Positions 1 through 56,059 of a stretch of 56,059 nucleotides of DNA are shown piece by piece (position 1 is the stretch's first letter; each line of letters opens with the position of its first letter). The stretch is from Acidimicrobiia bacterium (lineage in GTDB: Bacteria; Actinomycetota; Acidimicrobiia; Acidimicrobiales; AC-14), in contig JAHFUP010000028.1 of assembly GCA_023265025.1 (NCBI GenBank), positions 1 to 56,059 on the forward strand. Direction: 5' to 3'. The notes under the pieces are model-generated. The model was not told the DNA's origin, made no database searches, and saw nothing but the letters and a program-made list of their open reading frames with translations. Both the position numbers and the translations under genes were made by a program.

Positions 1-33
1 CGTCGGCCTGAGCAAGAATGACCGTCCCGTATC

Positions 34-40
34 AAGGAGG
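34..40 (+). promoter_or_regulatory. Ribosome binding site of the VOC gene
   Basis: The string AAGGAGG lies five bases before ATG 46 and fixes that start. A longer reading frame that begins upstream in another register is a shadow. Confidence 0.8.
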
Positions 41-45
41 ACAGC

Positions 46-454
46 ATGTCCGCTCGACTCAACCCCTACATCAGCTTCCCCGGCACCGCCCGCGAGGCCA
101 TGGAGTTCTACGCCGGCGTCTTCGGCGGCGAGCTGCATGTGAACACGTTCGGGGAGTACGGCATGGAGGGCGACGGCTCCGAGAAGGTCATGCACGGCAT
201 GCTCGAGTCCGCCAATGGGTTCACGATCATGGGCGCCGACAACCCGCCGGGCATGGAGCTCACCACGGGCAACAACATGGCCGTGAGCCTCAGCGGCGAC
301 GAGAACGAGCTCCTCACCGGCTACTGGGAGAAGCTGAGCGACGGCGGCATCGTGATGATGCCCCTCGAGAAGCAGATGTGGGGCGACGTGTTTGGCATGT
401 GCACGGACCGCTTCGGCATCTCGTGGCTCGTCAACATCGCCGGCGACGCCGCGT

Positions 455-462
<8 letters not shown>
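46..462 (+). CDS. VOC family protein (PhnB/glyoxalase-like)
   Basis: A 138-aa protein of the vicinal-oxygen-chelate fold. It begins with the PhnB-like pattern NPYISFPGTAREAMEFY, continues with a FGGEL strand, and ends with a W-G-D-x-FG-x-x-x-DRFGISW motif typical of this subgroup. The size fits a single-domain PhnB-like protein. No substrate can be read from the sequence; relatives are often annotated as 3-demethylubiquinone methyltransferase-like or glyoxalase-like without proof. The start at ATG 46 is fixed by an ideal Shine-Dalgarno sequence. The gene converges on glnS and their 3' ends overlap by eight bases, so no terminator separates them. Confidence 0.9.
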
Positions 463-2758
<2,296 letters not shown>

Positions 2759-2785
2759 GACGGCCCACTCTACCGACGCGGTGAC

Positions 2786-3292
2786 TCAGATCGGCACGGC
2801 AATTCCCAGCGGCGGCCGCGTGGCCAGCCAGGCGTAGAGCGGGCCGCCGATGACCAGCCCGAGGCCGGCGCCGCCGACGATGTCGAGCGGGTTGTGGGCG
2901 CCGACGTAGATGCGGGTGAAGCCGTTGAGGAGGACGAGCACCCAGATCAGCACCCGCCAGCGCCGGTCGGCGACGACGGCGGTGAGCGCGGTCGCCAACG
3001 CGACGGTGATCACCGCATGACCGGAGACGAAGCTGAGGCCGTCGGCAGAGACCGGCCCGCGCAGGATGGCGGCCACCAGCAGGCCGACCAGCAGGGCCAC
3101 GACGATGTTGCCCAGCTGCTGGAAGATCCATAGCGGCCGGTAGAGCCAGTCGGGCAGGCCGTTGATGGCGTGGAAGACCGACCGCTCGACGCCGCCGACT
3201 CGCCCGGTGCGGGCGACGAGGCCGGCGCCGACGAGCAGCACCAATCCCGTCACCACCAACGTGGCGCCGGCCCGTACGCGGAACCTCGTCAT
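2786..3292 (-). CDS. PAP2-family membrane phosphatase
   Basis: A 168-aa integral membrane protein with about five hydrophobic segments. The PAP2 C2 motif is FVSGHAV (near residues 88-94) and the C3 motif is R-IYVGAH-NPLD (near residues 127-137). The C1 motif KX6RP is weak or missing, with only RGP at the expected place, so activity is less certain. Family members remove phosphate from lipid phosphates or undecaprenyl pyrophosphate at the membrane. The ATG at 3292 overlaps the stop of the acetoacetyl-CoA synthetase gene (ATGA), which indicates translational coupling. This is one of four PAP2 domains in the window. Confidence 0.88.
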   Translation of the reverse strand: MTRFRVRAGATLVVTGLVLLVGAGLVARTGRVGGVERSVFHAINGLPDWLYRPLWIFQQLGNIVVALLVGLLVAAILRGPVSADGLSFVSGHAVITVALATALTAVVADRRWRVLIWVLVLLNGFTRIYVGAHNPLDIVGGAGLGLVIGGPLYAWLATRPPLGIAVPI

Positions 3293-5160
3293 TCCTCCAC
3301 GCCGCGAATGAACGGCGCCAGCGACGCCGGGTTGGCCATGGCGTCGGGGCTGACGACCGCCTCCATCGGCTCGCCCAGGAGCAGCCGCTTGACCGGCACC
3401 TCCATCTTCTTCCCGTTGATGGTCCGGGGAACCTCCTCGATGGCCACGATCTCGTCGGGGACGTGGCGGGGCGACAGCTCGGCGCGCAGGGCCTCCGCGA
3501 TGCGCCGGCGGAGGGCGTCGTCGAGCGAGGAGCCGGCGGCCAGGACGACGAACAGCGACAGCTTGCCGGTGTCGACGACCAGGCTGTCGAGCACCTCGGG
3601 TCGCGCTTCCACCACCCGGTACAGCTCCGAGGTACCCATGCGGACGCCGCCCCTGTTCAGCGTGGCGTCGGACCGGCCGGAGATCACACAGGTGCCGCGA
3701 TCGGTGATGGTGATCCAGTCGCCGTGGCGCCAGACGCCCGGGTAGGTCTCGAAGTAGCTGGCGCGGTAGCGGGCGCCGCCGGGGTCGTCCCAGAGGAACA
3801 GCGGCATCGACGGCATCGGCGCGGTGACGACGAGCTCGCCCACCCGCCCGACCACCGACGCACCCGTCTCGTCGAATGCTTCCACCTTCACGCCCAGGCA
3901 CCGGCACTGGATCTCGCCGGCGTGCACGGGCAGGAGCGGGCAGGACGCCACGAAGCCGGAGCACACGTCGGTGCCGCCGCTCACCGACCCGAGCAGGAGG
4001 TCGGCGTGCACGTTCTCGTAGACCCAACCGAACCCGTCCGGGGGCAGCGGGGCGCCCGTGGACCCGACGCCCCGCAGCCTCGACAGGTCGGCCTCCCGGC
4101 TGGGCACCACGCCGGCCTTCATGCCCGCCAGGATGTACGGCGCGCTGACGCCGAAATAGGTCATCTCCAGCCGCGCCGCCAGCCGCCACATGGCGCCGGG
4201 ATCGGGGAAGGCCGGGCTGCCGTCGTAGAGGACGATCGTCGCCCCCACCAGCAGCCCGCCGGCGAGCAGGTTCCACATCATCCAGCCCGTCGAGCTGTAC
4301 CAGAAGAAGCGGTCGTCGGGCCCGATGTCGAGATGCAGCGAGATCTGCTTCATGTGCTCCAGCAGGATGCCGCCGTGCCCGTGCACGAGCGCCTTGGGCA
4401 GTCCCGTCGTGCCCGACGAGTACAGGACCCAGAGCGGGTGCTCGAACGGCACCGGCTCGATCCGGAGGCCGGCGGCGGGCCGGGCGACGTCGGCCAGGGC
4501 CACCACGGTGGTACCGGGCAGGCCGGCGGCCAGCTCCGCCACCACGGCCCGCCGGTCGTGCCATTCGCCCTTGAACCGGTAGCCGTCGACGACCAGGAGC
4601 ACCGCCGGCTCGATCTGCCGGAAGCGGTCGAGCACCGCGGTGGCACCGAAGTCGGGGGAGCACGCCGACCAGACCGCACCGAGGCTGGCCGTGGCCAGGA
4701 CGGCGACGAGGGCGTCGGCCACGTTCGGCACGAACGCCGCCACCCGGTCGCCCCGGCCCACGCCAAGCCGGCGCAGACCTTCGGCCATGGCCGCGGTCCG
4801 CAGGCGCAGCTCGCCGTAGGTGATGGTGTGAACCGGGCCGTCCTCGCCGCACGCCAGCACGGCCAGGCGCTCGTCCGGCCACCGGAAGACGTGGTCGACG
4901 TAGTTGAGCGCTGCGCCTTCGAACCAGCGGGCGCCGGGCATGGACCGGCTGGAGAGGATCCGGTCAGGCGCTCGTGTGAACCGGACGTCGAAGAAGTCGA
5001 CGATGGACGTCCAGAACCCCTCGAGGTCGGTGACTGACCAGCGCCACAGCTCGTCGTAGGAGGCGAAGTCGAGCGCTCGGTTCGACCGCAGCCACGCCAG
5101 GTACCGGGTGATATGTGCCCGCTCGACGTCGCGCGGCTGCGGCGTGTGGAGGACCGTCAC
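3289..5160 (-). CDS. Acetoacetyl-CoA synthetase (acetoacetate-CoA ligase)
   Basis: A 623-aa ANL-superfamily adenylating enzyme that makes acetoacetyl-CoA from acetoacetate, ATP and CoA. The N-terminal ACS cap is followed by the nucleotide-binding motif YSSGTTGLPK, and the C-terminal lysine region reads INGKKMEVPVKRLL. The long form with a W-F-G-A-LNY region (ARWFEGAALNYVDHVFR) is characteristic of acetoacetate-CoA ligases rather than acetyl-CoA synthetases. The GTG start at 5160 overlaps the stop of the Lrp-type gene by four bases (GTGA). A longer in-frame extension upstream is low-complexity R/P-rich shadow and is rejected. The divergent operon degrades phenylalanine and tyrosine to fumarate and acetoacetate, so this enzyme plausibly uses that acetoacetate. 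Confidence 0.92.
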   Translation of the reverse strand: MTVLHTPQPRDVERAHITRYLAWLRSNRALDFASYDELWRWSVTDLEGFWTSIVDFFDVRFTRAPDRILSSRSMPGARWFEGAALNYVDHVFRWPDERLAVLACGEDGPVHTITYGELRLRTAAMAEGLRRLGVGRGDRVAAFVPNVADALVAVLATASLGAVWSACSPDFGATAVLDRFRQIEPAVLLVVDGYRFKGEWHDRRAVVAELAAGLPGTTVVALADVARPAAGLRIEPVPFEHPLWVLYSSGTTGLPKALVHGHGGILLEHMKQISLHLDIGPDDRFFWYSSTGWMMWNLLAGGLLVGATIVLYDGSPAFPDPGAMWRLAARLEMTYFGVSAPYILAGMKAGVVPSREADLSRLRGVGSTGAPLPPDGFGWVYENVHADLLLGSVSGGTDVCSGFVASCPLLPVHAGEIQCRCLGVKVEAFDETGASVVGRVGELVVTAPMPSMPLFLWDDPGGARYRASYFETYPGVWRHGDWITITDRGTCVISGRSDATLNRGGVRMGTSELYRVVEARPEVLDSLVVDTGKLSLFVVLAAGSSLDDALRRRIAEALRAELSPRHVPDEIVAIEEVPRTINGKKMEVPVKRLLLGEPMEAVVSPDAMANPASLAPFIRGVEE

Positions 5161-5612
5161 GGGAGGGACAGCTCGTCGAGGAGCAGGAGGGTCTGGGTGG
5201 ACGCCACGTCGGGAATGGCTTGCAGGCCCTCGAGGATGACGTCGCGCAGGTGGTCGATGTCGGGCGCCCGCACGAGGAGGATGTAGTCGTAGGAGCCGGT
5301 GCTCAGCGCCAGCCACTCGACGCCGGGCAGGTGGCGCAGGCGCTCGCCGACCCCCCGCCAGGCGTGCTGCACCACGCTCACCAGGACGAGGGCGGCGATC
5401 GGCAGGCCGAGTTTGCGGTGGTCGACGTCGACGGTGAAGCGGCGGATGACGCCTTCCTCACGCAGGCGGGCCAGGCGCTGGTACGCGGTGGCGCGCGACA
5501 CGTTGACCTGCGACGCCAGCTCGTTGACGGACTGGCGGCCGTCGGCGCGTAGCGCGTCGATGAGGCGGCGATCCACCGGGTCGATCCGGACAGGTTGTTC
5601 AGACAAAGGCAC
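5157..5612 (-). CDS. Lrp/AsnC-family transcriptional regulator
   Basis: A protein of about 150 aa with an N-terminal winged HTH (DPVDRRLIDALRADGRQSVN, then VSRATAYQRLARL) and a C-terminal RAM/AsnC effector domain (GVEWLALSTGSYDYILLVR). Such proteins sense amino acids and often regulate neighbouring genes. It is transcribed divergently from the phenylalanine/tyrosine catabolic operon and overlaps the acetoacetyl-CoA synthetase gene, so it is the obvious candidate regulator of both; that is inference. Start choice: GTG 5612 is reported, but TTG 5606 has a better placed AGAGG five to six bases upstream, so the true N-terminus may be two residues shorter. Confidence 0.9.
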   Translation of the reverse strand: MPLSEQPVRIDPVDRRLIDALRADGRQSVNELASQVNVSRATAYQRLARLREEGVIRRFTVDVDHRKLGLPIAALVLVSVVQHAWRGVGERLRHLPGVEWLALSTGSYDYILLVRAPDIDHLRDVILEGLQAIPDVASTQTLLLLDELSLP

Positions 5613-5705
5613 CTCTGCGTCATTCTGTCTCGTTTTCCGGCGGACTGCTGGACAAGATGATCCGGTAGGCCGACACTGACGCGGAGAGGAAAGGAGGTGC
5701 TCGCC
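5613..5705. promoter_or_regulatory. Divergent promoter region between the Lrp-type gene and phhA
   Basis: A 93-bp spacer between divergent genes must hold both promoters and probably the binding site of the Lrp-type regulator. A strong Shine-Dalgarno (AAAGGAGG, 5690-5697) lies eight bases before GTG 5706 and decides the phhA start. I could not assign convincing -35/-10 boxes or an Lrp site. Confidence 0.55.
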
Positions 5706-6560
5706 GTGGCCGATCTGTACGCGCCGGTGGTGCGTGACGGCCAGGGCGACATCGAGGTCGTGCTCGGCGCCGACCATCCCGGCTTCTCCGACCCTGCCTA
5801 CCGCGCCCGGCGCAACGCCCTGGCCGCGCTGGCGCTCGACTGGCGTCGAGGCGACCCCGTGCCCGAGCCCACCTACAGCGATGTCGAGCACCGCGTGTGG
5901 CAGACGATCGACCGGGAGCTGGCCCCGCTGCACCGCCGGCACGCCTGCCGTACCTACCTCGACGCCAAGGAAGAGCTGGGCCTGCCGGGCGACCACGTGC
6001 CGCAGCTGTCCGAGGTCACGGCGCGGCTCCAGCCCCTGAGCGGCTTCAGCTACCTGCCGGTGGCCGGGCTGGCGCCGCTGCGGGACTTCTATGGCGCCTT
6101 CGACCACGGCCTGTTCTATTCGACCCAGTACCTGCGTCACCCGTCGCTCCCGCTCTACACGCCGGAGCCCGACATCGTCCACGAGGTGGTGGGGCATGCC
6201 AACCAGCTGGCGGTCCCGGAGCTGGCGGCGATCTACCGGATGGTGGGTGCGGCCGTCTCCCGCACCCGGTCCGAGGCCGGTCTGCGTTACCTCTCCCGGA
6301 TCTTCTGGTTCACCATGGAGTTCGGCGTGGTGTGGGAGGACGGGGAGCCCAAGGCGTACGGCGCCGGCATCCTGTCGTCCTGCGGGGAGACAGCCGCCTA
6401 CGGCGGCGCCGACATCCGGCCCCTGGATTTCGCGGCGATGGGGCGGCAGGCGTACGACATCACGCGCTACCAGCCGGTCCTGTTCGCCGCCCGCTCGATG
6501 ACCCATCTCGTCGACGCGGTCTCCGACTTCTATTCGAGCTACCAGGAGGAGGCCGCCTGA
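5706..6560 (+). CDS. phhA: Phenylalanine 4-monooxygenase
   Basis: A 284-aa pterin-dependent aromatic amino acid hydroxylase that converts phenylalanine to tyrosine. The catalytic core contains the ferrous-iron motif PDIVHEVVGH (two His ligands near residues 158-163) and a downstream Glu ligand in FTMEFG. The GFSYLPVAGL and YSTQYLRHPS stretches are also family hallmarks. Its length fits the monofunctional bacterial enzymes. GTG 5706 is chosen because an ideal AAAGGAGG lies eight bases upstream. First gene of a four-gene operon; its TGA overlaps the next ATG (TGATG). Confidence 0.95.
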   Translation: MADLYAPVVRDGQGDIEVVLGADHPGFSDPAYRARRNALAALALDWRRGDPVPEPTYSDVEHRVWQTIDRELAPLHRRHACRTYLDAKEELGLPGDHVPQLSEVTARLQPLSGFSYLPVAGLAPLRDFYGAFDHGLFYSTQYLRHPSLPLYTPEPDIVHEVVGHANQLAVPELAAIYRMVGAAVSRTRSEAGLRYLSRIFWFTMEFGVVWEDGEPKAYGAGILSSCGETAAYGGADIRPLDFAAMGRQAYDITRYQPVLFAARSMTHLVDAVSDFYSSYQEEAA

Positions 6561-7672
6561 TGGCCCTCACCGCCGTACCCCTGTCCACCCAACTGCTGGG
6601 CTGGGACGCCGTCGAGCTGTGGGTCGGCAACGCCCGCGCCGTGGCCGCGTTTCTCTCGGCCGGTTTCGGGTTCCATGTGACCGCGTACGCCGGTCCCGAG
6701 ACGGGGTGTCCCGACACCGCGTCGTACGTCCTCGAACAGGGTCGCATCCGGTTCGTCGTCACGGCTGCCCTGGTGCCCGACTCGCCCATCGCCGCCCACG
6801 TGCGCGAGCACGGCGACGGCGTGCGCGACGTGGCGTTCGCGGTGAGCGACGCGGCTGCCGCATACGAGCGCGCCGTGTCCCACGGCGCCCCCGGCGTCGA
6901 GGAACCGCACGAGGTGAAGGACGCGTACGGCGTGCTGCGGTTGGCCACCATCGCCACGTACGGCGAGACGCGCCACACGTTCGTCGACCGGTCGTCGTAC
7001 GCCGGCGTCTACCGGCCGGGCTTCGAGGGCGAGAAGCTGCCGCCCGAGCCAGTGCTCGGCCCGCCGACCGGCCTCGACGTCATCGACCACGTGGTGGGCA
7101 ATGTCGAGCAGGGATCGCTGGAACGCTGGGTCGACTTCTACCGCTCCGTCCTGGGGTTCGAGCGGCTGCGCCATTTCGACGACTCGCAGATCTCCACCGA
7201 GTACTCGGCGCTCATGTCCACGGTGGTATGGGACGGCAGCTCCATCGTCCTCCCGCTCAACGAGCCGGCCGAGGGTCGGCGCAAGAGCCAGATCCAGGAG
7301 TACCTCGAGACCTACCGGGGTCCCGGCGTGCAGCACATCGCCCTCCGCACCGAGAACATCGTCGGCGCGGTGTCGGCCCTCCGCCAGCGCGGGGTCCGTT
7401 TCCTCGAGGCGCCGGCCAGCTACTACGAGGACGCCCGCGCCCGCCTCGGCCACCTCGACCTGCCGTGGGACGACGTGGCCCGGCTGGGCATCCTCGTCGA
7501 CGAGGAGCCCGACGGCTGGCTGCTCCAGGTCTTCACCGAGACCTTGACCGACCGCCCGACGCTGTTCCTGGAGATCATCCAGCGGGGCGGCGCCAAGGGC
7601 TTCGGTGCCGGCAACTTCCAGGCCCTGTTCCAGGCGTTCGAGCGCGAGCAGGCCCGGCGCGGGCACCTGTGA
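6560..7672 (+). CDS. hppD: 4-hydroxyphenylpyruvate dioxygenase
   Basis: A 370-aa non-heme iron dioxygenase that converts 4-hydroxyphenylpyruvate to homogentisate. It consists of two VOC-type halves, and the C-terminal half carries the iron ligands: His in DVIDHVVGNV, His in GPGVQHIALRT and Glu in TLFLEIIQRGG. The conserved C-terminal substrate helix (GAGNFQALFQAFEREQ) is intact. The start overlaps the phhA stop and the end overlaps the fahA GTG by four bases, so translation is coupled. A tyrosine aminotransferase, needed between PhhA and this step, is not in the window. Confidence 0.96.
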   Translation: MALTAVPLSTQLLGWDAVELWVGNARAVAAFLSAGFGFHVTAYAGPETGCPDTASYVLEQGRIRFVVTAALVPDSPIAAHVREHGDGVRDVAFAVSDAAAAYERAVSHGAPGVEEPHEVKDAYGVLRLATIATYGETRHTFVDRSSYAGVYRPGFEGEKLPPEPVLGPPTGLDVIDHVVGNVEQGSLERWVDFYRSVLGFERLRHFDDSQISTEYSALMSTVVWDGSSIVLPLNEPAEGRRKSQIQEYLETYRGPGVQHIALRTENIVGAVSALRQRGVRFLEAPASYYEDARARLGHLDLPWDDVARLGILVDEEPDGWLLQVFTETLTDRPTLFLEIIQRGGAKGFGAGNFQALFQAFEREQARRGHL

Positions 7673-8748
7673 GGGGGTTCGGCGGGTTCGGGGTCGAGAA
7701 CCTGCCCTATGGGGTGGCGCGCTGGGGCGATGGGCGCACCGGCTGTGTGAGCGCCCTCGACGACCGGGTCATCGACCTGGCCGCCCTCGCCGGCGCCGGC
7801 GGGCTGCACGGCGTGCCGGCGGAAGTGTTCGACGCCACCTCGCTCAACCGGTTCCTGGCGCTGGGCCGGGGGGCATGGGCCGGCGTCCGGTCCGAGCTCG
7901 CCGGGCTGGCGGCACAAGGTGACGAGCGGCTGGCTGCGGCGTCGGCACCGATGGGGTCGGTCGAGCTGCTCCTCCCCGTCGCGGTCGGGGACTTCGTGGA
8001 CTTCTCGGCGTCGCTGCACCACGCGACCAACATGGCCCGGCTGCTCCGTCCGGATTCGCCGCCGCCGGGCGACGAGTGGAAACGGTTCCCCCGCGGGTTC
8101 CACGGGCGGGCGGGCAGCGTCGTCGTGTCCGGCACTCCGTTCCGGCGCCCGCACGGGCCGGCGGGCGTGACTGCGGCCCTCGACATCGAGGCGGAGCTGG
8201 CGTTCGTGATCGGCGCCGGCAACCGCATGGGCGAGCCGATCCCGGCGCCGGCCATGCGGGACCACGTGGCCGGCGTGCTGCTGCTCCTCGACTGGAGCGC
8301 CCGTGACATCCAGGCCGCCGAGCAGCACCCGCTCGGCCCGTTCCTGTCCAAGTCGTTCGCCACATCGGTGTCGCCCTGGCTCGTGAGCCTCGACGCCGTC
8401 GACCCGACGGCCATCGAGTTGGAGGTGCTGTTGCAAGCGACGACCGTGAGCCGCCCGCCGGTCTCGACGATGTACTGGTCGATCGCCGACCTCCTGGCCC
8501 ACGCCACGTTGAACGGCGCCCCGACCCGGCCCGGCGACCTGTTCGGGTGCGGGACGGTGTCCGGCCCCGACGAGGGGACGCAGGGCAGCCTCATGGAGCT
8601 GACGTCGGGCGGCCGGCGGCGGCTCCGGCTCCACGACGGCTCGATGAGGACGTACCTGGAGGACGGCGACACGGTCGTGATCCGGGGCATCGCCGGCGAG
8701 GTTTCACTGGGCGAGGTGGCCGGGCGTGTGCTGCCGGCGATGACATGA
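7669..8748 (+). CDS. fahA: Fumarylacetoacetase
   Basis: A 359-aa enzyme that hydrolyses fumarylacetoacetate to fumarate and acetoacetate. It has the true FAH N-terminus ([12 protein letters not shown]), the [11 protein letters not shown] region, [14 protein letters not shown], and the metal/active-site segment [29 protein letters not shown]. These identify it as a fumarylacetoacetase and not a generic FAH-family hydrolase, although it is shorter than the roughly 420-aa animal and proteobacterial enzymes. GTG 7669 overlaps the hppD stop (GTGA). Its product acetoacetate is the substrate of the divergently encoded acetoacetyl-CoA synthetase. Confidence 0.93.
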   Translation: [359 protein letters not shown]

Positions 8749-8760
8749 GGAGGCACTGAC

Positions 8761-9909
8761 ATGCCGTACTACCGGTCGATGGGAGACGTGCCCCGCAAGC
8801 GGCACCTGCGGGGGGACCGCTACGAGGAGGTCATGGGCGAGGAGGGTTTCTCCGGCGAGTCGTCGATCCTCTACCACCTGGGCTCGCCGTCGGCGCTGCT
8901 GGCGGTGCGGGAGATGCCCGACCCGCGTCCCGGGTTGGTGCCCAACCACCCGCTGCTCCCGCGCCACATCCGGACCTCGGACGTGCCCGGTGGGGGCGAC
9001 GCGGTGCTCGACCGCCGGGTGCTGCTGGGCAACGATGACGTCGTCGTCGGCTGGGTCGTGGCCGATCGGACAAGCGCGTACTACCGCAACGCCGTGGGCG
9101 ACGAGGTCGCCTTCGTGCAGTCGGGCCGGGCGGTGGTGGAGTCGGTGTTCGGGCATCTGGTCGTCGGCCCCGGCGACTACGTCGTCGTACCTCGCTCCGC
9201 CACCCACCGCTGGGTGCCCGACGGCACCGAACCGCTGGCCCTGTTGGTGGTGGAGTCGCGGGGCCACGTCCGCCCACCGAAGCGGTATCTCTCCCCGGGC
9301 GGGCAGTTCCTCGAGCAGGCGCCCTATTGCGAGCGGGATGTCCGGGGCCCGGAGCTGGTGGTGCCGGCGGAGGACGGGGGCGAGTCGACTGAGGTCGTCG
9401 TCCGCACCGGTGCCGGTCTAAGCGTTCACACGCTGCCGGCGTCACCGTTCGACGTCACCGGCTGGGCCGGATGCCTCTATCCCTGGGCGTTCTCGATCCA
9501 CGACTTCGAGCCGATCGTGGGGGCGATCCACCAGCCACCGCACGTCCACCAGACCTTCGAGGGGCCCGGCTTCGTCGTGTGCTCCTTCGTCCCCCGGCCG
9601 TACGACTTCCACGCCGGCGCCATCAAGGTCCCCTACCACCACGCCAACGTCGACAGTGACGAGGTGATCTTCTACTCGGCCGGCGACTTCATGAGCCGGG
9701 CCGGCTCGGGCATCGGCGTGGGATCGATCTCGCTGCACCCCAACGGGTTCGTGCACGGCCCCCAGCCGGGCAGCATGGAGCGGGCCGCCGACCAGGACCG
9801 CACCGAGGAGGTGGCGGTCATGATCGACACCTTCCGGCCGCTCAGCCTCGGGCCGGCGGCCGTCGAGGCGTCCGACGACGTTTATCCGTGGACGTGGGCC
9901 CGGCAGTGA
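8761..9909 (+). CDS. hmgA: Homogentisate 1,2-dioxygenase
   Basis: A 382-aa cupin-type iron dioxygenase that opens the homogentisate ring to maleylacetoacetate. The N-terminus (MPYYRSMGDVPRKRH) and the C-terminal metal region (HHANVDSDEVIFY, then SISLHPNGFVHGPQPG) are diagnostic. Length matches the shorter actinobacterial HmgA type. It follows fahA by twelve bases with a GAGG just after the fahA stop. Gene order phhA-hppD-fahA-hmgA places all four enzymes in one unit. Maleylacetoacetate isomerase (maiA), which links this step to FahA, is absent from the window. Confidence 0.94.
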   Translation: MPYYRSMGDVPRKRHLRGDRYEEVMGEEGFSGESSILYHLGSPSALLAVREMPDPRPGLVPNHPLLPRHIRTSDVPGGGDAVLDRRVLLGNDDVVVGWVVADRTSAYYRNAVGDEVAFVQSGRAVVESVFGHLVVGPGDYVVVPRSATHRWVPDGTEPLALLVVESRGHVRPPKRYLSPGGQFLEQAPYCERDVRGPELVVPAEDGGESTEVVVRTGAGLSVHTLPASPFDVTGWAGCLYPWAFSIHDFEPIVGAIHQPPHVHQTFEGPGFVVCSFVPRPYDFHAGAIKVPYHHANVDSDEVIFYSAGDFMSRAGSGIGVGSISLHPNGFVHGPQPGSMERAADQDRTEEVAVMIDTFRPLSLGPAAVEASDDVYPWTWARQ

Positions 9910-9918
9910 CCCTCGATT

Positions 9919-9958
9919 TGGCTGCAGCTACGGGTCTATAGACCCGTAGCTGCAGCCA
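9919..9958. terminator. Perfect 40-bp palindrome between convergent hmgA and adnB
   Basis: The 20-base arm TGGCTGCAGCTACGGGTCTA is followed directly by its exact reverse complement, giving a 20-bp stem with no spacer. It begins nine bases after the hmgA stop. The adnB stop codon TAG (9936-9938) lies inside it, so the last AdnB residues AATGL are encoded by one arm. Tails on both sides are only weakly T-rich. A bidirectional terminator is the simplest reading. Confidence 0.75.
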
Positions 9959-12896
9959 TTTCGGCGGTTCCCGCCGGGCAGAACGACAGGAAGTCGCAGC
10001 CCCGGCACCAGCGGCCGGGGGTGGCGCCGAAGCGGGACTCGGCCATGGCGTCGAGTGTCTTTGCCAGTCGGGAGCGGACGGCCGACACGGTGGCGGCGTC
10101 CCAGTCGGTGGAGACGGTCGTCGGGGGACCGCCGGCGCGCAGGTAGCAGTAGGTGGTGCGGAGGCGGTCGGGGTCGGCGGCCCAGGCGTCGATGGCGGCC
10201 AGGCCGTAGAGGTCGAGCTGGGTGCCGGCGGCCCGGTCGCCCTCGGCCGCCGGCCGACCGGTCTTGAAGTCGACCAGCTCCAGCCGGCCGTCGCGCTCGT
10301 AGACGGCGTCGATGCGGCCCCGCACGAGGTGGCCGCCGGCGACGAGCACGAAGGGCGCTTCGACCCGCACCGGATCGAGGTCGGCCCACGGGCCGGCCAG
10401 GAACGACGCCCGCATCTCGGCGGCGACGTTGGCGCCGCCCGGGATGGCGTCGGAGTCGTCGTCGCCGGCCTCGGGCTCCGGCTCGATCAGCGCCAGCTGG
10501 CGGCCGGCGCGCTGCTCGATCCAGCGGTGGATCTCGGTGCCGAGGCGGGCGGCGGCCGACGAGCGCCGGGGGAGGGGGCGGACGACCGTCCAGTAGAACT
10601 GCTTGGGGCAGCGGGCGTAGGTGACGAGCCCGGTTACCGACAGGGCCGCCGGCGCCAGGCGGGCGGCCGGCGGCACGCCGGCGTCGACAACGTCGAGCCG
10701 CAGCTGGGTCGGAGCAGCGGCGGGACGGGGCGCCACCTGGTCAGCGTACCGGCGGGCTGCCGCCCGCTGGCGCTCCTTGGCCGCCACGTCGGGGTTGACG
10801 GTGGCGGCGTCGTGGCGGAACCGCTCGGTGACCAGGTCGGTCTGCGCCGACACGAAGTCGTGGAAGTCCGACGGGCCCTGCGGCTCCTGCGGGCCGGGGT
10901 ACCAGTGGGCGGCGGAGCAGACCAGCCGGCGCCGGGCCCGGGTGCAGGCGACGTAGAGCAGCCGCCACTCCTCGTCGAGGCGCCGGCGCCGGATGACCTC
11001 CTCGATCTCCTTTTGCGTGGTGCCGGGCCACGGCGGGATGCCGTCGTCCTCCCGCAGCCACCAGGGCAGGGCCGAGGAGTTGGTGAGCGCGTTCTCGCCG
11101 GCCCGGACGTCGGGGAAGATGCGCGACGAGCCCCGCCCGGCCAGGCCCGGCACGTACACCGTGTCGAACTCCAGCCCCTTGGCCTGGTGGATGGTCATGA
11201 CCTTCACCGCGTCGGCGTCGGTGAGGTGGGCCTCGGCCAGGTCGTCGTCGGACTCGTCGAGCAGTTGGAGATACTCGACGAACGCCGGCAGGCCGGCGTC
11301 GCCCTCGACCGGGGTGAACGCCTCCGCCACGTCGAGGAACCGCAAGAGGTTCTCGCGGCCCAGCGTCCCCGACGCCGCCCACAGGCCGGTCCGCTCCACG
11401 ATCGCCTCGGTGAGGTCGAGCACCGGCATGCGGTTGGCCGCGGCCGAGAGGGCGGCCCGCTCGGACAGGAACCCGCGCAGCCGCTGCCGCGCCGCATCCG
11501 ACAGGTCGGTGATCGTCTCGACGTCGCCCAGCGCGTCCATGACGGTGATCCCGCCGGCCCGGGCGTGGCGAGTCACGGCCGCGAGGTCGCGCAGGCAGAT
11601 GCGGTAGCGCGGCCCCTGCAGTATCCGCAGCAAAGCAACGGCGGCGTCGCCGTCGGCGAGCAGCTGCAGCCAGGCCACCAGGTCGACCACTTCGGGGCGG
11701 TCGAGCAAGCCGCTGGCCCCGATCACCTCGACCGGCACGCCGGCGCCCTCGAGGGCGGCGGCGATAGTGGGGATCAGCCGGCGTTTGCGGCACAGGACAG
11801 CGGTGCCGCCGCACGGCTCACCGTCGACCATGCGCTTGGCCACGTCCTCGGCGATGGTGCCCGCCTCCTCGGCGTCATCGGCGGCGAGGAAGCACTCGAT
11901 GGTGGTGTCGGGCGCGTCGGGCGGGACGGACAGCACCTTGGGCAGCGACTCCGCGACGTTGCCCTGGATGCGGTTGGCGAGGGTCACCAGCCTCGGTCCG
12001 AAGCGGAAGGTCGTCTGGAGGGGGCGCGTGGTCACCGGCGGGAAGTGCTCGCCGAAGCGGAGGATGTTGGCCAGGTGGGCGCCCCGGAACCCGTAGATCG
12101 ACTGCATGTCGTCGCCTACGGCGGTGACACCGGCCCCGGTCGGGTACACGAGTTGCAGGAGCCGGCGCTGGGCGAAGTTGGTGTCCTGGTACTCGTCGAG
12201 GAGGACGACGGGGTGCTGCGCGTGGAGCGCCTCAGCCAGGTCCGGCCGCTCGGTGAGGAGGCGCACGGCCAGGGCGATCTGGTCGCCGAAGTCGAGCAGG
12301 CGGCGCTCGCGCTTGCGCCGGCCGTAGGCGGCGACGACCTGGCACAGCTCCCCCCGCATGGCGGCCGCCTCGCGGATCTTCGCGGTGCCGGGGCCCGCGA
12401 CGATCGCCTCGCAGTCCTCAAGCACCGCGTCGATCGGCACGAGGTGGTCGGCGCAGCGCGACGCCAGCGTAAGGGCCTGGTCGAGGAGGATCTGCGGGTA
12501 CATCGTCCTGCGGTGCTCGAAGCGGAACTCGTCGAACACGCCGTAGAGCAGCTGCCACGCCTGAGCCCGGTTGAGGATGCGGGTCTCGGGGTGGAGGTCG
12601 AGCTCGAGGGCGTGGTCGGCGACCAGTGACGCGCCGAAGGAGTGGTATGTGCCGACGGTGACGTCGGCGTCGGCCCCGAGCGCGTCGCGGACCTTGGCCT
12701 TGAGGTGGGCCGCCGCCTTGTTGGTGAAGGTGAGGCCGAGGACCTGGTCAGCGCGCACCGCGCCGGTCGACACCAGGTACAGGATCCGCTGGGCCATCAC
12801 GGTGGTCTTGCCCGTGCCGGCGCCGGCCACGAGGAGCTGGCCGCCGAGGTCGGCCTCGGCCGCGGCGCGTTGTTCGGTTGTCAGGATGAACGTCAT
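9936..12896 (-). CDS. adnB: UvrD-type helicase with RecB-family nuclease domain (AdnB-like)
   Basis: A 986-aa motor-nuclease. Superfamily 1A motifs are clear: Walker A GAGTGKTT (residues 24-32), QVLGLTFTNKAA, motif II LLDEYQDTNF near 235, QSIYGFRGA, and motif V/VI VMTIHQAKGLEFDTVYV and LLYVACTRAR. The C-terminal 250 residues carry a PD-(D/E)XK nuclease (GRIDAVYERDGRLELVDFKTG near 875). Cysteines at YARCPKQFYW and WCRGCDFLSFC suggest a Cas4/AddB-like four-cysteine iron-sulfur site. Fusion of both activities and the paired partner gene match AdnAB, the actinobacterial double-strand-break resection enzyme. It overlaps adnA by four bases (ATGA). Confidence 0.9.
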   Translation of the reverse strand: MTFILTTEQRAAAEADLGGQLLVAGAGTGKTTVMAQRILYLVSTGAVRADQVLGLTFTNKAAAHLKAKVRDALGADADVTVGTYHSFGASLVADHALELDLHPETRILNRAQAWQLLYGVFDEFRFEHRRTMYPQILLDQALTLASRCADHLVPIDAVLEDCEAIVAGPGTAKIREAAAMRGELCQVVAAYGRRKRERRLLDFGDQIALAVRLLTERPDLAEALHAQHPVVLLDEYQDTNFAQRRLLQLVYPTGAGVTAVGDDMQSIYGFRGAHLANILRFGEHFPPVTTRPLQTTFRFGPRLVTLANRIQGNVAESLPKVLSVPPDAPDTTIECFLAADDAEEAGTIAEDVAKRMVDGEPCGGTAVLCRKRRLIPTIAAALEGAGVPVEVIGASGLLDRPEVVDLVAWLQLLADGDAAVALLRILQGPRYRICLRDLAAVTRHARAGGITVMDALGDVETITDLSDAARQRLRGFLSERAALSAAANRMPVLDLTEAIVERTGLWAASGTLGRENLLRFLDVAEAFTPVEGDAGLPAFVEYLQLLDESDDDLAEAHLTDADAVKVMTIHQAKGLEFDTVYVPGLAGRGSSRIFPDVRAGENALTNSSALPWWLREDDGIPPWPGTTQKEIEEVIRRRRLDEEWRLLYVACTRARRRLVCSAAHWYPGPQEPQGPSDFHDFVSAQTDLVTERFRHDAATVNPDVAAKERQRAAARRYADQVAPRPAAAPTQLRLDVVDAGVPPAARLAPAALSVTGLVTYARCPKQFYWTVVRPLPRRSSAAARLGTEIHRWIEQRAGRQLALIEPEPEAGDDDSDAIPGGANVAAEMRASFLAGPWADLDPVRVEAPFVLVAGGHLVRGRIDAVYERDGRLELVDFKTGRPAAEGDRAAGTQLDLYGLAAIDAWAADPDRLRTTYCYLRAGGPPTTVSTDWDAATVSAVRSRLAKTLDAMAESRFGATPGRWCRGCDFLSFCPAGTAEMAAATGL

Positions 12897-15352
12897 GCCG
12901 CGCCCACCTCACGGCCTTCCCGTTGGAGGGGGCACAGGCGGTGGAACGAGCAGTTGCGGCAGGCGGCGTCGACCGACGGCTCGAACCGCTCCATGCGGAT
13001 GTCGGCCGCCGCCGCCAGCACCCGGGCCGCGGTGTTCGCCGCGTGGTCGGTCAGGATGGGCTGCTCGAACGCGTGCATCGACCGCACGTAGAGGAGCTGG
13101 AGCTGCCGGGGCGGGCCGAACGCGGTCAGCACAGGATCGAGCGTGGCGGCGAGGTGGTAGACGGCGAGCTGGATGTCGTCGGGCAGGGCCGGGGGACGCG
13201 GCTCCGTGCGACCGGTCTTGTAGTCGATGATCCGGATGCCCTCGCCGTCGGTCGCCAGGTCGACCCGGTCGATGGCGCCGACGAGGCGGACGTCGCCCAC
13301 CTCGATCTCGAACTCGTGCTCGACGGCCAGGACCTGGGCCGGGTCGAGGTGCTGGCCCTCGACCTCCCACCACAGGTCGAGCATGGCGTAGTAGTCCCGC
13401 CGGCACTCCTCGACCTGGGGCCGGTAGCGGGCGATGTCGTCGGTCCAGTGATCCACGGCGATCGCCAGCAGCGCCTCCCTGGAGTGGTCGTGCGCATGGC
13501 CGGGGCGGAGGAAGTCGGCGAGGACCTCGTGCACGAGCGACCCGAGTGCGGCCGGCGTGCCGGCGTCGTCACGGACCCGCAGGCCGTACTTGTACGCGTA
13601 CTGGAGCGGGCAGTCGTCGTAGGACGACAGCTGGGACGCCGACAACACCAGGCGGCCGCCGGGAAAGACCTCGACGGGGTTCTCGGTCAGCCGCCGTGAG
13701 GCCGGCGCCGGCCCCCGGAACGCCGGCGGGCGGGGCTCTTGGCTGTTCCAATCCTCGACGAAGCGGCTGAGGAGCACGCCGGGCTCGGGCGCGGCCGTCG
13801 CGATCAGGCGGGCGGTGGCTCGTGAGCACGCGGTCCGGAACACGTCGCGCTCGGCGGCGAGAGAGGCCTGCCGGCGCTCGGCCGGCGAGGCCGGCGACGG
13901 GTCGAACAACGACGCCCGGCCCCGGATGCGGGGCAGCCGCCCTTCCACGCAGCCGGCGACGACGACGGTGTGCCATTCACGACCCCTGGCCGCAGCGATC
14001 GAGGTGACCGTCACCGCGGCGGCGTCGGCGCCGGCGGCACCGGTCCGCCACGGGTCGGGGCCGACGTCGCCGTCGTCGAGGGCGGCGACCAGGTCCGCCA
14101 GGCGCTCGGACGGGTCCTCCTCGGCCCTGCGCTCCAGTCGGTCGAGGAAGGCGACGACGGTGTCGAGCGAGGCGTCGTCACCGGTGGCGCCAGCGACGAG
14201 GTGACCGAGCCCCCGCTCCCACACGGCGAACGCCAACGCGGCTGGCGACGTGGTGCCTGCCCGCGCCGCCAGGTCGTCGTGCAGCGCGGCGAGCGCCTCC
14301 GGGCCCAGTCCGGACAGCGGCGACATGGCCAGCCGGGTCGACGCACCATCGTCGCCCGCCACCCACCGCAGCACGTCGACGATGGCGGCGACGGCCGGGT
14401 CGCCGGTGCCGATGCCCAGGCCGGGGCCGGCGGCAACCGGGATGCCGTGGCGGCTGAGGGCGCGGGCGATGGACCGGCCCTGGCGGTGGGGGCTGCGCAC
14501 GAGGACCGCCATGCTCGACCACGCCACGCCTTCGGACCGGGCGGCCAGCAGCTCGCCGGCGACGGTCTCCGGCTCGGTCGACGGGTGGCGGCAGGTGACG
14601 ACCACCGGCGCCGCCGGGTGCCGGAACGACTCGGTGAGGGCGACGTCGTCGGCCGCCCACGGCAGCGCCGCCCCTGAGACGGCCACGGTGTCCGTCCCCG
14701 GACCGGTGATCGCGGCCAGCAGCGCCTGGAGGGCGGTGGAGCCGGCGTCGTGGTCGTCGACCAGGACGTGGTCGTACCGCTGGCGGTCGGCCAGCGCCGC
14801 CGCGGCAGCGAGCAGACCGGTGCGGTCGACCTCGCGCCGCTCGGCAAGCACGGCGTCGTACCGCGCACGGAACCGGTCGAGCTCGGCGTGCGCCCCCCCA
14901 GCGACGTCGGTCAGCGCCTCGGCCACTTCGCCGGCGAACGCGTCCCGACCGAGGTGCAGGCCGAGGTCAGGCCAGTCGGCGGGCGACTCGCCGGCGAGGA
15001 GGCGGCGCACCAACCCGCGCTGGTCCGCCGTCGAAAGCAGGCGGACCGGCCCCCGCGCCCGGGTGACAAGGTCGAACGCCACCCCGAACCAGGTGGTGAT
15101 GGGCAGGGCGTCGAACCCGCCAGACAGCGCCGGCAGCACGACGTCGCGGAACCGGATCGCCGCGGCGCGGTCGTGGCATACGACGAGCACCCTGGACGCC
15201 CGGTGACCGTCGCCGATCAGCCGGCGGTAGCGCGCCAGCAACGCAGTCGTCTTGCCGGAGCCGGGCACACCGGTGACCCGCAACGCGCCGCCGGCGTGCT
15301 CCACGATCAGACGCTGGGCCGCCGTCAATTCCACGGAACCGACAGTACCCAC
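12893..15352 (-). CDS. adnA: UvrD-like helicase with RecB-family nuclease domain (AdnA-like)
   Basis: An 819-aa partner of AdnB, shorter than the mycobacterial protein of about 1045 aa. Walker A is GVPGSGKTT (residues 29-36), but the motif II position reads VLVDDHDAG and lacks the normal DExQ box, so this motor is probably weak or inactive. The nuclease domain is intact (LVGAIDRVDLATDGEGI then IIDYKTGR near 710), with four cysteines at YDDCPLQY and CRNCSFHRLC. In AdnAB the two subunits form a heterodimer that processes DNA ends. The start is uncertain: GTG 15352 is used, but GTG 15334 is equally plausible. Confidence 0.87.
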   Translation of the reverse strand: MGTVGSVELTAAQRLIVEHAGGALRVTGVPGSGKTTALLARYRRLIGDGHRASRVLVVCHDRAAAIRFRDVVLPALSGGFDALPITTWFGVAFDLVTRARGPVRLLSTADQRGLVRRLLAGESPADWPDLGLHLGRDAFAGEVAEALTDVAGGAHAELDRFRARYDAVLAERREVDRTGLLAAAAALADRQRYDHVLVDDHDAGSTALQALLAAITGPGTDTVAVSGAALPWAADDVALTESFRHPAAPVVVTCRHPSTEPETVAGELLAARSEGVAWSSMAVLVRSPHRQGRSIARALSRHGIPVAAGPGLGIGTGDPAVAAIVDVLRWVAGDDGASTRLAMSPLSGLGPEALAALHDDLAARAGTTSPAALAFAVWERGLGHLVAGATGDDASLDTVVAFLDRLERRAEEDPSERLADLVAALDDGDVGPDPWRTGAAGADAAAVTVTSIAAARGREWHTVVVAGCVEGRLPRIRGRASLFDPSPASPAERRQASLAAERDVFRTACSRATARLIATAAPEPGVLLSRFVEDWNSQEPRPPAFRGPAPASRRLTENPVEVFPGGRLVLSASQLSSYDDCPLQYAYKYGLRVRDDAGTPAALGSLVHEVLADFLRPGHAHDHSREALLAIAVDHWTDDIARYRPQVEECRRDYYAMLDLWWEVEGQHLDPAQVLAVEHEFEIEVGDVRLVGAIDRVDLATDGEGIRIIDYKTGRTEPRPPALPDDIQLAVYHLAATLDPVLTAFGPPRQLQLLYVRSMHAFEQPILTDHAANTAARVLAAAADIRMERFEPSVDAACRNCSFHRLCPLQREGREVGAA

Positions 15353-15386
15353 CCCCTGCGACAGCGCTCAGTACCACTGAATCGCC

Positions 15387-16145
15387 TTAGTACCACAGGC
15401 CCCGGCGGAGGAGCACCTCCTTCAAGACGCTCGGGCGGTCGGTCATGATCCCGTCGACGCCGAGGTCAAGAAGGCGCTCCATCTCGACGGGGTCGTCGAT
15501 TGTCCAGACGTGGACCGGCAGCCCGACGCGATGGGCGCCGGCCATGAATCTCTTGTCGAGGATGCGCACGGGGCCCTGGCGGACGGGCACCTGGGCGCAC
15601 CCGCCGGCGAAGCCCTTGGCGGGCAGGCCGAAGCCGGCGCCGCGCAGGCGGGCGATGTCGAAGGGCCCGATGGCGGTGCACACCCTGCCTGCCGTGAGCC
15701 GCCGGAACCGGTCGAGGCGCTTGCCGGAGAACGACGCCACGCACACGCGGTCGTGGGCGGCGGTCCGCTCGATCACCTCGGCGAGAGGGGCGACCGACGC
15801 CTCGTGCTTCAGGTCGATGTTGACCCGGACATCGGGCCACGCGGTGAGGAGCTCCTCCATCAGGGGGATGCCGACGTCGCCCGGCAGCCGCGCCTGGCGG
15901 ACCGACTCCCACGGGAGCGAGGCGATCACCCCTGACCGGTCGGTGACCCGATCGAGAGCCCCGTCGTGGAAGGCGACCAGGACACCGTCGGCGGTGGCGT
16001 GGGCGTCGGTCTCGAGGTATCGGTAGCCGAGGTCGACCGCGTGCGCGAAGGCGGGCATGGTGTTCTCGGGGTGTTCGGAGGCACCGCCCCGGTGGGCGAA
16101 GGGGATCGGCCCGGGATGGTCGAGGTACGCCCAGTGAGCGGTCAC
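15387..16145 (-). CDS. Glycerophosphodiester phosphodiesterase
   Basis: A 252-aa TIM-barrel enzyme that hydrolyses glycerophosphodiesters to glycerol 3-phosphate and an alcohol. The signature FAHRGGASEHPENTMPAF gives the catalytic His-Arg and the metal Glu. LETDAHATADGVLVAFHDG supplies the second acid pair and the second catalytic His. The C-terminal VHVWTIDDPVEMERLLDLG is also typical. There is no signal peptide, so it acts in the cytoplasm. GTG 16145 overlaps the orn stop (GTGA), giving an orn-GDPD unit. Longer in-frame starts run into orn and are rejected. Confidence 0.92.
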   Translation of the reverse strand: MTAHWAYLDHPGPIPFAHRGGASEHPENTMPAFAHAVDLGYRYLETDAHATADGVLVAFHDGALDRVTDRSGVIASLPWESVRQARLPGDVGIPLMEELLTAWPDVRVNIDLKHEASVAPLAEVIERTAAHDRVCVASFSGKRLDRFRRLTAGRVCTAIGPFDIARLRGAGFGLPAKGFAGGCAQVPVRQGPVRILDKRFMAGAHRVGLPVHVWTIDDPVEMERLLDLGVDGIMTDRPSVLKEVLLRRGLWY

Positions 16146-16696
16146 TCGGCGGGCAATGCTGCGGGCGGGGCGAAAATCGTCGAGCGGTAGTGGGCCAGTT
16201 CGGCCACGCTCTCGCGGATGTCGTCGAGCGCCCGGTGCCCGCCGGCCTTGGTGGGCGCGGCCTTGTAGGCCTCCGGGTACCAGCGCCGGCACAGCTCCTT
16301 CACCGTCGACACGTCGATCGACCGGTAATGGAACCAGGCGTCCACCTCCGGGAGGTATTTGACGAGGAAGCGGCGGTCGGTGGCGATGGAGTTGCCGCAC
16401 AACGGGACGGTGCCGGCGGTGGGGATGTGCTGGCGCAGGAACTCGAGCACGGCGACGCCGGCCTGCTCCACCGACAGCGTCGTCTCGCCGACGGCCTTGG
16501 TCAGCCCACTGTCGCCGTGCATCTTGACGACGACGGGGTCCATGGCGTCGAGGGCCGCTGCCGGCGCGGACACCACGAGGTCGGGCCCCTCGGCGACGAT
16601 CGCCAGGTCGTCGTCGGTCACCAGCACGGCGATCTCGATGATGACGTCCCGGTCAGCGTCGAGGCCGGTCATCTCCAGGTCGATCCAGGCGAGCAT
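16142..16696 (-). CDS. orn: Oligoribonuclease
   Basis: A 184-aa DEDDh 3'-5' exonuclease that degrades very short RNA and pGpG. Exo I is [12 protein letters not shown] (Asp and Glu ligands). Exo II is [13 protein letters not shown], and Exo III is [13 protein letters not shown] with the catalytic His. Length and motifs match Orn closely. It is divergent from dut with only 25 bases between the start codons, so both promoters are compact and may give leaderless or near-leaderless transcripts. Orn is widespread in Actinobacteria. Confidence 0.96.
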
Positions 16697-16721
16697 GCCG
16701 GCGATCGTAGGCTGGCCCCTG

Positions 16722-17159
16722 ATGCTCGACCTGCCCGTCGTCCGCCTCGACCCGGAACTGCCGCTGCCGGCCTACGCTCGCACTGGCGACGCCGGCGCCG
16801 ACCTGTTGGCTCGGGAGGACGTGATCCTCGCAGCCGGCGGGGGCCGGGCCATGGTGCCGACCGGCGTGGCGGTGGCCATCCCCGAGGGCTACGCCGGCCT
16901 CGTCCTGCCCCGCAGCGGCCTTGCGCTGCGCCACGGCGTGACGGTGGTGAACGCGCCCGGGCTGGTCGACGCCGGCTACCGCGGCGAGCTCAACGTCGTC
17001 CTGCTCAACACCGATCCGATGCAGGACTACGTCGTGCACCGAGGCGACCGGATCGCCCAGTTGGTCATCGTGGCCGTGGCGCAGGTGGCGCTCACGGTGG
17101 TGGACGAGCTGGCGGCGTCCGATCGGGGCCCAGGCGGCTTCGGCCACACCGGCCGCTGA
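16722..17159 (+). CDS. dut: dUTP diphosphatase
   Basis: A 145-aa trimeric dUTPase that hydrolyses dUTP to dUMP and pyrophosphate, keeping uracil out of DNA. All motifs are visible: motif 1 TGDAGADL, motif 2 [12 protein letters not shown], motif 3 [17 protein letters not shown], motif 4 RGDRIAQLV, and the C-terminal glycine-rich motif 5 [10 protein letters not shown]. The start ATG 16722 is chosen because upstream in-frame sequence is antisense to orn. The gene precedes tRNA-Gly. Confidence 0.96.
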
Positions 17160-17217
17160 TTTTGGGCAGGGGATGCGACTGCCGGCTGACCGCTTGCTAA
17201 CCTAGGAGGCGCAGCAC

Positions 17218-17292
17218 GCGGACGTGGCTCAGTGGTAGAGCACAACCTTGCCAAGGTTGGGGTCGCGGGTTCGAATCCCGTCGTCCGCTCCA
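17218..17292 (+). tRNA. tRNA-Gly(GCC)
   Basis: A complete cloverleaf can be drawn. The acceptor stem is GCGGACG with CGTCCGC, the D arm is GCTCAGTGGTAGAGC, and the anticodon stem CAACC/GGTTG encloses the loop TTGCCAA with anticodon GCC at 17250-17252. The T arm contains GGTTCGAATCC. The 3' CCA is encoded (17290-17292). An integrase gene follows directly, so the 3' half of this tRNA is a likely attachment site. Confidence 0.97.
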
Positions 17293-17306
17293 CAAAAGTG
17301 CAGGTC

Positions 17307-17338
17307 AGAGGCCCTCTCCGGAGGGCCTCTTCTCTTTT
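17307..17338 (+). terminator. Rho-independent terminator of tRNA-Gly
   Basis: A 10-bp perfect stem (arm AGAGGCCCTC) with a four-base loop TCCG is followed by the T-rich run TTCTCTTTT. It lies 14 bases after the tRNA CCA end and before the integrase gene. Confidence 0.9.
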
Positions 17339-17399
17339 CACGAACCAGACGTTACTCCCCAATTACGTCCCGTTACATCCATTCGCCGTGTGGGATTCC

Positions 17400-18659
17400 A
17401 TGAAGTGCATGGCGGGGAGCATGTACCTCAAGCCCTCGGGAGTGTGGGTCCTTCGGGTGTACGCCGGCCGCGACCCCCTGACGGGCAAGAAAGTCTGGAG
17501 GTCGCGGACGTTCCGAGGCACGAAGCGGGAGGCCGACCGGGCGCTGGCCGCCTTCGTCACGGAGCAGTCCTCCGCTCAGGCGCCGGCGCCGTCGAGGACC
17601 TTCGGCGAGCTGTTGGAACGCTGGTTCGAGGCAAGGTCGGGGGACTGGTCGCCGTCGACGGCGCAGCAGACCCGGTGGGTCATCAACGGCAACCTGAAGG
17701 GTTTGGCGGAACGCAAGGTGGCTTCGATCGGCGTCGAGGATCTCGACCGGTTCTACGCCGCCCTTCGCGAGCGGGGCGGACGGGGTGGCCGGCCGCTGGC
17801 CGGCTCGACGGTGGCCCGCACGCACGTCATCGTCCGGCTCGCCCTCAAGCAGGCCGTCGTGTGGGGCTGGCGGCCCGACAACCCGGCCGAGCGGGCCAAC
17901 CCCGGCCGGTACGACTCGGCGGAGATTCAGCCGCCCTCCGCCGACGACGTCCGCCGCCTGTTCGACGCCGCCTTCGAGAAGGACCACGAGCTCCTGACGT
18001 TCGTCGCTCTGGAGGCGGAGACCGGCGCCCGTCGGAGCGAGCTTGCCGCGCTCCGCTTCTCCGACTTCGGCGAGGGCACCGTGTCGATCTCACGCAGCCT
18101 GGTGATTGGCATCGACAGTGAGGAGAACCAGCGCCGCTACGCCGGCCATTACTGGCTTGCCGCCGTCCGGCGGGGCGAGAGGCCTACCGCAGTGATCGAG
18201 AAGCCGAGGCCGAAGAACCGCCGCTCGGTCCGGACGATCGCCCTGTCCGCGCCGGCCGCGCTGCTCGTCGCCGAACTGCGCGCCCAGCAGGTCGCCCGTG
18301 CTGAGGCATGCGGCATCACCCTCCCGTTGAACAGCTTCGTGTTCGCCGCCGACGTCGACGGCTCCCGCCCGATCCGCCCGGAGACGTGGACGCGCCGGTT
18401 CACCCGACTGCGGGCCGAGGTCGGTCTGGACACCGTGCGCCTCCATGACCTCCGGCACTTCGTCGCCACGACCCTGCTCGCGTCCGGCACCGACCTGGCC
18501 ACCGTCGCCGGCCGTCTCGGCCACGGCAGCGGCGGCGAGACCACCCTGGCCATCTACTGCCACTTCGTTCGCGGCGCCGCGCCGGACCCCGCCGCCGCCG
18601 CCGATCTCCTCGCCAGTCTCGTCCGTCCGCCGGCGCCGCCACCTACGGCCGAGGACTGA
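17400..18659 (+). CDS. Tyrosine-type site-specific integrase
   Basis: About 419 aa. The N-terminal arm-binding/AP2-like part (YLKPSGVWVLRVYAGRDPLT) and SAM-like core-binding domain (TFGELLERWFEARSGDWSPS) precede the catalytic domain. Catalytic residues are visible: Arg in TGARRSELAALR, His-x-x-Arg in LHDLRHFVATT, the second His in LGHGSGGETT, and the nucleophile Tyr in LAIYCHF. Its position right after tRNA-Gly implies tRNA-directed integration. ATG 17400 is used; ATG 17409 and ATG 17421 are alternatives. The 3' end overlaps the convergent excisionase-like gene by 17 bases. Confidence 0.92.
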   Translation: MKCMAGSMYLKPSGVWVLRVYAGRDPLTGKKVWRSRTFRGTKREADRALAAFVTEQSSAQAPAPSRTFGELLERWFEARSGDWSPSTAQQTRWVINGNLKGLAERKVASIGVEDLDRFYAALRERGGRGGRPLAGSTVARTHVIVRLALKQAVVWGWRPDNPAERANPGRYDSAEIQPPSADDVRRLFDAAFEKDHELLTFVALEAETGARRSELAALRFSDFGEGTVSISRSLVIGIDSEENQRRYAGHYWLAAVRRGERPTAVIEKPRPKNRRSVRTIALSAPAALLVAELRAQQVARAEACGITLPLNSFVFAADVDGSRPIRPETWTRRFTRLRAEVGLDTVRLHDLRHFVATTLLASGTDLATVAGRLGHGSGGETTLAIYCHFVRGAAPDPAAAADLLASLVRPPAPPPTAED

Positions 18660-18843
18660 TCGAGAACCCGTCGAGGCATCCGTCGATGACTGCCTGGATC
18701 GCAACGGTCGGGATGACCTTTCGCCGCCCGAGCCGCAAGCACGGCAGGTCGCCGCGCGCCGTGAGTTCGTAGATCAGATCGTCCGACACGCCCAGGACCT
18801 CGGCGGCCTCGGCGATCGACAGGACAGGCTTGGTCGGCATCAT
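18643..18843 (-). CDS. Excisionase-like helix-turn-helix protein
   Basis: A 66-aa MerR/Xis-type DNA-binding protein. The core LSIAEAAEVLGVSDDLIYEL followed by GDLPCLRLGRRKVIP matches the excisionase-family HTH (helix_turn_helix domain, often called XRE/Xis-like). Such proteins bend DNA and direct the partner integrase toward excision, or act as small regulators. It is convergent with, and overlaps, the integrase end. The start could be either of two adjacent ATG codons (18843 or 18840). Together with the integrase it marks the recombination module of a small integrative element. Confidence 0.85.
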   Translation of the reverse strand: MMPTKPVLSIAEAAEVLGVSDDLIYELTARGDLPCLRLGRRKVIPTVAIQAVIDGCLDGFSISPRP

Positions 18844-18910
18844 GCCGCCGAGTCTGAGCGCAGCACGTTGCCACAGGTGTTGCCAAAAGCGCGCGCCGCG
18901 CGCGTGCAGC

Positions 18911-19408
18911 TCAGGTTTCCAGCGCCGCCTCGATGCTGCTCACCTTCTGAACCAGCCGGGTTGGGTTGCTGGGGATCGGTTCAAACCCGAAGTGCTCGTA
19001 GAACGACGCAACACGCTTGTCGACCGCATCCACCACGACGAGCCGTGCCGCCGCGTGACGATTGGCGGCCACCGCTCGACTGAGGGCGTCCCAAAGCAAC
19101 TCCGCCCCAAGTCCTTGCCCTTGCAGCGACAGGTCAAGGGCGAGTCGGGCCAGGAGGATCGCCGGGATGACGTTCGGACTGCCGCGACCGATGCGCTTGG
19201 TCAGCGACTCCCTCGCGACCAGGTGTGCGGCAAGGGTGAAGTAGGCGACGACGACTCCGTCGCCCGCGTGCCAGACGAACGTGCGTCCCGTGTTCATTGC
19301 GCTCGCGTGCAGTGCGTGATCACGCAGCCAGAGATTGAGGTCGACGTTGCCCGAGTCGAAGCTCGTCTTGTCGTGATGCTCCCGAAGCGCCTCGGAGGTG
19401 AATGCCAA
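18911..19408 (-). CDS. GNAT-family acetyltransferase toxin (TacT-like)
   Basis: A 165-aa GNAT domain. The acetyl-CoA pyrophosphate loop is LQGQGLGAELL, the conserved beta-strand is ARLVVVDAVD, and the C-terminal FYEHFGFEPIP is typical. The N-terminus (SFDSGNVDLNLWLRDHA) is characteristic of toxins that pair with DUF1778 antitoxins and acetylate aminoacyl-tRNA to block translation. It starts six bases after the antitoxin stop, in the usual antitoxin-toxin order. Function as a toxin is inferred from family and context. Confidence 0.9.
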   Translation of the reverse strand: MAFTSEALREHHDKTSFDSGNVDLNLWLRDHALHASAMNTGRTFVWHAGDGVVVAYFTLAAHLVARESLTKRIGRGSPNVIPAILLARLALDLSLQGQGLGAELLWDALSRAVAANRHAAARLVVVDAVDKRVASFYEHFGFEPIPSNPTRLVQKVSSIEAALET

Positions 19409-19414
19409 GTGGGA

Positions 19415-19684
19415 TCAGGCTTGGACGACGCGGCGCGCTCGCCGAGCCGCGCGCTGAAGCGCCGGATTCGGTGCCGGCGGCTCGTCGAGGGCCCGGTGAA
19501 GCTCGTCGAAGTAGTCGGCCGGCACGGTGGTGCTCGTCGCCGCCCGAAGCACCTCCTCGGCTCGCTCGGAAGCCGCATCGAGCACGAACGAGCTCACCGA
19601 CTGATTGGCGAGCCGAGCCGCCTCCCGGATCCTCTCCTCTCGCTCGGGCTCGGCTCGAAGTTCGATGCGGGCAGTCCGCGCCAT
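19415..19684 (-). CDS. DUF1778 ribbon-helix-helix antitoxin (TacA-like)
   Basis: An 89-aa protein with the N-terminal DUF1778 signature (RIELRAEPEREERIREAARL then NQSVSSFVLDAA), which forms a ribbon-helix-helix DNA-binding dimer. The C-terminal part (VPADYFDELHRALDEPP) corresponds to the toxin-neutralising segment. An ideal TAAGGAGG (19689-19696) lies five bases before ATG 19684. The protein should repress its own promoter through repeats just upstream. Confidence 0.92.
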   Translation of the reverse strand: MARTARIELRAEPEREERIREAARLANQSVSSFVLDAASERAEEVLRAATSTTVPADYFDELHRALDEPPAPNPALQRAARRARRVVQA

Positions 19685-19953
19685 GGTTCCTCCTTAGGTG
19701 TACGGCAATTGTACGGTAACTTCGCGCCTAAGGAGAGTCGTCTGGGAGCCTGAAGGACGCCGGTCGCCGCCGCCCGTCCCTGAAGCGCCCCCGCCCGCAA
19801 GCTGGAGAGGTCCGTCCGGAGGTTGCTGAGCTCGGCGTAGAGCTCCGCGACGAGGGCGAGCAGCTCCTGCGCATCAAGACCGACGGCGTTCGAATCCCTC
19901 GCCCACTGCAGCTTCCGCCGAAGGAGCCGACGGGCCTCATCACGCTCGGCCAA
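19594..19953 (-). pseudogene. Possible remnant of a small helical protein gene
   Basis: The first 70 or so codons give a plausible coding sequence rich in charged and leucine residues (RRLLRRKLQWARDSN, then AQELLALVAELYAELSNL), predicted to be helical. The frame then runs without its own stop through the toxin-antitoxin promoter and into the antitoxin gene, where the translation becomes low quality. I do not recognise the family. It may be the 5' part of a gene cut at an element boundary, or chance. Confidence 0.3.
19699..19716 (-). promoter_or_regulatory. Putative promoter and operator of the GNAT/DUF1778 pair
   Basis: On the minus strand TACAAT (19708-19713) resembles a -10 box. It is overlapped by two direct copies of TGTACGG (plus-strand reading, 19699-19705 and 19710-19716) spaced 11 bp, one helical turn. 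That layout suits autorepression by the ribbon-helix-helix antitoxin. No good -35 box was found. Confidence 0.45.
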
Positions 19954-19981
19954 GAACCGCTTTGCAGCCGCACTCTCTCGA

Positions 19982-20674
19982 ACCGCTCGCCGCTTCTACG
20001 TCGTCTGGCACGACAACCGGAACCAGGACCTCGACATCTTCTTCTCCAAGTCAGCCGATGGCGTGAAGTGGAGCGAACCCCGCCAGCTGAACGACGACCC
20101 GAAGGGGGCACGGGTCGGCCAGTTCTATCCCAAGATCTCCGTCGTCCCGGGGGGCCGCATCGACGTGGCCTGGTACGACTTCCGCCACGACTCGTTCCCG
20201 GCGCCGACCCTGTCGCCGACCGCAACGGCGCCGTTCCTCGCGCTCACGACGAACATCGGCAAGTTCGATGCCGTCTACATGACCTCGTCCGAGGACGGCG
20301 GCGACTCCTGGTCGAGGAACATCCAAGTCAGCGATGTGCCCAACGACCGCACGATCGGGACGGCCGGAATCAACTTCCAGGTGCAGGTCCCGCTCGCCGT
20401 CGGGTCCGTCTCCGGACGGACCATCGTCGCCTGGTCCGACACCCGCTATGGCAACGCCGACAGCGCCACCCAGGACATCGCCACCAACGTCGTCGACTGG
20501 GATGTCCCCGCTCCGGGCGGCTATCGGTCCCAAGACATTGTCTTCGGCGTGCTCGCCGGCGCCGTCTTTGGCGCCGGCCTGATGATCTGGGTCGCCGTCG
20601 CGAGGATTCGACGGGCGACTCCCGCCCCCGGCGAAACCGCGGCGGGCTCGGCTGACGCCCCTGTGAGAACTTGA
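19982..20674 (+). pseudogene. 5'-truncated BNR-repeat/sialidase-like membrane protein
   Basis: The frame is open from about 19982 and reads as the C-terminal part of a secreted BNR-repeat protein: RRFYVVWHDNRNQDLDIFF, then RIDVAWYDFRHD, SSEDGGDSWSRNIQVSD and TIVAWSDTRYGNAD. A C-terminal membrane helix follows (IVFGVLAGAVFGAGLMIW) with a basic tail. The same order of BNR strands, linker and terminal helix is seen in the intact 551-aa gene at 24929-26584. No signal peptide or start codon with a ribosome site precedes it; upstream sequence belongs to the integrated module. It is best read as the surviving 3' end of a gene disrupted by insertion or deletion. Confidence 0.8.
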
Positions 20675-20682
20675 GGAGGCGG

Positions 20683-21096
20683 TCATATCGCCTTGACGAG
20701 CACGCTGGGGTACGGAGCGGCGAGGCGTTCCAGGTCGCTCCCGTCGCCTGTGAGGATCACCCCGCCGCCAGCTTCGACTGCTGCGGCGACCGCGTGGGCG
20801 TCGGCAATGTCGGCGGACCCGGCCCGGGCCGCAGCGAGGACGCCGCCGACGAGCCTGGCGAAGGGCCGGTCGGTGGCGCGTACGCCGATGCCCGTCTCAC
20901 GGCTCAGGCAGGCATCGACAATCCGGTTGTGGCCCGGCCCCCGGTAGAGCTCGGCCAGGATGAGCGCCGGCGTGACGACCTCACGCCGGAGGCGTCGGGC
21001 GGCCTCAAGGGCGGCGCGGATCTCGCGGAAGCGCGGGCCGCGCCCGTGAGCCAGGCGGGAGAGCGCCTCGGCATCGAGAACGAGCACGAGGCTCAA
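20683..21096 (-). CDS. PIN-domain ribonuclease toxin (VapC-like)
   Basis: A 137-aa PIN domain. Acidic residues expected at the active site are visible: Asp in VLVLDAEALSRL, Glu in LILAELYRG, Asp in SADIADAHAVAAA, and Asp in LTGDGSDLERLA. The ATG overlaps the upstream antitoxin stop by four bases (ATGA). VapC toxins cleave tRNA or rRNA; the target cannot be predicted. The gene is convergent with the truncated sialidase-like fragment, with only eight bases between the stops. Confidence 0.9.
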   Translation of the reverse strand: MSLVLVLDAEALSRLAHGRGPRFREIRAALEAARRLRREVVTPALILAELYRGPGHNRIVDACLSRETGIGVRATDRPFARLVGGVLAAARAGSADIADAHAVAAAVEAGGGVILTGDGSDLERLAAPYPSVLVKAI

Positions 21097-21320
21097 CTCA
21101 GGAGCTCCATGTACTTCTCGACCAGTTTCTCGTCGACGGGACCCGTGGTTGCCTCGAACTGGTCGAGCATCTCGCCCAGAAGGCGGTGCCGGCGCCGGCG
21201 AGTCAGCTCGAGTCGAACCGCGTCGTTGACCTGCGAGGACAACGCCTCGCCGCCGGCCTCAAGCTCGGCGACCAGATCCTCGTCCAGCGATACCGAGACC
21301 TTCCGCTTCGTTGTGGTCAT
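21093..21320 (-). CDS. VapB-like antitoxin
   Basis: A 75-aa protein with a predicted ribbon-helix-helix N-terminus (RKVSVSLDEDLVAELEAGGE then SQVNDAVRLELTR) and an acidic C-terminal toxin-binding tail. It is the upstream partner of the PIN-domain gene, with ATGA overlap. Only a weak GAG precedes the ATG, so the mRNA may be nearly leaderless. Confidence 0.88.
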   Translation of the reverse strand: MTTTKRKVSVSLDEDLVAELEAGGEALSSQVNDAVRLELTRRRRHRLLGEMLDQFEATTGPVDEKLVEKYMELLS

Positions 21321-21328
21321 ACTCGAAG

Positions 21329-21342
21329 CCTACCGAAGTAGG
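21329..21342. promoter_or_regulatory. Inverted repeat upstream of the VapBC-like pair
   Basis: CCTACCGAAGTAGG has five-base arms (CCTAC/GTAGG) around a four-base centre. It lies eight bases upstream of the antitoxin ATG, in the position expected for an operator bound by the VapB-VapC complex. It could also form a small mRNA hairpin. Confidence 0.4.
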
Positions 21343-21397
21343 ACTCCTGCCGCCGGCTGAAGATGAGGGGCGCGCGCGGAGCGCTACCGAACGCGGC

Positions 21398-21900
21398 TTA
21401 GAGTCCGGCGCACTGCCCTGACTTCGTCGCCGCGGTGTTGGCCTGGCCTCCATTGGTGGGGGCGGTGCCCAGCGTGACCAGCTTCAGGAGCTGCGGGTTG
21501 GCTTGGGCGAGCTGGCGGGCGGTGGCGTCGAAGCCGCTCGGCCCGTCGTTGTCACGCCAGACGTTGTACCCGGCGCCGCCTGGGCGCCGGCGAACTCGCC
21601 GGCGGTCCCGCCGTTCCCCAGCCGCGCGAGCGACGCGTCGACGCCCTGGGCCGCGAGCGCCGCCCGCTCCGTGGCCTTGCCGACCGCCGGGCTGGCGCTC
21701 CGCGGTCACGTCGACACCCCGGGCTCGCAGCAGGCGCGCCTTGGTGACGTCGACCGTCGCTCGGTACATGTCCAGGCTGCCCCCGGACTGCGGCGGCGCG
21801 CCCTGGGCGGCACCGGGGACGAGCCCGTCGCCAAGACGCTGAGGAGCACCAGAACGACCGCGCTCGCCCTGGGACGCACGTGTCCCCGACGTTGGCCCAT
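21398..21900 (-). pseudogene. Frameshifted, truncated M14 zinc carboxypeptidase (N-terminal part)
   Basis: Reading from ATG 21900, a signal peptide (ASAVVLVLLSVLATGSS) is followed by a break into a second frame with SLDMYRATVDVTKARLLRARG. A third frame then gives KATERAALAAQGVDASLARL, and a final shift gives YNVWRDNDGPSGFDATARQL and NPQLLKLVTLG. Joined together these match the prodomain and start of the catalytic domain of secreted M14 carboxypeptidases. The zinc motif HxxE is never reached; after VTLG the sequence diverges and stops. At least three frameshifts plus truncation argue for decay, unless the assembly has errors here. Confidence 0.7.
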
Positions 21901-21971
21901 ACCGCCCTCCCGTTGCCCGCTCCGCAACGCTGACGCTGAGGAACACACGCCTACGTTTTTCGGGCCGCTTC

Positions 21972-22730
21972 TCAGGGAGCGAGCTCGGCCCTGGCCCAGA
22001 GTCCCGCAAGCAACTCGCTGACTCGATCGGGCGCGGCTTGGTGGGACGTGTTCAGGTGGTGCAGGCCCTCGAACTGTTCGGCAGTGAAGTCCGAGAACAG
22101 TGTCCCCAACCGCTCCGCCATCGCATCCCAACGCGGGTGGGTTCGGCTTCCCGAGGTGTAGAGCACTGGTGCGCGTACCGCTCGGTACCGATCGCCAAGG
22201 CGCTCGTGTCGGTCGAGCGCGTCGATGAACGCATCGATGCCGGCTGGCCGGTTCGCCATCCACGGCGGCGGCGGACCCTCGGGGGGCGGCGGAAGCTGCA
22301 CCGATGCTGAGACCTGGAGTTGCATGAACGCCCGCATCCTCCGATCAATCGGCAACACCGCGAGCGGAGCGAACTCCTCCATGTCGGCCCGTGCTTCCTC
22401 GGTGAAGTCGTACGCCGGTTCGTCAACCGCGAGGCTGAGAACGCGCTCGGGATGCGCGGCAGCGTAGGCGAGGGCCACGGCGCCGCCACCGGAGTGGCCG
22501 TACAAATGGAACCGGTCGATTCCCGCGGCGTCGGCGGCGCGGTCGACGCCGCCAACCTCCATTGCAATCGAGTAGCCGGGCGGCGGGACGTCCGACGAGT
22601 AGACCTCAAGGTCCTTGACCAGCGGGTTGACGTCCACGAGGCGAGCGATCAGAGGCCCGTAGCGGACAGCAGCCGGCGCGATGATTCCCGGGAGGAACAC
22701 GACGTCTCGGATGCTCCGGATCCTAGTCAT
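21972..22730 (-). CDS. Alpha/beta hydrolase
   Basis: A 252-aa alpha/beta-hydrolase fold protein. An oxyanion-side strand DVVFLPGIIAP precedes the nucleophile elbow LYGHSGGGAVALAYA (catalytic Ser). A candidate acid lies in VLYTSGSRTHPRWD, and the catalytic His is in FEGLHHLNTSHQ. There is no signal peptide. Substrate is unknown; relatives include esterases and haloperoxidase-like enzymes. ATG 22728-22730 is chosen; longer upstream in-frame sequence is antisense to the GlsB-like gene. Confidence 0.85.
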   Translation of the reverse strand: MTRIRSIRDVVFLPGIIAPAAVRYGPLIARLVDVNPLVKDLEVYSSDVPPPGYSIAMEVGGVDRAADAAGIDRFHLYGHSGGGAVALAYAAAHPERVLSLAVDEPAYDFTEEARADMEEFAPLAVLPIDRRMRAFMQLQVSASVQLPPPPEGPPPPWMANRPAGIDAFIDALDRHERLGDRYRAVRAPVLYTSGSRTHPRWDAMAERLGTLFSDFTAEQFEGLHHLNTSHQAAPDRVSELLAGLWARAELAP

Positions 22731-22809
22731 CCCACCACGGCCCGGAACGACGTCCCGGGTGCCGCAGGAGGATGGGACAATGGCGGGACACTCCAGGTGG
22801 AGGACCGCC

Positions 22810-23091
22810 ATGATCGGATTCATCGTGTTCGGGCTCGTCGTCGGTGTGATCGCCCGCCTGTTGGTTCCGGGCCGCCAACACCTCAGCCTGGCGATGACCG
22901 TCGGTCTGGGGCTGGTCGGCTCCGTGGTGGGAGGCGTGGTGGCGAACGCCCTCGGTACGGGTGACGTCTTCGAGCTCAACGTCCTCGGTTCCCTCGTGGC
23001 TATTGCCGCCGCCGTCGTGCTGATCGTCGTCGGGGACCGTGTCGGCCTCCTCCGCCGTCGCAGTTCCGATGGCGAGGCCGGCAGTCGCTGA
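22810..23091 (+). CDS. GlsB/YeaQ/YmgE-family stress membrane protein
   Basis: A 93-aa protein with three hydrophobic segments and the family pattern MIGFIVFGLVVGVIARLLVPG, followed by GLVGSVVGG and a C-terminal helix ending in basic residues. These small inner-membrane proteins are linked to stress responses but have no defined activity. Two starts are possible. ATG 22810, with GGTGGAGG upstream, gives the usual family length. ATG 22780 has an ideal AGGAGG (22766-22771) eight bases upstream and would add ten basic residues. Confidence 0.85.
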   Translation: MIGFIVFGLVVGVIARLLVPGRQHLSLAMTVGLGLVGSVVGGVVANALGTGDVFELNVLGSLVAIAAAVVLIVVGDRVGLLRRRSSDGEAGSR

Positions 23092-23285
23092 GCGAGTGCC
23101 CCCGAGGCGAGGAAGGGAGCACCATGAACGTCGAGCCGTGAGCGATGTTCGGACTCGTCGCGGACGGCATCGTCTGTCCCGCGACGTGGCACCTCCTGGT
23201 CGTTCCCAAGTCGGAATGACGCCCTGGGCCGACCCGGTCGCGAGGTACAACTGCTACGAGCCGCTCTGACCGATCGTCTAGCCGA
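23092..23285. other. Intergenic region without a recognised gene
   Basis: About 194 bp between the GlsB-like gene and the ABC permease. Only very short frames are present (for example ATG 23124, five codons, after a GGAGG-like string). I see no convincing promoter, hairpin or RNA. Confidence 0.5.
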
Positions 23286-24041
23286 TCAGTCGTACGAACG
23301 GATCGTCCGGACGTTCAGGAAGACCATGAGGACGCCGGCCGCCGCCACCACCGCGAAACCGCGGCCAACCACAGTCCAGTTCGAGGCGTCGAGGATGAAC
23401 GAGCGCAGCGCCTCCATGATGTAGGTCACCGGGTTGTACGTCGCGGCGATCTCCATCGGCCGGGTGAGCAGCGGACGGGGGACGAAGTTCGGCGTCAGGA
23501 AGAGCAGGGGGAAGAAGATCAGGGAGCCGGACTGCGTGGCGGCCGCGCTGCGGGACTTGAGAGCGATGAGCTGCATGAAGCCGGAGAACACCATCGCCCA
23601 CGCCGCCGCCAGCACGACCAGCAGGATGAAACCGAGGAATCCGCTGGCGACGGAGATGCCGAAGGGAAGGGCGACGATCACGATCAGGATGGCGATGGCG
23701 CCGGTCTTGGCCCCCTCGGCGACCAGACGGGCAAGCACGATCGCGGTCCTGGACACCGGCGAGGCGCGAAGTTTGTCGAAGTAGCCGCCCTCGATGTCCT
23801 CCACGAGATACAGCGCGGCGCTGCCGAACGACGCGGCGAGCAGGATCGCGCTCGGCAGTTGGAACGCGGCGTAGTTCTGCCCGCCCAAGAACGGCGTCCC
23901 TCCGGAAGGGAAGATCTTGGCCGCCTGGCCGACGTTCACGACCAGGAAGAAGAGCGGGATGAACACCGTGGGGATGAGTTGCTCGGGCACCCGCAGCATC
24001 TCCCGAATGGCACGACCGCTGAGCGCCCAGAACTGGCTCAT
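23286..24041 (-). CDS. ABC-2 type transporter permease (DrrB-like)
   Basis: A 251-aa membrane protein with six hydrophobic segments. The pattern LSGRAIREMLRVPEQLIPTVF at the N-terminus, GGYFDKLRASPVSRTAIVLAR in the first cytoplasmic loop, and PMEIAATYNPVTYIMEALRS near the C-terminus are typical of ABC-2 permeases of the DrrB type that export drugs, antibiotics or lipids. It overlaps the ATP-binding gene by four bases (ATGA). Substrate is unknown. Confidence 0.92.
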   Translation of the reverse strand: MSQFWALSGRAIREMLRVPEQLIPTVFIPLFFLVVNVGQAAKIFPSGGTPFLGGQNYAAFQLPSAILLAASFGSAALYLVEDIEGGYFDKLRASPVSRTAIVLARLVAEGAKTGAIAILIVIVALPFGISVASGFLGFILLVVLAAAWAMVFSGFMQLIALKSRSAAATQSGSLIFFPLLFLTPNFVPRPLLTRPMEIAATYNPVTYIMEALRSFILDASNWTVVGRGFAVVAAAGVLMVFLNVRTIRSYD

Positions 24042-24835
24042 CGCACCTCCTGCACGGATCCGGCGACGACCTCACGGACGCGCCCGGTGGCGTCGAGGAA
24101 GACCTCGTCGAGAGTCGGCTCGCGGTCGAGGGAGGTCCGCCGGCGCAGCTCGTCCTTCAGCTCCTGCGGCGTCCCTTCCCGGACGATGAGCCCATCGTCG
24201 ATGATCGCCAGCCGGTTGCACAGCTGGTCCGCCTCTTCGAGGTACTGCGTGGTCAGGAACACCGTCGTGCCCTCGGCGTTGATCCGGCGCATCTCGTCCC
24301 AGACGGTGAGGCGACTGGCGGGGTCAAGGCCGGTCGTCGGCTCGTCGAGGAAGAGCACCTGGGGCCGGTGGACCAGGGCCGAGGCCAAGTCCAGCCGCCG
24401 CTTCATCCCTCCGGAGTAGCCCTTGATCCGACGGTCCGCCGCCTCTACGAGGTCCACCAGTTCGAGCAGCTCCTGGGCCCGTACGGAGGCCTCGGCCGCC
24501 GTGGAACCGAACATCTTGGCTTGCAGGACCAACAGCTCACGCCCGGTCTGGCGCCCGTCCAGGCCGGCCTCCTGCAGGGCCACTCCTATGCACCGTCGGG
24601 CGGCGTCCGGGTCTGAGGCGACGTCGACACCGGCAACGCTGGCCTTTCCCGAGGTGATCGTCGTGAGGGTCGTGAGCATGCGTACCGTCGTTGACTTGCC
24701 TGCTCCGTTGGGCCCGAGGAAGCCGAACACCTCGCCCTCGGCGACGTGCAGATCGACCCCCCGGACCGCCTCCACCTCACCGCCGCGTCCGGTGAACTTC
24801 TTGACGAGCTGCTGCGCTTCCACCGCCATAGCCAT
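24038..24835 (-). CDS. ABC transporter ATP-binding protein (DrrA-like)
   Basis: A 265-aa ATPase with Walker A GPNGAGKST, Q-loop LQEAGLD, signature YSGGMKRRLDLA, Walker B VLFLDEPTTGLD and switch His region TTQYLEEADQL. The C-terminal TLDEVFLDATGR is the CREEM-like tail of DrrA/NodI-type ATPases. It powers the adjacent permease. The start may be ATG 24835 or ATG 24829. Upstream on the same strand lies the BNR-repeat protein gene, separated by about 90 bases. Confidence 0.93.
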   Translation of the reverse strand: MAMAVEAQQLVKKFTGRGGEVEAVRGVDLHVAEGEVFGFLGPNGAGKSTTVRMLTTLTTITSGKASVAGVDVASDPDAARRCIGVALQEAGLDGRQTGRELLVLQAKMFGSTAAEASVRAQELLELVDLVEAADRRIKGYSGGMKRRLDLASALVHRPQVLFLDEPTTGLDPASRLTVWDEMRRINAEGTTVFLTTQYLEEADQLCNRLAIIDDGLIVREGTPQELKDELRRRTSLDREPTLDEVFLDATGRVREVVAGSVQEVR

Positions 24836-24928
24836 CAGGCGACCCTATTCGCTGCCGGCGCCGAGGGCCGCACACCGGACGGCCGCCACCAGGTCCTCCA
24901 AGAACAGCTGGTTCCGTTGGACGATGTC

Positions 24929-26584
24929 TCAGGTGACCATCGGTTCCCTGGTCGAAGGCGTTGCGGTTTCCGAAGTCGTCGGCGCCTTTCGGCGGGACGC
25001 CTGCATGCCGATGACGAGGACGAGCCCGCCGAGCGCGAGGGCGACGGCTGCGCCGAGGAAGCCGGCGGCCCACGGCGACGTGCCCGTGTCCTCGCCGCCA
25101 CCGAAGGCCTCACCCGCCGGCGCGTACCGCAACCGGCTGAAGTAGATGTCCTGGCTGGCGGTGGTGGTGTTTCCGTTGCGGGTGTCGTCCCACGCGATGA
25201 ACGCCACCTTGTCGGTCGAAGCCAGGCCGATCGGGCCGTTGATCGACCCCAGCTTCGGGCCGAAACGTCGGTCGATGGCCCGGTCGTTGACCCTCACGTT
25301 CTTGGCGAAGGTCTTGCCGCCGTCGGTCGACGACGCGTAGTAGACGTCCTGGAAGACGGCGCGGCGGTCGCCGTCCTTGAACCCGGCGTCGTTGCGGTAG
25401 TCGTACCAGGCCACGTCGATGCGGCCATTGGGGGCGACGGCGAGGCTCGGGAACGTCTCGGGGAAGTCCCAGTCCCGCTTGGTGTCGGCGTCGTTGACCT
25501 TCAACGGCGTGCTCCACGTCGCGCCGTTGTCGGTGGACCGCATGAACAGCACGTTCGGAGTGCCCGCGCCCATGTGCTCCCAGGCGACGTAGATGTTGCC
25601 GGTCGTGAGGTCGACGCCGGGGGCGGCGTCGCCGAGCCAGTCCGAGGTGGACGTGGGCGTGGCCGGGTTCCCGTCCTGCTCGTAGATGGGCTTGACCTTG
25701 AACGTCTTGCCCTGGTCGGTGGTCTCGCTGAAGAACAGGTGGGCCGGCGGCGACTTGCCTTCGTCGACGGAACGGGTGGACTGGCCGAAGAAGGCGAGCA
25801 GCCGGCCGTCCTTCGCCTGGGTCAGGTACGGCTCGGTGGTGCAGTGCTCGACGCCCGGGGCCATGTCGACGGGCTCGCCCCATGTCCGCCCGCCGTCGAC
25901 CGATGTCGCGACGAACGGCCGGGCGAGCGCCCGGTTGTCGGTCAGCCGGCACCACGTCGACGACTCAGAGCTCGTGATGAGGCCGGGCTGGTTCCAGATG
26001 CCGTTGTTCGACCACCAGGCGACGTAGATCCGGTTGGGGGCGCCTCGGTCGACGACGAGTGACGGCATGGTGTCGGCGCCGTAGATCCGCTTGGCCGGGT
26101 CGGGTCCGATGCGCGGCAGCGCGGCCACGTCCCAATGCAAGCCGAGATCCGTGGACTTGGCCAGGTAGATCCGCTGTTGGTAGGTCGTCTGTTGGACGGC
26201 GCTCCACGTGTAGTAGAGGGTCCCGTCGGCGTCGAACTCCAGGTCGGCCATGGCGCCGGTGACCGCGAACCCGCAGCCCTGCCAGTCCGGGGGCACCGTG
26301 GGCTGCGTGGCAGGAGCCCAGCTCAAGCCCCCGTTGCGGGAGACGTGGACCATGCAACGCGCCGAGTAGGCGTCGCTCTCGGCGATGACCAGCGTCTGCG
26401 GGTCATCCGGGTGGACGGCCAGCGCCGGCGTGGCGTGGCCGCGCGCCGCGCCGGTGTCCTGCGTGACCTGGACGGCGGCGTCCCTTTCCGGGTCGACGAA
26501 CGGCTTCGCCGAAGCCGTCATCGCCGGCATCAGGAGCAGCCCGGCCGCCAGCGTGGCAAATACGGTCAATCGACGAGGTGTCAT
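24929..26584 (-). CDS. Membrane-anchored BNR-repeat (sialidase-like) protein
   Basis: A 551-aa exported protein. A signal peptide (RLTVFATLAAGLLLMPAMTASA) leads into a six-bladed propeller-like region with repeated Asp-box/BNR strands, such as SRNGGLSWAPA, STDLGLHWDVA, SVDGGRTWGEP, STDNGATWSTP and STDGGKTFAKN. A C-terminal helix (GAAVALALGGLVLVIG) with a basic tail anchors it in the membrane. The catalytic Arg triad of true sialidases is not obvious, so glycosidase activity is not claimed. ATG 26584 is preferred over GTG 26602 because AAGGGGG precedes it and the signal peptide then starts normally. A truncated relative lies at 19982-20674. Confidence 0.88.
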   Translation of the reverse strand: MTPRRLTVFATLAAGLLLMPAMTASAKPFVDPERDAAVQVTQDTGAARGHATPALAVHPDDPQTLVIAESDAYSARCMVHVSRNGGLSWAPATQPTVPPDWQGCGFAVTGAMADLEFDADGTLYYTWSAVQQTTYQQRIYLAKSTDLGLHWDVAALPRIGPDPAKRIYGADTMPSLVVDRGAPNRIYVAWWSNNGIWNQPGLITSSESSTWCRLTDNRALARPFVATSVDGGRTWGEPVDMAPGVEHCTTEPYLTQAKDGRLLAFFGQSTRSVDEGKSPPAHLFFSETTDQGKTFKVKPIYEQDGNPATPTSTSDWLGDAAPGVDLTTGNIYVAWEHMGAGTPNVLFMRSTDNGATWSTPLKVNDADTKRDWDFPETFPSLAVAPNGRIDVAWYDYRNDAGFKDGDRRAVFQDVYYASSTDGGKTFAKNVRVNDRAIDRRFGPKLGSINGPIGLASTDKVAFIAWDDTRNGNTTTASQDIYFSRLRYAPAGEAFGGGEDTGTSPWAAGFLGAAVALALGGLVLVIGMQASRRKAPTTSETATPSTREPMVT

Positions 26585-26744
26585 GAGCCCCCTTGTACAC
26601 ACGTCGTAGCCGCGTCAGGTTCGCATGGCCGAGCCGGTCTGTCACTAGTGGCGCAGCGCACCTACGGCCGGGGACTCCGCGGCCTGGCCGAAATGACGCG
26701 AAATGACCATGTAGCGCAGCCGTCGATCCGTCGATAGGCCGACC
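26585..26744. promoter_or_regulatory. Divergent promoter region between the BNR protein and the subtilase
   Basis: A 160-bp spacer between two divergent genes for exported proteins. It contains two direct copies of CGAAATGAC (26689-26697 and 26699-26707) with a 10-bp period, which could bind a regulator. I could not assign -10/-35 boxes with confidence. Confidence 0.4.
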
Positions 26745-29700
26745 GTGGATGAGACTGAGGCGGAAGCGGCGTCACTGGATCGCGTACCGAGGGCAGGGGC
26801 ACGGACCGCCCGGTGGTGGCCACGGATGGCTGTCCGGATCGTCGTCCTGACCCTTGCCGCGGTGATGATCCAGCTCCCGGGCGTGGCGTCCCCGGCCGGC
26901 GCGGCGGCGGCTTCGGACGCGAAGATCGACGCCGGCCTGCTGGCCCTCCCGGACGACAAGGTCGTCGATTTCTGGGTCACCTTCACGGCCAAGGCCCAGC
27001 TCGGCCCGGCGGCCGGGACGCGCGACTGGAAGAACCGCGGGCAGGCGGTCGTCGACGGCCTGGAGCGCACGGCAAAGAGCAGTCAGGCCGGGGTCGCCGC
27101 CATGCTGGCGGCCCGGGGCATCAAGTTCGACAGCTACTGGATCGCAAACACCGGGAAGGTCGCCGGGCCCAAGAGCCTCATGCGCCAGCTGGCGGCCAGG
27201 CCCGAGGTGGCCGCCGTGGTGGCTGACCGGACGTTCGACCTCCCGGACCCGGCGCCGGCGACCGACGTGGCGCCGGCCACCGTCGAGTGGAACATCGGAG
27301 CCGTGGGGGCGCCGGCCGTCTGGGACGGCCTGGGGGTGAGGGGCGAGGGCATCGTCGTCGCCAACCTCGACACCGGGGTGCAGTTCGACCACCCCGCCCT
27401 GGTGAACCAGTACCGGGGCAACCTTGGGGGCTCCTTCGACCACAACTACAACTGGTACGACCCGTCGAGTGTCTGCGGGAACCCCTCGGTTGTCCCCTGC
27501 GACAACAACCGGCACGGCACCCACACCATGGGCTCGATGGTGGGAGCCGATGCCACCGGGCAGAATCAGGTCGGCGTCGCTCCGGGCGCAAAGTGGATCG
27601 CGGTCAAGGGATGCGAGTACGACTCCTGCTCCACCGCCGCACTGCTGGGCGGTGGACAGTGGCTGCTTGCGCCGAGGGACCTCAACGGGCAGAACCCGCG
27701 GCCCGAGCTGCGGCCCAACGTGGTGAACAACTCCTGGGGAGGAGGCGGCGGGAACACCTTCTTCCAGAGCATCGTCACCGCATGGGTGGCCGCCGGCATC
27801 TTCCCCGTGTTCGCCAACGGCAACTCCGGGCCGGGCTGTGGCACCGCCGGCTCCCCGGCGGACTATCCCGAGAGCTACGCCGTGGGCGCGTACAACAGCG
27901 CTGGAGCCATCTCCTCCTTCTCCAGCCGAGGCTCCTCCACGGGCGTGAGGAAGCCGGACATCGCCGCGCCGGGGGAGAGCGTCCGCAGCAGCGTCCCCGG
28001 CAACGGGTACGCCGTGCTCAGCGGGACATCGATGGCGACGCCGCACGTCGCCGGGGTCGTCGCCCTGATGTGGTCAGCCGCCCCGAGCCTGGTCTCCGAC
28101 GTGGCGCGGACGAGGGAGCTTCTCGACGAGACCGCCATCGACGTGGCCGACCTCACCTGCGGCGGCACCAACGCCGACAACGGGGTCTGGGGCGAGGGGA
28201 AGCTCGACGCGCTCGCCGCCGTGCTGCGGTCGCCCCGTGGCCCGGTCGGCACGTTGTCCGGGTTGATTTCCGACCGGTCGACGGGCGCGCCGATTGCCGG
28301 CGCCCAGGTCCGCTCCGTGGGTGCGGACGGGTTCCCGAGGATCTCCCGGACGAGCACGACCGGCACGTACTCCCAGACCATTCCCGTCGGCACGATCCAC
28401 GTGGACGTGACCATCTACGGGTACGGCGCGGCAACGGCCGACGTGGTCATCGTCGAGAACGGGACCACGGCCGGCGACCTCTCGCTGGTCCGGGCCCCGA
28501 GCCACGCGGTCAGCGGCGTGGTCGTCGACGACACAGGGATACCGGTTCAGTCGGCATCGATCTCGATCGTCGGGACACCGCTGGAACCAGCCGTCACCGA
28601 CGCGACAGGACGATTCGGGTACGCGGCCGTCCCCGACGGCACCTACGAGGTAGCAGTGACCGGCGGCGCGTGTCTGGCCGGCGCCGGCAGGAGCCTCGTA
28701 CTCGACGCGGATGCGACCTTGGACTTCGCGCTCGCGGCCAGGCGCGACGCGTTCGGCTATTTCTGCCGGCCGGAATCCCCGGCGTACGTCGAAGCCGACA
28801 CCGTGCTGCCCCTGACGGGTGACGACTACGTCGTCCCCGTCGCCTTGCCATTCCCGTTCAGCTACTACGGCAGGGTCTATTCCACGGCCCAGGTCTCCAC
28901 CAACGGCCTGGTCGGCCTGTCCGGGGGGAGCTATGCCTACACGAACGGTTCCATCCCGAGTGCGACCCTTCCCAACGGCACCATCTATGCGTTCTGGGAC
29001 GACATGTACGTCGACGGCGCCTCGTCCGTGCGGACGTCGTCCATCGGCACCGAGCCGAACCGGCGGTTCGTGATCGAGTGGCGCAACATCCAGTTTCTGG
29101 CCAACTCGGCCCGGCTCGACTTCGAAGTCATCCTCGACCAGCGGGGCGGGATCTCGATGCAGTACCGCCGGCTCTTCGACCTCCCGCTCGTCAGGGGGTC
29201 CTCGGCGACGATCGGCGTCGAGAACGAGACCGGCACCATCGGGTTGTCGTACTCCTACAACCAGCCGTCCTTGTTGGGGACCTCGACGGCGATGCGGTTC
29301 GAGGTGGCGGGCGCGGCCGGCAACACCGCACCGGACGCGGTGGACGACAACGCCGTCACCGTCGCCAATCGGAACGTGGCGATACCGGTCCTGACCAATG
29401 ACCGCGATCCTGACGGGGATCGGGTCGACATCACCGCCGTCTCCGACCCGGCCCACGGCTACGCCGAGGTTCGGGGTGACGGCACCATCGCCTACGTGCC
29501 GGACTTCGGGTTCGCCGGGACCGAGGTCTTCACCTACGACCTCGCCGACAGGCGGGGAGGCGCCGACCGTGCCTCTGTCTCGGTCGTCGTCGCGCCGCTG
29601 GCGACCGACGACACCGCGGCTACCGCCGAGGACACACCGGTGAACGTGCACGTGCTCGCCAACGACCTCAACCCTCAGGCCGGCGTGCTCGCCGTCTACG

Positions 29701-30860
29701 GCGTCTCGCTGCCGGCGCACGGGACGGCAGTGGTGGTCCCGGGCGGTGACATCCGGTACACGCCGTACCCCGACTTCAACGGCTCGGACACCTTCGCGTA
29801 CTCGGTCGTCGACGGCCTGGGCGGTTCCGACCAGGCGAGCGTGACGATCGCCGTGTCGGCTGTCGAGGATCCGCCGAGGGCGGTCAACGACGCCGGCCAG
29901 GTGATCCAGGACAGCCTGACCATCCTCTCGGTCCTGGGCAACGACAGCGATCCCGACGGCGACACGCTGCAGATCACCGCCGTCTCGGCGCCCGGGCACG
30001 GAACCGCCGTGGCCAATCCCGAGCGGACGATCACGTACCGACCCAGCGCCGGCTACACCGGCGCGGACTCCTTCACCTACAGCATCACCGACGGCCACGG
30101 CGGCGTGAGTGGCGCGACCGTCTCGATCACCGTGCTCGTGGCGCCGACGACGACCACCACCACGGTCCCGCCCACGACGACGACGACGACCGTCCCCCCG
30201 ACCACCACGACGACGACGACGCGGCCGGCCCCGGTGACGGCGAGGGCGCCGTTCTCGGTCTGGTCGCAGGGTGCGCCGGCGGGGCTGGACGGCGTCGGCA
30301 CGTGGCTGGTCCCGCTCAACGACCCGACGGCGGCGGCCGGTCAGGTCGCGCCCGAATACCTCTACGGGTTGAGCTTCGGCTTCACGGCGAGCTCGGCACG
30401 AGGCGTCGTCGGGCTGGGAACCGGCCCCGGGGGCAAGTCAGCCGTGCTGAGCGTCAGTGGGCCGGGGCGCGCCCCGCAGACGTACAGCATCCCGTTCAAC
30501 TGGCGGGCCAACGGCGTCTACTTCATCTTCGTGCACCAGTACGGCCCTGACATGTGGGGGGCCCTCGTCTACGACCTGAGCGCCAATGCCTGGACCGTGG
30601 TCGGCTTCGTCGGGGTACCGCCGGCGTGGGGGAGGATCGCACCGACGACGGTCACCGGCCTGTTCTCCTCCGGCCCGCCGGCGGCGACCTGCGCGGCCTA
30701 CCCTACGGCCGACTTCCTTGTCCGGAACCCGACGACCTTCATCGCCGGCCGGCCGTTGGACGAGACGTTCATGCAGAGCGGGAGCAGCGAGGGGACCTGC
30801 ACCGCGGTGAACGTGAACCGCCCGGACGGCTGGATCTGGTACGGCGCCGGCGCCAGGTAG
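26745..30860 (+). CDS. Secreted multidomain subtilisin-like (S8) serine peptidase
   Basis: A 1371-aa exported protease. A hydrophobic signal ([20 protein letters not shown]) begins at codon 28, so ATG 26826 is an alternative start to GTG 26745. The S8 catalytic triad is complete: Asp in [13 protein letters not shown] (near 208), His in [10 protein letters not shown] (near 256) and Ser in [12 protein letters not shown] (near 428). Two carboxypeptidase-regulatory-like beta domains follow (near 500-660). Next come a beta-rich domain with [10 protein letters not shown], and three cadherin/Ig-like repeats near 870-1130, each ending F-x-Y-x-(L/V/I)-x-D. A Thr/Pro linker ([18 protein letters not shown]) then leads to a roughly 200-aa C-terminal domain I do not recognise. 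Likely a cell-surface or secreted degradative enzyme. Confidence 0.92.
30141..30226 (+). repeat. Thr/Pro-coding tandem repeat inside the subtilase gene
   Basis: ACG/ACC-rich imperfect repeats encode three T6-7 blocks, the first two followed by VPP. This is a flexible, possibly glycosylated linker and a likely site of length variation. Confidence 0.8.
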
Positions 30861-30938
30861 CTGCCTGTCGATCACCCATGGGGCCGGCGGAAACTCGGCG
30901 CGCCGGGCCGTCTCGCCGACGATACTGCCAGCCGACAC

Positions 30939-32801
30939 ATGGACGAGCTAAAGCGGCGGTTCGACGCAGTACGTACCTCCCGGAAATGGGCGCTGGCCCG
31001 CTTGCTGCCTGTTGTCAACCGCCGGCTCACGGTCGGGGTCGCGGCCCTGGTGGCGGTCACCGGCGTCCTGCCCGTCGCCATCATTGTGGCGACCGGCTCC
31101 GTGGTGGGCGCCATCCCCGACGCGCTGGGCCAGGGTCTCGACGGGCCCGCGGGTCGGCGCGCGCTGGGCGGCCTTGTCGTCCTGGGCGGGTGCTTCATCA
31201 CCCTCCAGGTCCTCAGCGCCGCCCGTGCCGCCGCCGGCTCGGCGCTCGGTTGGCAGCTGAACCGTCATCTGGAGGAGCGGGTCATGGTGGCGGTCGCCGC
31301 CCCGACCGACATCGCCCACCTCGAAGACCCGGCCTCGCTCGACCGCATCTCGGCGGCGCGTGACGTTGTGTTCGGGGGCTACCGCCCCTGCGATGCCGTC
31401 CCGGCCCTCGCCACCCGCCTCAGCGCGTGGATTCAGGGGTTCGGCGCGGCTGGGGTCCTCGCCACCTACAAGTGGTGGCTCGCCGTCCTCGTGTTCGGCA
31501 CGTGGACCTGGCGTTGTCGCGTCGCTCGTCGCTGGCACGCCCGAGGCGTCACGACGATCGGGGTCAAGGCGCCGGCCCTGCGCAGGGGGGAGTACCTCCG
31601 CGACCTCGCGCTGACGCCCGGCGCGGCCAAGGAGGTCCGGGTGTTCGGGCTCACGGACTGGCTGGTCGGTCGCTACCGCGAGGCGTCGGAGGCGGTGCTC
31701 GAAGAGGGGGCACGGGACCGCCGGCAGGCCCAGCGAGCCGGCCCGGTGTCGACGTGGGCCACGGTCGCCGTGAACCTCCTGGCCTATGTCACCGTCGGCC
31801 TGTCAGCGGCGCGCGGCGGGCTCGGCCTGCGGGGGCTCGCCCTGTACGCCAGTGCCATCGCCGGCATCCAGGTGCTCGCACAGTTCGGGATGGACAACCT
31901 CCTGCTGACCTACGGGACGATTCCGCTGCCCGCGGTGGATGACTTGGAGGCGGCGGTCGCCGACGCCGAGCACCACGGTACGGACGACGTCTCGCCGGCT
32001 GTCCTGGACCCCGCAGCGCCGGCGCAGGGCGTGACGTTCGAGGGCGTGACGTTCCGTTATCCGGGCGTCGACCACGATGCGCTCGCCGGCCTCGACCTGG
32101 TCCTGCCCGCCGGCCGTTCGATCGCGATCGTCGGGGCCAACGGCGCCGGGAAGACGACGCTGGTCAAGCTGCTCTGCCGCTTCTACGAGCCCGACGAGGG
32201 CCGGATCACCGTGGACGGACGGCCGCTGCCCACGATCGACCGCCAGACGTGGCAGCGGCGGATCGCCTGCGTCTTCCAGGACTTCGTGCGGTATCCCGTG
32301 TCGGCCCGCGACAACATCGCCTTCGGGGCCATCGACTTCGGGGGCGCGGAAGCCGGCGTCGACGAGGCCGTCGAGGAGGCGGCCCGGCGGGCCGGAGCCC
32401 TTGTCACGCTCGGTGCCCTGCCCCAACGCCTCGACACGGTGCTGGCGCCGGGGTACGAAGACGGGACCGACCTCTCCGGCGGCCAGTGGCAACGCGTCGT
32501 GCTCGCCCGGGCCCTGTACGCGGCAGCCGCCGGCGCCCGGATCCTGGTGCTGGACGAGCCGGCCGCCAACCTGGACGCGCGAGGCGAGGCCGAGCTGTAC
32601 GACCGGTTCCTCGACATCACGCGCGGCGTGACGACGGTGATTATCTCGCACCGCTTCTCCACCGTCCGGCGGGCCGATCTGATCTATGTGATCGACGGCG
32701 GGCGCGTCATCGAACGGGGATCCCACGCCGAACTGATGGCCGCCGCCGGCGCCTACGCCCGCATGTTCGCGGTGCAGGCCGATCGCCTGCTCGGCGCATG
32801 A
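30939..32801 (+). CDS. ABC exporter, first half (membrane domain plus ATPase)
   Basis: A 620-aa half-transporter with an N-terminal membrane domain of about six helices (to roughly residue 330) and a C-terminal ATPase. Walker A is GANGAGKTT, the signature is LSGGQWQRV, Walker B is ILVLDEPAANLD and the switch is ISHRFSTV, all canonical. Its stop overlaps the ATG of a second half-transporter, so the two form a heterodimer. The substrate is unknown. The pair starts 78 bases after the large secreted subtilase. Confidence 0.92.
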   Translation: MDELKRRFDAVRTSRKWALARLLPVVNRRLTVGVAALVAVTGVLPVAIIVATGSVVGAIPDALGQGLDGPAGRRALGGLVVLGGCFITLQVLSAARAAAGSALGWQLNRHLEERVMVAVAAPTDIAHLEDPASLDRISAARDVVFGGYRPCDAVPALATRLSAWIQGFGAAGVLATYKWWLAVLVFGTWTWRCRVARRWHARGVTTIGVKAPALRRGEYLRDLALTPGAAKEVRVFGLTDWLVGRYREASEAVLEEGARDRRQAQRAGPVSTWATVAVNLLAYVTVGLSAARGGLGLRGLALYASAIAGIQVLAQFGMDNLLLTYGTIPLPAVDDLEAAVADAEHHGTDDVSPAVLDPAAPAQGVTFEGVTFRYPGVDHDALAGLDLVLPAGRSIAIVGANGAGKTTLVKLLCRFYEPDEGRITVDGRPLPTIDRQTWQRRIACVFQDFVRYPVSARDNIAFGAIDFGGAEAGVDEAVEEAARRAGALVTLGALPQRLDTVLAPGYEDGTDLSGGQWQRVVLARALYAAAAGARILVLDEPAANLDARGEAELYDRFLDITRGVTTVIISHRFSTVRRADLIYVIDGGRVIERGSHAELMAAAGAYARMFAVQADRLLGA

Positions 32802-34576
32802 GCGCGGTCGGCTGGCGGAGGTCGCTCGCCACCCTGCTCGGTACGTCGTGGCGCGCGGACCGTCGAGGCGTCGTCCTGGTGCTCGTCCTGAACGTGATCG
32901 GCCAGCTCTGTTGGCTGGCGTCGATGGTCGGGATCAAGCGCCTCTTCGACGCGGTCGTCGACGGGGACCGCTCCGGCGTGGTGGTGGCGGCCGTCTTGAT
33001 TGTCGGCGTCGGCCAGCTCACGTACCTGTTCGGGATGCGACAGTGGTCGGCGTCCATCACCGTGACCGAGCGGACGGCGCAGCTGCTCGACGAGGAGCTG
33101 ATGACCATCGCCGGCGGGCTGCCGGGGATCGAGCACCACGAGCGGCCCGAGTACGCCGACCGGATCGCGCTCGTCCGCGAGGATCGCCGGCGGATCGGCT
33201 TCGCCGCCTACGTGCTGGGCGTCAACGTCCGCATCTGGGTCCAGCTCACCGGCACCGTCGTGCTCCTGGCCCGCCTCCATCCGGTCATGCTCCTCCTGCC
33301 GGTCGTCGCCGTGGCGTCCTTCGTCGCCCAGACCCGGGCGCAACGGGTCACCGACGCGGCCACGACCGCTACCGCGGGCCTCACCCGCCGGCGCCGGGAT
33401 CTGTTCGACCTTCTCACTGCCGCGCCCGCCGGGAAGGAGGTTCGGGTGTTCGGCCTCACCGAGGAGCTGATCGGCCGCCACCGGCGTCTGGCCGAGGAGA
33501 TCGACGGCGTCATGACCAGAGCTGGGTGGAGGTCGGCGCTGCTCCAGGCCACCGGTCGTGTGGTCTTCGCCGCCGGCTACATCGGCGGCATCGCCCTCGT
33601 GCTGGAACGAGCGGTCGCGGGTGCTGCGACCGCCGGCGACGTGGCTCTCGCCATCACGCTGGCGGCGGCGATCAACAGCCAGGTCGCCAACGCGGCCGAG
33701 GAGTTCGCCTACCTGCGGCGCATGATCGGAACGGGCCGTCATTACGTGTGGCTCCTCGACTACGCGGCCGTCGCCGGAGGAAGGCGGCGTTCCGGCGAGC
33801 CGGCGGTGGCGGTGCCCGCCGTCGCCACATCGGGCCTGAGCGTCGACCGGGTCTCGTTCCGCTACCCCGGGACCGACGCGGTCGTGCTGGATTCGGTGTC
33901 GTTCGCCGTGCCCGCGGGCACGACCGTCGCTGTTGTGGGCGAGAACGGGTCGGGCAAGACCACCCTCGCCAAGCTGCTCCTGCGTATGTACGAGCCCGAC
34001 TCCGGCGCCATTCGCGTCGACGGCACGTCGGTGGACGACTTCGACGTGGGCGCGTACCGGGAGCGGGTGTGCGCCGCCTTCCAGGACTACTGCAGGTTCG
34101 AGCTCGTCCTACGGGAGTCGGTCGGCGTCGGCGACCTGGCCCGCATGGACGACGACACCGCGGTCCTGGGGGCGATCCACGCGGCCGGGGCGGAAGACGT
34201 GGTCGCCGCCTTGGACGGTGGGCTTGGCACCCAGCTCGGTCGAGCCTGGCAGGGCGTCGACCTGTCGGGCGGGCAGTGGCAGAAGCTCGCCGTCAGCCGG
34301 GCCCTCATGCGCGAATCGCCGCTGCTGCTCGTCTTCGACGAGCCCACTGCCGCCCTTGACCCGTTCAGCGAGCACCTGCTGTTCGAACGGGTGGCGGCCC
34401 CCGGCGAGCGCAGCACGTTGCTGATCTCCCACCGCTTCTCGACCGTGCGCATGGCGGACCGGATCGTCGTCCTACGAGATGGTCGGGTCGCCGAGGACGG
34501 CACCCACGACGACCTTCTGGCCGCCGCCGGCCTCTACGCCGAGCTCTACAGCCTCCAGGCTCGCGCCTACCGATAA
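32798..34576 (+). CDS. ABC exporter, second half (membrane domain plus ATPase)
   Basis: A 592-aa half-transporter of the same architecture. Walker A is GENGSGKTT, the signature DLSGGQWQKLAVSR, Walker B LLVFDEPTAALD and switch ISHRFSTV. Both halves keep a catalytic Glu after Walker B, so neither nucleotide site is obviously degenerate. The ATG overlaps the preceding stop (ATGA). The cytoplasmic coupling segment AGKEVRVFGLTEELIGRHR closely resembles AAKEVRVFGLTDWLVGRYR in the first half, indicating gene duplication. It converges with the DUF4062-like gene, 21 bases away. Confidence 0.92.
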   Translation: MSAVGWRRSLATLLGTSWRADRRGVVLVLVLNVIGQLCWLASMVGIKRLFDAVVDGDRSGVVVAAVLIVGVGQLTYLFGMRQWSASITVTERTAQLLDEELMTIAGGLPGIEHHERPEYADRIALVREDRRRIGFAAYVLGVNVRIWVQLTGTVVLLARLHPVMLLLPVVAVASFVAQTRAQRVTDAATTATAGLTRRRRDLFDLLTAAPAGKEVRVFGLTEELIGRHRRLAEEIDGVMTRAGWRSALLQATGRVVFAAGYIGGIALVLERAVAGAATAGDVALAITLAAAINSQVANAAEEFAYLRRMIGTGRHYVWLLDYAAVAGGRRRSGEPAVAVPAVATSGLSVDRVSFRYPGTDAVVLDSVSFAVPAGTTVAVVGENGSGKTTLAKLLLRMYEPDSGAIRVDGTSVDDFDVGAYRERVCAAFQDYCRFELVLRESVGVGDLARMDDDTAVLGAIHAAGAEDVVAALDGGLGTQLGRAWQGVDLSGGQWQKLAVSRALMRESPLLLVFDEPTAALDPFSEHLLFERVAAPGERSTLLISHRFSTVRMADRIVVLRDGRVAEDGTHDDLLAAAGLYAELYSLQARAYR

Positions 34577-34597
34577 GCCGAGTAACGGCGGCTTGCC

Positions 34598-35749
34598 TCA
34601 GTCCGCCATGGCCTTGACGATGGCTGCCCGCCTCCCGGCGCGCTCGGCGAGCGTGGTGTCCTCACCGGTGGACCGGAGCCATTGCACCGCCTGCTGCACG
34701 CGGGCCCGGGTCGCCGACGGGCTCGTACAGCGGTCGATCAGGACCAACTGGATGCGCTGAAGGGCGTCGGACACCCAGACGCCCCACGTGTCCTTGACCA
34801 CGGTGGCGTCGGGGAACCCCAGCAGCCGGCGGGCCTGCGCGTCCGTCGTCGTCGTGAACGAGGCGATCACGTGGACGGGCCCGACGACGCCGTCCTTGCG
34901 CTTCGGCTCCAGCCCGCCGGCGAGCAGGTGGTCGCGCAGGAAGGGCTGACCGACCATCTCGCGGGAGATCGACAGGGCGAGGCCCTGCGGCGCGCCGTGG
35001 CCCACGAAGAGGACGCGACGCCCGCCGAGGCCGCCGACGAGAGCTCTGCCTGTTCCCTCGGGCGGAGGCGGTCCGTCGGCCGGAGCGAGGACGACGTCGC
35101 GCAGCGCGCCGTCGAGCGCGGCCTCCATCTCCCGCTTCCGCTCGTCGAACCCGAGCCGCTCCCACGCCATCTCCGAACCACCCTTCGAGCGCCGGCGGAC
35201 GTCGAGCGTCCCGTGATGGCCGAGCGTGCGCACCGCGGCGAGGGCCTGGCCGCAGATCTTCTCGACGGCCTCGTCGCCGGTCGCCGCCTTGTCCTGGATG
35301 CGCGACGCCGCCTGCTCGTCGAAGTACGCGACGAAGCGCTCGTCGATCTCCCCCTCGGTGACGATCGCCGGCCGCAGGTCGATGCTCCGGACCTTCGTGG
35401 CGGTGTCGGCCACCGCCGCGATCAGCTCGGCGTGGCACACGCCCAGGGTGCCCCCGAGCCGGCTCCCAGGGTCACCGGTGAACAGGACGATGACGACCTC
35501 GGCCCGGCGGGCGCGCTTCTCACTCGCCGAGTACCACGACTCGTCCCACGTCGCCTTCGTCTCGTCCTCGTTGATCCACACGTCGAAGAGGCGCTCGACG
35601 CCGGCGGTGAACGTCTCCTCCAGCCGCTTCTTCGCCCGCAGCCGTAGTTCGGTCAGGGTTTCGAGGGTGCCGGTTGCGTCCTTGCGGATCTCCGTCCGGC
35701 AGCGGGAGGAGATCATCAACTCGAGCGGCGAGTTCTCGTCGATTGCCAT
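34598..35749 (-). CDS. DUF4062-like protein with unknown C-terminal domain (third gene of the putative conflict operon)
   Basis: A 383-aa protein I do not recognise as a named family. The N-terminal strand LELMISSRCRTEI, a later strand EVVIVLFTGDPGSR and the helix start LGVCHAELIAA mirror the order of the DUF4062 fold seen in the first gene of this cluster (YVSSSFTDL, LYVGIFAWRYG, ITELEYRRA). The C-terminal half (about 230-383) begins RRVLFVGHGAPQGLALSISRE and has no function I can assign; it could be the effector or a specificity module. AAGGAG lies eight bases before ATG 35749. The start is 18 bases from the patatin gene stop, so co-transcription is likely. Membership of a defence system is inference. 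Confidence 0.75.
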   Translation of the reverse strand: MAIDENSPLELMISSRCRTEIRKDATGTLETLTELRLRAKKRLEETFTAGVERLFDVWINEDETKATWDESWYSASEKRARRAEVVIVLFTGDPGSRLGGTLGVCHAELIAAVADTATKVRSIDLRPAIVTEGEIDERFVAYFDEQAASRIQDKAATGDEAVEKICGQALAAVRTLGHHGTLDVRRRSKGGSEMAWERLGFDERKREMEAALDGALRDVVLAPADGPPPPEGTGRALVGGLGGRRVLFVGHGAPQGLALSISREMVGQPFLRDHLLAGGLEPKRKDGVVGPVHVIASFTTTTDAQARRLLGFPDATVVKDTWGVWVSDALQRIQLVLIDRCTSPSATRARVQQAVQWLRSTGEDTTLAERAGRRAAIVKAMAD

Positions 35750-35767
35750 GTTCCTGGCTCCTTGGGA

Positions 35768-38044
35768 TCAGCCGCCGGCGCTGGGCCGCCGCCTCAGCTG
35801 GCGACGCAAACGGTAGGTGCGGCGGAACCACCGGTGGCTTCCGTCGTCGAGGGTGTCCAACAGCCGTTCGTACTCCTCCCGCGGGGCGTCAACCCCAATC
35901 ACCCTGTCCATCCGCCGGAAGCGGAAGTCGGCGGGCTGGTTCGGAACGGCCACGAGTGGGTGGCCGGACTCCTTGAGGCACCAGTTCGCCATCTTGTAGC
36001 CGCTGAGCATGAGCGCGTCCGCCTCGTCGGCGGAGAAGCGGTCGAGATCGGTGCGCAGAGCCATGAGCCGCCGCTGCACCTCGGCCGGGATGCCGTAGGG
36101 CGTCATCTGCGCTCCGGCGTGAGCCGGCGGCGCGGGAGCCTTGGCGCCCGCGACGGCGACCGGGGCACGATCGAGCCCCCTGCCGAGGTGGACGTACCAC
36201 AACGCATTGAGACGGGACGAGCGGTGCAAGCTGTCGAGCTCGCGGTACAGCCGGGTCCGGATGGTCCCCATGGCGATGGTGTTCGACCGGAGCAGGACAC
36301 TCCACGGGCGCCAGTACCGCTTCTCCTTCGTGTCCTTCTGCGCGCTGGCGTCGCTCACGAACACAAGCCGGCAGTCCTGGTCCAGCAGGCCGTAGCTGCC
36401 CTGGTTGTCCTGCAGCCCGCCGTCGACCAGGCGCACGACGATGTCCTGGTAGAGGCCCTCGATCGGCACAGGGGGAAAGAGGCCCGGCACGCAGGCCGAC
36501 GCGGCGACCGCGGTGCTCAGCGTGATGTCGCGGTTGGCGGCCGGGACCTCGTCCTTCAGCCACATGCGTTGGAGGCGACTGCCGATGTCGACCTGCCCTT
36601 CGATGGTCGACGGCGGCTCACCCATCCATGTGGCCGCGAACTGCCAGTTGTGGCCGGTGTTGAGCGTGGTGGCGTTCAGGATGAGGACGGGGACCTTGGT
36701 CGACCGACTCCAGTTGTGACGCTTCGGGTTGAAGTCCACCGGCGCGTCGGGCGGCTGGACGATCAGGTCGCGGAGGGGTCGTCCGTGTATCCCGTCGACC
36801 CTGCTGAACAGGTGCGTGTCGAGCAGCTCGGCGACCCGAGTCGTGCGGGTTCGCCCGGGGCGAGCCCACCTCAGGAACGAGGACACCAGGACGTGGGCGC
36901 GTATGTTGGCATCGACGCCGCCGACGAAGTCTTCCTGCACCTGGCGAACGACCCCGATCAGGGCTTCCCGGTCGACCTGTCCGTCCGGGGTGTCCGCCAA
37001 GAGCCGGCGGAGTCGCAGGTAGTACTGCGCACCGGCGATGGAGCCACCCGAGACGCAGGAGAGCACCTCCACGTGGCGGAGGACGTCGAGCTCGGCCAGG
37101 GCGGCAAGGACGCCGAGGTGGAAGAACGACGCCCGGAACCCGCCACCCGACAGCGCGACGCCGAGCTTGCCGCCGAACGCGGCGACGACGTGCTCCGCCT
37201 CGCCACCGATCAGCGCTTTCAGCACTGCGACGTCGCTGCGCTTCGGTTGGCGATCTGACGGCGCCCGGGTGATGCGGGCGAGCGACGCCAGTTGGCGCGC
37301 CGTCGATTCGAGCTCCCAGTCGTCGACCTGGCCCCGCGGACGGGCGCCCTCCAACAACTCCCGGGCGCGTTCGTCGTTGCCGAGCCCGAAGTGCGCCTCG
37401 ACGAGGGTCGCGAGAGACCACCAGTTGAGGTCATCGCCGCGCTGGAGCATGCCCTCCAGCTCGTCGGCGATCTCCAGCCGAACCGTGCGTGCCTTCTCGC
37501 GACGACGCCCTTTGGCCTGTGACGCTCCGTCGCCTTCCTGCTCGTCGAGGTGGGCGAGGAGATCGAGGACGTAGGCGGTGTTGATGCCGGTGTACCGGTA
37601 GTCGCCTCTCGGTCGTAGCTCCCAGCCCCGCTGGTAGAACTCCAGCGCCCGATGCAGATGTTCGACGCGGCCGTCGACCTCCCACCTGCGTTTGTGGATC
37701 GCGCCGGCGATGCCAAGCGTCTCCTGGGGGTTGCTGGCATCGAGGTCGCCGTCAACGTCGAGCATCGCCAAGGCCTCGTCGAGTGCGTCCTCGGCTCTGA
37801 GCTCGGGGTCCTTGTAGATGCAGATGGCGAGCTTCTCCCGCAGTCGGCGTTCCAGCTCGGGCGGGTGTGGCCCCCGCTCGCGGGCGAGCGTAAGGAGGCG
37901 GCGGGCGAGCTCGAAGTCCTTGCCGGCCTTGAGCCCGTCGCTCATTTCGACGATCTCGTCGACGGTGGCCTGGTGCCCGGCGAGGATGGCTCGGGCCGGA
38001 TCCTTGAGGTCGGGCGCCGCCGTTCCGATGTCGCTGTCCGCCAT
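35768..38044 (-). CDS. TPR/TRAFs-binding-like domain fused to patatin-like phospholipase
   Basis: A 758-aa fusion. Residues about 20-270 are helical repeats that resemble the TRAFs-binding (DUF4071) domain of ASK-type kinases and bacterial conflict proteins: NPQETLGIAGAIHKRRW, EFYQRGWELRPRGDYRYTG, and WSLATLVEAHFGLGNDERA. The patatin domain starts near 290. The oxyanion motif LGVALSGGGFRASFFHLG is near 295, the nucleophile elbow SCVSGGSIAGA near 330 and the catalytic-dyad Asp in LVDGGLQDNQG near 540, so the lipase should be active. No signal peptide or membrane helix is seen. ATG 38044 is chosen; upstream in-frame sequence is low quality. It lies 56 bases after the STAND gene. A membrane-phospholipid-degrading effector is the natural inference. 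Confidence 0.85.
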   Translation of the reverse strand: MADSDIGTAAPDLKDPARAILAGHQATVDEIVEMSDGLKAGKDFELARRLLTLARERGPHPPELERRLREKLAICIYKDPELRAEDALDEALAMLDVDGDLDASNPQETLGIAGAIHKRRWEVDGRVEHLHRALEFYQRGWELRPRGDYRYTGINTAYVLDLLAHLDEQEGDGASQAKGRRREKARTVRLEIADELEGMLQRGDDLNWWSLATLVEAHFGLGNDERARELLEGARPRGQVDDWELESTARQLASLARITRAPSDRQPKRSDVAVLKALIGGEAEHVVAAFGGKLGVALSGGGFRASFFHLGVLAALAELDVLRHVEVLSCVSGGSIAGAQYYLRLRRLLADTPDGQVDREALIGVVRQVQEDFVGGVDANIRAHVLVSSFLRWARPGRTRTTRVAELLDTHLFSRVDGIHGRPLRDLIVQPPDAPVDFNPKRHNWSRSTKVPVLILNATTLNTGHNWQFAATWMGEPPSTIEGQVDIGSRLQRMWLKDEVPAANRDITLSTAVAASACVPGLFPPVPIEGLYQDIVVRLVDGGLQDNQGSYGLLDQDCRLVFVSDASAQKDTKEKRYWRPWSVLLRSNTIAMGTIRTRLYRELDSLHRSSRLNALWYVHLGRGLDRAPVAVAGAKAPAPPAHAGAQMTPYGIPAEVQRRLMALRTDLDRFSADEADALMLSGYKMANWCLKESGHPLVAVPNQPADFRFRRMDRVIGVDAPREEYERLLDTLDDGSHRWFRRTYRLRRQLRRRPSAGG

Positions 38045-38100
38045 GGTCTCTATCGTGGCTCGCGGCGCACGGGCCGTGCGGCATGGACCATCGAAGCGCC

Positions 38101-40884
38101 TCAGGCCAGGGCGTCGGCCGCCGAGGTGAAGTAGCTCGAGGCGACGAGGTCGGGCGCCTTCTGCACCATCCGAGCGCATTCCCGGTATGCGGCGGCCGCC
38201 TCGGCCTGCGCGCCCCGCCGCTCCGCGGCCAGACCGTCCCGGAAGGCGCCGGCGGCCGCGGCCTCGGCGGCGCCCATCGAGGTCAGGATCGCAGCCGCCT
38301 GGCCGGCGAGGTCGACGGCTGCAGCCAGGTCGCCCGCCAGGCGCGTGGCCCAGGCCAGGTTGAAGAGGGAGAAGCCCTCCACCCGGGGGTTGTCCTCCTC
38401 CTTGCCGTCGCGCTGGGCCCGCCGCAGGGCGTCGAGCCCCTCGTCCAGCCGGCCGAGGGCGACGTAGGCCATCCCCTGGACGTTGAGGACGTAGGCAAGG
38501 GGGTCGTCCTCCTCGGTCGTCGCGTACAGCTCGATGGCCCGGGCCGTGTGCTCGAGGACCTCGGCGTTGCGACCGAGGCCCAGGAGCGCGAGCGACAGGG
38601 TGTCGTGGCCGCGCGCCTCGGCGCTGACGTCGCCGAGCTGCGTCGCCAGCTCCAGGAGGCGGTTGCCGGTCGCCACGGCTGTCTCGAAGTCGCCGGCGTA
38701 GGCGCAGGCGAGGCCGTACTCGAGGAGGGCCGAGCGGTCGGGGGCCGTGATGGTCGGGTCGTAGTCAGCCACCACCTGGCGGAGGATGCGCACGGCCTCG
38801 TCGACGCGTCCCAGGCGGCGGTTCGCCTCGCCGATCCAACCGTTGGCTTGGCGCTCCTGCTCGCGGTCGCCGAGCTCGCGTGCGATCGCGGCGGCGACCT
38901 CCATCCACTCGATCGACTTCTCCGGGGGGCCAAGCAGGACGAACGCCTGGCCCAAGGCGGCCGCGTGGAGCAGCTGGAGGCGGCGGTCCTCGATCCGGCC
39001 GGTCAGCTCCGTGCGCATGGACACCGCCCGCCGGGTGAACCCCTTGAAGATCATGAACGGGATGTCGACCTCGGAGAGGACCCGTGCCGCCTCGTCGACG
39101 TCGCCGGCCGCGAGCCGGTGCTGGAACTCCAGCAGGTAGGGCTCGATGTCGACCAGCGTTCGCCAGGTCGCCATCGGGGTGTGCAGCTGGGCGTAGTACT
39201 CGGCCACCCGACGCTCCAGTGCCCGCCGCGAATACTCACCGTCGTCGGCGAGGCGCTCGAAGATGATGTCCCGGTCGACCGGATGCAAGGACGCCGTCTT
39301 GGTGTCGCGGTCCGCGGTCACCATCCGGGACCATACGAGCCGGGTCAGGATCGTCGGCACGTCGAGGCCCGGGGCAAAGCGCGCCACGACGAACTCCACC
39401 GCCCACAGTGGTGCCGGCCGGCCGAACACCGCCAGGGCATCGACGACCTTGCGCCCGTCGCCGTCGAGGGTCCGGTACGCGTCCGTCACGAGGGCGTTGA
39501 TGATGTCGTCCTCGCCATAGAACCGAGCCAGCACCTCGTCCAGGGTGTCGAACGGTCGCTTGGTGAGCAGCGTCGGCACCGCCTCCAGTGCTCGGGGAAT
39601 GCCGTGCAAACGATCGACGACCTTCGCCAAGGCCTCCTCTGTGGCGTCCCGCAGCTTCAGGAACCCACCCGGATCGAGGTCCCGCAGCATTGCCGTCCCG
39701 TCTTCAGGGGCGAGGCCGGCGTCGAGCGGCAGCTGATGGTCCTGGGCGCGGGCCTCCGGAGGAAGGGCGAGCGGAATCCGCGACGTCATCAGCAGCCGGG
39801 CGTCGTGGCGGGCGACGAGGGCGCGTTCGAGGAACTCGCGAAGCGTGTCGTCGGCCATCCGACCCTGGTCGTCGAGGAGATCCTCGAGGTGGTCGAGGAG
39901 GAGCACATACACCCCGCCGGCGAGTGCTCGGAGAAGCCTGTCGATCTTGGTGTCCAGGTCGACGCTGATCTCGCTCCACGTGCGAAGCAGCTGCTGTTCC
40001 CTGTCGCCACCGAGCATCTGGGCACACGCCAGGAAGACCCGCTCCAGGGTGACGCCGGTGGTGCGCGTGCCCAGGTAGACGATCCCGTCGACGGGCGTCT
40101 CCTCCGCAGTGTGCGGCCACCGGTTCTGCTCCAAGCCCTCGAGCACCTTGCACGCCAACGCCGTCTTCCCGATGCCGGCCCGACCGATCACCGACACGAG
40201 GTTCGTCGAGGGCTCCGCCAGGAGGCGCCCCAGCTCCTCGAGCTCGGTCACCCGCCCACGGAAGCGGTCGGCGACGTCGAGCATCGGCTGGCCGACGACC
40301 CTGTCCCGCACCCGTTGGGCCCGCAGCTCGCTGGCCTGGGCGTTGATCTCCCGCTGCTGGCGGATGCCGCTGGCGATGCGCTCCTCCTGGACCCGGACCA
40401 GCTCCTGCTGCACCGCAACGCTGACCTTCCTGGCCAGTTCGTCGGGGGTGGTGAACGTCGCCCGCAGGTAGCGCTTCTCGAGCTCGTCGCGCAGGGCGAG
40501 GATCCGCCGGCCGCTGTCGCCCTCGCCGGTGACGGCGTCCATCATGGGCGGCGGCCAGGCCGCACCCTTCTCGAGCAGGAAGATGAGGCACGGCTTGTCC
40601 AGTTGGGCCGCCCGCCGGTATTCCAGTTCGGTGATCGACAGGCCGAGCGGGTTGTCCTCGGTGGGCACGTACCCGTACCGCCAGGCGAAGATGCCCACGT
40701 AGAGGTCGGACCCCTCGACGTCCTGGAGGCACTTGGCCAGCGGTCGCTGATCGCTGGCGACGTAGTCCTCCATGGCGATCACGTCGTGGCGCATCTGGCG
40801 CAGCGTCTCGTAGACCGCCTCCCGGTGTTCCCGGAGGTCGGTGAAGCTGGACGAGACGTAGATCGCCGCCATCGGTGACGGCAA
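38101..40884 (-). CDS. DUF4062-STAND NTPase-TPR protein
   Basis: A protein of about 927 aa with three parts. DUF4062 is N-terminal (AAIYVSSSFTDLREHREAV, SDLYVGIFAWRYGYVP, then GLSITELEYRRAAQ). A STAND-type NTPase follows with Walker A VIGRAGIGKTALA near 230, Walker B YVLLLDHLEDLLD near 325, sensor ARLLMTSRIPL near 365 and the GxP motif LHGIPRALEA. From about 600 to the end there are tetratricopeptide repeats such as AYAGDFETAVATGNRLLELA and AYVALGRLDEGLDALRRA. STAND proteins are signal-activated oligomerising switches used in animal, plant and bacterial immunity. TTG 40884 has AGAGGG five bases upstream; ATG 40872 is the alternative. It is the first gene of a three-gene unit. Confidence 0.88.
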   Translation of the reverse strand: MPSPMAAIYVSSSFTDLREHREAVYETLRQMRHDVIAMEDYVASDQRPLAKCLQDVEGSDLYVGIFAWRYGYVPTEDNPLGLSITELEYRRAAQLDKPCLIFLLEKGAAWPPPMMDAVTGEGDSGRRILALRDELEKRYLRATFTTPDELARKVSVAVQQELVRVQEERIASGIRQQREINAQASELRAQRVRDRVVGQPMLDVADRFRGRVTELEELGRLLAEPSTNLVSVIGRAGIGKTALACKVLEGLEQNRWPHTAEETPVDGIVYLGTRTTGVTLERVFLACAQMLGGDREQQLLRTWSEISVDLDTKIDRLLRALAGGVYVLLLDHLEDLLDDQGRMADDTLREFLERALVARHDARLLMTSRIPLALPPEARAQDHQLPLDAGLAPEDGTAMLRDLDPGGFLKLRDATEEALAKVVDRLHGIPRALEAVPTLLTKRPFDTLDEVLARFYGEDDIINALVTDAYRTLDGDGRKVVDALAVFGRPAPLWAVEFVVARFAPGLDVPTILTRLVWSRMVTADRDTKTASLHPVDRDIIFERLADDGEYSRRALERRVAEYYAQLHTPMATWRTLVDIEPYLLEFQHRLAAGDVDEAARVLSEVDIPFMIFKGFTRRAVSMRTELTGRIEDRRLQLLHAAALGQAFVLLGPPEKSIEWMEVAAAIARELGDREQERQANGWIGEANRRLGRVDEAVRILRQVVADYDPTITAPDRSALLEYGLACAYAGDFETAVATGNRLLELATQLGDVSAEARGHDTLSLALLGLGRNAEVLEHTARAIELYATTEEDDPLAYVLNVQGMAYVALGRLDEGLDALRRAQRDGKEEDNPRVEGFSLFNLAWATRLAGDLAAAVDLAGQAAAILTSMGAAEAAAAGAFRDGLAAERRGAQAEAAAAYRECARMVQKAPDLVASSYFTSAADALA

Positions 40885-40892
40885 CTTAGCCC

Positions 40893-41098
40893 TCTAGTGC
40901 CTCGCCCTCATTCGTTCGCTTCGCTCACTCCATTCGGTCGAAGTGATCGTGCTCCGGCGGGCGAGCGGAGCTCGCGCCGCCTCCGCCCTGTCCCTCCCTC
41001 GTGTCCGCGGCCGGAGGGGCCGCCTTCGGCGGCGACGGCGGCCACGGACGGGAAACCCCACGAACGCGGCGAACGTTTGTGGTGAGGGCACTGACTAG
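40893..41098. repeat. ~206-bp dispersed repeat, copy 1 (MITE-like or structured element)
   Basis: It is nearly identical to 55737-55945: I count three substitutions and one three-base indel (TGA) over about 206 bp. It starts TCTAGTGCC and ends GGCACTGACTAG, so CTAG flanks both ends, with imperfect terminal inversion. Inside are strong hairpins, for example GCCGCC-TTC-GGCGGC and paired GCGAGC/GCTCGC. Short frames within it are not genes. It ends eight bases before the start of the STAND gene and may carry that gene's promoter. Confidence 0.85.
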
Positions 41099-41169
41099 CC
41101 GCCAAGTCGACGAAGGTGCTGCTTCGCGACCATCGGCGTGCTGATGGTCTTCCAGGGGAGCCTCGTTGG

Positions 41170-41424
41170 ATGGCTCTGCTTGCCTTTGGCGTCGTCGGAT
41201 CGCTCATCTACCTCGTCAGGCTGGTCCGGCCCAACCGGCTCGAGATCGACGCGAGCGGGTTCACCGTCATCCGTCACCGCCGGCGCTGGAGGGCGGAGTG
41301 GAGCGACTGCGGCCCGTTCCGGGTCCGCGCGACGTACGACGAGTGGGACGCTGTCAGCCAGACCGTGGCCTTCCACTGCACGGCCCCCATGCACAGCGGC
41401 CGCCTGGGTCAACTCAGGAGCTGA
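41170..41424 (+). CDS. Small membrane/PH-like protein, probably truncated
   Basis: An 84-aa frame starts with a hydrophobic helix (MALLAFGVVGSLIYLVRLV). It continues with RPNRLEIDASGFTVIRHRRRW, which resembles the start of bacterial PH-domain (STM3941-like) proteins. It then ends early without the usual second half of the PH fold. It lies next to repeat copy 1, so it may be the remnant of a gene damaged by insertion or deletion. I rate it as uncertain coding. Confidence 0.4.
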   Translation: MALLAFGVVGSLIYLVRLVRPNRLEIDASGFTVIRHRRRWRAEWSDCGPFRVRATYDEWDAVSQTVAFHCTAPMHSGRLGQLRS

Positions 41425-41550
41425 ACCGCTACCGCGAAGCGAGTGGTCAGCCTCCGCCGGCGCCGTCGGTCCTCGGCGCGTGGCTCCGGTCCAGGCGTCG
41501 GCGAAAGTCCGGGGCGGCTCCTTCGTCGTAGCCAGGGTGGGTACGGTCGG

Positions 41551-42336
41551 GTGGTGGTCGCGCGTCGCGTCGGCATCCTCCTCGTGGTTTTCCTGCTCAC
41601 GGGCTGTTCGGGCGCGGCCAGCGACCAGGCCGTGCTCCTGGACCGCACATCGACGTCCACCAGCACGACCACGTCGACCAGCACCACGACCTCCACCAGC
41701 ACGACGACGACCATCACCACCACGACCATCACGACGAGAGCCACCCCCAGGTCGACGACGAGCACCACGACGACGACCGCCATGGCGCCGGCCCGGCCCG
41801 TCACCCAGCAGGCCTACACTCCGTTCGCGACCGCCGGCGGCGTGGTCCTGCGCCACCCGGCGGCGCGGGTCGAGCGCATCGGCTTTCACGAGTCGAACCT
41901 CGACGGCGCCCGGCAGCTGCAGTCACTTCCGACCTCGGCACCGAGCCTCGTACTCGAGGCCCGGGCGCGTGACACCACGGCCCGCGGTGCGGCCGATGTC
42001 ATGGTCGACCCCGAGGCCGAAATCCGGGCACCTGTCACCGGCACGGTCCGCTACGCCGGCACGTACGTCCTCTACTGCCAGTACTCCGACGACTTCCTCG
42101 TCATCGAGCCCGACGACCATCCCGGCTGGGAGGTCAAGATGCTCCACATCGACGGTGTGCGGGTGCGGCCCGGCGCCCGCGTCCAGGCCGGCGTCACCGT
42201 CGTCGCACCACGGGCCACCAGGCTGCCGTTCGAGTCACAGGTGGAGGAGGGTTCGTACCGGCCGGCGTGGCCCCACGTCCACATCGAGATCGACGACCCC
42301 AGCATCCCCGACCGCCCCACCGGGCCCGGCTGCTGA
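41551..42336 (+). CDS. Lipoprotein with Thr-rich linker and M23/LytM-like domain
   Basis: A protein of about 261 aa. The N-terminus (ARRVGILLVVFLLTGCSG) is a lipoprotein signal with lipobox LLTGC. A long Ser/Thr linker (residues about 35-75) follows. The C-terminal domain, with IRAPVTGTVRYAGTYVLYC, VEVKMLHIDGV-type spacing and WPHVHIEIDD, has the layout of M23/LytM endopeptidase folds. Zn ligands are only partly recognisable (H in MLHIDG and H-x-H in PHVHIE), so it may be a degenerate, non-catalytic LytM domain. GTG 41551 is chosen because translation before it is low complexity. Confidence 0.75.
   Translation: MVVARRVGILLVVFLLTGCSGAASDQAVLLDRTSTSTSTTTSTSTTTSTSTTTTITTTTITTRATPRSTTSTTTTTAMAPARPVTQQAYTPFATAGGVVLRHPAARVERIGFHESNLDGARQLQSLPTSAPSLVLEARARDTTARGAADVMVDPEAEIRAPVTGTVRYAGTYVLYCQYSDDFLVIEPDDHPGWEVKMLHIDGVRVRPGARVQAGVTVVAPRATRLPFESQVEEGSYRPAWPHVHIEIDDPSIPDRPTGPGC
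41657..41786 (+). repeat. Ser/Thr-coding tandem repeat in the lipoprotein gene
   Basis: Imperfect ACG/ACC/AGC repeats encode a string of threonines with serines and isoleucines. It acts as a wall-spanning linker after the lipid anchor and is a likely site of length variation. Confidence 0.75.
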
Positions 42337-42349
42337 CGGGACGCGACGA

Positions 42350-42373
42350 AGCGGGGCCCCCGCGGGCCCCGCT
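42350..42373. terminator. Bidirectional terminator between lipoprotein and DUF6069 genes
   Basis: A 10-bp perfect stem (arm AGCGGGGCCC) with a four-base loop CCGC lies 13 bases after the lipoprotein stop and 24 bases before the stop of the convergent DUF6069 gene. Flanks are not strongly T-rich. Confidence 0.75.
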
Positions 42374-42397
42374 CGGTGGTTCGGTCGGTGTCGACGG

Positions 42398-42889
42398 TCA
42401 GGACGTGCACTCCTCCGGCAGGCGGGCGGCGAGGGCGGGGATGACGATGGCCGCAGCCACCAGGTGGGTCAGGATGAAGGTGACCTTGGTGACGGCGCCG
42501 GCGGGGATCATCAGGTCGGGGACCAGGGACAGGGCGGTCAGGGCGACGGTGACCTTGACCAGCGTGGCGCGGGGCTGGCGGGCCCGGCGTCCGATGGACT
42601 TGGCGATCAGGACGCCGACCGCGGTGAAGAACAGAGTGAGCTGGCCGAAGCCGAGGACGGGGACGGCGTCGCCGGGGGCGGTCTCGAGGGAGACGCCGGC
42701 GGCGTGCGCGCAGCCGGCGATGGCAACGGTGGCGACGGCGGCGACCAGGCCGGCGCCGGCGCCCGTGCGCCACAGCGACCGGGCCTTGGTGGAACCGGCG
42801 GCGGGGGCGGTGGAGGTGGTGGTCGGGGTGATGGTGGCGGTCGTGGTCGGCTCCTTCAGGTGAGGAGGGCGGCTCGTTCCGTCCCTCAC
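42398..42889 (-). CDS. DUF6069 family membrane protein
   Basis: A protein of about 163 aa with four hydrophobic segments. The order LWRTGAGAGLVAAVATVAIA, a AAGVSLE motif, GFGQLTLFFTAVGVLIAK and TKVTFILTHLVAAAIVIPAL matches the DUF6069 family common in actinobacteria. The function is unknown. The N-terminal stretch is Thr/Pro-rich. The start is uncertain: GTG 42889 is used, but GTG 42895 or a downstream site is possible because no clear ribosome site is visible. Confidence 0.75.
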   Translation of the reverse strand: MRDGTSRPPHLKEPTTTATITPTTTSTAPAAGSTKARSLWRTGAGAGLVAAVATVAIAGCAHAAGVSLETAPGDAVPVLGFGQLTLFFTAVGVLIAKSIGRRARQPRATLVKVTVALTALSLVPDLMIPAGAVTKVTFILTHLVAAAIVIPALAARLPEECTS

Positions 42890-42942
42890 CCTGACTACGA
42901 ACGCCGCCTGCCGGATTCGACACCTCGCTGGCTGTGGCCCGC

Positions 42943-43001
42943 GGCACCCCCCTGAACTGGTGACGATCGGACCGGCCACAGCCTGTCGAACCGTCACCAG
43001 T
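42943..43001. repeat. 59-bp hairpin repeat, unit A
   Basis: First of two direct repeats. Arms AACTGGTGACG and CGTCACCAGTT form an 11-bp outer stem. An inner stem is weakened by the one base that differs from unit B (CGGACCGG here, CGGACAGG in B). It lies downstream of the DEAD-box helicase stop and upstream of the DUF6069 gene on the minus strand. Confidence 0.8.
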
Positions 43002-43015
43002 TGAGCGCCGACGCC

Positions 43016-43074
43016 GGCACCCCCCTGAACTGGTGACGATCGGACAGGCCACAGCCTGTCGAACCGTCACCAGT
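43016..43074. repeat. 59-bp hairpin repeat, unit B
   Basis: Second unit, 58 of 59 bases identical to unit A by my count and separated from it by 14 bases. Here both stems pair: the outer arm ACTGGTGACG with CGTCACCAGT, and the inner GACAGG with CCTGTC around the loop CCACAG. An asymmetric ATCG/GAAC internal loop separates the stems. It ends six bases before the helicase stop codon. Confidence 0.8.
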
Positions 43075-43079
43075 GCGAG

Positions 43080-44510
43080 TCAGCGCCCTCGGCGCCGGCC
43101 CCCCGTGCCCTGGCGGGGAAGGCCGCCGCGGGCCCGTGCCGGGCCGGACGGCGAGCGGCTGGGGCGCTGCTGCTGCGGCGGCGTCACGACCGGCTGCGGG
43201 AGGTAGACGGGCTCGGCGAAGGGGCCGGTCAGCGCCATCGTCTCGGCCGCGCCGGGTCCGATGCGCGCCGACGCCGGCCGGATGCCGGCGAGGCGGATCA
43301 TCGTGGCTACGTCACGCGACTGGTCGGGCAGGATCACCGTCACGACCGTGCCCTTAGCGCCGGCGCGGGCCGTGCGGCCCGAGCGGTGCAGGTACGCCTT
43401 GTGCTCCGTCGGGGGGTCGACGTGCACCACGAGGGCGATGTCGTCGACGTGGATGCCGCGGGCGGCGATGTCGGTGGCGACCAGCACGCGGGCCGAGCCC
43501 TTGGTGAAGGCGGCCAGGTTGCGGTCGCGCTGGGGCTGCGACAGGTTGCCGTGGAGGTCGACGGCGGGGATGCCTTGGGCGGACAGGTCCTTGGCCAGCT
43601 TCTTGGCCGCGTGCTTCGTGCGGGTGAAGAGCAGCGTGCGCTCCTTGCCCGACGCCAGCTCACGGACGACGGCGGCCTTGTCGGCCGGGGTCACCGTGAA
43701 GGCGTGGTGCTCCAGGTCGGGCGGGGTGCAGTCGGCGCTGTCGACGGAGTGGGTGACCGGGTTGGTGAGGTAGCGGCGGACGACGAGGTCGACGGCCCGG
43801 TCGAGGGTGGCCGAGAACAGCATGCGCTGGCCGCCGGCCGGCGTCTGGTCGAGGATGCGCTTGACCGCGGGCAGGAACCCGAGGTCAGCGAGATGGTCGG
43901 CCTCGTCGAGCACGCACACCTCGACGGCGCCGAGCTTGCAGTGGCCCTGCTGGGCCAGGTCCTCGAGGCGGCCGGGGCAGGCGATGAGCACGTCGACGCC
44001 GGCCCGCAGCGCGGCGACCTGGGGGTTCTGGCTGACCCCGCCGTGGACGACGGCGACATTCAGGCCCATGGCCCGGGCGATCGGCGCCATGGTGGCGGCC
44101 ACCTGGGCGGCCAGCTCACGGGTCGGCACGAGCACCAGTGCCCGGGGGAAGTTGGGCCGGCGCACCTTGCCCGATGTGGTCAGGGCGACGACGGTGGGCA
44201 CCGCGAAGGCGACGGTCTTGCCGCTGCCCGTGCGGGCCCGGCCGAGGACGTCGCGGCCGGCCAGCGAGCTGGGCAGGGTGGCGGCCTGGATCGGGAACGG
44301 CGTCGGGCAGCCCGACTTCACGAGGGCGGCGATGATCGGCGCCGGCACCCCGAGGGCCTCGAAGGTGGTGTCGGCCGGTGGCGCGTCGACGACCTCGAGG
44401 TCGAAGGCGGGCGCCGGCGTCTCGACCCGTATGCGGGTGGCGCTGTGGGTGGAGGGCTGGCCGGGACGGCCGCGACGGCGCGTGGCGCGACCGGCGGGGT
44501 TGGTGGGCAT
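43080..44510 (-). CDS. DEAD-box ATP-dependent RNA helicase
   Basis: A 476-aa RhlE/CshA-type helicase that remodels RNA. Motifs in order: Q motif PFPIQAATLP, motif I ARTGSGKT, motif Ia PTRELAAQ, motif II VLDEADHLAD, motif III FSATLD, motif IV LLFTRTKHAA, motif V VATDIAARGIH and motif VI HRSGRTARAG. The C-terminal tail is Arg/Gly/Pro-rich, as in RNA-binding tails. ATG 44510 is chosen; AAAGGGA lies 11 bases upstream, directly after a strong leader hairpin. Twin hairpin repeats follow the stop. Confidence 0.93.
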   Translation of the reverse strand: MPTNPAGRATRRRGRPGQPSTHSATRIRVETPAPAFDLEVVDAPPADTTFEALGVPAPIIAALVKSGCPTPFPIQAATLPSSLAGRDVLGRARTGSGKTVAFAVPTVVALTTSGKVRRPNFPRALVLVPTRELAAQVAATMAPIARAMGLNVAVVHGGVSQNPQVAALRAGVDVLIACPGRLEDLAQQGHCKLGAVEVCVLDEADHLADLGFLPAVKRILDQTPAGGQRMLFSATLDRAVDLVVRRYLTNPVTHSVDSADCTPPDLEHHAFTVTPADKAAVVRELASGKERTLLFTRTKHAAKKLAKDLSAQGIPAVDLHGNLSQPQRDRNLAAFTKGSARVLVATDIAARGIHVDDIALVVHVDPPTEHKAYLHRSGRTARAGAKGTVVTVILPDQSRDVATMIRLAGIRPASARIGPGAAETMALTGPFAEPVYLPQPVVTPPQQQRPSRSPSGPARARGGLPRQGTGGRRRGR

Positions 44511-44532
44511 GTGTTTGAGGTTCCCTTTCGAT

Positions 44533-44574
44533 TTCGGAGCGTTGGCCGTTGATGCTGCGGCCACACGCTCCGAA
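44533..44574 (-). promoter_or_regulatory. Leader hairpin upstream of the DEAD-box helicase
   Basis: Bases 44533-44542 pair with 44565-44574 (10 bp, arm TTCGGAGCGT). After one bulged base, 44543-44548 pair with 44558-44563, closing a nine-base loop. The structure ends about 22 bases before the helicase ATG and abuts the AAAGGGA ribosome site, so it could be an autoregulated 5' leader element. It could also be the terminator of the upstream rhodanese gene. Confidence 0.6.
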
Positions 44575-44654
44575 GAACGGAAACCTTGCGCCTGCTATGC
44601 GCTACTCGCACTCGACCCCGGGGCGCCGCAGTGGCACCACCGATGTCATCGACT

Positions 44655-45035
44655 CTACCGGACCTGCCGGCCCTCGATGACCATGAGCGCCTGATAGCCG
44701 CCGTCGAGGTCGGTCGCCCGGCGCAGCCCGAGCCGCCGGAGCGAGGCCGCGGCCAGGCTCGATGCGTACCCCTCGTTGCAGACCACGACGATCTCCCGGT
44801 CGGGGTCGGACGCCTCGGGGAGCCGGTGGGGCGACGTCGGGTCGAGGCGCCACTCCAGCACGTTGCGGTCGACGACCAGGGCGCCGGCCAGCGCGCCGTC
44901 ACGAGCCCGCTGCTCGACGGGGCGGATGTCGACGATCAGGGCGCCCCGCTCGACCAGCGCCGGCAACTCGCCGGCGCCGGGCCGCGCCGGGCCGGTGGCC
45001 CGCACCTCGTCCAGCAGCTCGTCGATCCTTGCCAC
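44655..45035 (-). CDS. Rhodanese-like domain protein
   Basis: A 126-aa single rhodanese domain. The strand LIVDIRPVEQRARDGAL and the active-site loop VVVCNEGYASSLAAASL, with the catalytic Cys, are clear; DLDGGYQALM ends the fold. It probably transfers sulfane sulfur. The GTG start shares one base with the PEP carboxylase stop (TAGTG), so the genes are translationally coupled. The functional link to PEP carboxylase is unknown. Longer in-frame sequence is antisense shadow. Confidence 0.9.
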   Translation of the reverse strand: MARIDELLDEVRATGPARPGAGELPALVERGALIVDIRPVEQRARDGALAGALVVDRNVLEWRLDPTSPHRLPEASDPDREIVVVCNEGYASSLAAASLRRLGLRRATDLDGGYQALMVIEGRQVR

Positions 45036-47749
45036 TATCCCGTGTTCCGGAGGCCGGCGGCGATCCCGTTCACCGTCATCAACAATGCCCGCCGCAGCAA
45101 CGGCTCGGGCTCGGGTGCGTCGCGGAGCCGGCGCAGCAGTGCCACCTGGAGGTAGCAGATCGGATCGAGGTAGGGCTTGCGGATGGCGATGGCGTCGCGC
45201 AGATCGGGGGACCGGTCGAGCAGCGCGTCCTGCCCGGTGAGGCTGAGGATCTCCGACTTCGTGCGCTCGAATTCCTCCCGGATCACCGCGAACAGCGGTT
45301 GCAGCGACGGGTCGACGAGGCTGCCGACGTAGTGGGCGGCGATGTCCATGTCGGTCTTGACCAGGGTCATCTCGATGTTGGCCACGAAGGTCCGGAAGAA
45401 GTGCCACGTCGAGGACATGTCGGCCAGGACCGCGCCGTGACCCAGGCGCACCGCCTCGGCGAGCCCGGTGCCCAGCCCGAACCAGCCCGGGATGATCTGG
45501 CGGGACTGGTTCCAGCCGAACACCCACGGGATGGCTCGCAGGTCGCCGAGGCCCCCCGGGCCGTCGGGGCGGCGGGTCGGCCGCGAGCCCATGTTCAACG
45601 CCGCCAGCTCGTCGACCGGCGTGGCGGTCAGGAAGTACTCCATCAGACCGGGCTGCTCGACGAGCGACCGGTACGCCCCGTACGCGGCGCCGGAGACGAC
45701 GTCCATGGTCGCGTCCCAGCCGGCGAGGACGTCGAGGGGTACGCGTGACTCGCGGTGCAGCACAGAGGCTTCGAGCACCGCGGCCACGGCCCGCTCAAGA
45801 TTGTCGCGGGCCACGCCCGGCAGCCCGTACTTCTCGGCGATCGTCTCGCCCTGCTCGGTGACCTTGATGCGCCCTTCGAGGGTGCCGTAGGGCTGGGCCA
45901 GGATCGCCTCGTGCGTCGGGCCGCCGCCCCGGCTCACCGTGCCGCCCCGGCCGTGCGACAGTCGCAGCACCACACCGTGGCGTTGCGCGGTGTCGCGCAG
46001 GCTGCGCTGGGCGCGGTGGATCTCCCACTGCGACGTGGTGATGCCGGCGTCCTTGTTGGAGTCGGAGTATCCGAGCATGACCTCCTGGATGTCGCCCCGG
46101 ATGCGCACGAGCTCCCGATAGGCGGTGTCTGCCAGGAGGCGGTCGACGATGGCGCCGGCCTGGCGCAATTCCTCGACCGTCTCGAAGAGCGGGACGAACC
46201 CGATGCGGGCTACGCCGGCGTGGACGTCCACCAGGCCCGCCTCGCGGGCGAGGATCACCGGGGCCAGGATGTCGTCGACGTCGCGGGTCATGGAGACGAT
46301 GTAGCTCTCGATGACCCCGTCGCCGAAGGTCTCGAGGGCCGTCCGGATGGCGGCGAAGGTCGCCATCGTGGTGGCGGGCTGCGCGTCGAGCACCGTCGTC
46401 GCACCCATCAGGGGTCGCCGGCTGGCCAGCTCGCCGAAGAGGAGCGCCACTCGCTCGGCACGGGGCAGGCCCGCGTACGGCACGGGCAGGTCGCCGAAGC
46501 CGTCGTAGACCGACGCCAGCACGGCGTGGTGGCGCTCGGCGTGCTCGCGCACGTCCATGGTGGCCAGGTGCAGGCCGAACGCGGCCGTGGCCCGGATGGC
46601 CCGGTCGAGCGGGCCGGCGGCCACCATCTCACCGCGGTGCTGGGCCAGCGACTCGGCCATGATCGTGAGGTCGGCCAGCAGCACGCTGGCGTCGAGGTAG
46701 TCCAGGCCCGGCACGTGCGCACCGCCGGCCCGAACCCGCTCACGGGTGTTCACCAGCCGCTGATGGATGTAGGCGCACTTGAGGCGGTACGGCTCCTCGG
46801 CCCGCAGGCGCTCGTTGGTCGCGTAGACGTCCCCCAACCGCTCCCGGTCGCCGGCCAGGTCCGCGGCCAGGGCCGGCGAGATGCGGACCACCCGCGTCGA
46901 GCTGCTCAGGTCGCGGGACAGGTGGGCGACCATGGCGAGGAGGTTGTCGATGGCGTGCTCGTGCTGCAGCCGCAGGACCCGGAGGGTCACCTCGGGTGTG
47001 ACGTTGGGGTTGCCGTCGCGGTCCCCGCCGACCCAGGTGCCGAAGTGCACCGGCCGGGCCGCCGGCGGGAGCACGATGCCCACGCGCGCCAGCTCCCGGG
47101 CCAGGTCGTGGACCAGTTCCGGGACGACGTGCCGGAACTGCTCGTCGAGGTGGTAGACGACCGTGCTGGCCTCGTCGCCCGGCTCCAGCTGCCCTTGCCG
47201 GAGCTCGTCGGTCTGCCACATGAGGTCGATGACCTCGGCCAGGTACCGGTCGTTGCGAGGCCCCTGATGCAGGAGCTCGGCGACCTGGCGCAGCTTGGAG
47301 AGCATCGACTGGCGGGTCGACTCTGTGGGGTGGGCGGTGAAGACCGGGCGCAGCTCGAGGTCGGCGACGACGGTCTCCAGCAGCTCGCGGGGGACGCCCT
47401 CGGCGGCGATCTTGTCGATGGTCTGCTCGAGCCCGCTGCGGTCCCGGAGCCGGCGCACGGCCAGCGAGTCGACGAGGTGGACCTGCTGGGCGACGTCAGC
47501 CAGGCGGAAGTAGGCGGAGAAGGCCCGGACCAGGCGGATGCCGGTCTGCAGGTCGACGCCGGCCAGCATGGCCTTGAGCTCCTCGGCGTCCCCGGAGCCG
47601 GACACCTGGGCGGTGAGGGCCCGGACCCGCTCGACGAGCTGGAGCAGCGCCGGCCCGTCCTGGCGGAGCAGGGACTCGGCCAGCAGCCCGCTCAACCGGG
47701 CGATGTCGGCCTGCAGGGCCGGGGAGCCGCTCGCCGGCCCGCGGGCCAT
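45035..47749 (-). CDS. ppc: Phosphoenolpyruvate carboxylase
   Basis: About 904 aa. This enzyme fixes bicarbonate onto PEP to make oxaloacetate for anaplerosis. Signatures are FTAHPTEST (catalytic His), GGDRDGNPNVTPEVT, MLGYSDSNKDAG, LSHGRGGTVSRGGGPTH, and KVTEQGETIAEKY. The C-terminus ends MTVNGIAAGLRNTG, the usual allosteric-site tail. ATG 47749 is preferred on family length; GTG 47779 is an alternative. A longer start at 47842 would place a strong inverted repeat inside the coding region and is less likely. Confidence 0.95.
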   Translation of the reverse strand: MARGPASGSPALQADIARLSGLLAESLLRQDGPALLQLVERVRALTAQVSGSGDAEELKAMLAGVDLQTGIRLVRAFSAYFRLADVAQQVHLVDSLAVRRLRDRSGLEQTIDKIAAEGVPRELLETVVADLELRPVFTAHPTESTRQSMLSKLRQVAELLHQGPRNDRYLAEVIDLMWQTDELRQGQLEPGDEASTVVYHLDEQFRHVVPELVHDLARELARVGIVLPPAARPVHFGTWVGGDRDGNPNVTPEVTLRVLRLQHEHAIDNLLAMVAHLSRDLSSSTRVVRISPALAADLAGDRERLGDVYATNERLRAEEPYRLKCAYIHQRLVNTRERVRAGGAHVPGLDYLDASVLLADLTIMAESLAQHRGEMVAAGPLDRAIRATAAFGLHLATMDVREHAERHHAVLASVYDGFGDLPVPYAGLPRAERVALLFGELASRRPLMGATTVLDAQPATTMATFAAIRTALETFGDGVIESYIVSMTRDVDDILAPVILAREAGLVDVHAGVARIGFVPLFETVEELRQAGAIVDRLLADTAYRELVRIRGDIQEVMLGYSDSNKDAGITTSQWEIHRAQRSLRDTAQRHGVVLRLSHGRGGTVSRGGGPTHEAILAQPYGTLEGRIKVTEQGETIAEKYGLPGVARDNLERAVAAVLEASVLHRESRVPLDVLAGWDATMDVVSGAAYGAYRSLVEQPGLMEYFLTATPVDELAALNMGSRPTRRPDGPGGLGDLRAIPWVFGWNQSRQIIPGWFGLGTGLAEAVRLGHGAVLADMSSTWHFFRTFVANIEMTLVKTDMDIAAHYVGSLVDPSLQPLFAVIREEFERTKSEILSLTGQDALLDRSPDLRDAIAIRKPYLDPICYLQVALLRRLRDAPEPEPLLRRALLMTVNGIAAGLRNTG

Positions 47750-47794
47750 CGTCACCGGCCGGGGGTCGACGTCGAGCACGCCCGAATTCTGGAC

Positions 47795-47824
47795 CACGCA
47801 GGTGACCCGCGAGTCACCTGCGTG
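47795..47824. promoter_or_regulatory. 12-bp inverted repeat in the ppc/DUF1003 divergent promoter
   Basis: Perfect arms CACGCAGGTGAC and GTCACCTGCGTG surround a six-base centre. The element lies 45 bases upstream of the preferred ppc ATG and about 80 bases upstream of the divergent DUF1003 ATG. It is a good candidate operator for a dimeric regulator, or an mRNA hairpin in the ppc leader. Confidence 0.55.
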
Positions 47825-47904
47825 TGACCGCCGGATGAACAACGGGTCGTAAAGATTCCGTCAAACCAGGAACGGAACCTCCCGGCCGGGCGTAGAACCG
47901 AGTC

Positions 47905-48354
47905 ATGACCCCACGCGTGCGCGACCGGCGCCCCCGGTCACTCTGGCATCACCATCCCGCGGTCATCAGCGGCGAAGAGTTGACGGTCGGGGAGCGGGCC
48001 GCGGACCGGATGCGAAACGGCATGGGGAGCTGGCCGTTCGTGTTCGCCGCCCTGGTGTTCCTGGCCATCTGGATGCTCTACAACCGCAGCGACGGCTTCG
48101 ACCCGTACCCGTTCATCCTGCTGAACCTCTGCCTGTCGTGCCTGGCCGCGATGCAGGGCGCCATCCTGTTGATCGCGGCCAAGCGCTCCGACCACATCGC
48201 GTCCCAGCTCGCCCAGCACGACTTCGAGACGGACTCACGGGCCGCGGACCGCATCGACGAGCTCTACGACCTCGTGTCCGAGCTGGCGGCCGCCAACCGC
48301 GACCTGGTCGAGCAGAACAACCTCATCCTGGGCCTGCTGTCGACGTCGACATGA
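47905..48354 (+). CDS. DUF1003 family membrane protein
   Basis: A 149-aa protein with two membrane helices. The pattern GERAADRMRNGMGSWPFVF, then FDPYPFILLNLCLSCLAAMQ and RSDHIASQLAQHDFETD, is diagnostic of DUF1003. The C-terminal part (DELYDLVSELAAANRDLVEQ) is a predicted coiled coil. The biochemical function is unknown. The start lies about 80 bases from the inverted repeat in the shared promoter region with ppc. Confidence 0.92.
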   Translation: MTPRVRDRRPRSLWHHHPAVISGEELTVGERAADRMRNGMGSWPFVFAALVFLAIWMLYNRSDGFDPYPFILLNLCLSCLAAMQGAILLIAAKRSDHIASQLAQHDFETDSRAADRIDELYDLVSELAAANRDLVEQNNLILGLLSTST

Positions 48355-48439
48355 GGCTTGCCGGCCGCGGACGAATGGGCGACGTGCAGTCGAGCCGCCG
48401 GTTGGCGGAGGATTGGGAGGTGCACAGCCGGAGCACGCC

Positions 48440-49855
48440 GTGATCGCGGGCCTCCTCGAGCGCCTGGCCGACCTGGCCTCGCCGTGGGGATATGTCCTCG
48501 TCGGCGTCCTCGCGCTGCTCGAGGCGTCGGCAATGATCGGCCTCGTCGTGCCCGGCGAGGCCGCGCTGCTGGTCGGCGGGTTCCTGGCGTCGCAACAGCG
48601 GGCCGACCTGCGGGTGATGATCGTCGTCGCCGCAGTCGGGGCCATCGTCGGTGACTCCGTCGGCTACGAGATCGGCAAGCACGTCGGCCCGACGCTGCGC
48701 AGGAGCCGGCTCGGACAGTGGGTGGGCGACGAACGGTGGGGGAGAGCCGAGGCATACCTGGCGAAGCACGGCGGCCGGGCCGTGTTCTTCGGGCGCTTCG
48801 TCGGGGTCCTGCGGGCCATGGTGCCGACGATCGCCGGCCTGTCCCGCATGCCGTACCGCACGTTCCTGCCTTGGAACGCGGCCGGCGGGCTGATCTGGGC
48901 GCCCGGCTTCGTCCTTCTGGGGTATGCCGGCGGCGGTTCGTACCATCAGGTGGCGAAGTGGGCCGGCCGGACCAGCATCGTCCTGCTGCTGCTCGTCGTC
49001 CTCGTGGTCGTCGTGGTCATGACCGCCCGTGCCGTGGTCCGCCGGGAGGGGGCGGTCCGGACCTGGGCCCGTGTCCAGGCCGAGCGTCCGGGCGTGGCCC
49101 GGGTGCTGGGGCGCTTCGAGCGCCAGCTGTCCTACGTGGGCCGGCGGCTCCGGCCGAATGCCGCGTTCGGGCTGTCGCTCACCGCGGGGCTCGCGCTCGT
49201 TGCCGTGGTCGGCTGCGCCTTCGGCATCGTGGTGCAGGACGTCATCTCCCGCAAGGACCTCGCGGGGCTCGACGGCACGGTGTACTCGTTCCTGCTCGAC
49301 CACCGGGCGCCCGACCTGACGACCGTGTCCCGCCTGGTCGCCGACCTGGGCGGGACGGTCGTCCTGACGGTGTTGACGATGGCCCTCGCCGGCCTGGTCT
49401 GGTGGAAGACCCGGCGCACACGCGACCTGGTGCTGCCGGCGCTGGCCGCCGGCGGGTCCTGGCTGCTCGTCGAGGTGGTGAAGGTCGCCGTCCACCGCCC
49501 GCCGCCGCCGGTGGCCGACATGCTGTCCGGGGCGACCGGCTTCGCCTTCCCGTCGGGCCAGGCGACACGGTCCGCGGCCTGCCTGCTCACCGTCGCCTTC
49601 GTCGCCTCGGGTGCCCTGCGGTCGTGGCGCTCCAAGGTCGTCGCCATGACCGCGGCCATCAGCCTCACCATCGTCGTGGGCCTGGCCCCGCTGACGCTGG
49701 CCGTCCACTGGCTGACCGACGTCCTCGGCGGGTGGGCCCTCGGCGTGCTGTGGTTCGCCGTGGTCGTCGTCGTGAGCGACGTCGCCTCGTCGCTCCACCA
49801 TCGCGACGACGACCCGCCGGCGCCGGCGCCGGTGGCGGCGAGGTCGCGCCGCTAG
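48440..49855 (+). CDS. DedA-family protein fused to PAP2 phosphatase
   Basis: A 471-aa membrane fusion. The N-terminal half is DedA/VTT-like: LALLEASAMIGLVVPGEAALL, then GDSVGYEIGKHVG and the conserved FFGRFVGVLRAMVPTIAG (F-x-R-F-x-x-x-x-R). The C-terminal half is PAP2, with the KX6RP motif in KVAVHRPPPP, FAFPSGQATRSAA (Gln replaces the usual His after SG) and a LAVHWLTDVLGG acid/base site. DedA proteins flip undecaprenyl phosphate or phospholipids and PAP2 enzymes make undecaprenyl phosphate, so the fusion could couple dephosphorylation with recycling. GGAG six bases before GTG 48440 supports the start. Confidence 0.9.
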   Translation: MIAGLLERLADLASPWGYVLVGVLALLEASAMIGLVVPGEAALLVGGFLASQQRADLRVMIVVAAVGAIVGDSVGYEIGKHVGPTLRRSRLGQWVGDERWGRAEAYLAKHGGRAVFFGRFVGVLRAMVPTIAGLSRMPYRTFLPWNAAGGLIWAPGFVLLGYAGGGSYHQVAKWAGRTSIVLLLLVVLVVVVVMTARAVVRREGAVRTWARVQAERPGVARVLGRFERQLSYVGRRLRPNAAFGLSLTAGLALVAVVGCAFGIVVQDVISRKDLAGLDGTVYSFLLDHRAPDLTTVSRLVADLGGTVVLTVLTMALAGLVWWKTRRTRDLVLPALAAGGSWLLVEVVKVAVHRPPPPVADMLSGATGFAFPSGQATRSAACLLTVAFVASGALRSWRSKVVAMTAAISLTIVVGLAPLTLAVHWLTDVLGGWALGVLWFAVVVVVSDVASSLHHRDDDPPAPAPVAARSRR

Positions 49856-49909
49856 GCAGTTGCGATTTTGGCCGGAATCACGACCGGAAATGCCCACGGA
49901 GCAGGGCTG

Positions 49910-51109
49910 TCAGGCGAGGCGGTGGATGGTGTCGGCGTCGGAGAAGTAGAGGGCGTTGTCGGGGCCCTGCTTGACGTCGAGGCGGCAGCCGCCGTCGCCC
50001 GTGGTCACGGTGGCGTGCGGGGTGCCGTCGGTGAGGATCTGCATGCCCTGGTTCAGGGAGCAGAAGACGAGCCGGCCGGCGGTGGCGCCTGGGCCGGACG
50101 CGTTGACCCACGTCGCACCGGTCGGGACGTTGGCGCGGGCTTCGCTACTCCACTCGGGCTCGACGCCGTCGCACGACGCGCCGCGGATCGGGTGGCTGTA
50201 CCCGTAGCACGCCGGCCACTGGTAGACGCTGCCGCGGGCGACGTTGGTGGCGACCATGTCGTAACCGGTACCCGGCGCGCCGGCGTCACCCGTCGGGCCG
50301 TTGGACGTGACGGCCAGCCGGCCGGCGGGGGAGATGGCGATGCCGAAGGGGTTGCGGAAGCCGGCGGCCCAGACGGGGTTGCCGGCGCCGAAGGGGTTGT
50401 CACCGGGGACGGTGCCGTCGGGGTTGTAGCGCAGCACCTTGCCCCGCACGTCGGAGGTGTCGGGCGCGGCCGCCGCCGCGTGCAGCTCGCCGAGCGTGAC
50501 GTACAGCTTGCCGTCGGGCCCGAACGCCAGCCGGCCCCCCTTGTGGCAGCAGTCCGAGCCCCCCGGCAGCTCGACGATGACCTTGGCGTCCCGGCCCTCG
50601 CCGGCGCAGTCGGTCCACCGGGTCACCTGCTGGATGGCCCGGTTGGTGGACGAGTGGAACGTGTAGACGAGCCGGTCGGTGGCGAACGTCGGGCTGACCG
50701 CCAGCCCCAGGAGGCCCCGCTCGCTGTAGCCACCGCCGGCCTCGGTGGTGACGGTCGAGACGGTGGCGAAGGTGCGCGTCGCCCCGCCCTGGACGACCTT
50801 TACCGCCCCCGAGCGCTCGGCGAAGAAGAGCCGGCCGTCCGGGGCGAAGGCGAGGGCGGTGGCGAAGTTGGCGGCGACGTCGCCGGCCGGCGGCGACTGA
50901 CGCCCGACCGCGCATGGGTCGGCCGCTCGGGCAGTGGTGGTCGTGGTCGCCGGCGCCGGCCGGGTGGTGCTCGGTGCGCCTGTGGTCGCCGGCGCCCCTG
51001 TCGTCGACGACCCTCCCGCCGGCGCCGCCTCCGGGCTCGAGTCGCTCCCGCAGGCGGACAGAAGGAGCACCGCGGCCAGCGCGATCGCCCCACGCCGGGT
51101 GTTCCCCAC
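49910..51109 (-). CDS. PQQ-dependent aldose sugar dehydrogenase-like lipoprotein
   Basis: A 399-aa secreted lipoprotein (signal with lipobox LLLSAC at the N-terminus), then a Thr/Pro linker and a six-bladed propeller. The family pattern LAFAPDGRLFFAERSGAVKV, GGYSERGLLGLAVSPTF, LPGGSDCCHKGGRLAFGPDG, LYVTLGELH and GFRNPFGIAISPAGRL matches the GSDH/YliI-type soluble aldose dehydrogenases. PQQ binding is inferred from family; some relatives lack activity. The gene lies convergent with the DedA-PAP2 gene and just downstream of a gene of unknown function. Confidence 0.88.
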   Translation of the reverse strand: MGNTRRGAIALAAVLLLSACGSDSSPEAAPAGGSSTTGAPATTGAPSTTRPAPATTTTTARAADPCAVGRQSPPAGDVAANFATALAFAPDGRLFFAERSGAVKVVQGGATRTFATVSTVTTEAGGGYSERGLLGLAVSPTFATDRLVYTFHSSTNRAIQQVTRWTDCAGEGRDAKVIVELPGGSDCCHKGGRLAFGPDGKLYVTLGELHAAAAAPDTSDVRGKVLRYNPDGTVPGDNPFGAGNPVWAAGFRNPFGIAISPAGRLAVTSNGPTGDAGAPGTGYDMVATNVARGSVYQWPACYGYSHPIRGASCDGVEPEWSSEARANVPTGATWVNASGPGATAGRLVFCSLNQGMQILTDGTPHATVTTGDGGCRLDVKQGPDNALYFSDADTIHRLA

Positions 51110-51121
51110 GACGGACTGCGG

Positions 51122-51616
51122 TCAGTTCCCGCCGGGGCCCAGGGCGGCGCCGGCCGCCTCCAGGCGGTACGGCTCCAGGCTGGCCCGCTGCGCCACCGCC
51201 CGCCCGGCGAGCTCGGCCAGGTCGAAGGCGGCCAGCTCCGGGCGGGCCGGCACCGCCTGCCCGAGCGCCCGCCAGAGGGCCGCCTTCCCCTCGATCCCTA
51301 GGGACAGCGTCTCCAGTTCCATGAGCCGGGTGACGTCGGCGCTGCCCGTGACGCGGGCGTTCAGTCGGAGCCGGCTCAGCGTCTCCATCACCTTGCCGGC
51401 GATCTGCTTGGGCGTGCTCCGGGGAACCCCGAGCCGGGCCATGACCTCGCTCAGCGTCCCGCGGTCGATTTCGATCTCGCGGCCGAGCCCTTCGAGGAAG
51501 GCGTCGAGCGCTGTGCCCTCGTTGGCCGATCGGATGCGCTCCACCAGCTCGACGGCGGCGGCCGACGCCGCGAGATGGTCGTTCAGGTAGGTCTCGAGCG
51601 CTTCGGCGTCGGCCAC
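51122..51616 (-). CDS. Conserved hypothetical helical protein
   Basis: About 164 aa, nearly all predicted helix. The N-terminus ALETYLNDHLAASAAAVELV followed by a TALDAFLEGLGREIEIDRGT helix resembles a four-helix, ferritin-like bundle without obvious metal ligands. The later segment RLMELETLSLGIEGKAALWR is distinctive. I recall similar uncharacterised proteins in several phyla but know no function. GTG 51616 (or GTG 51622) is used because codons before it are low quality. It is divergent from the methyltransferase gene, 49 bases away, and 12 bases upstream of the dehydrogenase gene. Confidence 0.7.
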   Translation of the reverse strand: MADAEALETYLNDHLAASAAAVELVERIRSANEGTALDAFLEGLGREIEIDRGTLSEVMARLGVPRSTPKQIAGKVMETLSRLRLNARVTGSADVTRLMELETLSLGIEGKAALWRALGQAVPARPELAAFDLAELAGRAVAQRASLEPYRLEAAGAALGPGGN

Positions 51617-51665
51617 ACCCACGAGGCTACGAGATCGATCGCGTGGCGCCTGACACACTGCCGGC

Positions 51666-52241
51666 ATGGACCGTCACCAGTGGAACGAGAAGTACGCGGC
51701 CCAGCCGATCCTGTGGGCCGTCGACCCGAACCCGTTCCTCGCCGGCGAGGTCGGCGACCGACCGCCCGGCCGGGCCCTCGACCTCGGCGCCGGCGAGGGC
51801 CGGACCACCCTGTGGCTGGCCGCGCGGGGCTGGGACGTCACTGCGGTAGACTTCTCCGACGTGGCCCTGGACCGGGGGCGGCAACGGGTCGAGGCCGCCG
51901 GCGCACCCGGCACGGTCGGGTGGGTCTGTGCCGACCTGGTCGGCTACGACCCGACCGGTGGTCCGTACGACCTGGTGCTGTTCATGTTCATCCACCTGGA
52001 GCCGGCCGAGCGCCGGCGCCTGCTGCGGGCCGCGGCCGCCACCCTGGCGCCGGGCGGGATCGTCCTGGTCGCCGGCTACCACACCGACCAGGCGACACGG
52101 GCGAGCGGCTTCCGCGACCCGGCGCGGCTCTTCACCGCCGACGCCATCGCCGCCGACCTGAAGGGCCTGCGCATCGAGCGGGCCGAGCGACTGGAGGTGG
52201 GCGACGACGTGGACGCCATCGTCCGGGCCGTGAGGGACTGA
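51666..52241 (+). CDS. Class I SAM-dependent methyltransferase
   Basis: A 191-aa enzyme. SAM-binding motif I is RALDLGAGEGRTTLWLAARG, the acidic strand is VTAVDFSDVALDRGRQ, and motif post-I/II is VCADLVGYDPTGG. GPYDLVLFMFIHLEP and LAPGGIVLVAGYH complete the fold. The N-terminal DRHQWNEKYAAQPILWAVDP pattern is common to a bacterial subgroup (often called tellurite-resistance or TehB-like) with unknown small-molecule substrates. Confidence 0.92.
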   Translation: MDRHQWNEKYAAQPILWAVDPNPFLAGEVGDRPPGRALDLGAGEGRTTLWLAARGWDVTAVDFSDVALDRGRQRVEAAGAPGTVGWVCADLVGYDPTGGPYDLVLFMFIHLEPAERRRLLRAAAATLAPGGIVLVAGYHTDQATRASGFRDPARLFTADAIAADLKGLRIERAERLEVGDDVDAIVRAVRD

Positions 52242-52286
52242 CGCCGGCCCGGTTTGCCACCTCTGCCGGCCGGACACACCCACTAC

Positions 52287-53144
52287 ATGGGGGTTCGCTT
52301 GGAGGTGGAGCAGGCGAAGGAGCGGGCCGAGGACTTCCTCGAGGACGCGGCCGAGAGCACGTGGCTGGAGCGGCTGGCCCGGGCCGGGCTCGCGGCCCGC
52401 GGGCTGCTCTATATCGTCGTCGCCATCCTGGCCGCCCAGGTCGCCCGCGGTCACGACGACACCCGCGCCGACAAGCAGGGGGCGCTGCGGGCCGTCGTCC
52501 GCCAGCCCTTCGGCCGGGTCCTCGTGCTGGCCCTCGCCATCGGCTTCGCCGGCTATGCGACCTGGCGCTTCGTCGAGGCCGGGGTCGGCCCCCGCGACGA
52601 GCCCGACGGGCGCAAGGCCATGTTCAAGCGGCTCGGGTACGCGGCCCGCGGCGCGCTGTACGCGTTCTTCTTCGCCAGCGCGGTGAAGCTCTTCATCTGG
52701 TCGAACACGGCGACCTCACAGCAGGCGGAGGCCGACTGGACGGCACGAGTGCTCAACTGGCCGGGTGGGATGTGGCTGGTGACGGGCATCGGGCTGGTGC
52801 TGATCGGCAGCGGGCTGTACGTCGGGTGGCGGGGGCTGTCGGGCAAGTTCCGCAAGCGGCTGAAGTCCTACGAGATGGGTGCGTCGGAGCGTAGGTGGGT
52901 GCGGGCCGTCGGGACGGTCGGGATGGTCGCCCGCATGGTCGTATGGACCTTGATCGGCGTGTTCCTCGTCGCCGCCGCCCGCCAGCACGACCCCCAGCAG
53001 GCGGTGGGCATCGACGGGGCGCTGAAGCGGCTGGCCGACCGGTCGTACGGGCCGGCGCTGCTGGTGGTGGTGGCCTTCGGCCTCGCCGCCTACGGCCTGT
53101 ACTCCTTCGCCGAGGCCCGCTACCGCCGGGTCGGCGGGCATTGA
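52287..53144 (+). CDS. DUF1206 family membrane protein
   Basis: A 285-aa protein with six hydrophobic segments arranged as three two-helix repeats. Each repeat begins with an LARAGLAARGLLYIVVA-like element (also LGYAARGALYAFFFAS and GMVARMVVWTLIGVFL). This triple repeat defines DUF1206, which is common in actinobacteria and has no known function. The stop overlaps the TTG start of the PAP2-kinase fusion (TTGA). Confidence 0.92.
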   Translation: MGVRLEVEQAKERAEDFLEDAAESTWLERLARAGLAARGLLYIVVAILAAQVARGHDDTRADKQGALRAVVRQPFGRVLVLALAIGFAGYATWRFVEAGVGPRDEPDGRKAMFKRLGYAARGALYAFFFASAVKLFIWSNTATSQQAEADWTARVLNWPGGMWLVTGIGLVLIGSGLYVGWRGLSGKFRKRLKSYEMGASERRWVRAVGTVGMVARMVVWTLIGVFLVAAARQHDPQQAVGIDGALKRLADRSYGPALLVVVAFGLAAYGLYSFAEARYRRVGGH

Positions 53145-54514
53145 GCCCTCTGACGGGGCGCGGGCTGGACCTGCTCGGGCGGGCCGCCGACCGCTTCAAG
53201 CTCTGGCTGGCGTTGGCCGCGGTGCTCGGCCTCAGCGGCGGGCGGTTCCGCCGGCGGGCCGCCCTGCGCGGGCTCTTCGGCGCCGCCCTGGCCTCGGCGG
53301 TCGCCAACGGGCCGGCGAAGCTGGCTGTCCGCCGCCGGCGGCCCACGGCGAGCCGGCTCCCGTGGCGGGAGCAGCCCAGCACATCGTCGTTCCCCTCGGG
53401 CCACGCCGCCGCCGGCTTCGCCTTCGCGGTCGGGGCGGGGCAGGAGGTGCCGGCGCTGGCCGGGCCGCTGGTCGGCCTCGCCGCCCTGGTCGGGTACTCC
53501 CGGATCCACTCCGGGGCCCACCACCCCGGCGATGTCGCCGCCGGCGCCGCGCTCGGCGCCGGCGCCGGCCTGCTGACCCGCCGGCTCTGGCCCGTCGCGC
53601 CGCACGAGGCCGCCCACGTGCGAACCGCGCTGAAGCCGGCGGAGGTGGAGCCGTCCCCGAAGGGCAGGGGACTGGTGATCGTCGTCAATCCCTCGGCCGG
53701 CTCCAGCGGGAAGGCGGCCACCGAGCTCAGGGACGAGCTGCCCGAGGCCGAGGTGGTCGAACTGGAGGAGGGCGACGACCTGGAGGCGGCGCTCAAGGAC
53801 GCCGCCGGCCGGGGCTGCGCCATCGGTGTCGCCGGCGGCGACGGCTCGGTCAACGCCGCGGCATCCATCGCCGCGGAGGTCGGCAAGCCGCTGTTCGTCG
53901 TGCCCGGCGGCACCCTCAACCACTTCGCCTACGCCCTCGGGCTGGAGAGCATCGCCGACGCGGCCCGAGCCGTCCGGGAGGGCCGGGCCGTCTCGGTCGA
54001 CCGGGCGGTGATCGACGGCCACACCTTCGTGAACACCGCCAGCGTCGGCAGCTACGTCGACCTGGTCGACGCCCGTGAGAAGCTGGAGAACCGTATCGGC
54101 AAGTGGCCGGCGGTGGTCGTGGCCCTCGGGCGCGTCCTGCGCCGGTCGCAGCCGGTGGAGCTGGAGATCGACGGCGAGCGCCGGCGGGTCTGGATGATCT
54201 TCATCGGCAACTGCCGGTACCGCCCGGCCGGCTTCACGCCGAGCTGGCGGGACCGGCTCGACGACGGCGAGCTCGACATCCGTATCGTCGACGGCAGCCA
54301 CCCCTTCTCGCGGACGCGGCTCCTGTTGTCGGTCATGACCGGCCGCCTGGCGACCTGCGGCGCGTACGAGCAGCGGTTCGTGACCAGCCTCCACGTGAAG
54401 TCGCTGGAGGGCCGGCTCCGGCTGGCCCGTGACGGCGAGACGTTCGACGGCCCCGAGGCGTTCACCATCACCAAGGCCACCGAGCCCCTCCGCGTGTACG
54501 TCCCCGGGGACTGA
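53141..54514 (+). CDS. PAP2 phosphatase fused to diacylglycerol kinase-like lipid kinase
   Basis: A protein of about 457 aa. The N-terminal PAP2 domain has KLAVRRRRPTA (KX6RP), SFPSGHAAAGFAFAV and YSRIHSGAHHPGDVAAG, all three motifs intact. The C-terminal half is a DAG/sphingosine kinase catalytic domain: VIVVNPSAGSSGKAA, IGVAGGDGSVNAAASIA and LFVVPGGTLNHFAYALG. The two activities oppose each other on lipid phosphates, so one protein could interconvert lipid alcohols and phosphates. No ATG is available; TTG 53141 overlaps the DUF1206 stop and is the most likely start. Confidence 0.87.
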   Translation: MSPLTGRGLDLLGRAADRFKLWLALAAVLGLSGGRFRRRAALRGLFGAALASAVANGPAKLAVRRRRPTASRLPWREQPSTSSFPSGHAAAGFAFAVGAGQEVPALAGPLVGLAALVGYSRIHSGAHHPGDVAAGAALGAGAGLLTRRLWPVAPHEAAHVRTALKPAEVEPSPKGRGLVIVVNPSAGSSGKAATELRDELPEAEVVELEEGDDLEAALKDAAGRGCAIGVAGGDGSVNAAASIAAEVGKPLFVVPGGTLNHFAYALGLESIADAARAVREGRAVSVDRAVIDGHTFVNTASVGSYVDLVDAREKLENRIGKWPAVVVALGRVLRRSQPVELEIDGERRRVWMIFIGNCRYRPAGFTPSWRDRLDDGELDIRIVDGSHPFSRTRLLLSVMTGRLATCGAYEQRFVTSLHVKSLEGRLRLARDGETFDGPEAFTITKATEPLRVYVPGD

Positions 54515-54518
54515 ACGG

Positions 54519-55280
54519 GTGACCGGGCTCCGGGCCGGTGTCCGCAGGCGGCTCGACCCTGACGGCCGGTACGGCCTCCGGGTCACCCTGTTCGGCCTGG
54601 CGTTCCTGCTGGTCGCCATCCCGTTCGGGTTCCTGCTCGACCAGGTCAAGCGCAACGGCACCCTCGTCCGTCTCGACACGTCGGCTGCGAGGCACCTCCA
54701 CGAGTGGGTGCGCCACTCCGACCAGCTCGTCAGCGACCTCAAGTTCCTGACCTTCTTCGGGTCGCCGATCTGGTTCTACGTGATCGTGACGCCGGCGGTC
54801 GTGTGGGTGTGGCGCCGCGGCCACCGGCGCCTGGCTGTCTTCCTGCTGGTGACGGTCCTGGGCGGGGGGCTGCTCGACACCGTCGTCAAGGAGGTCGTCA
54901 GCCGGGCCCGGCCGTCGCTCGTCGACCCGGTGGCGAGCGCCCACGGGAAGAGCTTCCCGTCCGGCCACGCCATGTCGTCGACGTTCACCTACGGCGCCCT
55001 CCTGCTGGTGTTTCTGCCGGTGATCGCCCGGCGGTACCGCCCAGTGGCCGTCGGCGCCGCCATCGTCCTGGTGGTGGCGATCTGCTTCTCCCGCCTGGCG
55101 CTGGGCGTCCACTTCATCACCGACGTGGTCGGCGGCGTCGTCCTCGGGCTGGCGTGGCTGGCGGCGTCGACCGCGGCCTTCAGCACCTGGCGGGTCGAGC
55201 GGGGCAAGCCGGCGGTCGAGGTGACGGAGGGCCTCGAGCCGGAGGCGGCGCCGGACCTGGCAGTCGGTCAGTCGGGCTGA
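54519..55280 (+). CDS. PAP2-family membrane phosphatase
   Basis: A 253-aa membrane protein. PAP2 motifs are complete: KEVVSRARP (KX6RP), KSFPSGHAMSSTFTYG and SRLALGVHFITDVVGG. Six helices and the size fit undecaprenyl-diphosphatase-like or phosphatidylglycerophosphatase-B-like enzymes. GTG 54519 starts four bases after the preceding stop, so it is probably co-transcribed with DUF1206 and the PAP2-kinase gene. The 3' end overlaps the convergent cupin gene by 13 bases. Confidence 0.92.
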   Translation: MTGLRAGVRRRLDPDGRYGLRVTLFGLAFLLVAIPFGFLLDQVKRNGTLVRLDTSAARHLHEWVRHSDQLVSDLKFLTFFGSPIWFYVIVTPAVVWVWRRGHRRLAVFLLVTVLGGGLLDTVVKEVVSRARPSLVDPVASAHGKSFPSGHAMSSTFTYGALLLVFLPVIARRYRPVAVGAAIVLVVAICFSRLALGVHFITDVVGGVVLGLAWLAASTAAFSTWRVERGKPAVEVTEGLEPEAAPDLAVGQSG

Positions 55281-55600
55281 AGTCGGACGGCCAGCCAGCT
55301 GGTGGCCTCACTCGTCTCCACGACGGTGTGCCGGACGCCGGCCGGGAGGAACGCCCAGTCGCCCGGACCGAGCTCCAGCCGCTCGCCGGCGACGTCGAGC
55401 ACGGCGGCGCCGGCGAGGACGACCACCCACTCGTCGTCGTCCTGCAGGTACTCGTGCGGGACCGCGCTCGGTGCGCTCAGGATCTGCTCGACGACCAACT
55501 GGCGCACCGCGACGATCCCTTCGACGAGCTCGCCCTCGGCCGGCGCCTCGCTCACGGGCCGCAGCCGGCCCGCCGGTGTCGTGCCCATGACGCCGATCAT
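55268..55600 (-). CDS. Small cupin-domain protein
   Basis: A protein of about 110 aa with a single cupin barrel. Motif 1 is EYLQDDDEWVVVLAGAAVLD (the E-W-x-V-x-x-G type) and motif 2 is LGPGDWAFLPAGVRHTV, giving a His/Glu metal site typical of small cupins. The function is unknown. The start is uncertain: ATG 55600 is used, ATG 55588 is possible, and ATG 55654 or GTG 55669 would extend the protein through a structured region. Confidence 0.85.
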   Translation of the reverse strand: MIGVMGTTPAGRLRPVSEAPAEGELVEGIVAVRQLVVEQILSAPSAVPHEYLQDDDEWVVVLAGAAVLDVAGERLELGPGDWAFLPAGVRHTVVETSEATSWLAVRLQPD

Positions 55601-55621
55601 CGCGCCCGGAGGGATTGATGG

Positions 55622-55695
55622 GCGGTCCTCCCCTGACTGAGAAGTCAGAGCCATCAGGGCAACCTGCACGTCACACGAACGGCGGGGAGGACCGC
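55622..55695 (-). promoter_or_regulatory. Highly structured leader candidate upstream of the cupin gene
   Basis: On the minus strand, a 12-bp perfect closing stem (GCGGTCCTCCCC, 55695-55684, with 55633-55622) encloses three hairpin elements. They are a GCCGT/ATGGC stem that contains CAGG-TTGC-CCTG, and a separate TGACT-TCTC-AGTCA hairpin (55647-55634). A -10-like TACTAT (55707-55702) lies just upstream, so a transcript could begin at the base of the closing stem. I do not recognise the RNA class. It is the most riboswitch-like structure in the window. Confidence 0.55.
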
Positions 55696-55701
55696 TCCCT
55701 C

Positions 55702-55707
55702 ATAGTA
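55702..55707 (-). promoter_or_regulatory. Putative -10 box of the cupin transcript
   Basis: TACTAT on the minus strand, about seven bases before the structured leader. No clear -35 is present in the GC-rich sequence upstream. Confidence 0.4.
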
Positions 55708-55736
55708 GCGCCGGCGCCGGCGTGTCGCAGGGGCGA

Positions 55737-55945
55737 TCTAGTGCCTCGACCTCATTCGTTCGCTTCGCTCACTCCATTCGGTCGAAGTGATCGTGCTCCG
55801 GCGGGCGAGCGGAGCTCGCGCCGCCTCCGCCCTGTCCCTCCCTCGTGTCCGCTGCCGGAGGGGCCGCCTTCGGCGGCGACGGCGGCCACGGACGGGAAAC
55901 CCCACGAACGCGGCGAACGTTTGTGGTCAGGGCACTGATGACTAG
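55737..55945. repeat. ~206-bp dispersed repeat, copy 2 (MITE-like or structured element)
   Basis: Same orientation as copy 1 at 40893-41098, with three substitutions and one extra TGA near the right end. CTAG is present at both borders. The right CTAG supplies the TAG stop codon of the histidine phosphatase gene. Reading frames inside both copies encode near-identical Arg/Ser/Pro-rich peptides and are not considered genes. Confidence 0.85.
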
Positions 55946-56059
55946 TCGGTCTCGTTCCACCGTTCGAGGACCGCCGTGTCCCGTTCCCAGCCCAGGACCG
56001 AGATCGACGCGGTGGACAGCGCCAGCCTGGCACCGTGGTCGGGCGGGAGGTCGATCCAG
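55942..56059 (-). CDS. Histidine phosphatase family protein (3' end only)
   Basis: A partial frame that enters from the right edge of the window. The last 38 codons read WIDLPPDHGARLALSTAS, then ISVLGWERDTAVLERWNETD. This ending (taSvsVLGwe...RWN) is typical of actinobacterial PhoE/phosphoglycerate-mutase-like histidine phosphatases. The catalytic RHG motif lies outside the window. Its stop codon lies inside the right border of repeat copy 2. Confidence 0.75.
   Translation of the reverse strand, partial: WIDLPPDHGARLALSTASISVLGWERDTAVLERWNETD

Follow-up and report, generated by a model that had tools for sequence, protein, structure and literature searches.

Several kinds of structured bacterial RNA resemble the element described here. 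Metabolite riboswitch leaders, as represented among the cis-regulatory families of Rfam, are compact multi-branched RNAs that begin at a promoter and carry a conserved arm framed by compatibly changing stems, and the element is like them in these respects. It is unlike them in having no Rfam match, no constant downstream gene and no detected expression platform, and in leaving two unpaired bases in its predicted junction. With the standalone intergenic small RNAs of bacteria it shares a -10-like box of its own, a predicted length of approximately 75-90 nt, a stable terminal stem and a varying downstream neighbour, but it differs from these in its lack of a detected Rho-independent terminator or family match and in a very narrow distribution within the searched set. 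Surveys of structured-RNA motifs usually report more representatives than the three encountered here. Orphan candidate structured RNA motifs have been found by comparative genomics (e.g. PMC2864571, PMC6429828, PMC11109978), and like those motifs the element is recognized by its conserved structure without a known function. It thus belongs to a familiar kind, the narrowly distributed structured RNA candidate.

Structure and pairing of the element

The element was identified in a 56,059-nucleotide stretch of an Acidimicrobiia bacterium contig (JAHFUP010000028.1), referred to here as the window, where positions 55695-55622 of the minus strand very probably encode a conserved Y-shaped RNA (Table 1). 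A sequence-only reading of this stretch had described a perfect 12-bp outer stem closing a junction with two further hairpins, and on recheck its coordinates were exact. On the minus strand the two inner hairpins (P2 and P3) are separated by the two bases UC, and the predicted three-way junction contains only two unpaired bases. The same reading had placed a TACTAT box about seven bases before the structure. The spacing to the outer stem (P1) is six bases, and TAnnAT is found at an equal distance in all three genomes that carry the element, as TATCAT in G001 and TACGAT in G002, two genomes of the same genus.

Table 1. Positions of the element and of neighbouring features in the window
Feature	Positions	Strand	Remarks
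Cupin gene (Cupin_2), downstream neighbour	55268..55600	minus	start assumed at ATG 55600
P1, 3' strand	55622..55633	minus	pairs with 55695-55684, 12 perfect pairs
P3 hairpin	55634..55647	minus	5 bp, variable loop of 3-5 nt
P2 hairpin	55650..55683	minus	internal loops, apical loop GUGCAG (55669-55664); folding prediction
P1, 5' strand	55684..55695	minus	12 bp, from folding and pairing kept in three genomes
-10-like box TACTAT	55702..55707	minus	6 bases before P1
201-bp repeat between phosphatase gene and element	55738..55938	minus	absent here in G001 and G002
Histidine-phosphatase/phosphoglycerate-mutase-like gene, 3' end, upstream neighbour	55942..56059	minus	full gene on contig C177

In global alignments the element is 84-88% identical among the three genomes. 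Its flanks are 51-57% identical in five of the six comparisons; the sixth, the 5' flank of G001 against G002, contains the last part of the phosphatase gene and reaches 75%. The P2 arm is identical in all three apart from one unpaired base (55656), and 28 consecutive bases of the element are invariant. All 29 pairs are kept in the three sequences (87 of 87 pair cells standard, with no break). The changes in P1 are one two-sided exchange of C-G for U-A and one one-sided change of U-A to U-G, while those in P3 are one two-sided exchange (U-A/G-U) and one one-sided change. The sequence-only reading had made covariation in homologs the touchstone of the structure, and the outcome was suggestive but short of significance: two two-sided and two one-sided changes occur without a break, and a score as high was reached by 57 of 500 shuffles with the three sequences available. 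The pairing within P2 is a folding prediction only, because its paired positions never vary.

We also assessed on which strand these pairs are kept. Read on the plus strand, 71 of the 87 cells pair compared to 87 of 87 on the minus strand, as 16 G-U cells become A-C mismatches; the comparison used a structure obtained from the minus strand and is biased towards it. In three of the four variable pairs, one state is a G-U that would not pair on the plus strand. The variable pairs favour the minus strand, and the constant six-base spacing between TAnnAT and P1 in the three genomes likewise points to it.

The same bases could instead form a short conserved open reading frame from ATG 55703 (M-x-x-R-S-S-x-P-F-V-stop), for instance a leader peptide, with its start and stop present in all three genomes and seven of ten residues identical. 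We regard this reading as very improbable, since every difference within the frame changes an amino acid, none being synonymous, and since the start codon overlaps the -10 box, so that a transcript starting at P1 would exclude the frame. Near-identity also extends well beyond its stop, and one of the changes in the frame is exactly compensated in P1.

The Y fold was the minimum-energy structure in all three genomes (z = -4.88, -3.81 and -3.64). In the window, the energy of the minus-strand 90-nt stretch is -49.5 kcal/mol (z = -4.88), a value that none of 200 shuffles attained, and a 111-nt version gave z = -3.34, attained by one of 200. The plus strand has a comparable fold (-47, z = -5.18), so the strand is not decided by energy. 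When 90-nt stretches were taken across the window on both strands at a step of 45, the raw energy was equalled or beaten in 95 of 2488. In that scan z-scores were computed for the 150 stretches of lowest energy, and the element's own grid stretches were absent among the 15 listed. The window has perfect 12-bp inverted repeats (gap 3-60) at three places, compared to 0-3 hits (mean 1.0) in ten shuffles. Because similar energies recur in the GC-rich window and 12-bp repeats also occur in its shuffles, the stem alone is not beyond chance, and folding statistics by themselves were not accepted as proof; this agrees with a reading of the element as a chance hairpin. The element as a whole is above chance because it is conserved with kept pairing in two other genomes.

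Other stretches of the window with strongly negative z-scores, computed with 25 shuffles each, were noted at 46846-46935 (-8.2), 42976-43110 (-5.2 and -4.2) and 26371-26460 (-4.8). A perfect 18-bp hairpin at 9919-9958, TGGCTGCAGCTACGGGTC-TATA-GACCCGTAGCTGCAGCCA, belongs to a dispersed palindrome family found at approximately 30 places in the genome of the window; many of the 50 matches are a single palindrome counted on its two strands.

Distribution among related genomes

A BLAST search of 99 genomes returned, besides the element itself, two strong matches, both in the same genus (88% in G001 and 89% in G002). Fragments at E up to 1 were recorded in 69 of the 96 relatives besides G000 (the window's own genome), G001 and G002 (best E 0.004), and the nine read by eye looked like chance or coding matches. 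We then examined wider sets with R1, a covariance model of the three genus sequences. At E 0.1 it matched 6 of 397 genomes in the order, of which the three carriers scored 105-110 bits and the rest 23.5-30.4 bits, and 6 of 396 in the phylum, where the window's own genome was included and the others scored 22.4-28.5 bits; both searches scored only ten first-look candidates per genome and may have passed over a diverged copy. When the filters were relaxed and as many as 111 candidates were scored in each genome, E 5 was reached in 17 of 39 relatives and only three exceeded 26 bits. A 26-base core allowing up to three mismatches was found in two of 395 genomes of the class (G000 and G001), a sample that did not include G002. 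Among the candidates scored there was no convincing homologue outside the genus.

The best model matches beyond the genus came from G392, which has three copies located at contig starts, and from G360, at 30.4 and 29.6 bits. They apparently share one transposon end, and at the G360 locus pieces of a Mutator-family transposase lie approximately 0.5 kb away, while the frame nearest the match has no Pfam match. This resemblance would suit a reading of the element as the end of a mobile element, just as the 12-bp repeats in window shuffles would suit a chance hairpin. Both are largely refuted and appear highly improbable, as each of the three genomes holds one strong copy, located after the same gene pair, with most of the flanks diverged.

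Several other weak matches were rejected individually. One in G032 spans a gene junction, one in G020 lies inside a pterin-binding-enzyme frame, and loci L057-L061, at 22.4-28.5 bits against 105-110, were judged on their model alignments and, for L057 and L059, also on sequence. Two weak matches in a plasmid collection at E 0.9 fell in gspD of Variovorax and in a sigma-factor frame of Nonomuraea; the Nonomuraea match was at noise level with the model. The phage collection held no match to the element, and the viral contigs held no exact match of a 23-base core and no relative of the phosphatase.

The sequence-only reading could not assign the structure to a known class, and this stands: at the gathering score, Rfam 15 gave only a tRNA at 17218-17289 of the window across the window and the loci L031 and L002. 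At E up to 10, a 221-base query returned four chance-level matches, the best at 12.8 bits and far below gathering. No description of the element was found in Rfam, or among the papers listed on acidimicrobial non-coding RNAs, structured-RNA surveys, small RNAs at pgi or phosphoglycerate mutase, and DUF3072.

Gene neighbourhood and the proposed link to the cupin gene

The most constant feature of the surroundings is upstream, where a pgi-phosphatase pair precedes the element in all three genomes. In the window's own genome the phosphatase gene on contig C177 is preceded by pgi, and the final 121 bases of the window (55939-56059) are also the final 121 of C177; the two contigs are thus very probably neighbours, with the phosphatase split only by the assembly. 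G001 has pgi, the phosphatase (His_Phos_1), the element and the cupin, in that order. In G002 the pgi, phosphatase and element are followed by an oppositely oriented DUF3072 gene, a PMT-like gene, an unassigned gene, SpoIIE, the cupin and a convergent PAP2 gene. The DUF3072 gene ends three bases after P1 and no co-directional gene adjoins the element, which is still conserved with approximately 4.5 kb between it and the cupin (the cupin being at 5.4 kb). The cupin-PAP2 pair is common to G002 and the window genome.

We also assessed whether the element controls the cupin of the window genome and of G001 in cis, as a riboswitch-like or protein-binding leader whose connection to the gene has disappeared in G002. 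Such a leader is a possibility we consider doubtful. In its favour, the cupin follows the element in G001 and in the window, where its ATG stands 21 nt from P1, and the transcript would begin at P1. The element of G002 is also still upstream of the cupin-PAP2 pair, and the approximately 4.5 kb between them may be an insertion. However, among 148 genomes searched, the element precedes the cupin in two of the ten that bear one. At the other eight cupin loci, the one in G002 and those of seven other genomes, an unfiltered search of approximately 1.5 kb on each side gave at best 13.7 bits compared to 105-110 bits for the element. The element also stays intact in G002 although the gene that follows is on the opposite strand. 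A GGAGG in P1 has no start codon 5-10 nt further on in the three genomes, as judged by eye, a consensus scan of 55560-55960 gave no terminator alternative, and a GC-rich P1 of 12 bp would in our judgement make a poor switch. The earlier proposal of a riboswitch leader before the cupin was not supported: the cupin comes next in two of the three genomes with the element (a small sample), eight of ten cupin loci are without it, and no expression platform was found. That proposal had also allowed for translation of the cupin from ATG 55654, a frame that does run into the cupin in the window. In G001 the same frame reads M-A-R-T-F-L-V-stop; the stop after seven codons shows that the region is not the cupin coding start in that genome, and the frame from this ATG is not conserved.

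The constant upstream pair raises a different reading, namely that the element belongs to the 3' untranslated region of the pgi-phosphatase operon, or acts as its terminator or stabilizer, with the TAnnAT box coincidental. The pair is upstream in three of three genomes, the phosphatase stop codon lies approximately 15-16 nt before TAnnAT in G001 and G002, and the element of G002 is located between convergent genes. Nevertheless, we find this reading unlikely. Among 33 phosphatase matches, three were from the genus itself and three were outside the scan, and the other 27 loci held no copy in an unfiltered search (best 15.8 bits). For a terminator, a run of 28 invariant bases would be unnecessary, and the consensus scan of 55560-55960 gave no U-run. 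In the window genome, moreover, a 201-bp repeat stands between the element and the phosphatase.

The phosphatase stop and the -10 box are 234 bases apart in this genome, and the repeat lies in that interval, with its edge 30 bp upstream of the box. Because the insertion split the element from the phosphatase and yet left the -10 box and the element intact, a promoter belonging to the element is favoured, although decay may not yet be visible if the insertion is recent. The repeat looks like a recently expanded MITE-like element. A second copy is located at 40893-41094 of the window, and the genome contains at least 40 matches that span 175 bases or more with 95-100% identity, counting the one beside the element; scoring covered 40 of 367 first-look candidates. 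Most of 14 aligned copies have the sharp ends CTAGTGCC...GGCACTAG, with no clear target duplication by eye. In nine family members it was absent from G001 and G006 and partial in the other seven, the best-scoring being 77% identical over 123 bases in G002.

A candidate small RNA and what it may mean

The explanation that we prefer, with about half of our confidence behind it, is that the minus strand carries a gene for a small structured non-coding RNA of approximately 75-90 nt with a promoter of its own. A small RNA gene appears likelier than a cupin riboswitch because the element does not stay attached to the cupin. Transcription would start near 55695 from the TACTAT promoter, right after the pgi-phosphatase pair, so that the element would be transcribed on its own, and the RNA would end shortly after P1. 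It would fold into a stable Y consisting of the 12-bp stem, the strongly conserved P2 and the variable P3. P2 may be the working surface, contacting a protein, another RNA or a small molecule, and P1 and P3 would hold it up. We propose a standalone RNA with P2 as its working arm because neither neighbour seems needed, and because P2 is nearly identical while the flanks have mostly diverged.

Several observations count against this small-RNA reading. The consensus scan of 55560-55960 gave no complete promoter, no recognizable -35 and no U-run terminator. A co-directional cupin comes next in two of the three genomes, as for a leader, and in G001 and G002 the -10 box comes just after the phosphatase stop, as for a 3' untranslated region. 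More tentatively still, the element may represent a new small-RNA class, seen to date in one genus of the Acidimicrobiia, in which a near-invariant 34-nt arm on a rigid Y scaffold would act in trans, or as a sensor of a ligand or protein, next to central sugar-phosphate genes.

The wider importance of the element is modest, with three members and no phenotype. If it is transcribed, it would add to the structured RNAs of an actinobacterial class that has received little study. The gene order of G002 and the repeat in the window genome suggest that the element needs neither an adjacent cupin nor a phosphatase directly before it. If transcribed, naming a riboswitch after its neighbour would be mistaken here.
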